From the NCBI RefSeq assembly GCF_001028135.1, contig NZ_LDNM01000016.1, forward strand, positions 1-64,000: a stretch of 64,000 bases of DNA, given 5' to 3'. The notes under the pieces are model-generated. The model had not been told where the DNA came from and did no database searches. It worked only from the letters and a program-made list of their open reading frames with translations. Both the position numbers and the translations under genes were made by a program. This DNA comes from Xenorhabdus griffiniae. GTDB lineage: Bacteria > Pseudomonadota > Gammaproteobacteria > Enterobacterales > Enterobacteriaceae. Shown one piece after another: positions 1 to 64,000 of this stretch; within the stretch, counting starts at the first letter, position 1, and every line of letters starts with the position of its first letter.

Positions 1-332
1 ACAGCTCTTTACTCGAAGCAACCTGTTTATTTTTGACTAAAAAACATTCGTGATCTTGCCCTGATGTGTTTCCCATTGTTGAAGGCAGTGAAAATTTAAA
101 GAGTCATGGAAAATCGATCGCCGTAGAGGGGATGCACACAGCGTGTGGTGCCAAACTGATCGCCAGCCAAAAAGAGTTTCTCGCTTAATAAAACCATACT
201 GACGCACTGCGCTTGTCTTCTCCATGTTATCGGGCTAATACATTAGCCGATAACATGGAGAGCTGAAAAAAACAGGTGGTGATGAGTCCGTCATGTTTTA
301 ACTTGGTTAATCAACGGCTGAAATTCTTCACA
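1..332. other. Gene-free end of window downstream of barA
   Basis: No convincing gene is visible here. A 62-codon open frame on the minus strand (37-225) has no recognisable family and its start lies inside a palindrome. The one clear structure is the near-perfect inverted repeat at 219-261, listed separately. Confidence 0.5.
219..261. repeat. Near-perfect inverted repeat (hairpin)
   Basis: The arms TCTCCATGTTATCGG (219-233) and its exact complement (247-261) continue inward as CTAA/TTAG around a TACA loop, giving about 19 paired bases with one bulged G. There is no T-run on either side, so it does not look like an intrinsic terminator. It could be a protein-binding palindrome or the relic of a small mobile element. 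Confidence 0.6.
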
Positions 333-2717
333 TTACCCCATCGCGTTTAAATCATCATGTACAAGAGCAACGGTACAAGGCACTTTCAGGACTGTCGCCT
401 CAAGTACATCAGGAGTGGCTGCTATGACGTGATTGATCTCATCCATAAACTCCAGCAATTCTGGCTCCAGATCAGTTAGGGCAACCCCTTGTTGCAGTTG
501 TTTTTCAACCAATTCGCAAATGGCTTTCAGTTTAGGAACACCGTTATAGCAACAACTGCCGTGCAGTTGGTGGACATGGTGCTGAAAGTGTTTGCGGATT
601 GCTTCACCATCGGTGGTTAAAGCCTGTTTAATCATTCCCTTCATGTCGGGCAATGATTTTACCAGCATTTCCAGCATCTCCCGCGCCAATGATTCTTTGC
701 CGGCGGTTTGCTTTAATGCCATCTCCCAGTCAATAGCGTGTAGTTTTTTCCGGGGGCAATATTGATTCAGCAATGCTTTCAGGCAGTTTTCATCCAAGGG
801 CTTGGAAAGACAGTCAATAAACGGTGCATTCTTCGCCTCGTGGCAGGCAAAGGCTGTAACCGCCACAATCGGCGTCTCTTTATGCGGGGGCAATTGTCGG
901 ATCTGCTCAGAGGTTTGGATACCATCCATATCTGCCATCTGAATATCCATCAAAATCAGATCCAGCGAATGCTGTTTCGCTATTTCCAGCGCCTCCATGC
1001 CATTACTGCACAGAAAGGTATTTTCAACCAGTTCATGCAGCAGTGTACCGATCAATTTCAGGTTAGCGGAATTATCGTCTACTGCCATAACGGTCATGGG
1101 TAAACGCGATGATGCAGAACAGATTGGCCGATGTTCTGGCAATGACCCGAATGAATACGCCTCTTTTTCCAGCCAGATATCAAAGTAAAATACCGTTCCT
1201 TTAGCGACTTCACTGGTAAAGTCAATGTCTCCTTTCATTTCACTGACCAGTCGCTTAGTGATGCTTAATCCCAGTCCGGTTCCCCCATAATGGCGGGTAA
1301 TGCTGGCATCTGCTTGATTGAAGGCCTGGAACAGAATCGGACGGTATTCGGGTTTGATACCGATACCTGTATCAGTCACGGTAAAATCGATCTGGACAAG
1401 ATGGTGGTGGTGCTGGCGTAATTTGATATCCAGCGTGACACAGCCTTTATCCGTGAATTTAATGGCATTACCAATCAGGTTAGTCAGTATTTGCTGTAAG
1501 CGAATAGGATCGCCAATCATCAAATTGGGTAACTTCTCATCAATATGGTAATGCAGGGGAAGATTTTTCGCGTTGGCAGCCGGTGTTAGCAGTTCGATAA
1601 CTTCATTGACGGTATCCCTTAGCAGAAAAGGGACTTGATCCAATACCAGTTTATTGGATTCCAGCCGTGAGAAATCCAGAATATCATTGATGATTTTCAG
1701 TAGGTTATTGGCTGATCTATCAATGACATACAGATACTCCATCTGCTGTGGTGTAATGGGAGTTTTTAACATCTGGCGGGTAAAGCCAATGACGCCATTA
1801 AGCGGCGTGCGTAATTCGTGGGACATATTGGCCAGAAATTCCGTTTTGATCCTGACCGCCTCTTGGGCGCGTTTTTTAGCGATAGTCAGTTCAACATTCT
1901 GAATTTCTAACTGTTCCATCGTAATTTGCAGGTCGGAAGTGGCTTGATCGATATGAAGCTGCATCTCATCTTTGTATTTCGAGAGCGATTCTGCCACGGT
2001 GTTGATACCATTCTGGAGTGCGGATAACTCCCCAGGCATGGCGCCTGTTACACGGCTGTTCAGTTGTCCCTGCCGGATACGATCAACGGCTTCAACCATG
2101 CAGTTCAGGGGCTGGGTGACTTTGCGCACCAGCACATGGGCAAACAGTGCTGTTCCTCCAAGACACAGAATCAGTAGAACGATGGAGGTAGCAATCTCCT
2201 TGTATTGCTGGAGCTGGGCGGCGCGTAAGTCTAAATCAATAGCGATATAGCCAACCGGCAGCGCATCGCTGGTGGAAGTGTTCCAGGGGTTAGGGGAGGC
2301 GGTTTCTGAGGTAATTGGCATCTTCAGGATGATACTGTTGCCGTATTCCGTTTTGGACAAGGTTGTGGGCATGGCTTCGTTGGCTGTGAGCCTCAAGCGA
2401 TTGACATCATACTTGTCATTCGAAATATCGAATAACTTGTTATGCTTATCAAAGATCGCAATTGCCCTGACAATTTCAGAGTTTCGGCGGTGCAGGCTGT
2501 TTATCAGTGCGTCAACTTGCTGGCAATTGTCCAGATTAATGCCAACCTCGCTGGCGATGGATAAGGGTTCAATAATGCTGATCCCACTGCGAACTATCAG
2601 GCTCTTTAACTCGTAATAGCGGTATGAGATAAATGATATACTCACAAGCGTTCCGACCAGTAAAACAGGAACCAATATCAGGCTCATCATACGGGTGCGT
2701 AGGCTATATTTGGTCAT
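333..2717 (-). CDS. barA: Hybrid sensor histidine kinase BarA (short form)
   Basis: Membrane-bound tripartite sensor kinase; in E. coli and relatives BarA phosphorylates the response regulator UvrY/GacA, which drives the Csr small RNAs. Visible order: transmembrane segment about 12-32, periplasmic region, second transmembrane segment about 176-196, HAMP, dimerisation domain with phospho-acceptor His300 (SHELRTP), ATPase boxes (NAIKFTDKG near 417, DTGIGIK near 449, GTGLGLS near 479), receiver with Asp591 and Lys639, and a C-terminal HPt with His719 (HQLHGSC). At 794 residues it is about 120 shorter than E. coli BarA (918). The ATPase domain runs into the true receiver with only a short linker, so the degenerate middle receiver is missing. 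The true receiver also appears about four residues short before its Lys loop. It diverges from rlmD with a very short shared upstream region. Confidence 0.93.
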   Translation of the reverse strand: MTKYSLRTRMMSLILVPVLLVGTLVSISFISYRYYELKSLIVRSGISIIEPLSIASEVGINLDNCQQVDALINSLHRRNSEIVRAIAIFDKHNKLFDISNDKYDVNRLRLTANEAMPTTLSKTEYGNSIILKMPITSETASPNPWNTSTSDALPVGYIAIDLDLRAAQLQQYKEIATSIVLLILCLGGTALFAHVLVRKVTQPLNCMVEAVDRIRQGQLNSRVTGAMPGELSALQNGINTVAESLSKYKDEMQLHIDQATSDLQITMEQLEIQNVELTIAKKRAQEAVRIKTEFLANMSHELRTPLNGVIGFTRQMLKTPITPQQMEYLYVIDRSANNLLKIINDILDFSRLESNKLVLDQVPFLLRDTVNEVIELLTPAANAKNLPLHYHIDEKLPNLMIGDPIRLQQILTNLIGNAIKFTDKGCVTLDIKLRQHHHHLVQIDFTVTDTGIGIKPEYRPILFQAFNQADASITRHYGGTGLGLSITKRLVSEMKGDIDFTSEVAKGTVFYFDIWLEKEAYSFGSLPEHRPICSASSRLPMTVMAVDDNSANLKLIGTLLHELVENTFLCSNGMEALEIAKQHSLDLILMDIQMADMDGIQTSEQIRQLPPHKETPIVAVTAFACHEAKNAPFIDCLSKPLDENCLKALLNQYCPRKKLHAIDWEMALKQTAGKESLAREMLEMLVKSLPDMKGMIKQALTTDGEAIRKHFQHHVHQLHGSCCYNGVPKLKAICELVEKQLQQGVALTDLEPELLEFMDEINHVIAATPDVLEATVLKVPCTVALVHDDLNAMG

Positions 2718-2770
2718 AAGCGTCCATTGTGGGAAAATCAGAACTCAATTTTTCAACGTCAGTCAGAATC

Positions 2771-4108
2771 ATGGTGCAATTTTACTCCCCAAATCGTCGT
2801 TCCGTAAACCGGGGCATTATTTCCGTTACCGCAGATAACCTTGATGCACAAGGGCAAGGCATTGCTCGTCATCAGGGAAAAACTATTTTTATTGCAGGAT
2901 TATTGCCGGGTGAGCAGGCACAAATCCAACTGACAGAAGAAAAACGGCAATTTGCTAAAGCTAAGGTCGTGAAAAGGCTCTCAGATAGCCCGCAGCGCGT
3001 AGCACCTCACTGCCCACATTTTAAAGTGTGCGGCGGGTGCCAACAACAACACGTTGCCACTGAGCTGCAAGTTAAAACTAAAGCCAGTGTACTGGAACAC
3101 CTGATCCAACGGGAAACCGGAATTAGCATCAGTGCCGAATCCATCATTCGCAGCCCGGAATATGGCTACCGGCGCAGGGCCAGGCTCGGCCTGCAATATC
3201 ACGCCAAACAACAGACATTGTTGATGGGATTTCGCCAGCGTCAGACCAACGATTTGGTGAATATTAAACGCTGTCCTGTTATGCGTCCTGAATTAGAACA
3301 ATTATTGCAGCCGCTGTACCTGTGCCTGAATAGCCTGTATGCAGTAAAACGCTTAGGGCATGTGGAATTGGTTCTGGCTGAGAGTGGGCCACTCGTCGTG
3401 TTGCGCCATCTTGATCCACTTAAGCAGGAAGATCAGGAAACACTGCGCATTTTTTCGGCGCAGTACAATGTCGCTATTTATCTGCTTGGTGATGAAAAAT
3501 CCCTTGAACCCTTGATGGAAGGGCAAACCGCACCGTGGTATCAGGTGAATGGATTGAAATTGGTGTTCAGCCCGCAAGATTTTATTCAGGTGAATGATGC
3601 CGTTAACCAACAAATGGTTGCACAGGCGTTGGCGTGGCTGGATTTACAATCAACAGACAGGGTATTGGATCTGTTTTGTGGCATGGGAAATTTTACCCTG
3701 CCGATCGCCACGAAAGTACAGGCAACCGTGGGTGTGGAAGGGGTTGCTGAACTGGTGGTGAGCGGGCAATATAACGCCCGGCTCAATAAACTTAATAACG
3801 TCGATTTTTTTCATGAAAATCTGGAATCGGATATTCACCAACAGCCCTGGGCCGCACAAGGGTTCAATAAAGTGCTGCTGGACCCTGCCCGCGCTGGTGC
3901 GGCGGGTGTTATGGCACATATTGTAAAATTGGTCCCTGAAAAAGTGGTTTACGTTTCCTGTAACCCCACAACACTCGCGCGGGATAGCAAGGTCTTGTTG
4001 GCGGCGGGTTATCATCTTGTCAGTGTGCGGATGCTGGATATGTTTCCACACACCGGCCATCTAGAGTCTATGGCGCTGTTCAGCAGTGAGCCAATAGATA
4101 TCGAGTAG
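2771..4108 (+). CDS. rlmD: 23S rRNA (uracil-1939-C5)-methyltransferase RlmD
   Basis: SAM-dependent methyltransferase making m5U1939 in 23S rRNA (formerly RumA). From the chosen ATG the protein is 445 residues: an N-terminal TRAM RNA-binding domain (about 1-70), Fe-S ligands Cys81, Cys87, Cys90 and Cys168, a Rossmann fold with [13 protein letters not shown] near 299, and nucleophile Cys397 in [12 protein letters not shown]. An in-frame ATG at 2729 would add 14 residues not present in the E. coli protein, so the start MVQFYS at 2771 is preferred. It is followed after 9 bp by relA, the same order as in E. coli. Confidence 0.95.
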
Positions 4109-4117
4109 GGAGAAATT

Positions 4118-6352
4118 ATGGTTGCGGTAAGAAGTGCGCATCTCACACCGGCAGGTGAATTTGCGGTCAATAAGTGGATCGCGAGTTTAAACATTACTAA
4201 CCCACAATCCAGTGAAAAGTTGGTTGAAACCTGGCGATATTGTCACGAAAAAGTCCAGGGTCACCCTAATGCGGAACTGTTGCTATGGCGCGGTGTGGAA
4301 ATGGTGGAGATCCTGTCCACATTGAGCATGGATAATGACAGTATGCGTGCTGCGCTGCTTTTTCCCATCCTTAATGCCGGACTACTCGATAGCGAAACCG
4401 TGACAGAAACATTTGGCAAGGGCATCACGAATCTGGTGCATGGTGTATTGGACATGGATGCCATTCGCCAACTGAAAGCCACTCATACCGATGCGACTTG
4501 CTCGGTACAGGTCGATAATGTTCGCCGGATGCTGCTGGCGATGGTGGAAGATTTTCGTTGTGTGATTATCAAGCTGGCGGAACGCATTGCCCATTTGCGG
4601 GAAGTGAAAGAGGCCAGTGAAGATGAGCGGGTGCTGGCTGCCAAAGAGTGTTCCAATATCTATGCTCCGCTTGCCAACCGGCTGGGAATTGGGCAGCTCA
4701 AATGGGAGCTGGAAGATTTCTGTTTCCGCTACTTGCATCCCGATGAATATAAGAAAATTGCTAAGTTACTGCATGAGCGCCGAATTGATCGTGAACAGTA
4801 TATCGAGAAATTTGTAACGACTTTGCGTAAATATATGCTGAAAGAGGGCGTCCGTGCTGAAATATACGGGCGTCCGAAGCACATTTACAGCATTTGGCGC
4901 AAAATGCAGAAAAAATCCCTCGCCTTTGATGAACTATTTGACGTGCGCGCTGTGCGGATTGTTGTCGAGCGTTTGCAGGATTGCTACGGAGCGCTGGGAA
5001 TAGTGCACACTCACTATCGTCACTTGCCGGATGAATTCGACGATTACGTTGCCAACCCGAAACCGAATGGTTATCAATCGATTCATACCGTCGTCTTGGG
5101 ACCGAATGGTAAAACGCTTGAGATCCAGATCCGTACTCGTCAGATGCATGATGATGCAGAACTTGGCGTCGCGGCGCATTGGAAATACAAAGAAGGCACT
5201 GCGATTGGTGGTAAATCCGATAGTTATGAAAGCCGTATTGCCTGGCTGCGGAAACTGATCGCATGGCAGGAAGAGATGGCGGATAGCGGCGAAATGCTGG
5301 ATGAAGTGCGCAGTCAGGTGTTTGACGATCGCGTTTATGTCTTTACGCCAAAAGGAGATGTGATTGATTTGCCAATTGGCTCCACGCCGTTGGATTTTGC
5401 CTATCACATTCACAGTGATGTCGGCCATCGCTGCATTGGGGCAAAAATTGGCGGACGTATCGTACCATTCAGCTATCAGCTTCAGATGGGTGATCAGATT
5501 GAAATCATTACCCAGAAACAACCAAATCCAAGCCGTGACTGGTTAAACCCTAACCTTGGCTATGTGACGACCAGCCGTGGGCGCGCCAAAATCCACAATT
5601 GGTTCCGTAAGCAAGATCGTGACAAAAACATCATTGCCGGCCGCCAGATGCTGGACAATGAACTGGCCCATCAGGGGATCACGGTCAAGGAAGCAGAGAA
5701 AGAGCTGATTGCCCGTTATAATGTCCACACGTTGGAAGAAGTATTGGCGGGCATTGGCGTTGGTGATATCCGCATTCACCAGTTAGTGAATTTCCTGCAA
5801 AGCAAATTCAATAAAATTACGGCGGAAGAAGAAGATCGCGAAGCGCTTCGCAATCTGGAGAACAAAACTTATACGCCCCGTAATACCAGCAAAAATAATG
5901 GCCGTATTGTCGTGGAAGGGGTAGGCAACTTAATGCATCACATTGCCCGTTGTTGCCAGCCTATCCCCGGTGATGAAATTATTGGATTTATTACACGCGG
6001 GCGAGGGATCTCCATCCACCGTGCTGATTGTGATCAGTTGGCGGAACTCGAAGCCAGTTCACCGGAAAGGATAGTCGATGCCGTGTGGGGGGAGAGTTAT
6101 TCCAGCGGCTATTCACTGGTGGTACGCGTTGTTGCCAATGACCGCAGTGGATTATTGCGTGACATCACGACCATCCTCGCCAATGAGAAAATTAATGTGT
6201 TGGGCGTCAGCAGCCGTAGTGATGTTAAGCAACAGCTTGCCACCATTGATATGAACATTGAAATTTATAACTTGCAAGTGCTTGGGCGGGTATTGGCGAA
6301 GCTCAATCAGTTGTCTGATGTGATTGAAGCCAGACGCTTGCACGGTCATTGA
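4118..6352 (+). CDS. relA: GTP pyrophosphokinase RelA ((p)ppGpp synthetase I)
   Basis: Ribosome-associated synthetase that makes (p)ppGpp from ATP and GTP/GDP when uncharged tRNA enters the A site; 744 residues, the usual enterobacterial length. The N-terminal third resembles a hydrolase domain but lacks a recognisable HD motif, as in monofunctional RelA. The synthetase domain has the RelA-type EFDD motif near residue 305, followed by NPKPNGYQSIHT. A TGS domain starts near 406 (VYVFTPKGD), a Cys-containing zinc-finger segment lies near 607 (HHIARCCQP), and an ACT domain begins near 665. GGAG lies just before the ATG. The stop is 17 bp upstream of mazG. Confidence 0.96.
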   Translation: MVAVRSAHLTPAGEFAVNKWIASLNITNPQSSEKLVETWRYCHEKVQGHPNAELLLWRGVEMVEILSTLSMDNDSMRAALLFPILNAGLLDSETVTETFGKGITNLVHGVLDMDAIRQLKATHTDATCSVQVDNVRRMLLAMVEDFRCVIIKLAERIAHLREVKEASEDERVLAAKECSNIYAPLANRLGIGQLKWELEDFCFRYLHPDEYKKIAKLLHERRIDREQYIEKFVTTLRKYMLKEGVRAEIYGRPKHIYSIWRKMQKKSLAFDELFDVRAVRIVVERLQDCYGALGIVHTHYRHLPDEFDDYVANPKPNGYQSIHTVVLGPNGKTLEIQIRTRQMHDDAELGVAAHWKYKEGTAIGGKSDSYESRIAWLRKLIAWQEEMADSGEMLDEVRSQVFDDRVYVFTPKGDVIDLPIGSTPLDFAYHIHSDVGHRCIGAKIGGRIVPFSYQLQMGDQIEIITQKQPNPSRDWLNPNLGYVTTSRGRAKIHNWFRKQDRDKNIIAGRQMLDNELAHQGITVKEAEKELIARYNVHTLEEVLAGIGVGDIRIHQLVNFLQSKFNKITAEEEDREALRNLENKTYTPRNTSKNNGRIVVEGVGNLMHHIARCCQPIPGDEIIGFITRGRGISIHRADCDQLAELEASSPERIVDAVWGESYSSGYSLVVRVVANDRSGLLRDITTILANEKINVLGVSSRSDVKQQLATIDMNIEIYNLQVLGRVLAKLNQLSDVIEARRLHGH

Positions 6353-6369
6353 TTAAGACATGGATTAAG

Positions 6370-7161
6370 ATGAAACCGAACGCTATTGAACGACTGAAGG
6401 GAATAATGGCGCAGTTGCGCCATCCCCAGGATGGCTGTCCTTGGGACAAAGTACAAACCTCAGCCACGATTGCCCCTTATACTCTGGAAGAAACCTATGA
6501 AGTGCTTGATGCGATTGAGCGCAATGATGTCAGCGCCCTAAAAGAAGAGCTGGGGGATCTGCTGTTTCATATCGTATTTTATGCCCAGATGGCGCAGGAA
6601 CAGCAACAGTTCGAGTTTGACGATATCTGTGAGGCGGTGTGTGACAAACTGGAGCGCCGCCATCCCCATATTTTCAATCAACAAGCAGGTATCAGCGGCG
6701 AAGAGGCGATAGGCAGTTGGGAACAACGCAAAGCCGCAGAACGGGCTGAAAAAGATCAGCATTCGGTGCTGGATGATATTCCCGTCAGTCTGCCGGCCTT
6801 GATGAAGGCGTATAAAATCCAGAAACGCTGCGCTTCGGTCGGGTTTGATTGGGATACTCTTGGTCCCGTGCTGGACAAAGTTTATGAAGAAATTGATGAA
6901 GTCATGGACGAAGCGAAGCAGGCGGTGGTTGATAAAGATCGACTGGAAGAAGAGTTGGGAGATTTACTGTTTTCGGTGGTTAATTTATCCCGTCATTTGG
7001 GGCATAAGCCGGAGATTGCACTACAAAAAGCCTGCCGGAAATTCGAAAACCGTTTCCGTCATGTCGAAAAATTGATCCTCGACAAAGGATTGTCACTGGA
7101 AACGGCTACATTAGATGAAATGGAAGCGATGTGGCAGCGAGTGAAAAGTCAGAAGGGATAG
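6370..7161 (+). CDS. mazG: Nucleoside triphosphate pyrophosphohydrolase MazG
   Basis: Hydrolyses (d)NTPs to monophosphates and pyrophosphate; in E. coli linked to control of ppGpp-dependent death. From ATG 6370 the protein is 263 residues, the E. coli length, and begins close to MKPNAIERL. A TTG at 6349 overlapping the relA stop would add seven residues with no support. Two MazG-type all-alpha repeats are visible, each with the acidic metal-binding pattern EELGDLLF (near 60 and 194). In E. coli the mazEF toxin-antitoxin genes sit between relA and mazG; here they are absent and mazG follows relA directly. Confidence 0.94.
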   Translation: MKPNAIERLKGIMAQLRHPQDGCPWDKVQTSATIAPYTLEETYEVLDAIERNDVSALKEELGDLLFHIVFYAQMAQEQQQFEFDDICEAVCDKLERRHPHIFNQQAGISGEEAIGSWEQRKAAERAEKDQHSVLDDIPVSLPALMKAYKIQKRCASVGFDWDTLGPVLDKVYEEIDEVMDEAKQAVVDKDRLEEELGDLLFSVVNLSRHLGHKPEIALQKACRKFENRFRHVEKLILDKGLSLETATLDEMEAMWQRVKSQKG

Positions 7162-7329
7162 CAATCACAAAAAAGGTGGAAATAGCGAAAAGGATGTCGC
7201 TTAAACAACTGAATAACCTGAGTCGGATGAAAAAATTTTACACCAATAACTTAATGAATTTAAAGAGAAAGAAGGGTGTTTTTTTCGCCGTGCTGCTGTT
7301 TATGTGGCACCTTACCCCGTTTAGATGGT

Positions 7330-7358
7330 TTGTAGCGAAATTAAGGTTAGGGTATACT
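7330..7358 (+). promoter_or_regulatory. Probable sigma-70 promoter for pyrG
   Basis: TTGTAG (7330-7335) and TATACT (7353-7358) are separated by exactly 17 bp and lie about 57 bp upstream of the pyrG ATG, inside the roughly 250 bp mazG-pyrG gap. Assignment is by sequence match only. Confidence 0.6.
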
Positions 7359-7399
7359 GCTTTCCCGTCCTGTTATATTCATCATCCTTTTAAACCTAA

Positions 7400-9052
<1,653 letters not shown>

Positions 9053-9130
9053 GATATGGGGCAATGGATTGAAATTAAGCTAATTTGCTTTTAAGGGCAT
9101 CACTATTTAAGGAAATAGTTTTATTTTTAA

Positions 9131-10471
<1,341 letters not shown>

Positions 10472-10514
10472 TTGTCGGTTTTTTCCTTTAAAAAATAAAA
10501 ATTATTTATGTTTT

Positions 10515-10545
10515 GGCGGAAGGGAGTCGTCTCTTTCGCCTTCTT
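10515..10545 (+). terminator. Possible eno terminator
   Basis: GGCGGAAGGGAG pairs with CTCTTTCGCC (two G-U pairs) around a short loop, and TTCTTATT follows. It lies 44 bp after the eno stop. The T-run is weak. Confidence 0.45.
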
Positions 10546-10823
10546 ATTGAAAGAAAATTTTATTTTTTATGCCGGTACTTATCTTAAGTGCAGGATGAAA
10601 GTGTGATATAACAACAGAAATTCAGTTCTTTTTTTGAACAATAATGCAGTGGCCAGACAAATCCCGCGTAGCAGATCCCAAAATTATACAACTCGTATTT
10701 TATTCCTTGTTAATACTCCTTATTATTTCATTTGTAATGTAATTCTTTAACATTTGTGACAATGATTCATCAATTATTCTTTTTACATTACAGAGTTATG
10801 TTTCATTGTTTTATGGAGTCTTC
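10546..10823. other. AT-rich upstream region of the DASS transporter
   Basis: About 280 bp without a coding frame of interest between the eno hairpin and the transporter start. It presumably carries the transporter promoter. A TGTGA half-site near 10755 has no matching second half at CRP spacing, so I do not call a CRP site. Confidence 0.4.
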
Positions 10824-12209
10824 ATGGACGCTTCTGAATCTTTAACCCCAGCGATTGGGCCTACACCCTCAAATAAAAGAGGCTTAATTATTCTCGCGCT
10901 GGACATCATTTTGCTTGTGATATTGCTTAAGTTTTTGCCCTATGGGGAAAAAGCAAATACGGGCTTGGCATTAATGGTATTTGTTGGCGTGTTATGGTTA
11001 ACGGAAGCCATTCATGTCACCATTACTGCGCTGTGTATTCCTATTCTGGCGGTCGGCATGGGATTGATGAATACCGGCGATGCACTGAAATCTTTTGCCA
11101 ACCCGATAATCTTTTTGTTCTTCGGTGGCTTTGCACTGGCAACAGCGCTACATATCCAAGGCTTGGACAGATTAATCGCTAATCGTCTGTTGATGATTGC
11201 CCGTGGGCGTTTATCTGTGGCGGTATTGCTGATATTTGGTATTACTGCCCTGCTTTCTATGTGGATAAGCAACACGGCAACTGCTGCCATGATGTTACCA
11301 CTGATCCTCGGTATTCTGGCGAATCTGGATGTACGTACTGAGCGCAATACCTTTGTTTTTGTGCTGCTTGGTGTTGCCTATAGCGCCAGCATCGGTGGCT
11401 TGGGGACATTGGTAGGTAGCCCACCCAATGCTATCGCTGCCGCCCAATTAGGTATGGATTTCTTTACATGGATGAAATACGGCGTACCAATGGTCATTGT
11501 TCTTATGCCAGTCATGATTGGGGTGATGTACCTCATGTTACGCCCAAATTTGAACCACAAATTTGATCTGGAATTGGAGCACCTGGAATGGAATGGTAAG
11601 CGTGTTATTGCCATGGGCATTTTCCTGCTAACCGTAGTGTGCTGGATTTTCAGTTCATTGATTAGTGATGCACTCGGCGGTGTCAAAGATCTGGATACGA
11701 TTATTGCAGTGAGTGCCGCTATCCTGATTGGTATCACTGGGGTATCAACATGGTCGCAGATTCAAAATAACACTGAATGGGGCGTATTGATGCTGTTCGG
11801 TGGTGGTCTGACGTTGAGTGCCGTTTTGAAAAATTCCGGTGCCAGTGAAGTTATGGCAAATGGGATGGCGGAGGCTTTCGGTGCCAGCCCTTGGTTTGTG
11901 ATCATCATTGCGATTGCTACGTTTATTATCTTCCTGACAGAATTTACCAGTAATACTGCAAGCGCCGCGCTACTTGTACCTATTTTTGCCACAGTTGCAG
12001 AAGCGCTGGGAATGCCGATTATGGTTTTGACCATGATAATTGGTATCGGGGCATCCTGTGCATTTATGCTACCTGTTGCAACACCTCCTAACGCGATTGT
12101 TTATGGCACCGGCTATATCAAACAAGTTGAAATGGTCAGAGTAGGCATAGTGCTGAATTTGGTATGTATTGCCATTATTTCTGCGATTGCCTGGTTTTTC
12201 TGGTTGTAA
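10824..12209 (+). CDS. DASS family sodium/dicarboxylate symporter (SLC13/VcINDY-like)
   Basis: Inner-membrane transporter of the divalent anion:sodium symporter family, likely importing C4-dicarboxylates such as succinate, fumarate or malate with Na+. 461 residues from ATG 10824 (GGAG at 10815-10818); a TTG at 10806 would add six residues. The two-fold repeat signatures are present: SNTATAAMMLPL in the first half and TSNTASAALLVP in the second. The family C-terminal motif LPVATPPNAIVYGTGYI follows. About eleven hydrophobic helices or hairpins are visible. It stands alone, convergent with the aldehyde dehydrogenase. The substrate is inferred from family; sulfate or citrate is possible. Confidence 0.85.
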   Translation: MDASESLTPAIGPTPSNKRGLIILALDIILLVILLKFLPYGEKANTGLALMVFVGVLWLTEAIHVTITALCIPILAVGMGLMNTGDALKSFANPIIFLFFGGFALATALHIQGLDRLIANRLLMIARGRLSVAVLLIFGITALLSMWISNTATAAMMLPLILGILANLDVRTERNTFVFVLLGVAYSASIGGLGTLVGSPPNAIAAAQLGMDFFTWMKYGVPMVIVLMPVMIGVMYLMLRPNLNHKFDLELEHLEWNGKRVIAMGIFLLTVVCWIFSSLISDALGGVKDLDTIIAVSAAILIGITGVSTWSQIQNNTEWGVLMLFGGGLTLSAVLKNSGASEVMANGMAEAFGASPWFVIIIAIATFIIFLTEFTSNTASAALLVPIFATVAEALGMPIMVLTMIIGIGASCAFMLPVATPPNAIVYGTGYIKQVEMVRVGIVLNLVCIAIISAIAWFFWL

Positions 12210-12249
12210 TTCCTTCTGACTCTTAATGTTTAAATAAGCCATGCTCAAA

Positions 12250-12273
12250 ATCGCCACCCTTGCAGGTGGCGAT
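12250..12273. terminator. Bidirectional hairpin between convergent genes
   Basis: ATCGCCACC and GGTGGCGAT form a 9 bp stem around CTTGCA, placed between the transporter stop and the aldehyde dehydrogenase stop. On the minus strand it is followed by TTTGAG and on the plus strand by TGTGTT, so the T-runs are weak. Confidence 0.55.
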
Positions 12274-12277
12274 TGTG

Positions 12278-13762
12278 TTACTCTTCTTTGGTGCTGATAT
12301 AGATATTTTTCACTTCTGTATAAGCATCCAGCATCATCTTGTGGGTTTCACGCCCAAGTCCTGATTTCTTATAACCACCGAAAGGAGTGTGAGCGGGCAA
12401 TTCATGATAGGTGTTGATCCACATACGGCCTGTTTTTATTGCTTTGGCGATGTGCAAGGCACGGTTAATATCCTGCGTCCATACGGCACCTGCCAGGCCA
12501 TAGTCGGAATCATTGGCCATTTCGATAACGTTTTCTTCGTTACTGAACGGAATGACGCATAGTACAGGCCCGAAAATTTCTTCTTGCGCCACCCGCATCT
12601 TATTGGTGACATTGGTCAGGATCGTCGGCTGGATAAAGAAGCCATCATCATATCCTGCCCCGGTTATACGTTTTCCGCCAGTCAAAACGGTTGCACCTTC
12701 CTGTTTTGCGAGGTCGATGTAACCTAAAATAGTGTTCATCTGTTCTTCACTGACCTGGCAGCCCATTTCTGTTTCTGCCAGCATCGGGTCGCCCACTTTG
12801 ATTGATTCAAACACTGTTTTCAGTGAATTCAGGAATTCATCATGAATATCTTTATGCAGGAACAGACGGGCACCGGATTCACAGGCTTGCCCTTGGTTCA
12901 GCAAAATTGCATTGGCTGCATATTTGATGGCCTTTTTCATGTTGGCATCAGGGAAAACGATATTAGCCGATTTACCTCCCAATTCCAGCGTGGCCGGAAT
13001 AAGCCTTTTCGCCGCAGCTGCGGCAACGTTGTAACCGACTTCTGTTGATCCAGTAAAGGCGACTTTGTTAATGCCGTCATGATCGAGGATTGCCTGGCCT
13101 ACCACTGAGCCACGCCCTGTAACAATATTGACAACACCTGCTGGTAAAACTTGATTCATGATACGCCCCAATTCAAGCAGCGTGATTGGAGTCAGGCTGG
13201 CAGGATTGATAACAATAGTATTACCGGCAGCAAGGGCAGGCGCGAGTTTCCAGGCAGCCATTAATAGCGGGAAATTCCACGGAATAATTTGCCCGACTAC
13301 GCCAATGGGTTCTCTGATGACTAAGCTCAGTGTGTCATTATCGATGACATCAGTCGTATCAGAATGAGCACGGATAACGCCGGCAAAGTAGCGGAAATGA
13401 TCAACAGAAAAAGGAATATCGAAATGACGACATAGCGCCTGGGTTTTACCCCCATCCAATGTTTCAAGGACAATAAAACGTTCGGCTTCGGCTTCCAGCA
13501 AGTCGGCAATTTTCAGTAATAACGATTGCCTCTCCGTTGCGGATGTTTTGCTCCATGCTGGCAGCGCTTTTTGGGCAGCCTTGACGGCAAGTTCAACATC
13601 TTCGGCATTTCCTGCTGCGTATTCTGTCAACAATTCACCGGTTGCAGGGTTGTAGCTTTGTATCGTATTTTTTGAAACGCTATCACGCCACTCACCATTA
13701 ATCAGCATCTTATAAGATGTACAAGGCAACAATGTTTTTTCGATATCATGTAGTTTTTTCAT
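12278..13762 (-). CDS. NAD(P)+-dependent aldehyde dehydrogenase, AldB-like
   Basis: Cytoplasmic aldehyde dehydrogenase oxidising an aldehyde to its acid. 494 residues from the ATG at 13762, which has GGAGA eight bases upstream; an upstream in-frame start at 13813 would add 17 unsupported residues. Catalytic Glu260 (LELGGKS) and nucleophile Cys294 (GQACESG) are present, as are PWNFP and the late GRETHKMML segment. Several stretches (DHFRYFAG, EPIGVVGQIIPWNFPLLMA, GRETHKMML) resemble E. coli AldB. Odd point: the usual cofactor-binding Lys in the V-x-K-P-A motif is Asn here (INPASLTP, Asn186), which may affect coenzyme binding. The exact substrate cannot be read from the sequence. Confidence 0.85.
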   Translation of the reverse strand: MKKLHDIEKTLLPCTSYKMLINGEWRDSVSKNTIQSYNPATGELLTEYAAGNAEDVELAVKAAQKALPAWSKTSATERQSLLLKIADLLEAEAERFIVLETLDGGKTQALCRHFDIPFSVDHFRYFAGVIRAHSDTTDVIDNDTLSLVIREPIGVVGQIIPWNFPLLMAAWKLAPALAAGNTIVINPASLTPITLLELGRIMNQVLPAGVVNIVTGRGSVVGQAILDHDGINKVAFTGSTEVGYNVAAAAAKRLIPATLELGGKSANIVFPDANMKKAIKYAANAILLNQGQACESGARLFLHKDIHDEFLNSLKTVFESIKVGDPMLAETEMGCQVSEEQMNTILGYIDLAKQEGATVLTGGKRITGAGYDDGFFIQPTILTNVTNKMRVAQEEIFGPVLCVIPFSNEENVIEMANDSDYGLAGAVWTQDINRALHIAKAIKTGRMWINTYHELPAHTPFGGYKKSGLGRETHKMMLDAYTEVKNIYISTKEE

Positions 13763-14366
13763 TATATTCTCCGGGTACTTTGGTTTGAGGTATGCTAGGA
13801 TATATATTCTCAACTTATTATCAGACTAATTCTTAATTTTGAGCAAAGCTGAACTGAAATATAAAAGAGCTATATCAATAAATATAAACCTTGATAGTTA
13901 AATGCGCGACATATGAAAACTGCATAGAATATGATTTTCTAGTGGAATATATTTTTTGAGAGTAATAACGGTATGTTATATCTTCTTGTTTTATTCTAAC
14001 GTTAGATTGAAGTTTATCGAGTATATACTAATCCAACTTCAAGATGTGTTTTGCGGATTGCAACTTGAAGTTTATCGAGTATATATGGGGAGTAATAGGA
14101 ATAACGCGGACAGAAAACGTTTTATGGGTAATGAATATTAAACATGGTTTATCCTTTTATAGGAAGTGATATCAGGAATAGCAGATTGATATTTCAATAT
14201 TTCAGCAAATGAATTCGATATGTATATTGATTATCTTCAATTACATAAAGTAATCAATAATAAAGTTATAAATATTCCTAATTTGATAATAAAAATTTTT
14301 CTTAAAACGATTTATATGTTCACATTCTTGCTATGATTACTTTAATCGGTAATCGCGGGGTTGATC
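13763..14366. other. AT-rich intergenic region with a degenerate repeat
   Basis: About 600 bp between the divergent aldehyde dehydrogenase and lipoprotein genes. It contains the degenerate palindromic repeat at 14007-14086 and otherwise AT-rich DNA. A 61-codon frame at 13956-14141 runs across the repeat and is not a credible gene. Confidence 0.5.
14007..14086. repeat. Palindromic intergenic repeat, copy A (degenerate, hairpin core lost)
   Basis: AATCCAACTTCAAGATGTG at 14030-14048 is joined almost directly to TTGCGGATTGCAACTTGAAG at 14051-14070 and TTTATCGAGTATATA. This corresponds to both outer arms of the full repeat (copies B-E) with the central GC-rich palindrome deleted. A second right-end fragment, TTGAAGTTTATCGAGTATATA, lies immediately upstream at 14007-14027, so two partial copies appear to abut. 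Confidence 0.75.
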
Positions 14367-14714
14367 ATGAGAAAATTGTTAACGATTTGTTTATTAGGAT
14401 TTGCATTGACTGGGTGTGATAATCAACTCAAAATTGATGGAACAAATGACATCGCTGTAAAAACATCCATTGAGAAAATCAGAGATACTTTACCAGAAGA
14501 TAAAAGATTACAATTTGATGACGCATTAAATGTTGTCATGATCAATAATATCGACTTTGATGATCTGTTCAAGGATAACAAGAATGGAAATATCAAACAT
14601 GCAGATATACAAAAATTGGAACAGAAATTTTTTCAATCCCTTCATGGGAAAACAGCCGATCAAGTTATTGACGATGCAGAGAAAATTAAAGCGGCCAGCA
14701 TGCACAAAAAATGA
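14367..14714 (+). CDS. Small lipoprotein, DUF6694-like
   Basis: A 115-residue predicted lipoprotein of unknown function. A short basic start and hydrophobic segment end in the lipobox ALTGC, with the lipidated Cys at residue 17 from ATG 14367 (a TTG two codons upstream is also open). The mature part is charged, mostly helical in character, and contains SIEKIRDTLPEDKR and GKTADQVIDDAEKIKA. That layout matches the small DUF6694 lipoproteins as I remember them. GCGGGGTTGATC precedes the ATG. It stands alone in AT-rich DNA. Confidence 0.7.
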   Translation: MRKLLTICLLGFALTGCDNQLKIDGTNDIAVKTSIEKIRDTLPEDKRLQFDDALNVVMINNIDFDDLFKDNKNGNIKHADIQKLEQKFFQSLHGKTADQVIDDAEKIKAASMHKK

Positions 14715-14836
14715 GTATATATCTTATTAAGTTGCCTCCAACAGAACAACGAGAATTAAGTGAATGCCTTACTGCACACAGAATGTACGGGTAATACTAA
14801 CGGATTTTATTACGGCTGAATACCGTACTTTTAATC

Positions 14837-14865
14837 ATAAAAAAACCCGCAGTATTTGCGGGCTT
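14837..14865 (-). terminator. metK intrinsic terminator
   Basis: Read on the minus strand, GCCCGCA-AATAC-TGCGGGT is followed by a run of seven T, 19 bp beyond the metK stop. A textbook intrinsic terminator. Confidence 0.85.
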
Positions 14866-14883
14866 CATAGGTTAGCAAAGCCT

Positions 14884-16038
14884 TTATTTCAAGCCTGCCG
14901 CAGAGCGCAGAATTTCAGCTTTATCTGTTGCTTCCCACGGGAATTGTTCACGACCGAAATGACCGTAAGCCGCAGTATCGCGATAAATGGGGTGTAACAG
15001 ATTCAGCATCTTGATCAGGCCATAAGGACGCAGATCAAAAAATTCACGGACTAGTTGAATCAGTGTGGAAGTTGGGACTTTCTCCGTACCGAACGTTTCC
15101 ACCATGATAGATGTTGGCTCTGCAACACCGATGGCATAAGAAACCTGGATTTCACAGCGATCAGCCAGACCTGCCGCAACGATGTTTTTGGCAACGTAAC
15201 GCGCGGCATAGGCTGCCGAACGGTCAACTTTGGAAGGATCTTTACCAGAAAATGCGCCACCACCGTGACGAGCCATACCACCATAGGTATCAACAATGAT
15301 CTTACGGCCAGTCAGACCACAGTCACCCATTGGCCCTCCGATGACAAAACGACCTGTTGGGTTGATGAAATATTTGGTCATCGGGGTAAGCCATTCAGCA
15401 GGTAATACCGGTTTGATGATCTCATCCATCACGGCTTCATGCAGTGCTTTTTGAGCAATATCTTCGCTGTGTTGGGTTGAAAGGACAACAGCATCAATAC
15501 CAACAATCTTGTTGTTTTCGTACTGGAAAGTGACCTGACTTTTTGCATCAGGGCGCAACCACGGCAGGGTGCCGTTTTTACGAACTTCGGCCTGACGCTC
15601 AACCAAACGGTGTGCATAAGTGATAGGTGCTGGCATAAGAACATCAGTTTCATTGGTCGCATAACCAAACATCAAGCCCTGATCTCCTGCACCTTGTTCC
15701 AGAGGATCTGTGCGGTCAACACCCTGGTTGATATCTGGAGATTGTTTACCAATGGCGCTGATAACGGCACATGAGTTGGCATCAAACCCCATATCTGAGC
15801 TGGTATAGCCGATTTCACGTACTGTACTGCGGGTAATTTCTTCTATATCAACCCAAGCGCTGGTCGTGATTTCACCACCAACCATGACCATGCCTGTTTT
15901 AACATAAGTTTCGCAGGCCACGCGAGCTTTAGGATCCTGTTTTAAAATTGCATCAAGGACGGCATCGGAAATCTGATCGGCAATTTTGTCTGGATGTCCT
16001 TCTGAGACAGACTCAGAAGTAAAAAGATGTGTAGTCAT
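14884..16038 (-). CDS. metK: S-adenosylmethionine synthetase
   Basis: Joins methionine and ATP to form S-adenosylmethionine, releasing phosphate and pyrophosphate. 384 residues, full length. The N-terminal [16 protein letters not shown], the hexapeptide GAGDQG and [19 protein letters not shown] are all present. Transcribed divergently from speA across a roughly 680 bp gap. A MetJ-type operator lies about 50 bp upstream, suggesting repression by MetJ-SAM. It supplies SAM for methylation and polyamine synthesis. Confidence 0.97.
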
Positions 16039-16080
16039 TATATTTTATTACCTTAAATATAATCTTGGATTAATGGCGGA

Positions 16081-16104
16081 TGTTTTACCGTCTAGACGGC
16101 TATT
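16081..16104 (-). promoter_or_regulatory. Probable MetJ operator (tandem met boxes) upstream of metK
   Basis: On the metK strand the sequence AGCCGTCTAGACGGTA gives two abutting 8-mers related to the met box AGACGTCT, and AAACATCC follows in register as a weaker third. The core CCGTCTAGACGG (16088-16099) is a perfect palindrome. Position and pattern match known MetJ sites; the identity is inferred. Confidence 0.6.
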
Positions 16105-16700
16105 TTAAGTCACTCTTGCTAAGGTTACCAGTTTTTTTAATTCTAATTATCTTCCATTGTGTGACATTTTAGCTTCACCATCTAAAAAGTATGAGGGGTG
16201 TTCGGCCTTATTTAGGTAAATTGCATTTTGCAATTTTGCTGGATTACAGGTATAAACTGCGCGCGTAGCATAAGTCATTTTTTTGCACTTGAAGTTACGG
16301 GCGCTTGCAGGAAATGTACACATGTCCTGCTTCTCAATTGAGAAACGGCTTGCGGTGGGTAAGCCATGTGGAGGTGAATGGGGTTATGAACCATTATCTG
16401 CTGATTATTAACGGCCAACAGCCACATTATGCCATTGATGTATCCACATCTTGTTCCTTCCTTTTCAATATGCAGTCATTTCGATGTTACCCGCAGCATA
16501 GTTACTTGCAGTATATAAGCAGCAGGTAAAATTGAGTTGGTATCATTATGAGTCACAGTAAATATATTGTTTAGTCCTCTCTAAACGTTCCTATAATCTA
16601 AGAGCATGCTGTTCCCTGACATTTTTTAATGCGCAAGATACGCACGATAAAATAGTGTCTTGGGTTATTGACCTTACAGGCGAAGGCAAATCTCGACTCC
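16105..16700. other. Intergenic region between metK and speA
   Basis: Roughly 600 bp that should hold both promoters. E. coli has the small gene yqgB in the equivalent place, but nothing resembling it was recognised. A 74-codon open frame (16305-16529) has no recognisable homology and no convincing ribosome binding site. Confidence 0.4.
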
Positions 16701-16715
16701 ATGAAGGAGACTGCC

Positions 16716-18620
16716 ATGAATGATAATATCGCTCGCAAAATGCGACAGACCTATAACATCGCATACTGGGGCGGCGGCTATTACTATGTCAATGATCTGG
16801 GTAATGTCAGTGTTTGCCCAAACCCTGACTTACCGGGAGCTAAAATTGAACTCGCCACTCTGGTGAAGAAAGTTCAGGAAGAAAAAGAACAATTGCGGTT
16901 GCCGGCATTGTTTTGTTTTCCCCAGATTTTGCAACATCGCTTGCGTTCGATTAATGCCGCGTTTAAACGGGCACGTGAATCTTATGGGTATAAAGGAGAT
17001 TACTTCCTTGTTTATCCGATTAAGGTCAATCAGCATCGCCGCGTTATTGAGACATTGGCAAATGCTGATGAACCGATTGGATTAGAGGCAGGCTCCAAAG
17101 CGGAATTAATGGCCGTGTTGGCTCATGCCGGCATGACAGGTACGGTGATTGTTTGTAATGGTTATAAGGATCGCGAATACGTCCGTCTGGCATTGATCGG
17201 TGAAAAACTGGGACACAAGGTGTATCTGGTTATCGAGAAGATGTCTGAAATTGAGATGGTACTGGAAGAAGCCAAGCGCCTGAATGTGATCCCACGTTTG
17301 GGCGTTCGGGCCCGTCTGGCATCTCAGGGTTCTGGTAAATGGCAGGCCAGTGGCGGTGAAAAATCGAAGTTTGGATTGGCTGCCGCGCAGGTATTGCAAT
17401 TAGTTGAAAGGTTGCGTGCAGCTGGGCGGTTGGATAGCTTGCAATTGCTGCATTTCCACTTGGGTTCCCAATTGGCGAATATCCGTGATGTGGCAACGGG
17501 GGTGCGTGAATCTGCCCGTTTTTATGTCGAATTGTCTAAACTGGGCGTCAAGATCCAGTGCTTTGACGTTGGTGGTGGTCTAGGTGTCGATTATGAAGGA
17601 ACACGCTCCCAGTCTGAATGCTCGGTTAATTACGGTTTGAATGAATATGCGAATAACGTTATTTGGGGCATTGGGGATGCGTGTGAAGAACATGGCCTGC
17701 CTCACCCAACAGTGATTACGGAGTCCGGCCGGGCATTGACCGCCCATCATACCGTTTTGGTCTCCAATGTTATTGGGGTAGAGCACAATGAATTTACTCA
17801 AACTACGCCGCCGGCAGAAGGTGCGACGCGCCCTCTGACCAGTTTGTGGGAAACCTGGCTGGAGATGCAATCTGACAGTAGCCGCCGTTCCCTGCGTGAA
17901 TCGCTGCATGACAGCCAGTTTGATCTGCATGATGTCCATACCCAGTATGCTCACGGTATGTTGGATCTGTCAGAACGTGCGTGGGCGGAAGAACTGTATT
18001 TAAATATCTGTCGCCACATTCAGCAAGACCTTGACCCAAGCAACCGTGCCCATCGTCCGATCATTGATGAATTACAGGAACGCATGGCAGATAAATTCTA
18101 CGTGAATTTCTCGCTGTTCCAGTCAATGCCGGATGCGTGGGGGATTGATCAACTTTTCCCTGTTTTGCCAATTGAAGGTCTGGATAAACCGCTGGATCGT
18201 CGTGCTGTTTTGTTGGATATCACCTGCGATTCTGACGGTACAATTGATCACTATGTTGATGGTGATGGTGTGGCAACAACGATGCCAATGCCCGCTTATG
18301 ATCCAGAAAACCCGCCCCTGATTGGTTTCTTTATGGTTGGAGCTTATCAGGAAATTTTGGGTAACATGCATAACTTGTTTGGTGATACGGCTGCCATTGA
18401 TGTTTATGTTGCAGAAAATGGCGTAGTGACTTATAAGCAGAGCGAGGAAGGTGATTCTGTCGCCAATATGCTTCAATATGTCAAACTGGATCCGCAGGTA
18501 TTATTGACCCGTTTCCGTGATCAAGTGAAATCGACTGATCTGGATGACAATTTGCAGGAACAATTCTTGCAAGAGTTTGAAAGTGGCCTGTATGGCTACA
18601 CCTATTTGGAAGATGAGTAA
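16716..18620 (+). CDS. speA: Biosynthetic arginine decarboxylase
   Basis: PLP enzyme converting arginine to agmatine, the first step of the SpeA-SpeB route to putrescine. From ATG 16716 it has 634 residues, with PLP lysine Lys103 ([10 protein letters not shown]), the glycine-rich [11 protein letters not shown], and the conserved end YGYTYLEDE. The start is chosen because AAGGAGA at 16704-16710 sits five bases upstream. In-frame ATG 16701 and TTG 16668 would add 5 and 16 residues resembling the E. coli N-terminal extension, so a longer form cannot be excluded. speB follows after a 244 bp gap that contains a palindromic repeat, so the pair may not be a tight operon. Confidence 0.95.
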
Positions 18621-18671
18621 TCCTGATTAGCCATTAATCTGTATCAATAGTCATTCCTGATCATGTGTTTT

Positions 18672-18780
18672 GTATAATAACTCGATAAACTTCAGGTTGC
18701 CATCCGCAAAACGCCGCGAGGCCTTATATTTCCCCGTTGTGCGGGGAAATATAACACGCATCTGAAGTTGGATGGGTATA
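18672..18780. repeat. Palindromic intergenic repeat, copy B
   Basis: Full copy between speA and speB: CTCGATAAACTTCAGGTTGC at the left, the inner palindrome ATATTTCCCCG-TTGTG-CGGGGAAATAT in the middle, and CATCTGAAGTTGGATGGGTATA at the right. Same orientation as copies D and E. Confidence 0.85.
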
Positions 18781-18864
18781 GTGTAAATAAGCCCTTGTGT
18801 TACTTGTTACTGCCAATTATTGGAGATTGGTAATAAGCCAGTATGGGACTTTTGAGGATATATC

Positions 18865-19791
18865 ATGAGTATTAGCTCCTTAGGAAACCAAATTGATAAC
18901 TCTTTGGTTTCAAATGCCTTTGGCTTCCTGCGTTTTCCGTTGAACTTTCAACCCTATTCCAGTGATGCGGAATGGGTGATTACCGGCATTCCTTTTGATA
19001 TGGCAACATCGGGACGCGCGGGTAGCCGCCACGGGCCGGCTGCCATTCGTCAGGTATCGACTAATCTGGCATGGGAAAGCAGCCGTTGGCCGTGGAACTT
19101 CAGCTTACGCAAGCGCCTGAATGTGGTGGATTGCGGGGATCTGGTATTTAGCTTCGGTGATGCCCAGGATATGAGTGATAAGTTGCAGGCACATGCTGAA
19201 AAAGTGCTGGCATCGGGTAAGCATATGCTGTCATTTGGTGGTGATCACTTTATCACTTTGCCACTGTTACGTGCCCATGCAAAACACTTTGGCAAAATGG
19301 CGCTGATCCATTTTGATGCCCATACAGATACTTATCCAAATGGCAGTCAATTTGATCATGGTACGATGTTTTACCATGCGCCAAATGAAGGGCTGATAGA
19401 TCCTCACCATTCAGTACAAATAGGTATTCGTACTGAACATGATACGGATAATGGTTTTACTGTACTGGATGCTGGTCAGGTTAATGATCGCAGTGTTGAT
19501 GATCTTGCTGGGCAGATTAAAACGGTGGTTGGTGACTTGCCGATTTATCTGACGTTCGATATTGATTGCCTTGATCCGGCATTTGCACCAGGGACAGGAA
19601 CGCCGGTGATTGGTGGATTGACGTCAGATCGGGCATTGAAAATAGTGCGTGCCTTACAACCATTGAATATTGTTGGAATGGATGTGGTGGAAGTGGCACC
19701 GGCTTATGACCAATCTGAAATTACGGCATTGGCGGCCGCCACAATTGGGCTGGAGTTGCTGTATTTACAGGCATCAAAGAAAGCTCTTTAA
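18865..19791 (+). CDS. speB: Agmatinase
   Basis: Mn2+-dependent ureohydrolase splitting agmatine into putrescine and urea. 308 residues. The metal-binding motifs of the arginase/agmatinase family are intact: GGDHFITLP near 127, HFDAHTDTY near 149, and [18 protein letters not shown] near 231. TTTTGAGGATATATC gives a reasonable ribosome binding site before the ATG. Together with speA it completes arginine-to-putrescine synthesis. Both its flanks carry copies of the palindromic repeat. Confidence 0.96.
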
Positions 19792-19815
19792 TGCATTAAT
19801 CTTATAAATTGATTT

Positions 19816-19920
19816 TATACCAATCCAGCTTCAAGATGCGTGTTATATTTCCCCGCGCAGCGGGGAAATATAAGGCTTCGCGCCGTCTGGCGGATGGCAA
19901 CTTGAAGTTTATCGCGTATA
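19816..19920. repeat. Palindromic intergenic repeat, copy C
   Basis: Full copy in the opposite orientation to B, D and E. TATACCAATCCAGCTTCAAG is followed by a perfect 14 bp inner palindrome arm, TTATATTTCCCCGC (19843-19856), loop GCA, and its complement to 19873. The right end is GGCAACTTGAAGTTTATCGC. Confidence 0.88.
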
Positions 19921-19949
19921 AAGGCTCATCTAAAGGTGAGCCTTTAATT
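19920..19949. terminator. Hairpin between speB and higA
   Basis: AAAGGCTCA and TGAGCCTTT form a 9 bp stem around TCTAAAGG. The plus strand continues AATTTGA. It lies between convergent genes and can serve either side. Confidence 0.55.
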
Positions 19950-19979
19950 TGAGTGTGTCTCTAGAAATGTAGTTTTTTC

Positions 19980-20453
19980 TCAGTCTGAACCCATAAAGGT
20001 TTCAACAGGAACGTTAAAGAATTTGGCAAAGCCTTTTACTTGCCCAATGTTCATAGAACGTTTTCCATGCAGTATCTCTGATATGACGCTCTGGTTTGCA
20101 ATGTCACGCAGATCAAGCTGCCTTATGCCTCTTTCTTTCATCAAGTAACTCAATGCTTCACGTGGAGTAACATTGGGGACTTGGCGATTTTTAGCTTCGT
20201 ACTCATAGACACGATCGGTGATAAAATCAGCGAACTTTGCTGCGGTATGTTCGGTATTTTCAGCATATGAGTATAACTCATCAATCAGTGCCATGCGGGC
20301 ACTCAGATCTTCATCATTTTCTACAGGCTCAATACAGGCTGAGAACAAAAGTGCCAGCGGGCTGATTTGCTCAGATATTGACTGCATCATTTGGGGTAAA
20401 ATTTCGATGAGTCCATCAATCCTTTTATCAGTAACGAGTGATGTTTTTCTCAT
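19980..20453 (-). CDS. higA: HigA-type antitoxin (XRE-family helix-turn-helix)
   Basis: 157 residues. The C-terminal part (about 96-155) is a Cro/C1-type helix-turn-helix: SYLMKERGIRQLDLRDIAN, SVISEILHGKRSMN and GQVKGFAKFFNVP. This is the layout of HigA/MqsA-like antitoxins encoded after their toxin. It should neutralise the upstream HigB-like protein by complex formation and repress the pair's own promoter. The toxin stop lies only 3 bp upstream of this start. The N-terminal extension (about 90 residues) is longer than in E. coli HigA (138 in total). Confidence 0.8.
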   Translation of the reverse strand: MRKTSLVTDKRIDGLIEILPQMMQSISEQISPLALLFSACIEPVENDEDLSARMALIDELYSYAENTEHTAAKFADFITDRVYEYEAKNRQVPNVTPREALSYLMKERGIRQLDLRDIANQSVISEILHGKRSMNIGQVKGFAKFFNVPVETFMGSD

Positions 20454-20456
20454 GCT

Positions 20457-20828
20457 TCACCTTTTTGATCGTTTTGATTTAGTCTGCTTACGCCACCATT
20501 TATCATATTCGGTATGGGGGCAAACATCTTTAATGTAAAAAGTGCCTGATCTGGGATTAAGCCATGTGATAATGCGGCATTTATTTTTATGGATATCAAA
20601 TAGATAAATATCTAACGGCCCTTTTTTGCTTCCTGCCTCCAGTAATTCGTGAGGTATACGATCAACATTCCATGTCGATGTTTTAAGCCATAACTCACGG
20701 ATTTGAGCATAAGATTCAAACCGTAAAGATACTTTATCAAAAACATCCAACCAGAGCTTTAACCCAACTTTCCATTGAGCATGTTTTTGCATCGCTTCGA
20801 TGATGACTTTTGCCGTGATAACTCGCAT
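20457..20828 (-). CDS. higB: HigB-type toxin (type II mRNA interferase)
   Basis: 123 residues, basic at the C-terminus. It matches the HigB_toxin family: MRVITAKVIIEAMQKHAQWK at the start and FYIKDVCPHTEYDKWW near the end, which parallels YIREVMTHKEYD of E. coli HigB. Such proteins are RelE-fold ribosome-dependent endoribonucleases that cleave translated mRNA. The toxin-first order is typical of higBA. AAGGAAG precedes the start codon. The ribonuclease role is family knowledge, not shown by the sequence. Confidence 0.8.
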   Translation of the reverse strand: MRVITAKVIIEAMQKHAQWKVGLKLWLDVFDKVSLRFESYAQIRELWLKTSTWNVDRIPHELLEAGSKKGPLDIYLFDIHKNKCRIITWLNPRSGTFYIKDVCPHTEYDKWWRKQTKSKRSKR

Positions 20829-20842
20829 ATCACTTCCTTATG

Positions 20843-20861
20843 ATATCGCAATTTGCGATAT
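20843..20861 (-). promoter_or_regulatory. Palindromic operator upstream of higBA
   Basis: ATATCGCAA-T-TTGCGATAT is a perfect 9+1+9 palindrome beginning 15 bp upstream of the higB start codon. It has the size and position expected of the autoregulatory HigA operator. On the minus strand TTGTAA and TATCAT flank it at 16 bp spacing, but that promoter would give almost no leader, so the promoter call is uncertain. Confidence 0.7.
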
Positions 20862-20911
20862 TTACAATGTTTGAAAAAATTTAGGCTTCGCTTTTTTTCA
20901 AATAAAGCATA

Positions 20912-21667
20912 TCACTGCACAATATACGTCAACACTTGCTGCTGCGGCATTAAGGCAAAATTTCCGTGGAATTGCGAACCCGCTCGATACTCATCAGATA
21001 ATGTTTGCAGTAGTTTTATGCTTATGGCGTAATCGCTGCAATTAATTGACGTAATTTCAGCCGCATGGAAATCAAAGAAGCGTTTTACGTGGGGATAAAG
21101 TGCCTTAAATAGACTTTCTTTGATGGAGAACGCAAGCGTGAATGCCTGTGCAAAAGGGAATGGACACTCTGTCAGTAATTTCACTTCATTGTCAGTGATG
21201 ATGCTGGATGAAACACTTTTGATGGTATCTGACTTAATCTCCTGCTCGATATCTACGCCCATTATTCGGTATTGATTACAAGAAGCCGCTAAGGCAATAG
21301 CACAGCTGGCTGAATGAGAAATCGAACCACAAATATTGTCAGGCCAGATTGGGGAGCGATCTTGAGCATTGGTGACCTGAAAGCCAGAGTAACCCAAACG
21401 GTTTAAAACCTGTTGAGTGCAATAACGGGCAGCCAGATATTCCGCACGTCGTTTATTCACTGCATTCTGTAATTGGCTTGGGTAGGTAATGCCATATTCG
21501 TCAAATAGTGCATCCCGATAGCAAGACGGGTCAAAATAAGTTTTTATGACATGAAGATCGGGGTGTTCTGACAGCGTACCTGCCTGTACGTCTGTAAAAA
21601 AAGGATCATTTATGGCAGTAGATTGAGCAGAGGTAAGGAAAGGAGTAAAAGTCATTTTTTTCATCAT
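20912..21667 (-). CDS. 4'-phosphopantetheinyl transferase, EntD/NgrA type
   Basis: Transfers 4'-phosphopantetheine from CoA to carrier-protein domains of non-ribosomal peptide and polyketide synthases. 251 residues. EntD-family motifs are visible: KRRAEYLAARYC near 72, GSISHSAS near 114, GVDIE with Asp139 and Glu141 (Mg2+ ligands), and FSIKESLFKALYP with Glu184. No biosynthetic cluster is adjacent, so it probably acts in trans on synthases elsewhere. In Photorhabdus an orphan enzyme of this type, NgrA, is needed to support nematode growth; orthology is plausible but not provable here. It is divergent from galE. The start codon is one of three close ATGs and no clear ribosome binding site is seen. 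Confidence 0.85.
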   Translation of the reverse strand: MMKKMTFTPFLTSAQSTAINDPFFTDVQAGTLSEHPDLHVIKTYFDPSCYRDALFDEYGITYPSQLQNAVNKRRAEYLAARYCTQQVLNRLGYSGFQVTNAQDRSPIWPDNICGSISHSASCAIALAASCNQYRIMGVDIEQEIKSDTIKSVSSSIITDNEVKLLTECPFPFAQAFTLAFSIKESLFKALYPHVKRFFDFHAAEITSINCSDYAISIKLLQTLSDEYRAGSQFHGNFALMPQQQVLTYIVQ

Positions 21668-21813
21668 GGTTTTTTATTATCGGCTGCGATTATTAGAAAG
21701 CGGATCAATTAAAAATGTTTATGGTCTGATTTTGCCATATCTTAATTTTAGTTCACTAACGTACTCACTCTTTTTATACTCCTCGTTATTACCATTTTTG
21801 AAAAGAGGTTGTT

Positions 21814-22833
21814 GTGGAAATATTAGTAACCGGCGGGATAGGATATATCGGTAGCCATACTTGTGTTCAGATGATTGAAGCTGGAATGACGCCGATCATC
21901 ATCGATAACCTGTGCAATGCCAATCATGAAGTTCTGGTGCGCATTGAGGCATTGACGGGGGTGCAGCCACTGTTTTATGAAGGGGATATTCGTGATGAAT
22001 CATGCCTTGATGCTATTTTCTCCCGCCACCAAATCCAGTCAGTTATTCATTTTGCCGGCTTGAAAGCGGTTGGGGAATCCGTCGCCAAGCCTATCGAATA
22101 TTATGACAATAATGTCAATGGAACGCTGGTACTGGTGCGTAGTATGCGTAAAGCGGGGGTAAAAAGCATTATCTTTAGCTCATCCGCGACGGTATATGGT
22201 GATCCGGAGGTTGTGCCTATTACTGAACAGTCTGCGGTAGGTAATACCACTAACCCTTATGGCACCAGTAAGTTTATGGTTGAACGCTGTCTGTCTGATT
22301 TCCATCATGCAGAAAACGATTGGTCTGTGGTGTTATTACGCTACTTCAATCCAGTTGGTGCCCATCCTTCCGGCACGATGGGGGAAGATCCTCAGGGAAT
22401 TCCCAACAATTTGATGCCTTATATTGCCCAGGTTGCGGTAGGCCGTCGGGAGAAACTGTCCGTGTATGGCAATGATTATTCAACAGCCGATGGCACTGGC
22501 GTTCGCGATTATATCCATGTTATGGATTTGGCTGACGGGCATATCGCGGCCCTCAATGCCGTTGGTAAGAAAGCGGGATTGCATATCTACAATTTGGGTA
22601 CTGGAAAAGGCACCAGCGTACTGGAAATGGTAGACGCGTTCAGTAGTGCTTGCGGCAAGCCAGTTCCTTATGAAATGTGTCCACGCCGTCCGGGAGATAT
22701 TGCCGAATGTTGGTCAAGCCCGGAGAAAGCCGAGCGAGAGCTGGGCTGGAAAGCGAATCGAACTATCGTGGAAATGACGGCGGATGCCTGGCGTTGGCAG
22801 TCTCAAAATCCCAATGGCTATAAAGCGAAGTAA
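21814..22833 (+). CDS. galE: UDP-glucose 4-epimerase
   Basis: NAD-dependent short-chain dehydrogenase/reductase interconverting UDP-glucose and UDP-galactose. 339 residues, GTG start with AGAGG upstream. The cofactor motif is GGIGYIGSH (usual GGxGYIG), with the catalytic SSSATVYG segment and the YxxxK pair in NPYGTSK. RYFNPVGAHPSG and GVRDYIHVMDLA complete the GalE signature. galT and galK are not adjacent, so the likely role is supplying UDP-galactose for lipopolysaccharide or other surface sugars rather than galactose catabolism. Confidence 0.93.
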   Translation: MEILVTGGIGYIGSHTCVQMIEAGMTPIIIDNLCNANHEVLVRIEALTGVQPLFYEGDIRDESCLDAIFSRHQIQSVIHFAGLKAVGESVAKPIEYYDNNVNGTLVLVRSMRKAGVKSIIFSSSATVYGDPEVVPITEQSAVGNTTNPYGTSKFMVERCLSDFHHAENDWSVVLLRYFNPVGAHPSGTMGEDPQGIPNNLMPYIAQVAVGRREKLSVYGNDYSTADGTGVRDYIHVMDLADGHIAALNAVGKKAGLHIYNLGTGKGTSVLEMVDAFSSACGKPVPYEMCPRRPGDIAECWSSPEKAERELGWKANRTIVEMTADAWRWQSQNPNGYKAK

Positions 22834-22861
22834 GAAACAGCAAAAAACGTTTGGCTTTCTG

Positions 22862-23000
22862 TAAGCGTTGTGTGGTGAAAACAAGGGGTATCCAATAGGT
22901 CAAAGATACGATTCAATTCTGTTGATTGTCCACACAGGCGATACAATCCTTTGACGGATAAATGGATTATTGTTTCACCACACCGAACAGAACGACCGTG
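22862..23000. repeat. Imperfect long inverted repeat downstream of galE
   Basis: The left arm contains TGTGGTGAAAACAA, TATCC and GTCAAAG in order. The right arm contains the complements CTTTGAC, GGATA and TTGTTTCACCACA in the reverse order, flanking roughly 45 bp that hold TTGATTGTCCACACAGG. It could fold as a ~130 nt stem-loop. It does not match the other repeat family in the window, and no T-run follows. It may be a small mobile-element relic or a structured 3' end. Confidence 0.5.
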
Positions 23001-23061
23001 GAGTGGCATTGATGAAAAACCTCTCCACGTTACCTTGCCAGGTTACGATGAACACTATTTT

Positions 23062-23535
23062 TTATGCCCCCTTTTGGGGTGCAGGTTGACTGACAGAGGT
23101 TGGTGTTCGGGCTGACTGGCACGCTTTGCGCTCACCGGGTTCGCGCTCTTGAATAATTTTTGCGGTTTCATCTATGGCGGGAAGAGGAAAGCCCATATCG
23201 TCATAGGCACCAAAACCCATTAAACGATAACTGTTTAGCGGGGTATTTATTGGAACGCGAAATTCTTTCTTTTCCCCCGGTGCCAATGGTTCAAATGGGT
23301 ATACGGTCAGTGTACCTGGCTCACATTTTGCGTTAAGGGGTAAAATAGCCAGATAACCTCCCGCCACAGGTTGGTCGCCTTGATTTTGCAGTGTGCCGCC
23401 TACAAAGAATGTACCGTTGGCTCCCAGTCCCATGTGGAATAACAAGTGAGCTTCCCCTTTTGCCCATAATAATGCAGGGGAAAACAGGCTACTTGCCATT
23501 AATACTGCACTGTATGTATAACCACGCCATTTCAT
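23062..23535 (-). CDS. Exported protein of unknown function
   Basis: 157 residues. A signal peptide of about 25 residues ends near LLWA, so the product is probably periplasmic. The mature part has a beta-rich look (NGTFFVGGTLQNQGDQPVAGG, APGEKKEFRVPI) resembling a small immunoglobulin-like fold that adjusts a carrier or pilus-type domain, but I do not recognise the family. The tail is Pro/Gln/Ser-rich. GGAGCATAAAG lies before the ATG. The lipase gene ends upstream? No: the lipase lies on the same strand with its stop 34 bp before this gene's upstream region, so the two could share a transcript in the order lipase then this gene. Confidence 0.6.
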   Translation of the reverse strand: MKWRGYTYSAVLMASSLFSPALLWAKGEAHLLFHMGLGANGTFFVGGTLQNQGDQPVAGGYLAILPLNAKCEPGTLTVYPFEPLAPGEKKEFRVPINTPLNSYRLMGFGAYDDMGFPLPAIDETAKIIQEREPGERKACQSARTPTSVSQPAPQKGA

Positions 23536-23568
23536 CTTTATGCTCCTTTGTTGATGATGAGTTCCTAA

Positions 23569-24441
23569 CTATAAATTAATGCAAGAATCGATATCACCGT
23601 ATTTTGTCACTCTTTTGAATACATCCAAATCTAATCTGGCAATGTAGTTGATTAAATAGTGGCTACATAACGGCCCATCTGAAATAGCTAAATTGGTTTG
23701 AGGCTTAAACTCGTTGATATAGTCCAATGAGGCATATCCCAGGACTTTAGGAGGCAGATGAGGTATGACGTCATCGATATAGTTGAACACCGCAAAATTG
23801 CTAAAGTTTTGGGTAACGAGTTTGGCGAATTCTCGGTTTCCTGGTCTTGGGCAGGCAAATAAACAGGCTGAATGATTGGGGGCTATCGAGCCTATTTCAT
23901 ACATAAGGTAAGACGCAATTGCTGCCCCCAGACTGTGACCAGCTATAGTGAACTGACCATTTACCCCGATAAGCCGGGCAATCGCTTCCGCCAATTTAAG
24001 ATTGCTGTAAACACGGTGAGACTCAGGCTCAGTGGGAATCAGCTTCATTGAGTCATAGACACTAAAAAACCCCTGGCTGACTGCTAACTTGGAGAAACGA
24101 GTCCACGGTGAGGTAAAAGCAATCAGTCCATCATGGACATCTTCCAGCAAAATTGTGGGATCGGTTCCCCGTATAGCAATAATATATTCCCCTGGAGAAT
24201 GGTTTTTTTCTGCCACTTTTTTTGCCACATAACCATAACAGACATGTTCGGGCAATTCGCCTTTTCTGGGCGTTACGGAGAAAGACAGGTCATCTGCTGA
24301 GATATACGCGATAACTTTCCATCCACTCTCTTCAATTCGAGGGTCGGCTGGGGGAGTGGGATTATTGTAGTACTGTTCATTCATTTTCGCTGCATATAAC
24401 ACGAATGTCGCAAAATTGGCGGCTTCTCTGTATGTATACAT
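23569..24441 (-). CDS. Class 3 lipase/esterase
   Basis: 290-residue alpha/beta hydrolase of the class 3 lipase family (fungal lipase-like). The nucleophile elbow AGHSLG gives Ser170. The probable triad partners are Asp223 or Asp224 in YIDDVIPHLPP and His261 in CSHYLINY. IAIRGTDP near 89 supplies the typical oxyanion-region motif. No N-terminal signal peptide is visible, so the protein is either cytoplasmic or exported by a non-Sec route. It is transcribed towards the small exported protein with 33 bp between them. Substrate unknown; phospholipid or triglyceride esters are likely from family. Confidence 0.83.
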   Translation of the reverse strand: MYTYREAANFATFVLYAAKMNEQYYNNPTPPADPRIEESGWKVIAYISADDLSFSVTPRKGELPEHVCYGYVAKKVAEKNHSPGEYIIAIRGTDPTILLEDVHDGLIAFTSPWTRFSKLAVSQGFFSVYDSMKLIPTEPESHRVYSNLKLAEAIARLIGVNGQFTIAGHSLGAAIASYLMYEIGSIAPNHSACLFACPRPGNREFAKLVTQNFSNFAVFNYIDDVIPHLPPKVLGYASLDYINEFKPQTNLAISDGPLCSHYLINYIARLDLDVFKRVTKYGDIDSCINL

Positions 24442-24831
24442 AGGTGCCTCTTTTTATCAGGTTGAATGATGATGTTTAGATTGTAATGAGATTTTCGTTA
24501 TGAGGAACTTATTTTCATCAAGCCCTATTATTAGGATTTATTTATTATTAAATGATAAAAAAAATAATGAGTTGTATACCCGATAAACTTCAAGCTGCAA
24601 TCCGTAAGACGACACGAGGCCTTATATTTCCCCGCTGCGCGGAGAAATATAACACGCATCTTGAAGTTGGATGGGTATAGACATGTTTTAATTTATCAAT
24701 ATCGAATTAATTAATTCTCTTTTGTTATATGTAGTTTTCATTTGTTCTTTCAAATTGATTACCATGCAGCGTTATTCTTTCCCAGTCTGAAAGTTTTGTT
24801 TGCAAATTTTACCGATTATCAAGAGGCAAAT
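24442..24831. other. AT-rich intergenic region with repeat copy D
   Basis: About 390 bp between the divergent lipase and cystathionine beta-synthase genes. It must hold both promoters and contains the palindromic repeat at 24575-24679. Nothing else is recognised. Confidence 0.5.
24575..24679. repeat. Palindromic intergenic repeat, copy D
   Basis: TATACCCGATAAACTTCAAG at the left end, inner palindrome ATATTTCCCCGC-TGC-GCGGAGAAATAT (one mismatch), and CATCTTGAAGTTGGATGGGTATA at the right end. Confidence 0.88.
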
Positions 24832-26202
24832 ATGGCAGCACCACGCTCAGTTCTTGAACTTATAGGGAATACACCGCTATTGGAATTGACTCATCTGGAT
24901 ACAGGCCCTTGCCAGCTATTCATTAAGTTAGAGAATCAGAATCCGGGCGGTTCGATTAAAGATCGTGTTGCACTTTCAATGATTGAGCAGGCGGAAAAAC
25001 AGGGGGTGTTGCAGCCCGGGGGCACCATCATTGAAGCCACGGCAGGTAATACGGGGATTGGGTTGGCGTTGGTTGCCGCCATGAAGGGCTATAAACTGAT
25101 TTTAGTTGTACCTGATAAGATGAGCCGCGAAAAAATTTATCACCTGCGGGCGCTGGGTACGGATGTTCGCCTGACACGCTCTGATGTTGGAAAAGGGCAT
25201 CCAGAATACTATCAGGACTATGCTCTGCGCCTGTCGAAAGAAATCAGTGGAGCTTATTATATTGATCAATTCAATAATCCGGCGAACTCAGCCGCCCATC
25301 TTGCTACCACGGGGCCGGAGATTTGGCAGCAGATGGAGCAGAATGTCGATGCTGTGGTCGTGGGGGTCGGTTCTGGCGGGACTCTGGGTGGCTTGAGCCA
25401 GTATTTTAAGGAAATTTCCCCTCATACGGAATTTATCCTCGCAGATCCTAAAGGTTCTATTCTTGCCGATTATGTTGAGCATGGTCACTATGACGAAGCG
25501 GGAAGTTGGTTTGTGGAAGGTATTGGAGAAGATTTTGTCCCGCCTCTTGGGGATTTTTCTCAGGTTCACCATGCTTATCGCATTACTGATGCAGAAGCGT
25601 TTGCCTGCGCCCGCGATTTACTATTGACAGAAGGGATCTTGGCTGGCTCTTCTTCAGGAACATTGTTAGCGGCGGCGCTACGTTATTGCCGTGCACAGAC
25701 AACGGCGAAACGTGTGGTGACGTTGGCGTGTGACAGCGGTAATAAATATCTGTCGAAAATGTTTAATGATTACTGGTTATTGGAACAAGGGCTGCGTTCA
25801 CAACCACAAGAAAATAATTTGAGCGATTATATTACTTATCGTTATCAGGATGGTGCGACGGTTTCAGTTTCTCCGCAGGATACCTTGCAGATCGCTTATA
25901 GCCGTATGCGTCTGTATGATATTTCACAGTTACCTGTGATCGAAAACGATCAAATTGTCGGGCTTATTGATGAGTGGGATCTCATGCATACCATTCAGGC
26001 CAATTCACTTCATTTCTCATTGTCTGTGACTGAGGCGATGACCAATCAGGTTCATACGCTCAATAAGAAAGCGTCATTGGCGCAGTTAATGGCGACTTTT
26101 GATGTTGGTCATGTGGCCCTGATTGTTGATGATAATAATCGTTTTCTGGGGCTTGTTACTCGTACTGATGTTCTGAACGCATGGCGTCAACAACTCAATT
26201 GA
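24832..26202 (+). CDS. Cystathionine beta-synthase with C-terminal CBS domains
   Basis: PLP enzyme condensing serine (or an activated form) with homocysteine to cystathionine. From ATG 24832 (AGAGG upstream) it has 456 residues; an open frame extends 30 codons further upstream but has no family support. PLP lysine is Lys43 in NPGGSIKDRVAL, followed by ATAGNTGIGLA and the phosphate loop VGVGSGGTLGG. Residues from about 340 form two CBS repeats (DTLQIAYSRMRLYDISQLPVI and AMTNQVHTLNKKASLAQLMATF), the regulatory module of the eukaryotic-type enzyme. No N-terminal haem domain is present. The next gene starts 20 bp later and completes reverse transsulfuration. Confidence 0.88.
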   Translation: MAAPRSVLELIGNTPLLELTHLDTGPCQLFIKLENQNPGGSIKDRVALSMIEQAEKQGVLQPGGTIIEATAGNTGIGLALVAAMKGYKLILVVPDKMSREKIYHLRALGTDVRLTRSDVGKGHPEYYQDYALRLSKEISGAYYIDQFNNPANSAAHLATTGPEIWQQMEQNVDAVVVGVGSGGTLGGLSQYFKEISPHTEFILADPKGSILADYVEHGHYDEAGSWFVEGIGEDFVPPLGDFSQVHHAYRITDAEAFACARDLLLTEGILAGSSSGTLLAAALRYCRAQTTAKRVVTLACDSGNKYLSKMFNDYWLLEQGLRSQPQENNLSDYITYRYQDGATVSVSPQDTLQIAYSRMRLYDISQLPVIENDQIVGLIDEWDLMHTIQANSLHFSLSVTEAMTNQVHTLNKKASLAQLMATFDVGHVALIVDDNNRFLGLVTRTDVLNAWRQQLN

Positions 26203-26222
26203 TCTCTTTCAGGAATAAATTA

Positions 26223-27401
26223 ATGGCTAAGTTTGATAAGACTCAATTTAATCGGATTAAATTTGATACACAAAGCGTTCATGCAGGCTATGTACCTGAT
26301 CACACGGGGGCAGTGATGCCCGCAATTTATGCCACATCGACTTATGCTCAACCCGCACCCGGCCAGCATACGGGATATGAATATTCCCGTAGCGGGAACC
26401 CAACGCGTGATGTCTTAGAACGTGCGATTGCTGAATTGGAAAATGGCACGCGGGGTTATGCTTTCGGCTCTGGTCTGGCAGCCAGTTCAACTATTTTGGA
26501 GTTACTTGATAAAGACAGCCACATCATTGCGGTAGATGATCTCTATGGCGGGACTTACCGATTGCTGGAAAAAGTGCGTCGCCGGACGGCGGGTCTGAGA
26601 GTCACTTATGTTGAGGCAGGGGATACTACAGCACTGGAAGCGGCAATTCAGCCCGACACTAAAATGATTTGGGTGGAAACGCCCACTAACCCACTACTGA
26701 AATTGGCTGATTTAGCGGCGATTGCACAAATTGCCAGGCGGCATAATATTATCAGCGTGGCAGATAACACTTTTGCTTCCCCCTATATTCAGCGTCCGCT
26801 TGATTTGGGGTTTGATATTGTTGTGCACTCTGCAACTAAGTACCTGAATGGTCATTCTGATGTTGTTGCTGGCCTTGCCGTGGTGGGAAATAATGCAGAG
26901 TTGGCCGAGCAAGTTGCCTTCTTGCAAAATTCCATTGGCGGCATTCTTGATCCGTTCAGTAGTTTCCTTGTCCTGCGTGGTATCCGGACATTAGCCCTGC
27001 GTATGGAGCGCCATATTGACAGTGCTGAGAAGATTGCGCATTGGCTTGAACAGCAGCCACAAGTTGAGAAAGTGTATTATCCCGGTCTTGCTTCTCATCC
27101 TCAGCATGAATTGGCAAAACGTCAGATGCAAGGTTTTGGTGGCATGATCTCCATCGTACTGAAAGGGGATGAAGATTATGCGCGTCGCGTCATTAAAGCG
27201 CTGCAACTGTTTACATTGGCGGAAAGTTTAGGTGGCGTGGAGAGCTTGATTGGTCAGCCGTTTTCCATGACTCATGCTTCCATTCCGTTGGAGAAGCGTC
27301 TGGCTGCCGGAATTACCCCACAATTGATCCGAATTTCTGTTGGTATTGAAAATGCAGATGATTTGATAACGGATTTGTCTCAGGCATTTGAAACTGTTTG
27401 A
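26223..27401 (+). CDS. Cystathionine gamma-lyase (Cys/Met metabolism PLP enzyme)
   Basis: 393 residues from ATG 26223 (CAGGAA upstream). PLP lysine Lys206 in VVHSATKYLNGHSD, with GYEYSRSGNPTRDVLE and the C-terminal AESLGGVESLI typical of the family. As second gene after a cystathionine beta-synthase it most likely splits cystathionine to cysteine, 2-oxobutanoate and ammonia, moving sulfur from homocysteine to cysteine. A MetB-like gamma-synthase activity cannot be excluded by sequence alone. It is convergent with mutH, 50 bp apart. Confidence 0.85.
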   Translation: MAKFDKTQFNRIKFDTQSVHAGYVPDHTGAVMPAIYATSTYAQPAPGQHTGYEYSRSGNPTRDVLERAIAELENGTRGYAFGSGLAASSTILELLDKDSHIIAVDDLYGGTYRLLEKVRRRTAGLRVTYVEAGDTTALEAAIQPDTKMIWVETPTNPLLKLADLAAIAQIARRHNIISVADNTFASPYIQRPLDLGFDIVVHSATKYLNGHSDVVAGLAVVGNNAELAEQVAFLQNSIGGILDPFSSFLVLRGIRTLALRMERHIDSAEKIAHWLEQQPQVEKVYYPGLASHPQHELAKRQMQGFGGMISIVLKGDEDYARRVIKALQLFTLAESLGGVESLIGQPFSMTHASIPLEKRLAAGITPQLIRISVGIENADDLITDLSQAFETV

Positions 27402-27451
27402 TTTTAAACTGAAAGACAAATAGCGTATTCAGGTTTTCTGCCAATTGAGGG

Positions 27452-28132
27452 TTACAAGAAGAAATGGCGAGCCAATAACGGCGCAGTAAAGTTTTTTTTC
27501 AAATAAAAACCTCTGGGCAACGTCATAATTGGCTGGCCGTATTCTCCTATTGCGTCTGTCAGTGCTCGGCTATTGGCGGCCTTGGGGCGCAATTGCAGTA
27601 CTTCACCATGACGGGCAGTAATGCTTTCGACCTTTCCTAATACAATAAGATCCATCAGTTCTTCCCAATCGCGTCGCAGCAACTCTTCTTCAATCACATT
27701 CGGACTCCAAAGCAGCGGAGAGCCTACACGGCGTTCAGATAATGGAATATTTCTTTCCCCCTCAACCGGTATCCACAGGACGCGGGACAATTTACGCCTG
27801 ACGTGGCAGTTTGCCCAGGTAATGCCGCTATTACCTGTTAAAGGAGCAACACAGACAAAGGTTGTTTCTAATGGATAACCTTTGCTATCCACAGGGATAG
27901 TTTTCAACTCGACACCAATATGTTCAAAATCTTGTTCAGGTTTACTGCCCGCATTTGCGCCTAAATAGTATTCAAGCAACATACCGACCCAACCTTTATC
28001 ACGTTTTAAATTGGGGGGAATGGAGAGCCTGGCCAACGCAGCAAGTTCACCCATAGATAAGCCAGCCAGGGAATGGGCACGATTGAAGAGTTGTTGTTCA
28101 TTTTCAGGCGGTGCTGGCGGTGTAAAGTACAT
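27452..28132 (-). CDS. mutH: DNA mismatch repair endonuclease MutH
   Basis: Nicks the unmethylated strand at hemimethylated GATC sites when activated by MutS-MutL. 226 residues. The type II restriction-like active site is intact: Asp68, Glu75 and Lys77 in [29 protein letters not shown] and the C-terminal [20 protein letters not shown] closely follow E. coli MutH. It implies a Dam-directed repair system. It is oriented away from the 770 bp gap that leads to leuB. Confidence 0.95.
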
Positions 28133-28690
28133 GTTATAGAGTATACTTTTTGTTGGTTAAAAAATGTTCACATGAATTTTTGAAAACCATTATTAATTTA
28201 TCGTTAGCATGATCATTTTGATAATAGCATGATATAAAAGATTTTTTCATTGATGTTTGCTGTATTAAAAATAGACTCATTATGATTGTTCACCTATTTA
28301 CAGTGATAATAAACAGGATCTTACACCATGTTATCCACAGATTTATGGGATAAGTGATAAAAAGTGAGATCACTGGTTTGATTTACAGCGCTAATGAAGG
28401 ATATTTTCTACAAAAATAGGCGATTTTTGTTTAACTAAAAGGCATATCCTGTGGATAAATTCACCTGTGGCTAATATTTGCTCATTGCGAGGAAAGCTAA
28501 AAATTTTTATCAGTAATAGGTAATGTTAAAAGGGGTGTAAAATGCATTAACGTAATGAAAAATAATGATTATTTATTTTGTGCTATAGAGAGTGTAAAAA
28601 TATGTAATAAAAGTATACCCGTTTTACCCCGCTCTTTTTCACATACATATCCACAGAAAAAGTGAATAAAATGGTTCTGGCCAGACAATA
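28133..28690. other. Gene-free AT-rich region with DnaA boxes
   Basis: About 560 bp between mutH and the putative SgrS RNA with no plausible coding frame on either strand. It holds the DnaA-box cluster listed separately and GATC sites at 28211, 28317 and 28368. In E. coli the gene divergent from sgrS is sgrR; no sgrR is seen here. Confidence 0.55.
28331..28655. promoter_or_regulatory. Cluster of DnaA-box sequences
   Basis: Two exact consensus boxes, TTATCCACA at 28331-28339 and its complement TGTGGATAA at 28450-28458, lie with two single-mismatch boxes, TGTGGCTAA at 28466-28474 and ATATCCACA at 28647-28655, within 325 bp of AT-rich DNA. Two of the boxes are 16 bp apart in the same orientation. 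Binding by DnaA is inferred from sequence only. Confidence 0.55.
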
Positions 28691-28708
28691 AATGTTTATA
28701 ACTTTAGC

Positions 28709-28868
28709 TTTTCCTGTGAATTAACGCTTCTGGAAGCGTAATCTACGCAGATTTAAAATCAAGCCAGCCAAAAGTGTTCATTTTTACTCATCTTATGCTG
28801 CGTTTACCTCTGATTTGTTGAGTATTGGTCTTTTTTACCAGCCAGTAAGCTATCTTACTGGCCTTTTT
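28709..28868 (+). ncRNA. sgrS: Probable SgrS-type Hfq-binding small RNA
   Basis: The 3' end has the architecture of enterobacterial SgrS. A seed TTGAGTATTGGT (28818-28829) shares TGAGTATTGGT with the ptsG-pairing region of E. coli SgrS as I know it. A small stem TGGT/ACCA with a U-rich loop follows, and then a strong terminator with a T-run. It lies next to the leu operon on the opposite strand, as sgrS does in E. coli. The 5' end is set from a possible promoter (TTCTGG 28675, TATAAC 28697) and is uncertain; an alternative (TTGTGC, 17 bp, TATGTA near 28582-28610) would make it about 260 nt. No SgrT-like reading frame and no sgrR neighbour are seen. Expected role: base pairing with ptsG mRNA during sugar-phosphate stress. 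Confidence 0.62.
28841..28868 (+). terminator. Intrinsic terminator of the SgrS-like RNA
   Basis: GCCAGTAAG-CTAT-CTTACTGGC is a perfect 9 bp stem followed by CTTTTT on the plus strand. On the minus strand no T-run follows, so it serves a plus-strand transcript rather than leuB. Confidence 0.85.
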
Positions 28869-28900
28869 CAATGCCTATATTTCCCTTTGGTTAGATTTTT

Positions 28901-31647
<2,747 letters not shown>

Positions 31648-31741
31648 GTTGTACTCCTGTTAAATAGATTAACTCGTTAATTTCGTTAGATAACTTAGTT
31701 CTGTAACTGGGTTTTATTTTTGATTCTGAGCGCCGGCAGGT

Positions 31742-31772
31742 AAAAAAAACCCGCGCATGGCGCGGGTTTTTT
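31742..31772 (-). terminator. leu attenuator (leucine-controlled terminator)
   Basis: On the minus strand CCCGCGC-CAT-GCGCGGG is followed by eight T. It lies between the leucine-rich leader peptide and leuA, the position of the leu operon attenuator in enterobacteria. Confidence 0.88.
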
Positions 31773-31791
31773 GTGTCTGATGGAGGTTAAC

Positions 31792-31878
31792 TTATCCTTG
31801 TTTTTCACCCACCAACATACCACGCGCATTATTAAAAGCGATAATTAGTAGGCTTAGTAGAAGAATAGGGTGAATCAT
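31792..31878 (-). CDS. leuL: leu operon leader peptide LeuL
   Basis: A 28-codon frame starting MIHPILLLSLLIIAF, with six Leu among residues 6-11 and nearby positions, then an Arg-Gly segment as in E. coli LeuL (also 28 residues). Stalling at the Leu codons when charged tRNA-Leu is scarce should prevent the downstream attenuator from forming and let leuAB be transcribed. AAAGG lies about 9 bases before the ATG. It is too short for routine gene calling. The assignment rests on length, Leu content and its place between promoter and attenuator. Confidence 0.85.
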   Translation of the reverse strand: MIHPILLLSLLIIAFNNARGMLVGEKQG

Positions 31879-31932
31879 GTGAGCTAACCTTTGTGAATTT
31901 GTTAACTTAATTTTAATTGTCAATGTATTTTA

Positions 31933-31961
31933 TAGATACGTTATCTAAAAAATAATGTCAA
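31933..31961 (-). promoter_or_regulatory. leu operon promoter
   Basis: On the minus strand TTGACA (31961-31956) and TATCTA (31938-31933) are spaced exactly 17 bp, about 55 bp upstream of the leuL start codon. Confidence 0.7.
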
Positions 31962-32462
31962 GCAGTATAAGTATGAATTTAACGTGGGTTGCCCACATTT
32001 TCGGTTTTTTATTGAGCAATTGTTGAGTTTGGTGACTATTTTTTACATTTTTAGCGATGTTTTTATCTATTTTTCATATCTATATATGGAGTAAAATCCT
32101 GTTCTGATGGATAAGGAACAAGGATAGATGGATGTTAACCACCGTGTTTTAGGTTAAGAAGTCATAACCATACAGAATATTAATAAATTATATTTTGATA
32201 GATTGGTATTTCATTATTGGCTAATTGTTTTTGATAAAAGTCATTAGTGTAAATTGAGTTATTGCCATTCATATATAATACATTAATATTCATACCTATA
32301 AAAATATTACGGTTACGTAGATAAGAATATATTGGTTATGTGTGTTTTATTTTTTTTGTACAAGAATGAATCTCAATATATTTTTTAATAAATTGGGGTA
32401 ATTGATCTTATTAATTTCCATATTTAATGAGAACGCTGCTATAAATTTAGTGGAGTGAAATA
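31962..32462. other. AT-rich leuL-leuO intergenic region
   Basis: About 500 bp of very AT-rich DNA with no credible gene. In E. coli this interval is the H-NS- and LeuO-controlled leuO promoter region; a similar role is likely. No specific operator could be assigned. Confidence 0.5.
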
Positions 32463-33410
32463 ATGACAGAATACAACTCAATAACGACAGAAAAAAAAGA
32501 ATCATGCGATATTCAATTGCGTAGTGTGGATCTTAATTTGCTGACTGTTTTTGATACTGTAATGCAAATGCAGAATATTACACGTGCAGCCCAGGCATTG
32601 GGAATGTCACAACCGGCTGTCAGTAATGCAGTGGCTCGTTTGAAAACCATGTTTGGTGATGAATTATTTGTGCGTTATGGTCGGGGTATTCAGCCAACGG
32701 CGAGAGCAAAACAGCTTTTTGGGCCACTCAGACAGGCACTGCAAATTGTCCATAATGAACTGCCTGGAGTGGGATTTGATCCCAATAAGAGTACGAGAGT
32801 ATTTCATCTCTCTATTTGTAGTCCTCTTGATATTCGTTTAGCTGCTCAAATTGTTGGGCAGGTAAAAAAACATGATTCTAATATCGAAGTTGTCATTAAA
32901 ACACAAATTAATGATGGTGTTGAGAAAAAATTAAAATATCAGGAAATAGAATTTGTTATCAGCTATAATCAATTGGAATGTTCTAATTTCCATAATTATT
33001 CTCTGTTTAATGATGAATTGGTTTTGGCTGTTTCTAAACATCACCCCAGAATTAGTAAGCGAATTACTCAGCAACAATTGCAGGAAGAAAGACATGCCAT
33101 CGTTGCGTTGGATAACATAGATTCATTTAGTAAGATTTACTATGAAAATAATGAGTTATTGCGTTCTGTTTCTTATCAGGGAACGGATTTAAATAGCGTT
33201 CTTAATATTGTCTCCCAGACTTATTTAGTTGCCATAGTGCCAAAATGGATGGTTGAGCACTATTCCGAGCAGTTAAATATCTGTTCAGTCTCTTTGCCCA
33301 ATGGTCCGATTTTTCGTCCTTGTTATTTGATATGGCATGGTGCAACAGAGCGTGATCAAGGTCATCAGTGGATGAAATCATTGTTAAGTCATCTTGGTAA
33401 GCAAGAATAG
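32463..33410 (+). CDS. leuO: LysR-family transcriptional regulator LeuO
   Basis: 315 residues. The N-terminal winged helix-turn-helix (about 20-80) contains LRSVDLNLLTVFDTVMQMQN and AAQALGMSQPAVSNAVARLK, followed by the substrate-binding-like domain. Position between leuL and ilvIH is that of leuO in E. coli. LeuO antagonises H-NS and controls many stress, virulence and secondary-metabolism genes; in Xenorhabdus and Photorhabdus it is known to influence natural product formation. TGGAGTGAAATA precedes the ATG. Confidence 0.92.
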   Translation: MTEYNSITTEKKESCDIQLRSVDLNLLTVFDTVMQMQNITRAAQALGMSQPAVSNAVARLKTMFGDELFVRYGRGIQPTARAKQLFGPLRQALQIVHNELPGVGFDPNKSTRVFHLSICSPLDIRLAAQIVGQVKKHDSNIEVVIKTQINDGVEKKLKYQEIEFVISYNQLECSNFHNYSLFNDELVLAVSKHHPRISKRITQQQLQEERHAIVALDNIDSFSKIYYENNELLRSVSYQGTDLNSVLNIVSQTYLVAIVPKWMVEHYSEQLNICSVSLPNGPIFRPCYLIWHGATERDQGHQWMKSLLSHLGKQE

Positions 33411-33718
33411 ATCACGCTCAAGCAGAATATACGCGATAAACGTCAAGTTGCAATCCGCAAGACGACGCGAGGCCTTATATTTCCCCGCTGTGCGGGGAAA
33501 TATAACACGCATCTTGAAGTTGGATTGGTATAGATGAAATAAGAGTCTATCCCTATGTTGTATACAAGATAGCTGTATACAGGGATAGCGCTCTATCAAA
33601 AATGGACTTCCCCCTTTTACTAGGAATAGGTAGACTGCGCGCAAATAGCTAACATCTGTAAGCTGAAAGTAGAGAATACACTCAGACGCTGAATGAAATA
33701 TTTATACAGGAATATATT
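33411..33718. other. Intergenic region with repeat copy E
   Basis: About 310 bp between leuO and the acyl-CoA ligase. It carries the palindromic repeat at 33428-33532 and a short inverted sequence, CTATCCCTATGTTGTATAC with GTATACAGGGATAG (33547-33590), that could be a terminator or operator. Confidence 0.45.
33428..33532. repeat. Palindromic intergenic repeat, copy E
   Basis: TATACGCGATAAACGTCAAG at the left, perfect inner palindrome ATATTTCCCCGC-TGT-GCGGGGAAATAT, and CATCTTGAAGTTGGATTGGTATA at the right. Confidence 0.88.
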
Positions 33719-35521
33719 GTGATAACAGATCCTCTGCACGCCTATCACTTGGTGAATCGCTTGCAGCAACAATTCAATGAATATCCAGAAAAAATTGCCT
33801 TTCGGCAATGGTCACCATCAGAACAGTTGGAAATGAATTGGCGGCAGGTTGAATGTACAACGAGATCCGTGGCAAACGCATTATTGTCATTGGGAATAGA
33901 AGTGCAGGGGAAAGTGGGTATTTTTGCCCAGAATGGTATGGCATGGTCATTGGCTGACTTAGCCATTCTTCAGCTTCGGGCTGTGACAGTGCCATTATAC
34001 GCGACTAATACGGGTGATCAGGCTGCCTTTATTCTTAATGATGCAGGCGTGCAGGTGTTATTTGTTGGCGGGCAGGAGCAATATGACATTGCAGTATCAC
34101 TGGTTGAACTGTGTCCTCAACTTGCTCATCTCATTGTTATGGATGAATCTGTCGACTTGAAAGGATGCCCGCAGGCATTGTATTTATCCGCTTTTATTGA
34201 CAATGATTATTCGCAATATCAGGCAGAACTTAATCGCCGTATTGCGGATCAGGATTTGAATGACCTTTTCACGTTAATGTATACCTCTGGCACAACGGGA
34301 GAGCCAAAAGGGGTGATGCTGGATTATCGGAATATGGCGGCACAGCTTTATCTGCATGACCAGAGATTAACATTGACCAACCAGGATGTATCGCTCTGCT
34401 TTTTGCCGCTGTCCCATATTTTTGAGCGGGCGTGGAGTTATTATGTAATGCACACGGGTGCCCTGAACGTCTATTTAACAGATACGAATCTGGTGCGTGA
34501 AGCTATGTCTGATGTGCACCCGACAGTGATGTGTTCTGTCCCCCGTTTTTATGAAAAAGTTCATAGCGCGATCTTAGAAAAAGTTTCCCGTGCGCCTTTT
34601 TGGCGTAGGATGATTTTTAATTGGGCCTTGAAACGGGGAGAAGCGCACTGGATGCGTCAGCAGGAGAATAAAAAAGGTTGCCCATTCACGCGCGGTAGTT
34701 ATCAATTGGCTGACAAATTGGTGTTGAATAAGCTCCGTGGTCTTTTAGGCGGGCGAGTGCGTTTCTTGCCCGTGGCGGGAGCACGCCTCGACGATGCCAT
34801 TACCCGTTTTTTTCTGTCCGTTGGCTTGGATATCAAATATGGGTACGGCATGACAGAAACGTGTGCCACGGTATCTTGCTGGGAAGAAAAAAATTATCTG
34901 TTGGGTTCAATTGGTACGCCATTACCTGATATTGATGTTCGCATTAGTGCGGAAGGGGAGATCCAGGTGCGTGGCTCTATTGTCATGAAAGGGTATTTCA
35001 ACCGCCCGGAGGAAACGGTCCATGCCTTTACGGAGGATGGCTGGTTGCGGACAGGCGATGCCGGAAGACTGGACGCTAATGGTAATCTGTATATTACCGA
35101 GCGCCTGAAAGATCTGATGAAAACGTCAACAGGCAAATATATTGCGCCGCAAATGATTGAAGGGATGTTAGGACAAGATCGTTTTATTGAACATATTGCC
35201 GTCATTGCTGATGCCCGCCAATTCGTTTCTGCGTTGATTGTGCCCAGTTATGACGCGCTGGAAGAATACGCGAAATCTATCAACCTCCATTACCGTGATC
35301 GTCTTGAGTTGCTGCGCAATCACCAGGTTGTCGCGTTGTTTGAACGACGCCTAAAGGAAATGCAAAAAAATATTGTTAAATTCCATCAGGTCAAACGATT
35401 TATTCTTTTGCCGGAAGCTTTCTCAATGGAAAAAGGAGAATTAACGCCGACATTGAAATTGCGCCGTAAGGTTATTGTTGAGCGTTATCAGCGCGAAATT
35501 GAATCTATGTATCTGGATTGA
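33719..35521 (+). CDS. Long-chain acyl-CoA synthetase (AMP-forming)
   Basis: Activates a fatty acid through an acyl-AMP intermediate to the CoA thioester. 600 residues, GTG start eight bases after AGG. The AMP-binding signature LMYTSGTTGEPKG sits near residue 185, YGMTETCA near 378, and WLRTGDAG with ITERLKDLMKTSTGKYIAP near 440-480. The family is the FadD15/Faa1-like group rather than E. coli FadD. It lies between leuO and ilvI, which are adjacent in E. coli, so it is an insertion relative to that order. Its biological role (lipid recycling, or feeding secondary metabolism) cannot be read from context. Confidence 0.85.
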   Translation: MITDPLHAYHLVNRLQQQFNEYPEKIAFRQWSPSEQLEMNWRQVECTTRSVANALLSLGIEVQGKVGIFAQNGMAWSLADLAILQLRAVTVPLYATNTGDQAAFILNDAGVQVLFVGGQEQYDIAVSLVELCPQLAHLIVMDESVDLKGCPQALYLSAFIDNDYSQYQAELNRRIADQDLNDLFTLMYTSGTTGEPKGVMLDYRNMAAQLYLHDQRLTLTNQDVSLCFLPLSHIFERAWSYYVMHTGALNVYLTDTNLVREAMSDVHPTVMCSVPRFYEKVHSAILEKVSRAPFWRRMIFNWALKRGEAHWMRQQENKKGCPFTRGSYQLADKLVLNKLRGLLGGRVRFLPVAGARLDDAITRFFLSVGLDIKYGYGMTETCATVSCWEEKNYLLGSIGTPLPDIDVRISAEGEIQVRGSIVMKGYFNRPEETVHAFTEDGWLRTGDAGRLDANGNLYITERLKDLMKTSTGKYIAPQMIEGMLGQDRFIEHIAVIADARQFVSALIVPSYDALEEYAKSINLHYRDRLELLRNHQVVALFERRLKEMQKNIVKFHQVKRFILLPEAFSMEKGELTPTLKLRRKVIVERYQREIESMYLD

Positions 35522-35647
35522 AAATAGGCAAAAGTTCGGCTCTTCTTCAACGAATGTTTTCAAGATGTAAATTGATGTTTGCTAACACTTGTATCTAACG
35601 TTATGTTAGTTAGCTTAGTGTTATGGAATATATAAGAAATGGAATAA

Positions 35648-35673
35648 ATAAGGTAACTTTTTCGCTACCTTAT
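35648..35673 (+). promoter_or_regulatory. Short hairpin in the ilvIH leader
   Basis: ATAAGGTA and TACCTTAT form an 8 bp stem around ACTTTTTCGC, about 45 bp before the ilvI ATG. Further upstream GCTAACACTTG, CTAACG, GTTAG and TTAGCTTAGTGTTA form a set of overlapping inverted repeats (35580-35625). E. coli ilvIH is controlled by Lrp here; any such role is inferred. Confidence 0.35.
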
Positions 35674-35719
35674 GAAATTACGACGATTAACTTGCAAACA
35701 GAGCCTGGAGGCAAACTCG

Positions 35720-37447
35720 ATGGAGATGTTGTCAGGAGCCGAAATGGTTGTCAGATCGCTAATCGATCAGGGCGTTGAACACGTGTTCGGTTATCCGGGC
35801 GGGGCGGTACTGGATATTTATGATGCCCTGCATACGATTGGGGGAATCGAACACATTTTAGTGCGCCATGAACAGGGTGCTGTTCATATGGCGGATGGCT
35901 ATGCGCGTTGTACGGGAAAAGTCGGGGTTGTTTTAGTCACTTCCGGGCCGGGGGCAACCAATGCTGTTACGGGCATTGCAACGGCATACATGGATTCAAT
36001 TCCTATGGTCGTGTTATCTGGTCAGGTTGCTAGTTCCCTGATAGGTAATGATGCTTTTCAAGAGTGCGACATGGTGGGAATTTCCCGCCCCATTGTGAAG
36101 CATAGTTTCCTGATAAAAAAAGCAGAAGATATCCCAGATACGATTAAAAAAGCTTTTTATCTGGCCGCAAGTGGCCGGCCAGGGCCTGTTGTTATCGATT
36201 TTCCTAAAGATACCGTCAATCCTGCATTGAAATTCCCGTATGTGTATCCTGAAAAAATTAACCTGCGTTCTTATAACCCGACGGTACAGGGACACAAGGG
36301 GCAAATTAAACGTGCATTGAAGGCGCTGGTGGCAGCAAAAAAACCGGTGATTTATGTCGGGGGGGGAACCATAAATTCAGCATGTACCACTGAATTGTTG
36401 AAGTTGGTTGAATATTTGCACATTCCGGTCGTCAGTTCGTTGATGGGATTGGGCGCATTTCCTGCAACGCATCGCCAAAGTCTGGGCATGCTGGGTATGC
36501 ATGGGACTTTCGAAGCGAATAAAGCGATGCACAACTCGGATGTCATTTTTGCCGTGGGGGTACGTTTTGACGATAGAACAACTAATAACCTGGAAAAATA
36601 TTGCCCGGAAGCGACTGTATTACATATTGATATCGATCCCACCTCGATTTCCAAAACGGTAACGGCGGATATCCCGATTGTTGGCGATGCTAAACAGGTA
36701 CTTGGTCAGATGCTGGAATTATTGGATTCCATAGAAGATACCCAAGATCCAGATGCCCTGAAAGATTGGTGGCTTGCCATTGAACAGTGGCGCAGCCGCA
36801 AGTGCCTTGATTACGATCACACGACAGTGAAAATCAAGCCACAGGCCGTTATTGAAACCCTTTATCGTCTAACCAAAGGGGAAGCCTATATTGCGTCAGA
36901 TGTGGGTCAGCATCAAATGTTTGCTGCTCTGCATTATCCATTTGATAAACCGAGACGGTGGATCAATTCCGGTGGTTTAGGAACGATGGGGTTTGGTTTG
37001 CCGGCGGCGCTTGGTGTGAAGTTGGCAAAACCGGAAGCCACGGTCGTGTGTGTAACAGGGGATGGCAGTATCCAGATGAATATTCAAGAATTATCTACTG
37101 CCCTGCAATATGGTCTGCCTGTTCTGGTACTGAATCTGAATAACCGTTTCTTGGGTATGGTGAAACAATGGCAGGATATGATATACGCGGGGCGTCATTC
37201 TCAATCCTACATGGAATCCCTGCCTGATTTCGTCAAATTGGCAGAATCTTATGGGCATATAGGTATCTCCATCCAAACTTACGATGAGTTGGAGGCTAAA
37301 TTGGCCCGGGCACTGCATGAAGTGACTGAAAATCAACGTCTGGTTTTTGTGGATGTTACCGTTGATGAGACAGAACATGTTTATCCCATGCAGATCCGAG
37401 GCGGAGCAATGGATGAAATGTGGTTAAGCAAAACAGAGAGGACCTGA
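35720..37447 (+). CDS. ilvI: Acetolactate synthase III, large subunit
   Basis: Thiamine-diphosphate enzyme making 2-acetolactate or 2-aceto-2-hydroxybutyrate, first common step of branched-chain amino acid synthesis. 575 residues from ATG 35720, with GGAGG at 35707-35711; an open frame to 35672 adds 16 unsupported residues. [16 protein letters not shown], the Glu in [15 protein letters not shown], and the ThDP motif [18 protein letters not shown] are intact, and the C-terminus [10 protein letters not shown] equals the E. coli pattern. ilvH follows after two bases. Confidence 0.97.
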
Positions 37448-37449
37448 TC

Positions 37450-37941
37450 ATGCGCTGGATTTTGTCTGTATTACTTGAAAACGAATCGGGAGCCTTATCC
37501 CGCGTAGTTGGCTTGTTTTCCCAACGGGGTTATAACATCGAAAGTTTGACCGTTGCTCCTACTGACGATCCCACGTTGTCACGCATGACCATTCAAACCA
37601 AAGGTGATGCTAAGGTATTGGAGCAAATTGAAAAGCAATTGCATAAGTTGGTGGATGTATTGCGAGTCAACGAATTAACCGCAGGGCCTCATGTTGAGCG
37701 TGAAATCATGCTGGTTAAATTACAAGCCAGTGGATATGGACGGGAAGAGATTAAGCGCAGCACCGATATTTTTCGCGGGCAGATTGTTGATGTGACTTCA
37801 ACACTCTATACCGTCCAATTAGTGGGAACGAGTGAAAAACTGGACGCTTTTCTTGATTCCGTCAGAGACGTGGCAGAGATTGTCGAAGTCGCGCGATCGG
37901 GTATAGTTGGTGTCTCGCGCGGAGATAAAATTATGCGATGA
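37450..37941 (+). CDS. ilvH: Acetolactate synthase III, small regulatory subunit
   Basis: ACT-domain subunit that activates IlvI and confers valine inhibition. 163 residues from ATG 37450; the ten codons before it overlap ilvI and are not part of the family. The ACT motif [20 protein letters not shown] is at the N-terminus, and the C-terminal domain ends [23 protein letters not shown] overlaps the end of ilvI as ribosome binding site. Confidence 0.97.
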
Positions 37942-37980
37942 AAAATCGTAATCTGCGGGTTAAAATACAGATATTTATTG

Positions 37981-38006
37981 AGCCCTACTGTAAAGTAGGG
38001 CTTTTT
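37981..38006 (+). terminator. ilvIH intrinsic terminator
   Basis: AGCCCTACT-GTAA-AGTAGGGCT is a perfect 9 bp stem followed by TTTTC, between ilvH and cra. Confidence 0.88.
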
Positions 38007-38029
38007 CATCATCTTACTGAGGGGTTAAT

Positions 38030-39037
38030 GTGAAACTGGATGAGATCGCCCGCTTAGCAGGTGTTTCACGTACTACGGCCAGTTATGTCATCAATGGTAA
38101 AGCCAGGCAGTATCGGGTCAGCGATAAGACAGTAGAAAAAGTGATGGCAGTGGTCAGGGAGCATAATTATCATCCCAATGCTGTCGCTGCTGGCCTTCGG
38201 GCGGGGCGAACCCGTTCAATTGGTTTAGTCATACCCGACTTGGAAAATACCAGTTACACACGTATTGCCAATTATCTTGAACGCCAGGCACGGGAGCGTG
38301 GCTACCAGTTATTGATCGCATGTTCTGAAGATCAGCCTGATAATGAAATGCGCTGTGTTGAACATCTTTTGCAACGTCAGGTCGATGCTATCATTGTTTC
38401 CACCGCTTTGCCGCCTGAGCATCCTTTCTACCAGCGCTGGGCTAATCGCACATTGCCAATCATCGCACTTGACCGTGCTTTGGATCGTGAACACTTTATC
38501 AGTGTGGTTGGCGATGATCTCGAAGATGCGAAGATGTTAGCACAGGAGTTGCGTCAATTCCCGGCTGAATCTGTCCTTTATTTGGGGGCATTGCCTGAAT
38601 TATCGGTCAGTTTCTTGCGTGAGCAAGGTTTCCGCGAAGCATGGGAGCATGATCCACGAGAAGTTAACTACCTTTATGCCAATAGCTATGAACGTGAAGC
38701 TGCGGCTGAAATATTTGCGTCATGGTTGGAGGCAAACCCTGTTCCTCAGGCCTTGTATACCACTTCATTTGCATTACTTCAGGGCGTCATGGATACACTC
38801 CTCAAGCGCAGTGGTCGTTTACCAAATCCATTGGTTATTGCCACATTTGGTGATCATGAGTTGCTTGATTTCCTTGAATGTCCGGTATTGTCGGTGGCAC
38901 AACGCCATCGTGATGTCGCTGAACGTGCCCTTGAACTGGTATTAGCCAGTTTGGATGAAAAGCAGCGTCCAACTCCTGGAATAACCCGAATGCGTCGTCA
39001 TCTATGCCGTCGCGGCAAGTTAAGCCGAAAAGCCTAA
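38030..39037 (+). CDS. cra: Catabolite repressor/activator Cra (FruR)
   Basis: LacI-family regulator of carbon flow, released from DNA by fructose 1-phosphate; activates gluconeogenic and represses glycolytic genes. 335 residues, GTG start. The N-terminal helix-turn-helix [20 protein letters not shown] and hinge are nearly identical to E. coli Cra, followed by the sugar-binding domain ([20 protein letters not shown]). Only 88 bp separate it from ilvH, leaving little room for the FruL leader peptide known upstream of cra in E. coli; none was found. Confidence 0.95.
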
Positions 39038-39040
39038 TTG

Positions 39041-39070
39041 AGCACCCTCATTAAAGATGAGGGTGCTGTT
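39041..39070 (+). terminator. cra intrinsic terminator
   Basis: AGCACCCTCAT-TAAAG-ATGAGGGTGCT is an 11 bp perfect stem followed by GTTTG, three bases after the cra stop. Confidence 0.75.
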
Positions 39071-39594
39071 TGCCTGCCTAAAATCATCAAAATACGCGTG
39101 TTGAGGTAATTTTGAGATTATTCTTACTAAAATTCTGCTAAACGGATTTTTATGACCGCGAAAATCGATAATGTGTTATTTAAATTCACAGGATAAATAA
39201 TTTTGTAACAAAGCATTATTGTTTATGTATGTTATTTGTTATCTGGATATTATTTTTTTACTTGATTGATATGTAGTCATTTTATATTTTAAGATAAATA
39301 CAAGATTTCAATACATTACTATTTTTTATGCTATTGTAACCTAAATATATAGTTATTATTAATACGTTTATGATGATTAACAATTAGTCAACAATGAGAT
39401 ATGAGTTACATAAATTAATTTAAGTGGTAATTAATTACACTAAATTCCATCCCGAATAAGGCTCTCTACAGATTTATTAAATTATTCAAAATTATCATAG
39501 TGTTATCTATTATTAATATAGCCAAAACTAAAAAATCCTTCTTTTTCTCTTCCGAATCTTTCTGTAAATCTAGCTAAAGCGCACTGGCTCTGGC
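39071..39594. other. AT-rich gene-free region upstream of the mra promoter
   Basis: About 525 bp of strongly AT-rich sequence with no credible reading frame and no recognised RNA. It insulates the dcw cluster from cra. Confidence 0.5.
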
Positions 39595-39624
39595 TTGACA
39601 AGGTTTTCATACCATCCGTAAACT
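39595..39624 (+). promoter_or_regulatory. Pmra promoter of the division and cell wall cluster
   Basis: TTGACA (39595-39600) and TAAACT (39619-39624) with 18 bp spacing. The stretch TTGACAAG-TTTTC and CCGTAAACTC parallels the E. coli mra promoter. Confidence 0.8.
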
Positions 39625-39630
39625 CTTAAT

Positions 39631-39665
39631 TGTGGTGATTTGTGGGATAATGTGGCGATTTGGGC
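39631..39665 (+). promoter_or_regulatory. MraZ operator (10-bp spaced direct repeats)
   Basis: TGTGG, TGTGG, TGTGG and TGGGC begin at 39631, 39641, 39651 and 39661, exactly one helical turn apart, between Pmra and mraZ. This is the known pattern of the MraZ binding site, by which MraZ represses its own operon. Confidence 0.8.
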
Positions 39666-39685
39666 CATCAAGGGGTAACCTGAGT

Positions 39686-40144
39686 ATGTTTCGTGGAGCA
39701 ACACTGGTTAATCTCGATAGCAAAGGGCGGCTCACTGTACCAGCCCGATATAGAGAAATGCTGAATGAAGTATCAACAGGCCAAATGGTTTGTACTATTG
39801 ATCTTCATCAGCCGTGCTTGTTGCTTTATACATTACCCGAATGGGAAATCATCGAAAAAAAATTATCTCGCTTATCCAGCATGAATCCAGCCGAACGTCG
39901 AGTTCAACGTTTGTTATTGGGACACGCCAGTGAATGTCAAATGGACAGTGCAGGACGTCTTTTATTAGCCAGCACACTGCGTCAGCACGCAGGGCTAACA
40001 AAAGAGGTCATGCTGGTTGGGCAATTTAATAAATTTGAATTGTGGGATGAACAAGTCTGGTATCAACAGGTACAAGATGATATTGCGGTTGAACAATCCA
40101 CACAAGAACCTCTATCAGCAAGACTACAGGATTTATCACTATAA
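39686..40144 (+). CDS. mraZ: Transcriptional regulator MraZ
   Basis: First gene of the dcw cluster; ring-forming AbrB-fold DNA-binding protein that represses the cluster by binding the repeats upstream. 152 residues from ATG 39686 ([21 protein letters not shown] upstream). An in-frame upstream start at 39632 would lie inside the operator and is rejected. Two MraZ repeats are visible, each with an R-x-x-x-P/L-type core ([13 protein letters not shown] and [13 protein letters not shown]). rsmH follows 2 bp later. Confidence 0.95.
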
Positions 40145-40146
40145 AC

Positions 40147-41091
40147 ATGGCAAAGAGTCATTTTGAACATACCAGTGTACTGCTGGATGAAGCTGTCAAT
40201 GGATTGAATATTCAAGAAGATGGAATTTATATCGATGGAACATTTGGACGTGGGGGGCATTCTCGCCTGATTTTGTCGAAATTGGGTCCTAATGGACGTC
40301 TGATGGCGATCGATCGTGATCCACAAGCTATAGAAGCGTCAAAGGCCATTACTGACAAGCGTTTTTCTATTACTCATGGGCCATTTTCAGAATTGGCAAC
40401 GTATGTAGAAGACGCGGGTCTGGTTGGAAAAATTAATGGCGTATTACTGGATTTAGGGGTTTCTTCCCCACAGCTGGATGATCCTGAACGTGGTTTTTCA
40501 TTTATGCGTGACGGGCCGTTGGATATGCGCATGGATACCACACGGGGGCAGTCTGCCGCAGAGTGGTTGATGAAGGCTGAAGCAGAGGATATCGCATGGG
40601 TGCTGAAAACATTTGGCGAAGAACGTTTTGCCAAGCGTATAGCGAAGGCCATTGTGGCACGCAATCAGGAACAGCCTCTTACGCGTACCCGCGAGCTGGC
40701 AGCGTTAATTGCTCAGGCAAGCCCGGTTAAAGAAAAGCATAAGCATCCGGCAACACGCAGCTTTCAGGCTATCAGGATTTACATTAACAGTGAACTGGAA
40801 GAGATAGAACGTGCATTGGATGGCGCACTGCGCATTCTGGCACCACAAGGGCGATTATCTGTCATCAGTTTCCATTCGTTGGAAGATCGCATAGTGAAAC
40901 GCTTTATCCGACAACACAGTCAGGGACCGCAGGTTCCAGTCGGTTTGCCTCTCACGGAAGCGCAGTTAAAAACGCTGGGGGGAAGAAGTCTGAAATCCAT
41001 TGGCAAAATGAAACCCTCAGAAGGTGAAGTCGGCACAAACCCAAGAGCGCGAAGCTCGGTTTTACGGTTTGCTGAAAAGGCGGGTGAATGA
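40147..41091 (+). CDS. rsmH: 16S rRNA (cytosine-1402-N4)-methyltransferase RsmH
   Basis: SAM-dependent methyltransferase acting on C1402 of 16S rRNA in the decoding region (formerly MraW). 314 residues. The SAM-binding segment [16 protein letters not shown] lies near 35, [20 protein letters not shown] near 100, and [13 protein letters not shown] near 245. The stop overlaps the ftsL start, showing operon coupling. Confidence 0.96.
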
Positions 41092-41408
41092 TGGCTGCTG
41101 AGCGTCATGGGTTAGTTGGAGTGATGGGTAATGATTTAATTCGTCATGCCAAACTTCCACTGATTTTACTGGTGGCAGTTGTCGTTTCAGCCATCGGTGT
41201 TGTGACGGTCGCACATCAAACCCGCTTATTGACTGCGGAAAAAGAGCTTCATGTGATCGAGCTTGATGTTCGGGATATTGAGTGGCGTAACCTGCTCCTT
41301 GAAGAGAACGCATTGGGTGATCACAGTCGGGTTGAACGGATCGCAACTGAAAAATTGCAGATGCAACACGTTGATCCAAGTAAAGAGAATATTGTGATTA
41401 CTCAATAA
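41088..41408 (+). CDS. ftsL: Cell division protein FtsL
   Basis: Small bitopic inner-membrane divisome protein that forms a complex with FtsB and FtsQ and helps activate FtsWI. 106 residues (105 if the second of two adjacent ATGs is used). A cytoplasmic N-terminus is followed by one transmembrane helix (about 22-42, [20 protein letters not shown]) and a periplasmic coiled-coil region. The start overlaps rsmH by 4 bp. Confidence 0.93.
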
Positions 41409-41435
41409 GTCCAGTTGACAACCAAAAGGTGGGCG

Positions 41436-43214
41436 ATGAAAGCTGCACGCTCTTTAAAGTTGAAAAAGCAAGAAGATAAAGCAAGTTTTGTAAGCTGGCG
41501 TTTTGCCTTGCTGTGTGGAGGCATTGGGGTTGCTTTAATCGGGCTTTTGATTCGTGTTGCCTATTTGCAGATTATCAATCCTGATCGTTTGGTAAAAGAA
41601 GGTGATTCGCGTTCCCTGCGCATCCAATCTATCCCGACTGCCCGTGGCATGATTAATGATCGCAATGGGCGCCCACTGGCGGTGAGTGTGCCTGTTGATG
41701 CGGTCTGGGCAGATCCCAAGGAAGTGTTTGAAAAAGGTGGCATCATAAATGACACCCGTTGGCAGGCTTTGGCTGATGCTCTTTCTATCCCTCTTGAACA
41801 GTTAACCAGCAAAATTAGCGAATATCCCAAGGGGCGTTTTGTTTACCTTGCCCGCCAGGTGAACACTTCTATCGGCGATTATGTCGAGAAATTAAAGCTA
41901 CCCGGTATTTATTTGCGTCAGGAATCCCGGCGTTATTATCCGGCAGGGCAAGTGACCGCACATATTATTGGGGTGACTAACATTGATGGCAAAGGTATTG
42001 AGGGCGTTGAAAAGAGTTTTGATAACTGGCTGACAGGTATGCCGGGAAGCCGAACCGTTCGTAAAGATCGTACCGGGCGTGTCATCGAAGATATCTCCTC
42101 TACCGATAGCAGGGCGGCCCACGATCTGACGCTCAGTATTGATGAGCGTCTTCAGACGTTGGTGTATCGAGAATTGACGAAAGCGGTTGCACTGAATAAA
42201 GCCGAATCAGGTACAGCGGTACTGGTTGATGTCAACACCGGCGAAGTTTTGGCGATGGCAAACAGTCCGTCTTATAACCCCAATAATTTGGCTGGAACAC
42301 CGAAAGATGCGATGCGTAACCGCGCCATCACCGACATTTTTGAGCCTGGCTCCACGGTGAAACCGCTGGTGGTGATGAGTGCACTGAATAGTGGCATTGT
42401 CAAAGAAAATACGGTGTTAGATACCCGGCCATACCGCTTAACCTACGGTTCGCGGGGGCATGAAATCAAAGACGTTGCGCCCCGTCCTGAGTTAACTATC
42501 ACCGGGATCTTACAGAAGTCGAGTAACGTGGGTGTTTCCAAGCTGGCGTTAGCGATGCCTGCCTCAGAGGTGGTGGATGTTTATTCACGCTTTGGGATGG
42601 GAAAACCGACCAATTTGGGGCTGGTCGGAGAAAGTAGTGGCTTATTTCCAACCAATAAACAACGGTGGTCAGATCTTGACAGGGCCACCTTTTCTTTCGG
42701 CTACGGGCTAATGGTAACACCGTTACAGTTAGCGCGAGTCTACGCAACGATAGGCAGTTTGGGTATTTATCGCCCGTTGTCAATTACTAAAGTCGATCCA
42801 CCCGTTCCGGGCGCCCGGGTATTCCCTGAATCTGTTATGCGAACAGTGGTACACATGATGGAGAGTGTGGCATTACCGGGAGGAGGAGGGGTACGGGCTG
42901 CGATAAAAGGTTATCGCATTGCGATTAAAACGGGGACGGCAAAAAAAGTCGGGCCGGATGGTAAGTACGTCAATAAGTATATTTCTTACACCGCAGGGGT
43001 TGCACCTGCGAGTCATCCACGGTTTTCATTGGTTGTGATCATTAATGATCCACAGGCAGGCAAATATTATGGTGGTGCAGTTTCAGCGCCTATCTTCGGT
43101 GCCATCATGAGTGTGGTTCTGCGTACCATGAATGTTGAACCAGACGCATTGCCTGTTGGCGATAAAAACGAATTTGTAATTAACAATAAAGAGGATAAAA
43201 GTGGCAGATCGTAA
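41436..43214 (+). CDS. ftsI: Peptidoglycan D,D-transpeptidase FtsI (PBP3)
   Basis: Septal peptidoglycan transpeptidase working with FtsW; target of beta-lactams such as aztreonam. 592 residues from ATG 41436 (AAGGTG upstream); TTG 41415 would add seven residues. One N-terminal transmembrane anchor (about 24-46), a pedestal domain, then the catalytic motifs: S-x-x-K as STVKP near 306, SSN near 360, and KTGT near 494. The end overlaps murE by 14 bp. Confidence 0.96.
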
Positions 43215-44688
43215 TTTGCGCGATTTATTGGCTCCTTGGGGTGTTGATACACCGGAGCTTCCGCTGCGTGAAATGACATTGGATAGCCGTAAGGCGGCTG
43301 CCGGAGATCTGTTTGTTGCGGTTCAGGGGCATCAGACAGATGGTCGGAAATATATTCCTCAAGCCATCGCTCAAGGTGTCGCGGCGGTAATTGCAGAAGC
43401 AAAAGGGGCAGCGGATAACGGCACAGTGCAGAAAATGCACGGCGTGCCTGTTATCTATCTGGATGATTTAAATGATAAATTATCCGAACTGGCGGGTGAG
43501 TTTTACCAACATCCCGGCAATAAACTGAAATTGGTTGGCGTTACCGGCACCAACGGGAAAACCACAACAACACAACTGTTGGCGCAATGGAGCCAGGGGC
43601 TTGGCGAAACCAGTGCCGTGATGGGAACAGTAGGAAATGGTTTGTTGGGCATGATAGTCCCCAGCGAAAATACGACTGGTTCTGCGGTTGATATTCAGCT
43701 TGATTTACAGCAACTTGCTCATCAAAATGCCACTTTTGTGGCGATGGAAGTCTCTTCACATGGTTTGGTTCAGGGACGCGTGGCCGCATTGCCATTTCAG
43801 GCTGCTATTTTTACTAATTTAAGCCGTGATCACCTTGATTATCATGGCGATATGGAAAGTTACGAAGAGGCCAAATGGCGACTGTTTAGTCACCATAATG
43901 TGAAGCAGAAAATCATCAATGCTGATGATGCGGTTGGGCAGAAGTGGTTGTCCCGTCTGCCGGACGCCGTTGCGGTCTCAATGGAAAGTAATTTGCCGGA
44001 AAATTGGCAGGGGCGTTGGCTATCAGCCAGTGAGGTGCATTATCACGATAAAGGTGCATCCATCACATTTAATTCCAGTTGGGGAAATGGAACGCTCAAT
44101 AGCCCTTTGATGGGCGCGTTCAATGTCAGCAACTTACTTCTGGCGCTTGCCACTTTGTTGTCTCTGGATTATCCCCTGGATAAATTGTTATCGATGGCTT
44201 CTTGTCTGAAACCTGTTTGTGGACGTATGGAAGTTTTTTCTGCTGCTGATCGCCCGACAGTTGTCGTTGATTATGCCCACACGCCTGATGCGTTGGAAAA
44301 AGCATTGTCTGCGGCTCGCCTGCACTGTAAGGGGCAACTCTGGTGTGTATTTGGTTGTGGGGGTGATCGCGACAAAGGTAAACGTCCATTAATGGGCGGC
44401 GTTGCAGAGCAGGGTGCTGATCGTGTGGTTGTCACGGATGATAATCCTCGCAGTGAAGAGCCTCGGGCAATTGTGGCTGATATCCTGCAAGGGTTCATCG
44501 ATCCGGGGCAGGCGATGGCGATTCATGGGCGTGTTGAGGCCGTCACCAGTGCCATTATGCAGGCAAGCGAAGAAGATGTTGTTCTGGTGGCAGGCAAAGG
44601 CCATGAAGATTACCAACTGGTCGGCAATCGTCGTCTGGATTACTCAGATCGCCTGACTGTTGCGCGTTTGTTGGGGGTAATTGCATGA
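43201..44688 (+). CDS. murE: UDP-MurNAc-L-Ala-D-Glu:meso-diaminopimelate ligase
   Basis: ATP-dependent addition of meso-diaminopimelate to the peptidoglycan precursor in the cytoplasm. 495 residues, GTG start inside the 3' end of ftsI, with an overlap indicating coupling. The P-loop is [13 protein letters not shown] near 115. The DNPR motif near 415 ([10 protein letters not shown]) recognises meso-DAP rather than lysine. [16 protein letters not shown] is conserved. Confidence 0.97.
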
Positions 44689-46067
44689 TCCCTCTGACCC
44701 TACAACAATTGGCACAGTTGACGGATGGTTTGTTATATCGCGTTACCGAGCAGCAAGCTGAAACTTTGCCAATTCATACTGTGGAAACGGATAGCCGTAA
44801 CATCGTGCATGGCGGTTTGTTTATTGCCTTAAAAGGGGAAAAATTTGATGCCCACGATTTCGCCGCTGATGTAGTGCAGCAGGGTGCCGGTGTTTTATTG
44901 GTCAGCCGTCGTCTGGATATTGATTGCCCGCAGGTTGTGGTCAAGGACACGCGTCTGGCAATGGGAAAACTCGCGGGCTGGGTTCGTCAGCAAAGTAAAG
45001 CGCGAATTGTGGCTTTAACCGGCTCGTCGGGGAAAACATCCGTAAAAGAGATGACAGCGGCAATCTTGCGTCAGTGTGGAAATACCCTTTATACCGCAGG
45101 CAATTTCAATAATGACATTGGGGTGCCATTGACCCTGTTCAGACTGACTGATGAGCATCAGTTTGCTGTTATTGAACTGGGTGCCAACCATATTGGTGAG
45201 ATTGCTTACACCACGGAAATGACGCATCCTGAAAGCACATTAGTCAATAACCTCTTTTCTGCCCATTTGGCAGGATTTGGCTCTTTAGCGGGGGTGGCAA
45301 AGGCTAAAGGTGAAATCTTTGCCGGTCTTGCTCCGACCGGAACCGCCATAATCAATCTGGATAGCCATGATTGGGAACATTGGCAGCACAGCATTAGCGA
45401 GCAGCAAACCGTATGGCGCTTTTCCGCCTCATCAACGACGGGAGCGGATTTTTACGCGACGGACATTTTAGAACAACCGTTGTCTACGCATTTTTGTCTC
45501 CATAGCCCAATTGGCAGCGTTGAACTGACATTGCCATTGCCGGGCAAACACAATGTTGCCAATGCATTGGCAGCCAGTGCGCTGGCAATTTCTGTTGGTG
45601 CATCACTGGATGATATTCGTACCGGATTATCGGGGTTGAAAGCGGTTGCAGGACGTTTGTTTCCTATCCCTCTGACTGAGGGAAAAGTGATATTAGACGA
45701 CACCTATAATGCGAATCCCGGCTCCATGATTGCGGCGGCGAATGTGCTGGCGAAGATGTCCGGTTATCGGATCATGGTTGTTGGTGACATGGGCGAGCTG
45801 GGGGAGCAGGCGATTGAGTGCCATCGTGAGGTGGGTGAAGCCGTGGCATCGACAAATATAGATAAGGTTCTCAGCGTCGGGGCTTTCAGTGCCCATATTA
45901 GTGACGCGAGTGGTCGGGGGCAGCATTTTGCGAACAAGGCTGAATTAGTTGCAGCGCTGCTTCCTTTATTGGAACAACAAGAAATGATTTCCCTATTAAT
46001 TAAAGGTTCACGCAGTGCCGCGATGGAAGAGGTAGTGAACGTACTGAAGGAGAACTTCCAATGTTAG
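44685..46067 (+). CDS. murF: UDP-MurNAc-tripeptide:D-Ala-D-Ala ligase
   Basis: Adds D-Ala-D-Ala to complete the UDP-MurNAc-pentapeptide. 460 residues; start overlaps murE by 4 bp. P-loop [14 protein letters not shown] near 109, [14 protein letters not shown] near 140 and [13 protein letters not shown] near 340 are the Mur ligase and MurF motifs. It ends 7 bp inside mraY. Confidence 0.96.
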
Positions 46068-47143
46068 TTTGGCTGGCCGAATATTTGGTTAAGTATCACA
46101 CGGGCTTTAACGTCTTCTCTTATTTGACGTTCAGAGCCATCGTCGGCTTGCTTACTGCATTATTCATCGCGCTATGGATGGGACCAACTTTGATCGCTTA
46201 TCTGCAAAAATTGCAGATAGGTCAAGTTGTACGCGACAACGGCCCTGAATCCCATTTTAGCAAGCGTGGGACACCGACAATGGGAGGGTTGTTGATTTTA
46301 TTCTCCATCACGAGTTCTGTGCTGCTGTGGGCTCGTCTGGATAATCCTTATGTCTGGTGTGTCTTACTTGTTTTAGTCGGTTATGGCGTCGTCGGGTTTG
46401 TGGATGACTACCGCAAAGTAGTGCGTAAGGATACCAAGGGGCTAATTGCGCGTTGGAAATATTTCTGGCAATCCGTTATTGCATTGGGTGTTGCGTTTGC
46501 TATGTACAGCATCGGCAAAGAGACAGCGGCAACACAACTAGTCGTACCATTCTTCAAAGAGGTTATGCCACAACTGGGCTTGCTTTACATTCTGCTGACT
46601 TATTTTGTGATTGTCGGAACCAGTAACGCGGTGAACCTGACGGATGGATTAGATGGTCTCGCCATTATGCCGACAGTACTTGTTGCAGCAGGGTTTGCTT
46701 TGGTGGCATGGGCGACAGGTAACGTGAATTTTGCGAACTACCTGCATATCCCTTATTTGAGCCATGCAGGTGAACTGGTGATTGTCTGTACTGCGATTGT
46801 CGGCGCCGGGCTGGGTTTCTTGTGGTTCAACACTTATCCGGCGCAAGTGTTTATGGGCGATGTTGGTTCATTGGCTCTGGGTGGAGCATTGGGAACCATT
46901 GCCGTATTACTGCGCCAGGAGTTCCTGCTGATCATCATGGGCGGGGTTTTTGTGGTGGAAACGTTGTCGGTCATTTTGCAGGTTGGATCATTCAAACTGC
47001 GTGGACAGCGCATTTTCCGTATGGCACCGATTCACCATCACTATGAATTGAAAGGTTGGCCGGAGCCACGCGTTATCGTGCGCTTTTGGATTATTTCCTT
47101 GATGCTGGTGTTGATTGGTCTGGCAACGCTGAAGGTACGTTAA
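46061..47143 (+). CDS. mraY: Phospho-MurNAc-pentapeptide transferase
   Basis: Integral inner-membrane enzyme transferring phospho-MurNAc-pentapeptide to undecaprenyl phosphate, forming lipid I. 360 residues with about ten transmembrane helices. The catalytic Asp pair appears in FVDDYRKV near 115, with [10 protein letters not shown] near 190, and the conserved histidines in [15 protein letters not shown] near 320. Confidence 0.97.
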
Positions 47144-47145
47144 TC

Positions 47146-48456
47146 ATGACAGAATACAAGGGTAAAAAAGTCGTCATCGTTGGGTTAGGGCTGACAGGTC
47201 TGTCCTGCATTGACTTTTTTATTACACGTGGCGTGATCCCGCGTGTGATGGATACCCGTATAGTGCCACCGGGCAGCGATAAGCTGCCTGATAGCGTCGA
47301 ATGTCACACAGGCAGCCTGAACAAACAAGGGTTGATGGAGGCCGATTTAATCGTTGCCAGCCCGGGCATTGCCCTGGCAACGCCTGAATTGCAAGCGGCG
47401 GCTGATGCGGGTGTTGAAATTATCGGCGATATTGAGCTGTTTTGCCGCGAAGCGACTGCGCCGATCGTTGCCATTACAGGTTCAAATGGTAAAAGCACCG
47501 TGACCACTCTGGTTGGCGAAATGGCGAAAGCGGCGGGGTGGCAGGTTGGTGTGGGGGGCAACATTGGTGTCCCGGCACTGGAATTGCTGAAACAGCCTTG
47601 TCAGCTCTATGTATTGGAGCTGTCCAGTTTCCAGCTTGAAACAACATATAGCTTGAAAGCTGCGGCAGCGACGGTACTGAATGTAACCGAAGATCACATG
47701 GTTCGTTATCCCAAAGGGTTGGCACAGTATCGGGCAGCGAAGTTGCACATTTACAATCAGGCAAAAACGTGTGTGGTCAATGAACAGGATGCGCTGACAT
47801 TACCAGAAACAGGCAAAGATAGCCGTTGTATCAGCTTTGGTGTGGATAGCGGTGATTATCGGCTTGATAGTGAACAGCAACAACTGGTGGTCAATCAACA
47901 TCCGGTGCTGGCAACCCGTGAAATGCAGTTGGCCGGGCTACATAACTATACCAATGGCTTGGCAGCGTTAGCACTGGCAGATGCTGTAGGCATTCCTCGT
48001 GCGGCCAGCCTTCAGGCTTTACGTACCTGTGCCGGGCTGGAACACCGTTTTCAGGTGATTCACATGAGAAAGGGGGTTCGTTGGGTGAATGATTCTAAGG
48101 CGACCAACGTCGGCAGCACCCAGGCGGCACTTAGTGGATTGAGGCCGGAAGGGACACTCTATCTTTTATTGGGGGGAGATGGAAAAGCGGCAGATTTTAC
48201 CCCACTGAAACCCTATATATCAGGGGAACATATTCGCCTTTACTGTTTTGGTCGTGATGGCGGGCAGCTAGCACAATTGCGCCCGGAAATTGCAACACTG
48301 ACGGAAACAATGGAACAGGCGATGAGAGAAATTGCCCCCAAGCTGGTTTCTGGCGACATGGTATTGCTGTCACCCGCTTGTGCGAGCTTCGATCAATTCA
48401 ATGGTTTTGAACATCGTGGTCATGAATTTGCCCGTTTGGCAGAGGAGTTAGGCTGA
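47146..48456 (+). CDS. murD: UDP-MurNAc-L-alanine:D-glutamate ligase
   Basis: Adds D-glutamate to UDP-MurNAc-L-Ala. 436 residues from ATG 47146 (TTAATC spacing after the mraY stop); an in-frame start inside mraY at 47056 would add 30 residues and is rejected. N-terminal Rossmann-like [14 protein letters not shown]-loop [13 protein letters not shown] near 108, and C-terminal [12 protein letters not shown] motif are present. The TGA overlaps the ftsW ATG. Confidence 0.96.
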
Positions 48457-49649
48457 TGACCATTCCGGGCCTTGGTAAATTTAAAACTTGGTTGACGGGA
48501 AATGTGGAAGCCGATGCCACAGATACCGTTATGTATGATCGTACCCTGGTCTGGATGATATTAGGGTTGGCTGTGATTGGCTTTGTCATGGTGACGTCGG
48601 CATCAATGCCCGTTGGACAGCGCCTTGCCCAGGATCCTTTTATCTTTGCACGACGTGATGCCATTTATTTGTCACTGTGTTTTTTCTTGTCCCTGATTAC
48701 GTTGCGCATTCCGATGGATTTCTGGCAGCGTTACAGCAACGTCATGTTATTAGTAACAATCATGATGCTGGTTGTGGTGCTGTTTGTGGGAAGTTCAGTC
48801 AATGGGGCGTCACGTTGGGTAGCGATAGGCCCGTTACGTATTCAGCCAGCGGAATTGTCGAAACTATCACTCTTTTGTTATCTCTCCAGCTATTTGGTTA
48901 GAAAAGTTGAGGAAGTCAGAAACAACTTCTGGGGATTTTTCAAACCGATGGGTGTCATGGTTGCATTGGCGATATTGTTGCTGGCACAGCCTGATTTGGG
49001 GACCGTGGTTGTGTTATTTGTGACAACTTTGGCACTGCTATTTCTGGCCGGCGCGAAATTGTGGCAGTTCCTTGCCATTATTGGTTGCGGAATATTTGCC
49101 GTGTGCGTACTGATTGTTGCTGAACCTTACCGTATACGCAGGGTGACCTCTTTCCTGGATCCGTGGGAAGATCCTTTTGGCAGTGGTTATCAGTTAACCC
49201 AATCGTTAATGGCATTTGGTCGTGGCGACTTTTTTGGGCAAGGGCTGGGAAATTCAGTCCAAAAACTTGAATATCTGCCGGAAGCCCACACTGACTTTAT
49301 TTTCTCCATTCTGGCCGAAGAATTGGGTTATTTCGGTGTGGTTTTAGTGCTGGCAATGGTATTCTTCGTCGCTTTCCGCGCAATGATGATCGGTCGTCGG
49401 GCATTGCAACTTAATCAACGGTTTTCTGGCTTTTTGGCTTGTGCCATCGGCATATGGTTCAGCTTTCAGGCGTTCATTAACGTTGGTGCGGCGGCAGGTA
49501 TGCTGCCAACCAAAGGATTAACATTACCTTTAGTCAGTTACGGTGGCTCTAGTTTGATCGTGATGTCAACGGCCATCGTCTTGTTGTTGCGCATTGATTA
49601 TGAAGTCCGTCTGGCAAAAGCACAGGCGTTTGTAAGGAGCCCTAAATGA
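48456..49649 (+). CDS. ftsW: Septal peptidoglycan glycosyltransferase FtsW
   Basis: SEDS-family polytopic membrane protein that polymerises septal glycan strands together with FtsI. 397 residues with about ten transmembrane helices. The signature [16 protein letters not shown] near 350 and the catalytic-region segment [16 protein letters not shown] near 277 are intact. Overlaps murD by 1 bp and murG by 4 bp. Confidence 0.96.
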
Positions 49650-50731
49650 GTGGCAATAACCGGCGTTTAATGGTGATGGCGGGTGGTACGGGCGGCCATG
49701 TGTTCCCCGGGCTGGCCGTTGCCCACCATTTAAAAGAGCAGGGGTGGGATATTCGCTGGTTGGGAACTGCGGATCGCATGGAAGCTGATTTAGTGCCGAA
49801 GCATGGCATTGATATCGAATTTATTCAGATTTCAGGTTTGCGGGGCAAGGGGATCAAAGCGTTGCTTGCGGCCCCAATGCGAATTTTTAAGGCCATTCGA
49901 CAGGCAAAAGCCATTATGCGTCGTTATCAGCCTGATGTTGTGCTGGGGATGGGTGGCTATGTCTCTGGGCCTGGTGGTATAGCGGCCTGGTTGTGTGGCA
50001 TTCCGGTTGTACTGCATGAGCAGAATGGTATTGCGGGGCTGACGAATCGCTGGTTAGCCAAAATTGCCAAAACAGTTTTACAGGCATTTCCAGGGGCATT
50101 CCCTGATGCGCCGGTTGTTGGCAATCCTGTAAGGGAGGATGTATTGGCATTGCCAGAGCCGATACAGCGTTTGGCCGGGCGTAAAGGGCCTGTCCGGGTA
50201 CTGGTTATTGGCGGTAGTCAGGGAGCAAGAGTCCTGAACCAAACTATGCCGGAAGTCGCTGCTCGCTTAGGCGATAAAATCACTTTATGGCATCAGGCAG
50301 GCAAGGGTGCCAGGGAAGAGACGCAGAAACAATATGACAATTCGGTTAAATCTGAATTCAAAGTGACTGAATTTATTGATGATATGGCGCAGGCCTATGC
50401 GTGGGCTGATATTGTCGTATGTCGTTCTGGTGCACTCACGGTCAGTGAGGTTTCCGCCGCAGGCTTACCGGCGATTTTTGTTCCTTTCCAGCATAAAGAT
50501 CGCCAGCAATATTGGAATGCCTTGCCACTGGAAAAAGCGGGAGCTGCAAAGATACTCGAACAGCCCGAATTTACGGTTGATGCTGTCGTAGGCTTATTAA
50601 TTCAGTGGCAACGCCCACAATTGCTGGAAATGGCAGAAAAAGCACGCTCAGTAGCCATCATTAATGCAACTGAGCGTGTAGCAGCAGCGTTGAACGATGC
50701 TGTAGAGAATCCTTCAGGCCGTTCCAGGTAG
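49646..50731 (+). CDS. murG: UDP-GlcNAc:lipid I N-acetylglucosamine transferase
   Basis: Peripheral inner-membrane GT28 glycosyltransferase forming lipid II. 361 residues. The N-terminal [14 protein letters not shown] near 11 and the C-terminal UDP-GlcNAc motif [20 protein letters not shown] near 263 are present. Starts within the end of ftsW and is followed by murC after 36 bp. Confidence 0.97.
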
Positions 50732-50767
50732 AACGGTGATGTAAACATAACGAGTGAAGATTAAAAC

Positions 50768-52243
50768 GTGAATACACAACAGTTGGCGAAATTAAGAGCT
50801 TCAGTGCCTGAAATGAGAAAAGTCAGGCATATCCACTTTGTTGGCATTGGCGGTGCTGGCATGGGTGGTATCGCCGAGGTGTTGGCTAATGAAGGTTATC
50901 AGATAAGTGGTTCTGATCTGGCCCCCAATCCTGTCACACAGCAATTGATCGCACTGGGTGCAACTATTTATTTCAATCACCGTCCAGAAAATGTGCGGGA
51001 CGCCAGTGTCGTCGTGGCATCCACGGCCATTTCGGCAGAAAACCCCGAAATTGTGGCGGCGCGTGAAGCGAGGATCCCCGTGATCCGCCGTGCGGAAATG
51101 CTTGCAGAGCTTATGCGTTATCGCCACGGTATTGCGATTGCGGGAACGCATGGAAAAACCACGACGACGGCGATGATTGCTGGCATTTATGCGCAGGCGG
51201 GGCTTGATCCTACCTTTGTGAATGGTGGGTTAGTCAAAGCGGCGGGTACACATGCTCGGTTAGGTAGCAGCCGCTATCTGATTGCAGAAGCAGATGAAAG
51301 TGATGCTTCATTCTTGCACTTGCAACCCATGATGGCGGTTGTCACTAATATTGAAGCTGACCACATGGATACCTATCAGGGTGATTTTGAAAACCTAAAG
51401 CAAACGTTCGTTAATTTCCTGCATAACCTGCCATTTTATGGGCGTGCGGTTATGTGTATTGACGATCCTGTCGTGAAAGAACTGGTTCCCCGAATTGGGC
51501 GTTATATCACGACCTACGGTTTCAGTGAGGAAGCAGACGTTCGTATTACTCACTATGAGCAAAAAGGGGCTCAGGGATTTTTCACCATCAGCCGAACTGA
51601 TTTGCCGGATTTGCATGTGATCTTAAATGCCCCCGGCCGCCACAATGCGCTGAATGCAACTGCCGCAGTTGCCGTGGCAACAGAAGAAGGCATTGATGAT
51701 ACCGCTATTCTGGCGTCACTGGCTGAGTTTCAGGGAACCGGACGCCGTTTTGATTTTCTGGGGAATTTTCCTCTTAAACATATCAATGGCAAAGAAGGGA
51801 GAGTGATGCTAGTTGATGATTATGGTCATCATCCAACAGAAGTTGATGCCACGATTAAAGCGGCACGAGCGGGTTGGGGGGATAAGCGTATTGTCATGGT
51901 ATTCCAGCCACACCGTTATACCAGAACGCGTGATTTATATGATGATTTTGCCAATGTTCTGAGTCAGGTAGATGTTCTATTAATGTTGGATGTGTATGCC
52001 GCTGGTGAAACGCCGATCCCAGGCGCGGATAGCCGTTCTTTATGCCGTACTATCCGCAGTCGTGGCAAGTTGGACCCGATTTTTGTATCAGAACCTGAAC
52101 AAGTTTCAACCATTCTGTCACAGGTGATAGAAAACAATGACTTAGTTTTGGTACAGGGTGCCGGCAATATCGGTAAAATAGCGCGCAATTTGGCTGAAAC
52201 AAAATTGCAGCCATCTTTTTATGAGGGAGGACATCATGGCTGA
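50768..52243 (+). CDS. murC: UDP-MurNAc:L-alanine ligase
   Basis: Adds L-alanine to UDP-MurNAc, the first Mur ligase step. 491 residues, GTG start. Motifs: [17 protein letters not shown] near 24, P-loop [15 protein letters not shown] near 126, [13 protein letters not shown] near 176 and [14 protein letters not shown] near 350. Its end overlaps the ribosome binding site and start of ddlB (ATG 52236). Confidence 0.97.
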
Positions 52244-53156
52244 TAAAGTTGCTGTTCTGTTGGGCGGAACTTCCGCTGAACGCGAAGTTTCATTGCAATC
52301 AGGACATGCGGTTGTGGCAGGGCTGAAGGAAGCAGGCATTAATGCTTATTCAATTGATACAAAAGACTTTGATGTGACTAAACTCAAAGAGGAAGGATTC
52401 AATAAAGTCTTTATCGCACTGCATGGTCGCGGTGGTGAAGATGGTACGTTGCAAGGTTTGTTGGAGTTTTTGCAAATTTCTTATACCGGCAGCGGAGTGA
52501 TGGCATCAGCCTTGTCAATGGATAAATTGCGCACAAAACAACTCTGGCTGGGCGCAAAACTGCCTATTGCACCTTATGTCGTCATTAATTCTCTAAAATT
52601 TGAACAACTTAATGATTTTCAACTCAAAGAGTATGTTCAAGAATTAGGTCTGCCATTAATGATTAAACCGAATCTGGAAGGCTCCAGCGTAGGGATGACT
52701 AAGGTGAGTGAATATGCCGAATTGCGTAGCGCATTGGCGCTGGCATTTCAATACGATACTGATGTGTTGGTTGAAAAATGGCTTTTTGGCCCTGAATATA
52801 CCGTCGGATTTTTAGGGGATGAAGCTCTTCCTTCTATCCGTATTCAGGCTCCAGATACATTTTATGATTATGATGCGAAATATATTTCCAACCAAACACA
52901 ATATTTTTGTCCAAGCGGCTTGAGTGCAGAAAAAGAACAAGAGCTATTAGATATCGCCTCAAAGGCGTATAAAGCGCTGGGATGTCATGGCTGGGGGCGA
53001 GTCGATATCATGGACGATGGGAATGGTAATTTCTACCTGTTGGAAGCGAATACGTCCCCGGGCATGACCAGCCATAGCCTTGTGCCAACTGCTGCGCGTC
53101 AGGCTGGATTAAGTTTTTCTCAACTCGTCGTGAGAATTTTGGAGTTGGCTGATTAA
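52236..53156 (+). CDS. ddlB: D-alanine-D-alanine ligase B
   Basis: ATP-grasp ligase making D-Ala-D-Ala for MurF. 306 residues from ATG 52236, which follows GAGGGAGG and matches the E. coli DdlB length. [14 protein letters not shown] near 10, [16 protein letters not shown] near 143 and [15 protein letters not shown] near 271 are the family signatures. One base separates it from ftsQ. Confidence 0.97.
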
Positions 53157-53157
53157 T

Positions 53158-53973
53158 ATGTCGCAGGCAGCCCGGAATGGCCGGGAGCGGGAGGGTGAAA
53201 TACAGCGATTTCGTCCTAGTAATGGTTACTACCTGGCAGGGATTATCTTTTTCTTGATGGTCGTCGGCATCATCATATGGGGGGGCTGGATGACACTGGA
53301 CTGGATGAAAGATCCTAGCAGATTACCACTCTCAAAGCTGGTACTGACTGGTGAGCGCCATTACACCACGAATGATGACGTAAGACAGACTATTTTATCC
53401 CTGGGTTCTCCCGGGACATTTATGACTCAGGATGTCAACGTCATTCAGGAAAAGATTGAACAATTGCCATGGATCCGGCAGGTCACTGTTCGCAAACAAT
53501 GGCCTGATGAACTTAAAATACATCTGGTAGAATACGTACCTTATGCGCGCTGGAATGATACCCGACTGTTGGATGCCGAAGGCCGGGTATTTAGCTTACC
53601 TATAGAGCGCAGTGCAAATGACCAGTATCCGATGTTGTATGGGCCAGAAGGCAAAGAAAAAGACGCATTGAATGAGTACCACACAATGGCGACTTTTCTT
53701 GAAAAACACCAGATGAAACTGAAAGCAGTGATCATGACAGCGCGTAATTCCTGGCAACTGATATTGGATAACGATATCCGTTTAGAGCTAGGAAATCGAG
53801 AGAAAATAGAACGAATGAAACGTTTTGTTGAACTTTATCCTGTGTTGTTGAGAAACACTGAAAAACGTGTGGCCTATGTTGACCTACGTTATGACAGTGG
53901 TGCTGCGGTAGGTTGGGCGCCTTTATTAACTGATACGCCGGTTTCAATGAGCAGGCAAGAAAACAAACAGTGA
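53158..53973 (+). CDS. ftsQ: Cell division protein FtsQ
   Basis: Bitopic inner-membrane divisome protein linking early and late division proteins through FtsB-FtsL. 271 residues. A short cytoplasmic arm precedes one transmembrane helix (about 22-43), a POTRA domain ([19 protein letters not shown] near 58) and the beta domain. Ends with ATGA-type overlap region before ftsA. Confidence 0.95.
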
Positions 53974-54005
53974 CTGGTAATAATACAGAGACAGGCAGAA
54001 TAACG

Positions 54006-55262
54006 ATGATCAAATCAACGGACAGAAAATTAGTAGTTGGCCTTGAAATCGGTACAGCAAAGGTATCTGCCCTGGTTGGTGAAATTCTGCCCGATGGTAT
54101 GGTTAATATTATCGGAGTAGGAAGTTGCCCATCCCGCGGCATGGACAAAGGCGGTGTCAACGATCTTGAGTCGGTTGTTAAGTGCGTACAGCGTGCCATT
54201 GATCAGGCTGAACTCATGGCGGATTGCCAGATATCTTCAATCTATCTGGCGCTTTCCGGCAAACATATTAGTTGCCAGAACGAAATTGGTATGGTGCCGG
54301 TTTCAGAAGAAGAAGTTACACAGGATGATGTGGACAGTGTTGTCCATACAGCTAAGTCAGTTCGTGTTCGTGATGAACACCGTATTTTGCATGTGATCCC
54401 ACAGGAATACGCGATTGACTATCAGGAAGGGATCAAAAATCCGGTTGGACTCTCTGGTGTGCGTATGCAGGCAAAAGTCCACTTGATTACCTGCCATAAC
54501 GACATGGCGAAAAACATTGTAAAAGCTGTTGAACGTTGTGGATTGAAAGTTGATCAACTTATTTTTGCAGGATTGGCAGCAAGTTATGCTGTGTTAACAG
54601 AAGATGAACGTGAATTGGGCGTCTGTGTCGTTGATATCGGCGGCGGGACGATGGATATCGCTGTATATACTGGCGGTGCATTGCGTCATACCAAGGTGAT
54701 TCCTTATGCAGGCAATGTGGTGACCAGTGATATCGCTTATGCGTTTGGTACTCCTCCCAGTGATGCTGAAACCATCAAGGTTCGTCACGGCTGCGCATTG
54801 GGTTCGATAGTAAGTAAGGATGAAAGTGTAGAAGTTCCAAGCGTGGGAGGACGCCCTCCTCGTAGCTTGCAACGTCAAACACTGGCTGAAGTTATCGAAC
54901 CCCGTTATACCGAACTGCTGAATTTAGTTAATGATGAAATATTGCGATTGCAGGAGCAATTGCGGCAGCAGGGAGTGAAACACCACCTGGCGGCAGGGAT
55001 TGTCCTGACTGGGGGAGGAGCCCAAATTGATGGTCTGGCCGAATGCGCTCAACGGGTATTTCATACCCAGGTTCGCATTGGCCGCCCTCTGAACATCACT
55101 GGATTGACAGATTATGTGCAGGAGCCTTGCTACTCAACAGCGGTTGGACTTCTGCATTATGGCAAAGAATCCCACCTTGGCGGAGATTCCGATGCCGATA
55201 AAAGAACGTCAGTGAGTGGCTGGTTTAAGAAAGTCAGCCACTGGCTGAAAAAAGAATTTTGA
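54006..55262 (+). CDS. ftsA: Cell division protein FtsA
   Basis: Actin-like ATPase tethering FtsZ to the membrane. 418 residues from ATG 54006 (MIKSTDRKLVVGLEIG); an in-frame GTG at 53970 would add 12 residues and is less likely. VVDIGGGTMDIAVYTGGAL near 205 and VLTGGGAQIDGLAECA near 335 are the actin-family phosphate motifs. The C-terminal amphipathic membrane helix GWFKKVSHWLKKEF is intact. Confidence 0.96.
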   Translation: MIKSTDRKLVVGLEIGTAKVSALVGEILPDGMVNIIGVGSCPSRGMDKGGVNDLESVVKCVQRAIDQAELMADCQISSIYLALSGKHISCQNEIGMVPVSEEEVTQDDVDSVVHTAKSVRVRDEHRILHVIPQEYAIDYQEGIKNPVGLSGVRMQAKVHLITCHNDMAKNIVKAVERCGLKVDQLIFAGLAASYAVLTEDERELGVCVVDIGGGTMDIAVYTGGALRHTKVIPYAGNVVTSDIAYAFGTPPSDAETIKVRHGCALGSIVSKDESVEVPSVGGRPPRSLQRQTLAEVIEPRYTELLNLVNDEILRLQEQLRQQGVKHHLAAGIVLTGGGAQIDGLAECAQRVFHTQVRIGRPLNITGLTDYVQEPCYSTAVGLLHYGKESHLGGDSDADKRTSVSGWFKKVSHWLKKEF

Positions 55263-55328
55263 TTTTTTATACAGAGACCATGACAAAGTCGCAGGTCTCG
55301 TTATAAAGGCACAAAACGGAGAGAAATT

Positions 55329-56492
55329 ATGTTTGAACCACTGGAATTAACCAACGACGCGGTGATTAAAGTCATCGGCGTCGGCGGCGGCGGCGGTAAT
55401 GCTGTGGAGCACATGGTGCGTGAGCGCATTGAAGGTGTTGACTTCTTTGCTGTTAACACGGACGCTCAGGCACTGCGTAAGACGGCTGTTGGTCAGACTA
55501 TCCAGATTGGCAACGGCATTACAAAAGGATTAGGCGCTGGTGCGAACCCGGAAGTTGGTCGTACTGCGGCGGAAGAAGACCGCGAATCACTGCGTACAGC
55601 ACTGGAAGGTGCAGACATGGTGTTTATTGCCGCTGGTATGGGAGGTGGCACGGGAACGGGTGCTGCCCCTGTTGTAGCCGAAATTGCCAAAGAGCTTGGC
55701 ATTTTGACCGTTGCCGTTGTCACTAAGCCATTTAATTTCGAAGGCAAAAAACGGATGGCCTTCGCGGAACAAGGGATCACTGAACTGTCCAAGCATGTGG
55801 ACTCACTGATCACGATTCCAAATGACAAATTATTGAAAGTCCTGGGACGAGGTATTTCTCTGTTGGATGCATTCGGTGCAGCCAATGATGTTCTGAAAGG
55901 CGCGGTTCAGGGGATTGCCGAACTGATCACCCGCCCAGGACTGATGAACGTTGACTTCGCTGACGTTCGTACCGTGATGTCGGAAATGGGTTATGCCATG
56001 ATGGGTTCAGGTATTGCACAAGGTGAAGATCGTGCGGAAGAAGCCGCAGAGATGGCTATCTCCAGCCCACTGCTGGAAGATATTGATCTTTCTGGTGCCC
56101 GTGGCGTTTTGGTTAACATCACAGCGGGCTTTGACCTGCGTTTGGATGAGTTTGAAACCGTTGGTAACACAATCCGTGCATTTGCTTCTGATAATGCAAC
56201 GGTGGTTATCGGGACATCACTGGATCCAGATATGAATGATGAGCTGCGTGTAACCGTTGTGGCAACAGGCATTGGCATGGACAAACGCCCAGAAATCACC
56301 CTGGTGACCAATAATAAAGCTCCTCAGACAAATCCGATGGAGCGCCGTTACCAGCAGATATCTGGCGGAATCTCTTCATTGTCTGATGAGAACAAAACGG
56401 TAGCAAAAGTCGTCAATGACCAAAATGCACATACGGGCAAAGAGCCTGATTATCTGGACATTCCTGCATTTTTGCGTAAGCAGGCTGATTAA
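55329..56492 (+). CDS. ftsZ: Cell division protein FtsZ
   Basis: Tubulin-like GTPase forming the Z ring. 387 residues. The GTP-binding motif [16 protein letters not shown] near 104, the early [15 protein letters not shown] segment, and the C-terminal FtsA/ZipA-binding peptide [14 protein letters not shown] are present. GGAGAGAAATT precedes the ATG. Separated from ftsA by 66 bp. Confidence 0.98.
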
Positions 56493-56503
56493 TTGCTAAA
56501 AAA

Positions 56504-56531
56504 TTGGCTTCTCCGCTTTTTGTGTTAAACT
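56504..56531 (+). promoter_or_regulatory. Probable lpxC promoter
   Basis: TTGGCT (56504-56509), 16 bp, TAAACT (56526-56531), with a TG just upstream of the -10. A hairpin GCCAGTCA/TGATTGGC follows at 56537-56562 in the leader. GTGTTAAAC resembles the E. coli lpxC promoter region. Confidence 0.55.
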
Positions 56532-56591
56532 ATCCTGCCAGTCATACATTATAGTGATTGGCGGGATAAGTAACATTGCGAGATATAAACG

Positions 56592-57509
56592 ATGATCAAA
56601 CAAAGGACACTAAAACGTATTGTTCAAGCGACCGGCGTCGGTTTGCACACCGGTAAAAAAGTCACGCTGACAATGCGTCCAGCGCCGGCTAATACCGGGG
56701 TCATCTATCGTCGTACTGACTTGAATCCTCCGGTTGATTTTCCGGCAGATGCCAAATCTGTGCGTGATACTATGCTCTGTACTTGTCTGGTAAATGAGCA
56801 TAATGTGCGTATTTCAACAGTTGAACATTTGAATGCAGCGTTGGCAGGTTTAGGGATCGATAATATTGTTATTGAAGTCGATGCACCAGAGATCCCGATT
56901 ATGGATGGCAGCGCTAGCCCGTTTGTTTTCCTGTTATTGGATGCGGGTATTGAAGAGCTGAATGTCGCGAAGAAATTCGTGCGAATGAAAGAAAGCGTCC
57001 GTGTGGAAGACGGTGATAAATGGGCTGAATTGGCGCCTTATCATGGTTTCAGTCTGGATTTTACCATCGACTTTAATCATCCGGCGATTGATGCGGGTAC
57101 CCAGCGCTATGGGTTGGAGTTCTCTGCGGATTCATTTGTTCGCCAGATTAGTCGTGCGCGTACTTTCGGGTTTATGCGTGATATTGAGTATTTGCAATCT
57201 AAAGGCTTGTGTCTCGGTGGCAGCTTTGATTGTGCGATTGTCGTTGATGACTACCGCGTACTCAATGAAGATGGTTTGCGTTTTAAAGATGAATTCGTCC
57301 GCCATAAAATGTTGGACGCCATCGGTGATCTATTCATGTGTGGGTATAATATCATTGGTGCCTTTACTGCGTTTAAATCAGGCCATGCACTAAACAACAA
57401 GTTACTGCAAACTGTTTTAGCACAGGAAAGCGCTTGGGAATTTGTCACATTTGAAGATGAAGCTGAAATGCCATTGGCTTTCCGTGCACCATCACTGGTG
57501 TTGGCATAA
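56592..57509 (+). CDS. lpxC: UDP-3-O-acyl-N-acetylglucosamine deacetylase
   Basis: Zinc-dependent deacetylase, the committed step of lipid A synthesis. 305 residues, the E. coli length. Zinc ligands are in [17 protein letters not shown] (His near 79) and [11 protein letters not shown] (His near 238, Asp near 242). In E. coli the C-terminus is a degradation signal for FtsH ending in small hydrophobic residues; here it ends PSLVLA, compatible with the same control. Confidence 0.97.
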
Positions 57510-57613
57510 TGGCTGACATGTGGATTGATAAAGAATGTTGAGAACATTCCTATGATGCCCCAATGGGTTATGTTATCTATCACGCTGCTTTCCCTGATGT
57601 TTTTTATTCAGCG

Positions 57614-58150
57614 TTAACGCTTCTTTTTGGCTGTACTGGTACTCTCTCCGGCCAGCGCAGCCAACCGCTCTAGCCTCTTTTTCAATTTTTCAGGGCTATT
57701 TTCAGCCAACATCATTAATGTTTTTGCGCTTTCATGAGTGAGCTGGCGCTTTGGTAATTCCTGATTATCATTACTGGATGCTTTGGTTGATAATTTTGAG
57801 AATCTTTGTTCATTATTATCACACTTAACCATTAATGATGGGTTAATCCTGATGTCGATTGAGGATAAAGATGGTAGAATTTCGCTTCTCAATGTAGAGA
57901 GCAATACAGGAATTTCATAGCGCAGCCGGGTCATCCAGCTGGCATTTCCGGCTTCCAGTACCAGAATTTGTTTGCGATAATTAGCGACCCTGCACCACGG
58001 GTGCAATTGTGCAGGAAGCAAACTGAGAACGGCACGGTTGAGTTTCAGTAATGCGATGGCATGTTGTTGGATCATTTGAAGTGGGCTTTTTCCGACAGTT
58101 GCCGCGTCTTCAAACAGCTTATCCAGTGATTGTGGGCGGCTATCTCGCAT
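57614..58150 (-). CDS. DUF721 family protein, DciA-like
   Basis: 178 residues. The first 95 or so match the DUF721/DciA layout: a helical start (SLDKLFEDA), then LLPAQLHPWCRVANYRKQIL, then VLEAGNASWMTRLRYE. The tail is polar and ends with Lys/Arg. DciA is the ancestral loader/operator of the DnaB replicative helicase in many bacteria. E. coli uses DnaC instead and has no gene here between lpxC and secM. Whether this protein still acts in replication is unknown. It is antisense to the lpxC-secM-secA direction and divergent from secM, 37 bp apart. Confidence 0.7.
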   Translation of the reverse strand: MRDSRPQSLDKLFEDAATVGKSPLQMIQQHAIALLKLNRAVLSLLPAQLHPWCRVANYRKQILVLEAGNASWMTRLRYEIPVLLSTLRSEILPSLSSIDIRINPSLMVKCDNNEQRFSKLSTKASSNDNQELPKRQLTHESAKTLMMLAENSPEKLKKRLERLAALAGESTSTAKKKR

Positions 58151-58187
58151 AATAGGGGCAGTTCCAGTATTTATTAATGAAGGATTA

Positions 58188-58742
58188 ATGAGTATTTTAA
58201 ATCTTTGGCGACAATTTGGTAGGCGTTATTTTTGGTCTCACCTTTTACTGGGCATGGTTGCTACAGGAATTGGTGTTCCTACTGTTTTCGCTGGCGTGGC
58301 AGAAAGCCTGCATCATACAAATACTTCTTCTGCCCAGGGAAGCCGTCACCCGGCATTTTCCTCTTTTGATCACTTATTTGAATTACACTTACTCCAATTA
58401 AAAAGTGTCCAGCGCCAACCTGCTAATTATTTAAATTATTGGCAGCAACATGCCGTTCGTAATGTGATCCGTCAACTTTCTTTTGCTTTTTCGGTGGCAG
58501 AGCCAATCAAGTACGAAGGCGCAAAAGAAAGTACCCGGATTTCTTCTCCCTCCATGCAACGACTTATGCTGGATACGTTGCATGCCATGCTGACACAAGC
58601 ACCAATGCCATTTGAAGAAATTATCTCAGATGTTGCGATGATTGATGCTGTGCTTCCTGATACCCATACTCCAGCTCTCTGGATCGCAAAAGTTCAGGGA
58701 ATTAGGGCAGGGCCAACGCCCAATCATCTATTTCTGCTTTAA
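58188..58742 (+). CDS. secM: Secretion monitor SecM
   Basis: Secreted regulatory nascent chain that stalls its own ribosome to expose the secA translation start when Sec export is poor. 184 residues. The hydrophobic segment about 17-36 (export signal) ends near VFAG. The arrest motif near the C-terminus is present as W165-I-x4-GIRAGP, with Pro176 as the arrest proline. The Phe five residues before the Trp in E. coli is His160 here, and eight residues rather than four follow the arrest proline. secA starts 94 bp downstream, in a region with short inverted repeats that could sequester its start. Confidence 0.9.
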   Translation: MSILNLWRQFGRRYFWSHLLLGMVATGIGVPTVFAGVAESLHHTNTSSAQGSRHPAFSSFDHLFELHLLQLKSVQRQPANYLNYWQQHAVRNVIRQLSFAFSVAEPIKYEGAKESTRISSPSMQRLMLDTLHAMLTQAPMPFEEIISDVAMIDAVLPDTHTPALWIAKVQGIRAGPTPNHLFLL

Positions 58743-58836
58743 TACTACCGGCTTATTTAACGTTAAGTTTAATAAGCTCATTTTTAAGAAATGATTGATT
58801 GGCTACAACAATAGCCCTATCTGAGATGTACTAATT

Positions 58837-61545
58837 ATGCTGACTAAATTACTGACAAAAATTTTTGGTAGCCGCAATGACCGTACCTTGCGCCGTTTAC
58901 GTAAAGTGGTTGATGAGATCAACCGTATGGAACCGGACTTTGAAAAACTCTCTGATGAAGAGTTGAAAGCGAAAACAGAGCAATTTCGTGCCCGTTTTAA
59001 CGAGAGAGAATCACTGGATAAAATTCTGCCAGAAGCGTTTGCTACTGTGCGTGAAGCCAGTAAACGTGTATTTGGTATGCGCCACTTTGATGCGCAGTTA
59101 TTGGGCGGGATGGTCTTGAATGAACGCTGCATAGCGGAAATGCGTACAGGTGAAGGTAAAACACTGACCGCAACATTACCGGCTTATCTTAATGCCCTAA
59201 GTGGTAAAGGTGTTCACATTGTTACCGTGAACGATTACCTGGCACAGCGCGATGCTGAAAATAACCGCCCGCTGTTTGAATTCCTTGGCTTAAGTGTCGG
59301 TATTAACTTACCGGGTATGCCATCACCGGCAAAACGTGAAGCTTATGCTGCGGATATCACATACGGTACTAACAATGAGTTTGGTTTTGACTATTTGCGC
59401 GACAATATGGCATTTAGCCCAGAAGAGCGAGTCCAACGCAAATTGCACTATGCATTGGTGGATGAAGTTGACTCGATTCTGATCGACGAAGCCCGTACAC
59501 CCCTGATTATTTCAGGACCGGCGGAAGACAGTTCTGAGCTTTATATCAAAGTAGACAAGCTGATCCCGAAACTGGTTCGTCAGGAAAAAGAGGATTCAGA
59601 AGCCTTCCAGGGTGAAGGACATTTCTCTGTTGATGAAAAAACACGTCAAGTCAACCTGACAGAGCGTGGCCTGATATTGATTGAAGAGTTATTGGTGGAT
59701 GCCAAATTGATGGATGAAGGCGAATCCTTGTATTCACCGACCAATATTATGCTGATGCACCATGTAACAGCGGCTCTGCGCGCTCACGCCCTGTTTACCC
59801 GCGATGTTGATTATATCGTCAAAGAGGGTGAAGTGATCATCGTTGATGAACATACCGGGCGTACCATGCAAGGGCGTCGTTGGTCTGATGGCTTGCACCA
59901 AGCTGTGGAAGCGAAAGAAGGTGTCGAGATCCAGAATGAAAACCAGACGCTGGCTTCAATCACATTCCAGAACTATTTCCGTATATACGAAAAACTGGCG
60001 GGGATGACAGGAACAGCGGATACGGAAGCGTTTGAATTCAGCTCCATTTATAAATTAGATACCATTGTTATTCCAACCAATCGCCCAATGATCCGTCAGG
60101 ATTTACCGGATCTGGTCTATATGACAGAAGCGGAAAAAATTGAGGCAATCATTGAAGACATCAAAGCACGGACAAGCAGTGGTCAGCCTGTTTTGGTGGG
60201 GACAATCTCGATTGAGAAATCAGAACTTGTGGCTAACGCATTAACGCAAGCGGGTATTGCACATAACGTTCTGAACGCAAAATTTCATGCATTGGAAGCC
60301 GACATCATCGCGCAGGCTGGCCAGTCTGGTACAGTGACGATTGCAACCAACATGGCAGGACGTGGTACAGACATCATGTTGGGGGGCAGTTGGCAGGCGG
60401 AAGTCGCTAAATTGGAAGAGCCAACTGAAGCACAAATCGAGAAAATCAAGGCAGAATGGCAAGAACGCCATGATGCAGTATTGGCTGCGGGTGGCTTACA
60501 TATTATTGGTACGGAGCGTCATGAATCACGGCGTATAGATAATCAGTTACGTGGTCGTGCGGGCCGTCAGGGTGATGCGGGTTCTTCACGTTTCTACCTA
60601 TCAATGGAAGATTCCTTAATGCGCATTTTTGCTTCCGATCGTGTGACCGGTATGATGCGTAAACTGGGTATGCAGCCAGGGGAAGCCATTGAACACCCAT
60701 GGGTGACGAAAGCGATTGCGAATGCTCAACGTAAAGTTGAGAGCCGTAACTTTGATATTCGTAAACAGTTGCTGGAATATGATGATGTTGCGAACGATCA
60801 GCGTCGGGCTATTTATGCTCAACGTAACGACTTGCTTGATGTGAGTGATGTCAGCGAAACCATCACCAGCATCCGCGAAGATGTCTTCAAGGTAACCATT
60901 GATGCTCATATTCCACCGCAATCACTGGAAGAAATGTGGGATATTGAAGGATTGCAAGAACGTTTAATCAACGATTTCGATTTGAATCTGCCAATCAAAG
61001 AGTGGTTGGACAAAGAGCCTGAATTGCACGAAGAAACATTGCGTGAACGTATTCTTGAAAAAGCGATCGAAATTTATAAGCAAAAAGAAGAAATTGTCAG
61101 TGCAGAAATGATGCGTAACTTTGAAAAAGGCATCATGTTGCAAACCCTGGACACATTGTGGAAAGAGCATTTGGCGGCGATGGATTACCTCCGCCAAGGC
61201 ATTCACTTGCGTGGTTACGCCCAGAAAGATCCAAAACAGGAGTATAAACGCGAATCTTTTGCCATGTTTGCCAATATGCTGGAATCATTGAAATATGAAG
61301 TGATCAGTACCTTGAGCAAGGTCCAGGTTAGAATGCCGGAAGAAGTTGAGGCGCTTGAACAGCAGCGTCGTGAAGAAGCTGAACGTTTGGCAAAACAACA
61401 ACATTTGAGCCATGAAGTTGAGCAGGGTGCGTTGATGTCAAAGGCCGAGGCTCAAATGGCAACGGGAGAGCGTAAAGTTGGACGCAATGATCCTTGCCCA
61501 TGTGGTTCTGGCAAAAAATATAAGCATTGCCACGGTCGCTTATAA
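58837..61545 (+). CDS. secA: Preprotein translocase ATPase SecA
   Basis: Motor of the Sec export pathway, cycling between cytosol and SecYEG. 902 residues. Walker [12 protein letters not shown] near 102, [13 protein letters not shown] near 209, the second nucleotide fold with [14 protein letters not shown] near 505 and [14 protein letters not shown] near 573 are present. The C-terminal zinc-binding tail [12 protein letters not shown] contacts SecB and phospholipids. It is followed by an ABC-F gene in opposite orientation rather than directly by mutT. Confidence 0.98.
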
Positions 61546-61571
61546 GTAGAGTGGGTTTATAAGCAAGAAAG

Positions 61572-61607
61572 CCGTGCCAATGGTGAATTCAGTTACCACT
61601 GGCACGG
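61572..61607 (+). terminator. Probable secA terminator
   Basis: CCGTGCC/GGCACGG extended by TGGT/ACCA across a small internal loop, followed by GTTAATTTAT. Located 26 bp after secA and before the convergent ABC-F gene. Confidence 0.6.
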
Positions 61608-61692
61608 GTTAATTTATCGAAAACCCTTAGATCTTATTCTGCAAAAAAATTCTTCAATGGAACTTACTTAAGAAATAGATTTGAGGGTTTTG

Positions 61693-63276
61693 TCATAATA
61701 TTAATTCCTGCATATTGCCTATATTTTCAATGAACTTATCGTCGTGAGAAATAAGTACCATTGCTCCTGTATAATCATGTAGCGCTTTTTGCAGTAGCTC
61801 ACGAGATTCAATATCCAGATGGTTATCTGGTTCATCTAATAACAGCAGGGCAGGTGCATATGGCCCACAAAACAGGCAAGCCAGCGCGACTTTAAGTTGT
61901 TCTCCTCCACTGAGATAACCGACAGGTTTCAAGGCTTCCTCACCGCGTATACGCAATTGTGCCAACTGGGTACGGTAACGATCTTTTGTCCAGCCTGGTG
62001 ACTGTAATTGAAAGTTATGTAACGCGGATTGGTTTTTATCAAGGAACGAAAAATGCTGATCCATCAGACTGTGTGACGGAGTGATACGACAGATACCCTG
62101 TTTCGGAACCCGTGAACCCGTCATTACCTTTAATAAAGTGGATTTTCCGCTACCATTTTTACCAGTGATAGCCAAGCGATCACCATTATTGATGGTTAAA
62201 CTGATGGGCGTACCGGAGCCGAAAGGCAGAATGACATCCTGAAGATAGAGTAACGGAGAAGTGGCGGTTTGCGGAGTCGCAACAGCGATTGACAGCGGAT
62301 CGATAATTTCGAGTTTTGTTCTGGCTTCTGTGGCTAATGAAGAGCTGTGTTGCAATCGCTCTTCATTCTGTTTTGCTATCCGTGATAATGTTGCTTCTGA
62401 GCGTCCTAATGCGTGATCAAGCAGGATCTTAGCCTGATTGGCATTTTTCCGCCGTTGCTTCCCCTGACTTTGCCTTTTGCTACTCTTTTCATGATCTTTT
62501 TGCTTATCACGTAAGGCTTGTTTTAGGCTTTTTTGGGTTTGATCCACTTCACGTTGAATGCCCAGCCGTAGTTGCTCTTTACTTTCCAGCCAGGTTTTCC
62601 ATCCACCGATACTGCGGGATAACCCTAATCCGCTGAGTTCGTAAACAACCGATACATGCTGTAATAGTTGGGTATCATGGGTAACCAGCAGAACTCCGCC
62701 ATCAAAAGCACTTAACCACTGACCCAGCCAAAAGCGGCCTTGTCGGTCAAGGTGATTGTTTGGTTCATCCAGGATCATAAAACCTGCGCTTTGACGTTTC
62801 AGCGCCAACAACCTGATCCGTGTTTGTTCTCCACCGCTCAAGGAATTAACCGGTTGATTTAATACGCCTGGATTGAGTTCACCTTCTGCCAGTAAAGACT
62901 CAGTTTGAAATTGCCAATCCCAGTTTCCTTCCATAGCATCAAAATCTGCTTCATCACCAACGCCAGCAAGGACACGTTCATTGGCGCTCATGATTTTGGT
63001 TAACCCCAGCATATCTGCGACATTACCGGAAAAAGGTGTTAAACCTTGTGACAAATAACCCACCCTACAAAAATGTTTTACACTACCTTCTGTGGGACGG
63101 ATCTGTTGTGCCAGTATTGATGCCAGCCAGGATTTACCAATACCATTGCGCCCAACTAGCGCATATTTTTCTGTATTTAAGAATATATCGATACCAGAAA
63201 ATAGCGACGTTGTTTCACCAGGAAATTGATAGGCGATTTGCCGTGCTTCGATCAATGATTGAACATCATTTAGCAT
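61693..63276 (-). CDS. ABC-F family ATPase (two ABC domains, no membrane domain)
   Basis: 527 residues. First ABC domain: Walker A GRNGIGKSW (42-50), signature SGGEQT (147-152), Walker B ILDEPNNHLD (168-177). Second: Walker A TGKNGSGKST (371-380), SGGEQLK, and LLDEPDNHLD. The linker (about 225-330) is rich in Lys, Arg and Gln, as expected for the P-site tRNA-interacting motif of ribosome-binding ABC-F proteins. Such proteins act as translation factors or give ribosome-protection antibiotic resistance; which one applies cannot be told here. It sits between secA and mutT, which are adjacent in E. coli, and runs against both. AAGGAAG precedes the ATG. The first Walker A ends in Trp instead of Ser/Thr-Thr, a mild oddity. 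Confidence 0.85.
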   Translation of the reverse strand: MLNDVQSLIEARQIAYQFPGETTSLFSGIDIFLNTEKYALVGRNGIGKSWLASILAQQIRPTEGSVKHFCRVGYLSQGLTPFSGNVADMLGLTKIMSANERVLAGVGDEADFDAMEGNWDWQFQTESLLAEGELNPGVLNQPVNSLSGGEQTRIRLLALKRQSAGFMILDEPNNHLDRQGRFWLGQWLSAFDGGVLLVTHDTQLLQHVSVVYELSGLGLSRSIGGWKTWLESKEQLRLGIQREVDQTQKSLKQALRDKQKDHEKSSKRQSQGKQRRKNANQAKILLDHALGRSEATLSRIAKQNEERLQHSSSLATEARTKLEIIDPLSIAVATPQTATSPLLYLQDVILPFGSGTPISLTINNGDRLAITGKNGSGKSTLLKVMTGSRVPKQGICRITPSHSLMDQHFSFLDKNQSALHNFQLQSPGWTKDRYRTQLAQLRIRGEEALKPVGYLSGGEQLKVALACLFCGPYAPALLLLDEPDNHLDIESRELLQKALHDYTGAMVLISHDDKFIENIGNMQELIL

Positions 63277-63509
63277 AAACCGTGCTTCCTTAATGCTTAA
63301 AATAGTCGTTTTAATCTATTTGTAAGTTAATTTTTGACACTGTTTACAGTTTGTTTTCACATGATTTGTTTTTTCCAGAGAGGTAATTGGTAATTAAAAG
63401 CGATGACATTTTATTGCATGAAATACAGATTTGCAGCTTCAACTCATTCTAATGTAACCTGCAATGGATAGTGACTTAAGTTGAATAATAGACGGTAAGA
63501 AAAGCGATT

Positions 63510-63914
63510 ATGGAAAAAAAACATCTGCATATTGCAGCAGGTATTATTAAAAATAGCAATGATGAAATTTTTATCACTCAGCGTAGGGCTGATTCACATA
63601 TGGGCGGTTTTTGGGAGTTTCCCGGAGGAAAACGCGAACAGGGAGAAACATCCGAACAAGCATTGATCAGAGAATTAAAGGAAGAAGTTGGGATCACAGT
63701 AACGCACTGTGAATTAATTGATACCATCAAACATGATTTTCCTGATAGAAGTATTACCCTTGATTTTTTCCTGGTGGATGAATGGGAAAACGAGCCGTTT
63801 GGTAAAGAAGGGCAACCTTCCCGCTGGGTTTTACAATCAGAATTAATTGCTGATGAATTTCCTCCAGCAAACCGTAGTATTGTAGGCTTTCTAACCCAAA
63901 ATAGTTCCTGCTAA
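63510..63914 (+). CDS. mutT: 8-oxo-dGTP diphosphatase MutT
   Basis: Hydrolyses 8-oxo-dGTP to the monophosphate, preventing A-T to C-G transversions. 134 residues. The Nudix box runs from GGKREQGE to LIRELKEEVGI (about 39-61) with the REx2EE core, and FPPANRSIVG is the conserved MutT ending. It has its own upstream region because the ABC-F gene separates it from secA. The last 86 bases of the window after it hold nothing recognised. Confidence 0.93.
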   Translation: MEKKHLHIAAGIIKNSNDEIFITQRRADSHMGGFWEFPGGKREQGETSEQALIRELKEEVGITVTHCELIDTIKHDFPDRSITLDFFLVDEWENEPFGKEGQPSRWVLQSELIADEFPPANRSIVGFLTQNSSC

Positions 63915-64000
63915 AGGATTTTTAGTAAATTAGGGTAGTCAAATCATTCAATATAAGCGGCGCCAAATAAAACAGGCACCGCTATAACATATGTTACGTG

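Follow-up and report, generated by a model that had tools for sequence, protein, structure and literature searches.

Between mutH and a putative leuB gene of Xenorhabdus griffiniae lies an interval of 768 bases without any frame of 80 codons. The interval belongs to the window analysed here, which is the whole stretch of 64,000 nucleotides from this organism. The original prediction placed in it, at 28675-28868 on the plus strand, an SgrS-type small RNA, perhaps a minimal, RNA-only SgrS under a different activator. The locus raises the question of whether such an RNA is still at work here, or whether the element is what remains of one. Our analysis indicates that it is very probably a decaying relic of an sgrR-sgrS locus and not a new working RNA. 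The features discussed below are as follows.

27452..28132, minus strand: mutH, the conserved left neighbour (Pfam MutH), whose product matches named Xenorhabdus contigs best, with Xenorhabdus sp. BG5 nearest at 97% identity
28725..28817, minus strand: sgrR pseudogene relic, the last 31 codons, 65% identical to residues 523-553 of X. khoisanae SgrR, with two in-frame stops (tblastn)
28804..28815, no strand: approximate deletion junction; about 1.7 kb is absent relative to sgrR-bearing relatives
28810..28868, plus strand: remnant of the SgrS 3' end, consisting of seed, U-loop stem and terminator and matched by model R1 (see below)
28818..28829, plus strand: seed TTGAGTATTGGT, one substitution apart from the clade form TTGAGTAATGGT
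28826..28840, plus strand: short stem TGGT/ACCA with the loop CTTTTTT, between seed and terminator (sequence and R1 alignment)
28841..28868, plus strand: intrinsic terminator, with a perfect 9-bp stem at 28841-28862 and a T-run at 28864-28868
28901..30040, minus strand: putative leuB, the conserved right neighbour, named by sequence and synteny

Two observations on the surroundings are recorded here. No leuC or leuD frame was found beyond leuB in the window. Among 30 Xenorhabdus genomes, leuC exceeded the TIGR00170 cut-off in three only (G001, G004 and G018), and a frame of 434-485 amino acids with a partial LeuC match was present in 29 (all except G001); it is possible that the LeuCD enzyme has been replaced in Xenorhabdus. 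Upstream of mutH are two perfect DnaA boxes, TTATCCACA, inverted and 119 bp apart (28331-28339, plus strand; 28450-28458, minus strand). The pair occurs at near-identical places in each of the seven Xenorhabdus intergenic regions examined, that of the window among them, and might be a DnaA-control site. In E. coli, DARS2 is located near mutH.

The 3' end of the element carries the SgrS-like properties that the original prediction had described. The perfect terminator with its T-run was seen, and it is the one terminator-like site observed in 28130-28900, against a shuffle mean of 0.2. The 11 consecutive bases said to be shared with the ptsG-pairing seed of E. coli SgrS could be read from the K-12 sequence (NC_000913), in which TGAGTATTGGT is identical to the window. 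The U-loop stem was also found where it had been placed. SgrS was compared by its nearly invariant seed of ~13 nt near the 3' end. In the R1 alignment this seed is present in the window, with one substitution relative to its own clade, and the Rho-independent terminator with a preceding stem-loop is present as well. That the window agrees exactly with the E. coli seed is in part a coincidence: the clade seed is TGAGTAATGGT, and the single A-to-T change that separates the window seed from it produces, by accident, the base found in E. coli.

The Rfam SgrS model (RF00534) gave no match in the window or in 28500-28900. Its best score in the X. griffiniae genome was 10.2 bits, below the gathering score and elsewhere than the module. 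Such a sub-threshold score had been named beforehand as a sign against SgrS. The score came out as named, but it does not discriminate, because the same model also misses SgrS at six sgrR-bearing Xenorhabdus loci and in three Photorhabdus genomes. The Rfam negative is therefore weak evidence. Since the Rfam model is blind to sgrR-linked Xenorhabdus SgrS, we built our own model, R1, from seven SgrS 3' ends (Brenneria, Hafnia, Ewingella, two Serratia, Rahnella and Yersinia; alignment A1). These are the best Rfam SgrS matches of all seven other genomes searched. Two of the seven are above the Rfam cut-off, all seven share the seed, and none comes from Xenorhabdus or Photorhabdus.

R1 matched the window at 28810-28868 with 52.9 bits (E 9.2e-10). 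In the whole genome the module was the sole good match (E 6e-8), the next having an E of 1.84. The score is comparable to those of Photorhabdus SgrS with the same model (51.8-55.1 bits). A second alignment, A2, and its model, R2, were made from 14 of the 19 sgrR-linked sgrS sequences, five Photorhabdus near-copies being omitted; R2 is fitted to the clade itself and was therefore excluded as evidence. Since the R1 match is unique in the genome and the 11-mer is shared with E. coli, the last 59 bases (28810-28868) can securely be taken to descend from SgrS; the descent is claimed for these bases only and not for the whole of 28675-28868. The predicted kinship with SgrS thus held, and so did the synteny of sgrS with the leu genes, the sgrR-sgrS of relatives being found at the same place. 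In E. coli, too, sgrS lies near the leu genes. It is notable that a true SgrS end was recognised from the sequence alone.

The remainder of the element is of a different nature. The predicted start at 28675 was not supported, as SgrS homology begins only at about 28810. The middle of 28675-28868 is, by its translation, an opposite-strand relic of sgrR, because the last 31 codons of SgrR match 28725-28817 with two stops. The statement that no sgrR neighbour is visible consequently holds for an intact gene only; the C-terminal part of sgrR is there in decayed form. The SgrR_N domain was not found in the X. griffiniae genome. The stretch 28675-28869 was also considered as one RNA and rejected: its fold had a z of -1.98, with 6 of 200 shuffles equally good, and it consists mostly of sgrR relic and flank. 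The predicted lack of an SgrT frame agrees with a scan of frames by length, in which 28666-28810 had no plus-strand frame of at least 20 codons. Two plus-strand frames of this length overlap 28600-28900, one at 28555-28665 and one at 28815-28904, and the second crosses the terminator. Of the 19 compact relatives, L075 and L094 were examined, and in neither does a frame of at least 20 codons lie wholly inside the 5' part of sgrS. An SgrT frame occurs in most, not all, SgrS homologs.

What has been lost from the locus can be seen by comparison with relatives. A search of 99 genomes (its own included) with 28675-28875 gave a match in all 29 other genomes of the genus. In six loci (L035-L040), two blastn blocks of the query sit about 1.7 kb apart. 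The gap in X. khoisanae (L035) is occupied by a 553-codon minus-strand gene, which is SgrR (PF12793, 148.5 bits; NCBIfam SgrR, 944.7 bits against a cut-off of 476), and the SgrR proteins of the other five sgrR-bearing loci are 82-92% identical to it. Of 30 Xenorhabdus genomes, six encode a full-length SgrR_N domain and two more have fragments of it. One of the six, G021, was tallied as sgrR-bearing although tblastn splits its sgrR into two overlapping pieces, which suggests a frameshift near codon 370 (open frame of 393 amino acids). In Photorhabdus, sgrR lies beside mutH at the same place in all 13 loci found among the best 80 of 386 matches. At these 13 loci, as at the six of Xenorhabdus, sgrR is divergent from a compact sgrS of ~100 nt. 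In 10 of the 13 Photorhabdus loci the end of leuB is ~2.5 kb past the sgrR start, leaving space for leuC and leuD.

Between sgrR and sgrS, the intergenic sequence in Xenorhabdus and Photorhabdus shows a striking likeness to that in E. coli (AACTCC...CAATTTT...TATATTAAG...ATAAT), with at least one change in many rows. Neither an intact divergent sgrR nor this conserved promoter region is present at the window locus, and the motif TATATTAAG is absent from the mutH-leuB gap. Compared with the ancestral layout, the window has thus lost the sgrR body and the 5' half of sgrS, together with the promoter that lay between them. A scan of 28130-28900 gave no promoter-like site on the plus strand, but the scan is weak, as it finds a site in X. 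khoisanae and none in P. luminescens.

These facts would be explained by the following course of events. The ancestor would have had the order mutH, sgrR (minus strand), sgrS (plus strand) and leu genes, in which sgrR and a compact SgrS (~100 nt) were transcribed divergently from the conserved intergenic promoter. About 1.7 kb would then have been deleted, in one or more events, and with it the sgrR body, the first half of sgrS and the promoter between the two. What stayed behind is the end of sgrR, some 31 codons in decayed form, joined directly to the final 59 nt of sgrS. We infer that X. griffiniae neither makes this remnant nor uses it as SgrS any longer. In the sgrR-bearing relatives, the SgrS seed would pair with the manX-manY gap and so block translation of manYZ, genes of the mannose-type PTS, under sugar-phosphate stress. 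Such pairing, predicted from the sequences and the known E. coli site, is most likely the action of SgrS in these species.

The state of the seed in other species is consistent with this course. The seed 11-mer TGAGTAATGGT is retained in all 19 sgrR-bearing loci versus 2 of 10 sgrR-less loci that have the seed region (Fisher 1e-5; 0.007 for Xenorhabdus only), in a test that ignores kinship and in which four of the ten sgrR-less rows belong to one clade. The two sgrR-less genomes with the ancestral seed are G008 and G009, and G008 also keeps the promoter stretch and a complete sgrS. It follows that loss of sgrR by itself is not immediately fatal to sgrS. Most or all of sgrS is retained with changed seeds in G013 and G016, and the 3' module alone is retained in the window and in the three species closest to it. 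The four-species clade of the window has three seeds, TGAGTATTGGT in the window, TGAGTGATGGT in one species and CGAGTCATGGT in two, which would be the expected look of lost constraint, these related rows not being independent.

A tree based on mutH and leuB plus a portion of manY was rooted on the sgrR-bearing Photorhabdus; in it, G027 and three Photorhabdus rows have less than half of the columns filled. The sgrR state changes seven times by parsimony (bootstrap range 6-7), and strongly supported branches force at least four changes. Since Photorhabdus keeps the same locus, the changes are most simply losses.

The targets of SgrS were also considered. Complementarity to the local ptsG leader, which the original prediction had proposed as a check, had nothing to act on, as ptsG was not found above the TIGR02002 cut-off in X. 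griffiniae and there is thus no local leader to pair with. The same was true of all 30 Xenorhabdus and all three Photorhabdus genomes. The three Yersinia, Serratia and Hafnia genomes all have ptsG above this cut-off, and the ptsG leaders there, for example GCACTATTACTCAGGAGC, are suitable partners of the SgrS seed. The best match of the ptsG model is nagE in X. griffiniae and in the sgrR-bearing G024 and G003, and a pattern list search of nagE leaders gave no exact seed-like match. A second nagE-like EIIC frame, shortened to ~390 codons, was observed on X. griffiniae contig C15; a longer match there has one in-frame stop.

Exact complements of the seed in ten genomes amounted to 89 matches, 66 of which were inspected by eye, some being sgrS itself. 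Among those inspected, the manX-manY gap is the recurring context before a start codon, in five of the six sgrR-bearing Xenorhabdus. Other recurring contexts (L206/L258, L216/L246 and L256/L261/L266) were judged by eye to lie within or antisense to apparent coding frames and were set aside. Photorhabdus matches in L212 and L241 have a common context. The sixth sgrR-bearing Xenorhabdus (G024) could form an 11-nt pairing at manX-manY with a changed end, and in all three Photorhabdus this site is present too, there with a wobble. In P. luminescens, the seed-complementary TTACTCAATGA occurs twice in the manX-manY gap (L310), giving two possible SgrS sites. The identities of manX and manY in X. khoisanae, and of manY also in X. 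griffiniae, were checked with NCBIfam models (mannose IIAB, 532 bits, cut-off 400; IIC, 338 bits, cut-off 278).

The predicted duplex between a genome's own seed and its own gap has -18.1 to -25.2 kcal/mol in sgrR-bearing genomes (shuffle p <=0.04 in 9 of 9 tested), and -8.5 to -19.2 kcal/mol in ten sgrR-less genomes (p <=0.05 in 2 of 10). For the window, the prediction is -15.9 kcal/mol with an internal mismatch and a shuffle p of 0.15. This duplex includes an unbroken run of 10 pairs, of which two are G-U as we read them; it is weaker than in the sgrR-bearing species, yet present. The window gap is ACCATTACTTA and the seed TGAGTATTGGT; both are changed, and the full match is not restored. 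The exact man-site 11-mer is found in 14 of 24 sgrR-less versus five of six sgrR-bearing Xenorhabdus genomes. Because so many sgrR-less genomes keep it, conservation of the site does not come from SgrS alone and is no proof of its use by SgrS. According to the review PMC4021124, SgrS of E. coli pairs between manX and manY and thereby prevents translation of manY and manZ, whereas the SgrS of Erwinia and of Yersinia does not regulate its own manXYZ. The target manXYZ is therefore not universal.

Against the reading of the element as a relic, its 3' module has kept its whole structure, and its R1 score is on a par with that of Photorhabdus SgrS. Another explanation, which is compatible with a relic, is that the terminator hairpin alone has been selected as an end signal on the leu side, the seed being a passenger. 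The hairpin could stop plus-strand transcription into leuB or shield the 3' end of the leu mRNA. In favour of such selection, hairpin and T-run are found, with a mismatch in places, in 10 of the 14 sgrR-less species without a seed (L045-L052, L056 and L061). They were not found in the other four, G027 being covered for the stretch fetched; the T-run, moreover, is on the plus strand only, the window has no plus-strand gene just upstream, and the deletions could simply have missed the hairpin. We regard selection of the hairpin as unlikely, though worth keeping in mind.

Less probable still is an active minimal SgrS. Transcription of the 59-nt module would start at a new promoter or come from read-through, and the RNA would bind Hfq and, without any need for SgrR, repress manYZ or some other, new target. 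The module still has its seed, stem, terminator and U-tail, it is shared by the six closest relatives on the tree, and the 10 contiguous pairs predicted with the organism's own manX-manY gap also speak for it. The module further recalls the minimal base-pairing region of E. coli SgrS that Maki reportedly described in 2010. On the other side, the native promoter motif is lost, the weak scan saw no plus-strand promoter-like site, and the seeds of the four closest species vary without restoring full pairing with the man gap. We prefer a relic to a minimal SgrS because the native promoter and activator are gone, ptsG was not found and the seed is changed, and the RNA-only SgrS under a different activator originally proposed is quite doubtful. 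A chance resemblance of an unrelated terminator, to which the sub-threshold Rfam score might point, has a negligible probability and is refuted by the match to an independent model (E 9e-10) together with the conserved place and the adjoining sgrR relic.

The relic can be placed among known systems. With the SgrS of RF00534 (E. coli, Yersinia, Serratia and Hafnia) it shares the seed, the U-loop stem, the terminator and the U-tail. It differs in having no promoter, 5' half, SgrT, intact sgrR or ptsG target, in its seed, which is substituted relative to its own clade, and in its score under the Rfam threshold. The compact SgrS that stands beside sgrR in Photorhabdus and in six Xenorhabdus species has the same place and the same 3' module and would be the ancestor type; it keeps sgrR, the promoter, the invariant seed TGAGTAATGGT and ~100 nt, whereas the window keeps the last 59 nt only. 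The pairing predicted in Xenorhabdus falls at the same position of the man operon as the E. coli manX-manY site described in PMC4021124. In the sgrR-bearing Xenorhabdus the seed core itself can pair over 11-12 nt, whereas site and seed are both changed in the window.

On balance, we lean towards the view that Photorhabdus and some Xenorhabdus run an SgrR-SgrS circuit free of ptsG and of SgrT. Its compact RNA (~100 nt), invisible to Rfam, would pair by its seed over 11-12 nt with manX-manY and control a mannose-type PTS. The circuit would have been dismantled repeatedly in Xenorhabdus (seven times by parsimony), sgrR going first, then promoter and seed, and the terminator last, with the window at a late stage. 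Our literature search found no report of SgrS in Xenorhabdus or Photorhabdus; an earlier one may be contained in the key survey of SgrS homologs, Horler and Vanderpool 2009, or in Lu 2011. The larger lead is this compact SgrS, apparently free of SgrT and of ptsG, which occurs in Photorhabdus and in a minority of Xenorhabdus and is possibly aimed at manXYZ.

The window element on its own is a pseudogene-like remnant. Together with its relatives, it forms a natural series of the death of a regulatory RNA, in which activator and promoter are gone, the seed drifts and the terminator remains. The series also hints at an SgrS circuit that survives without its textbook target ptsG and that is missed by the Rfam model.
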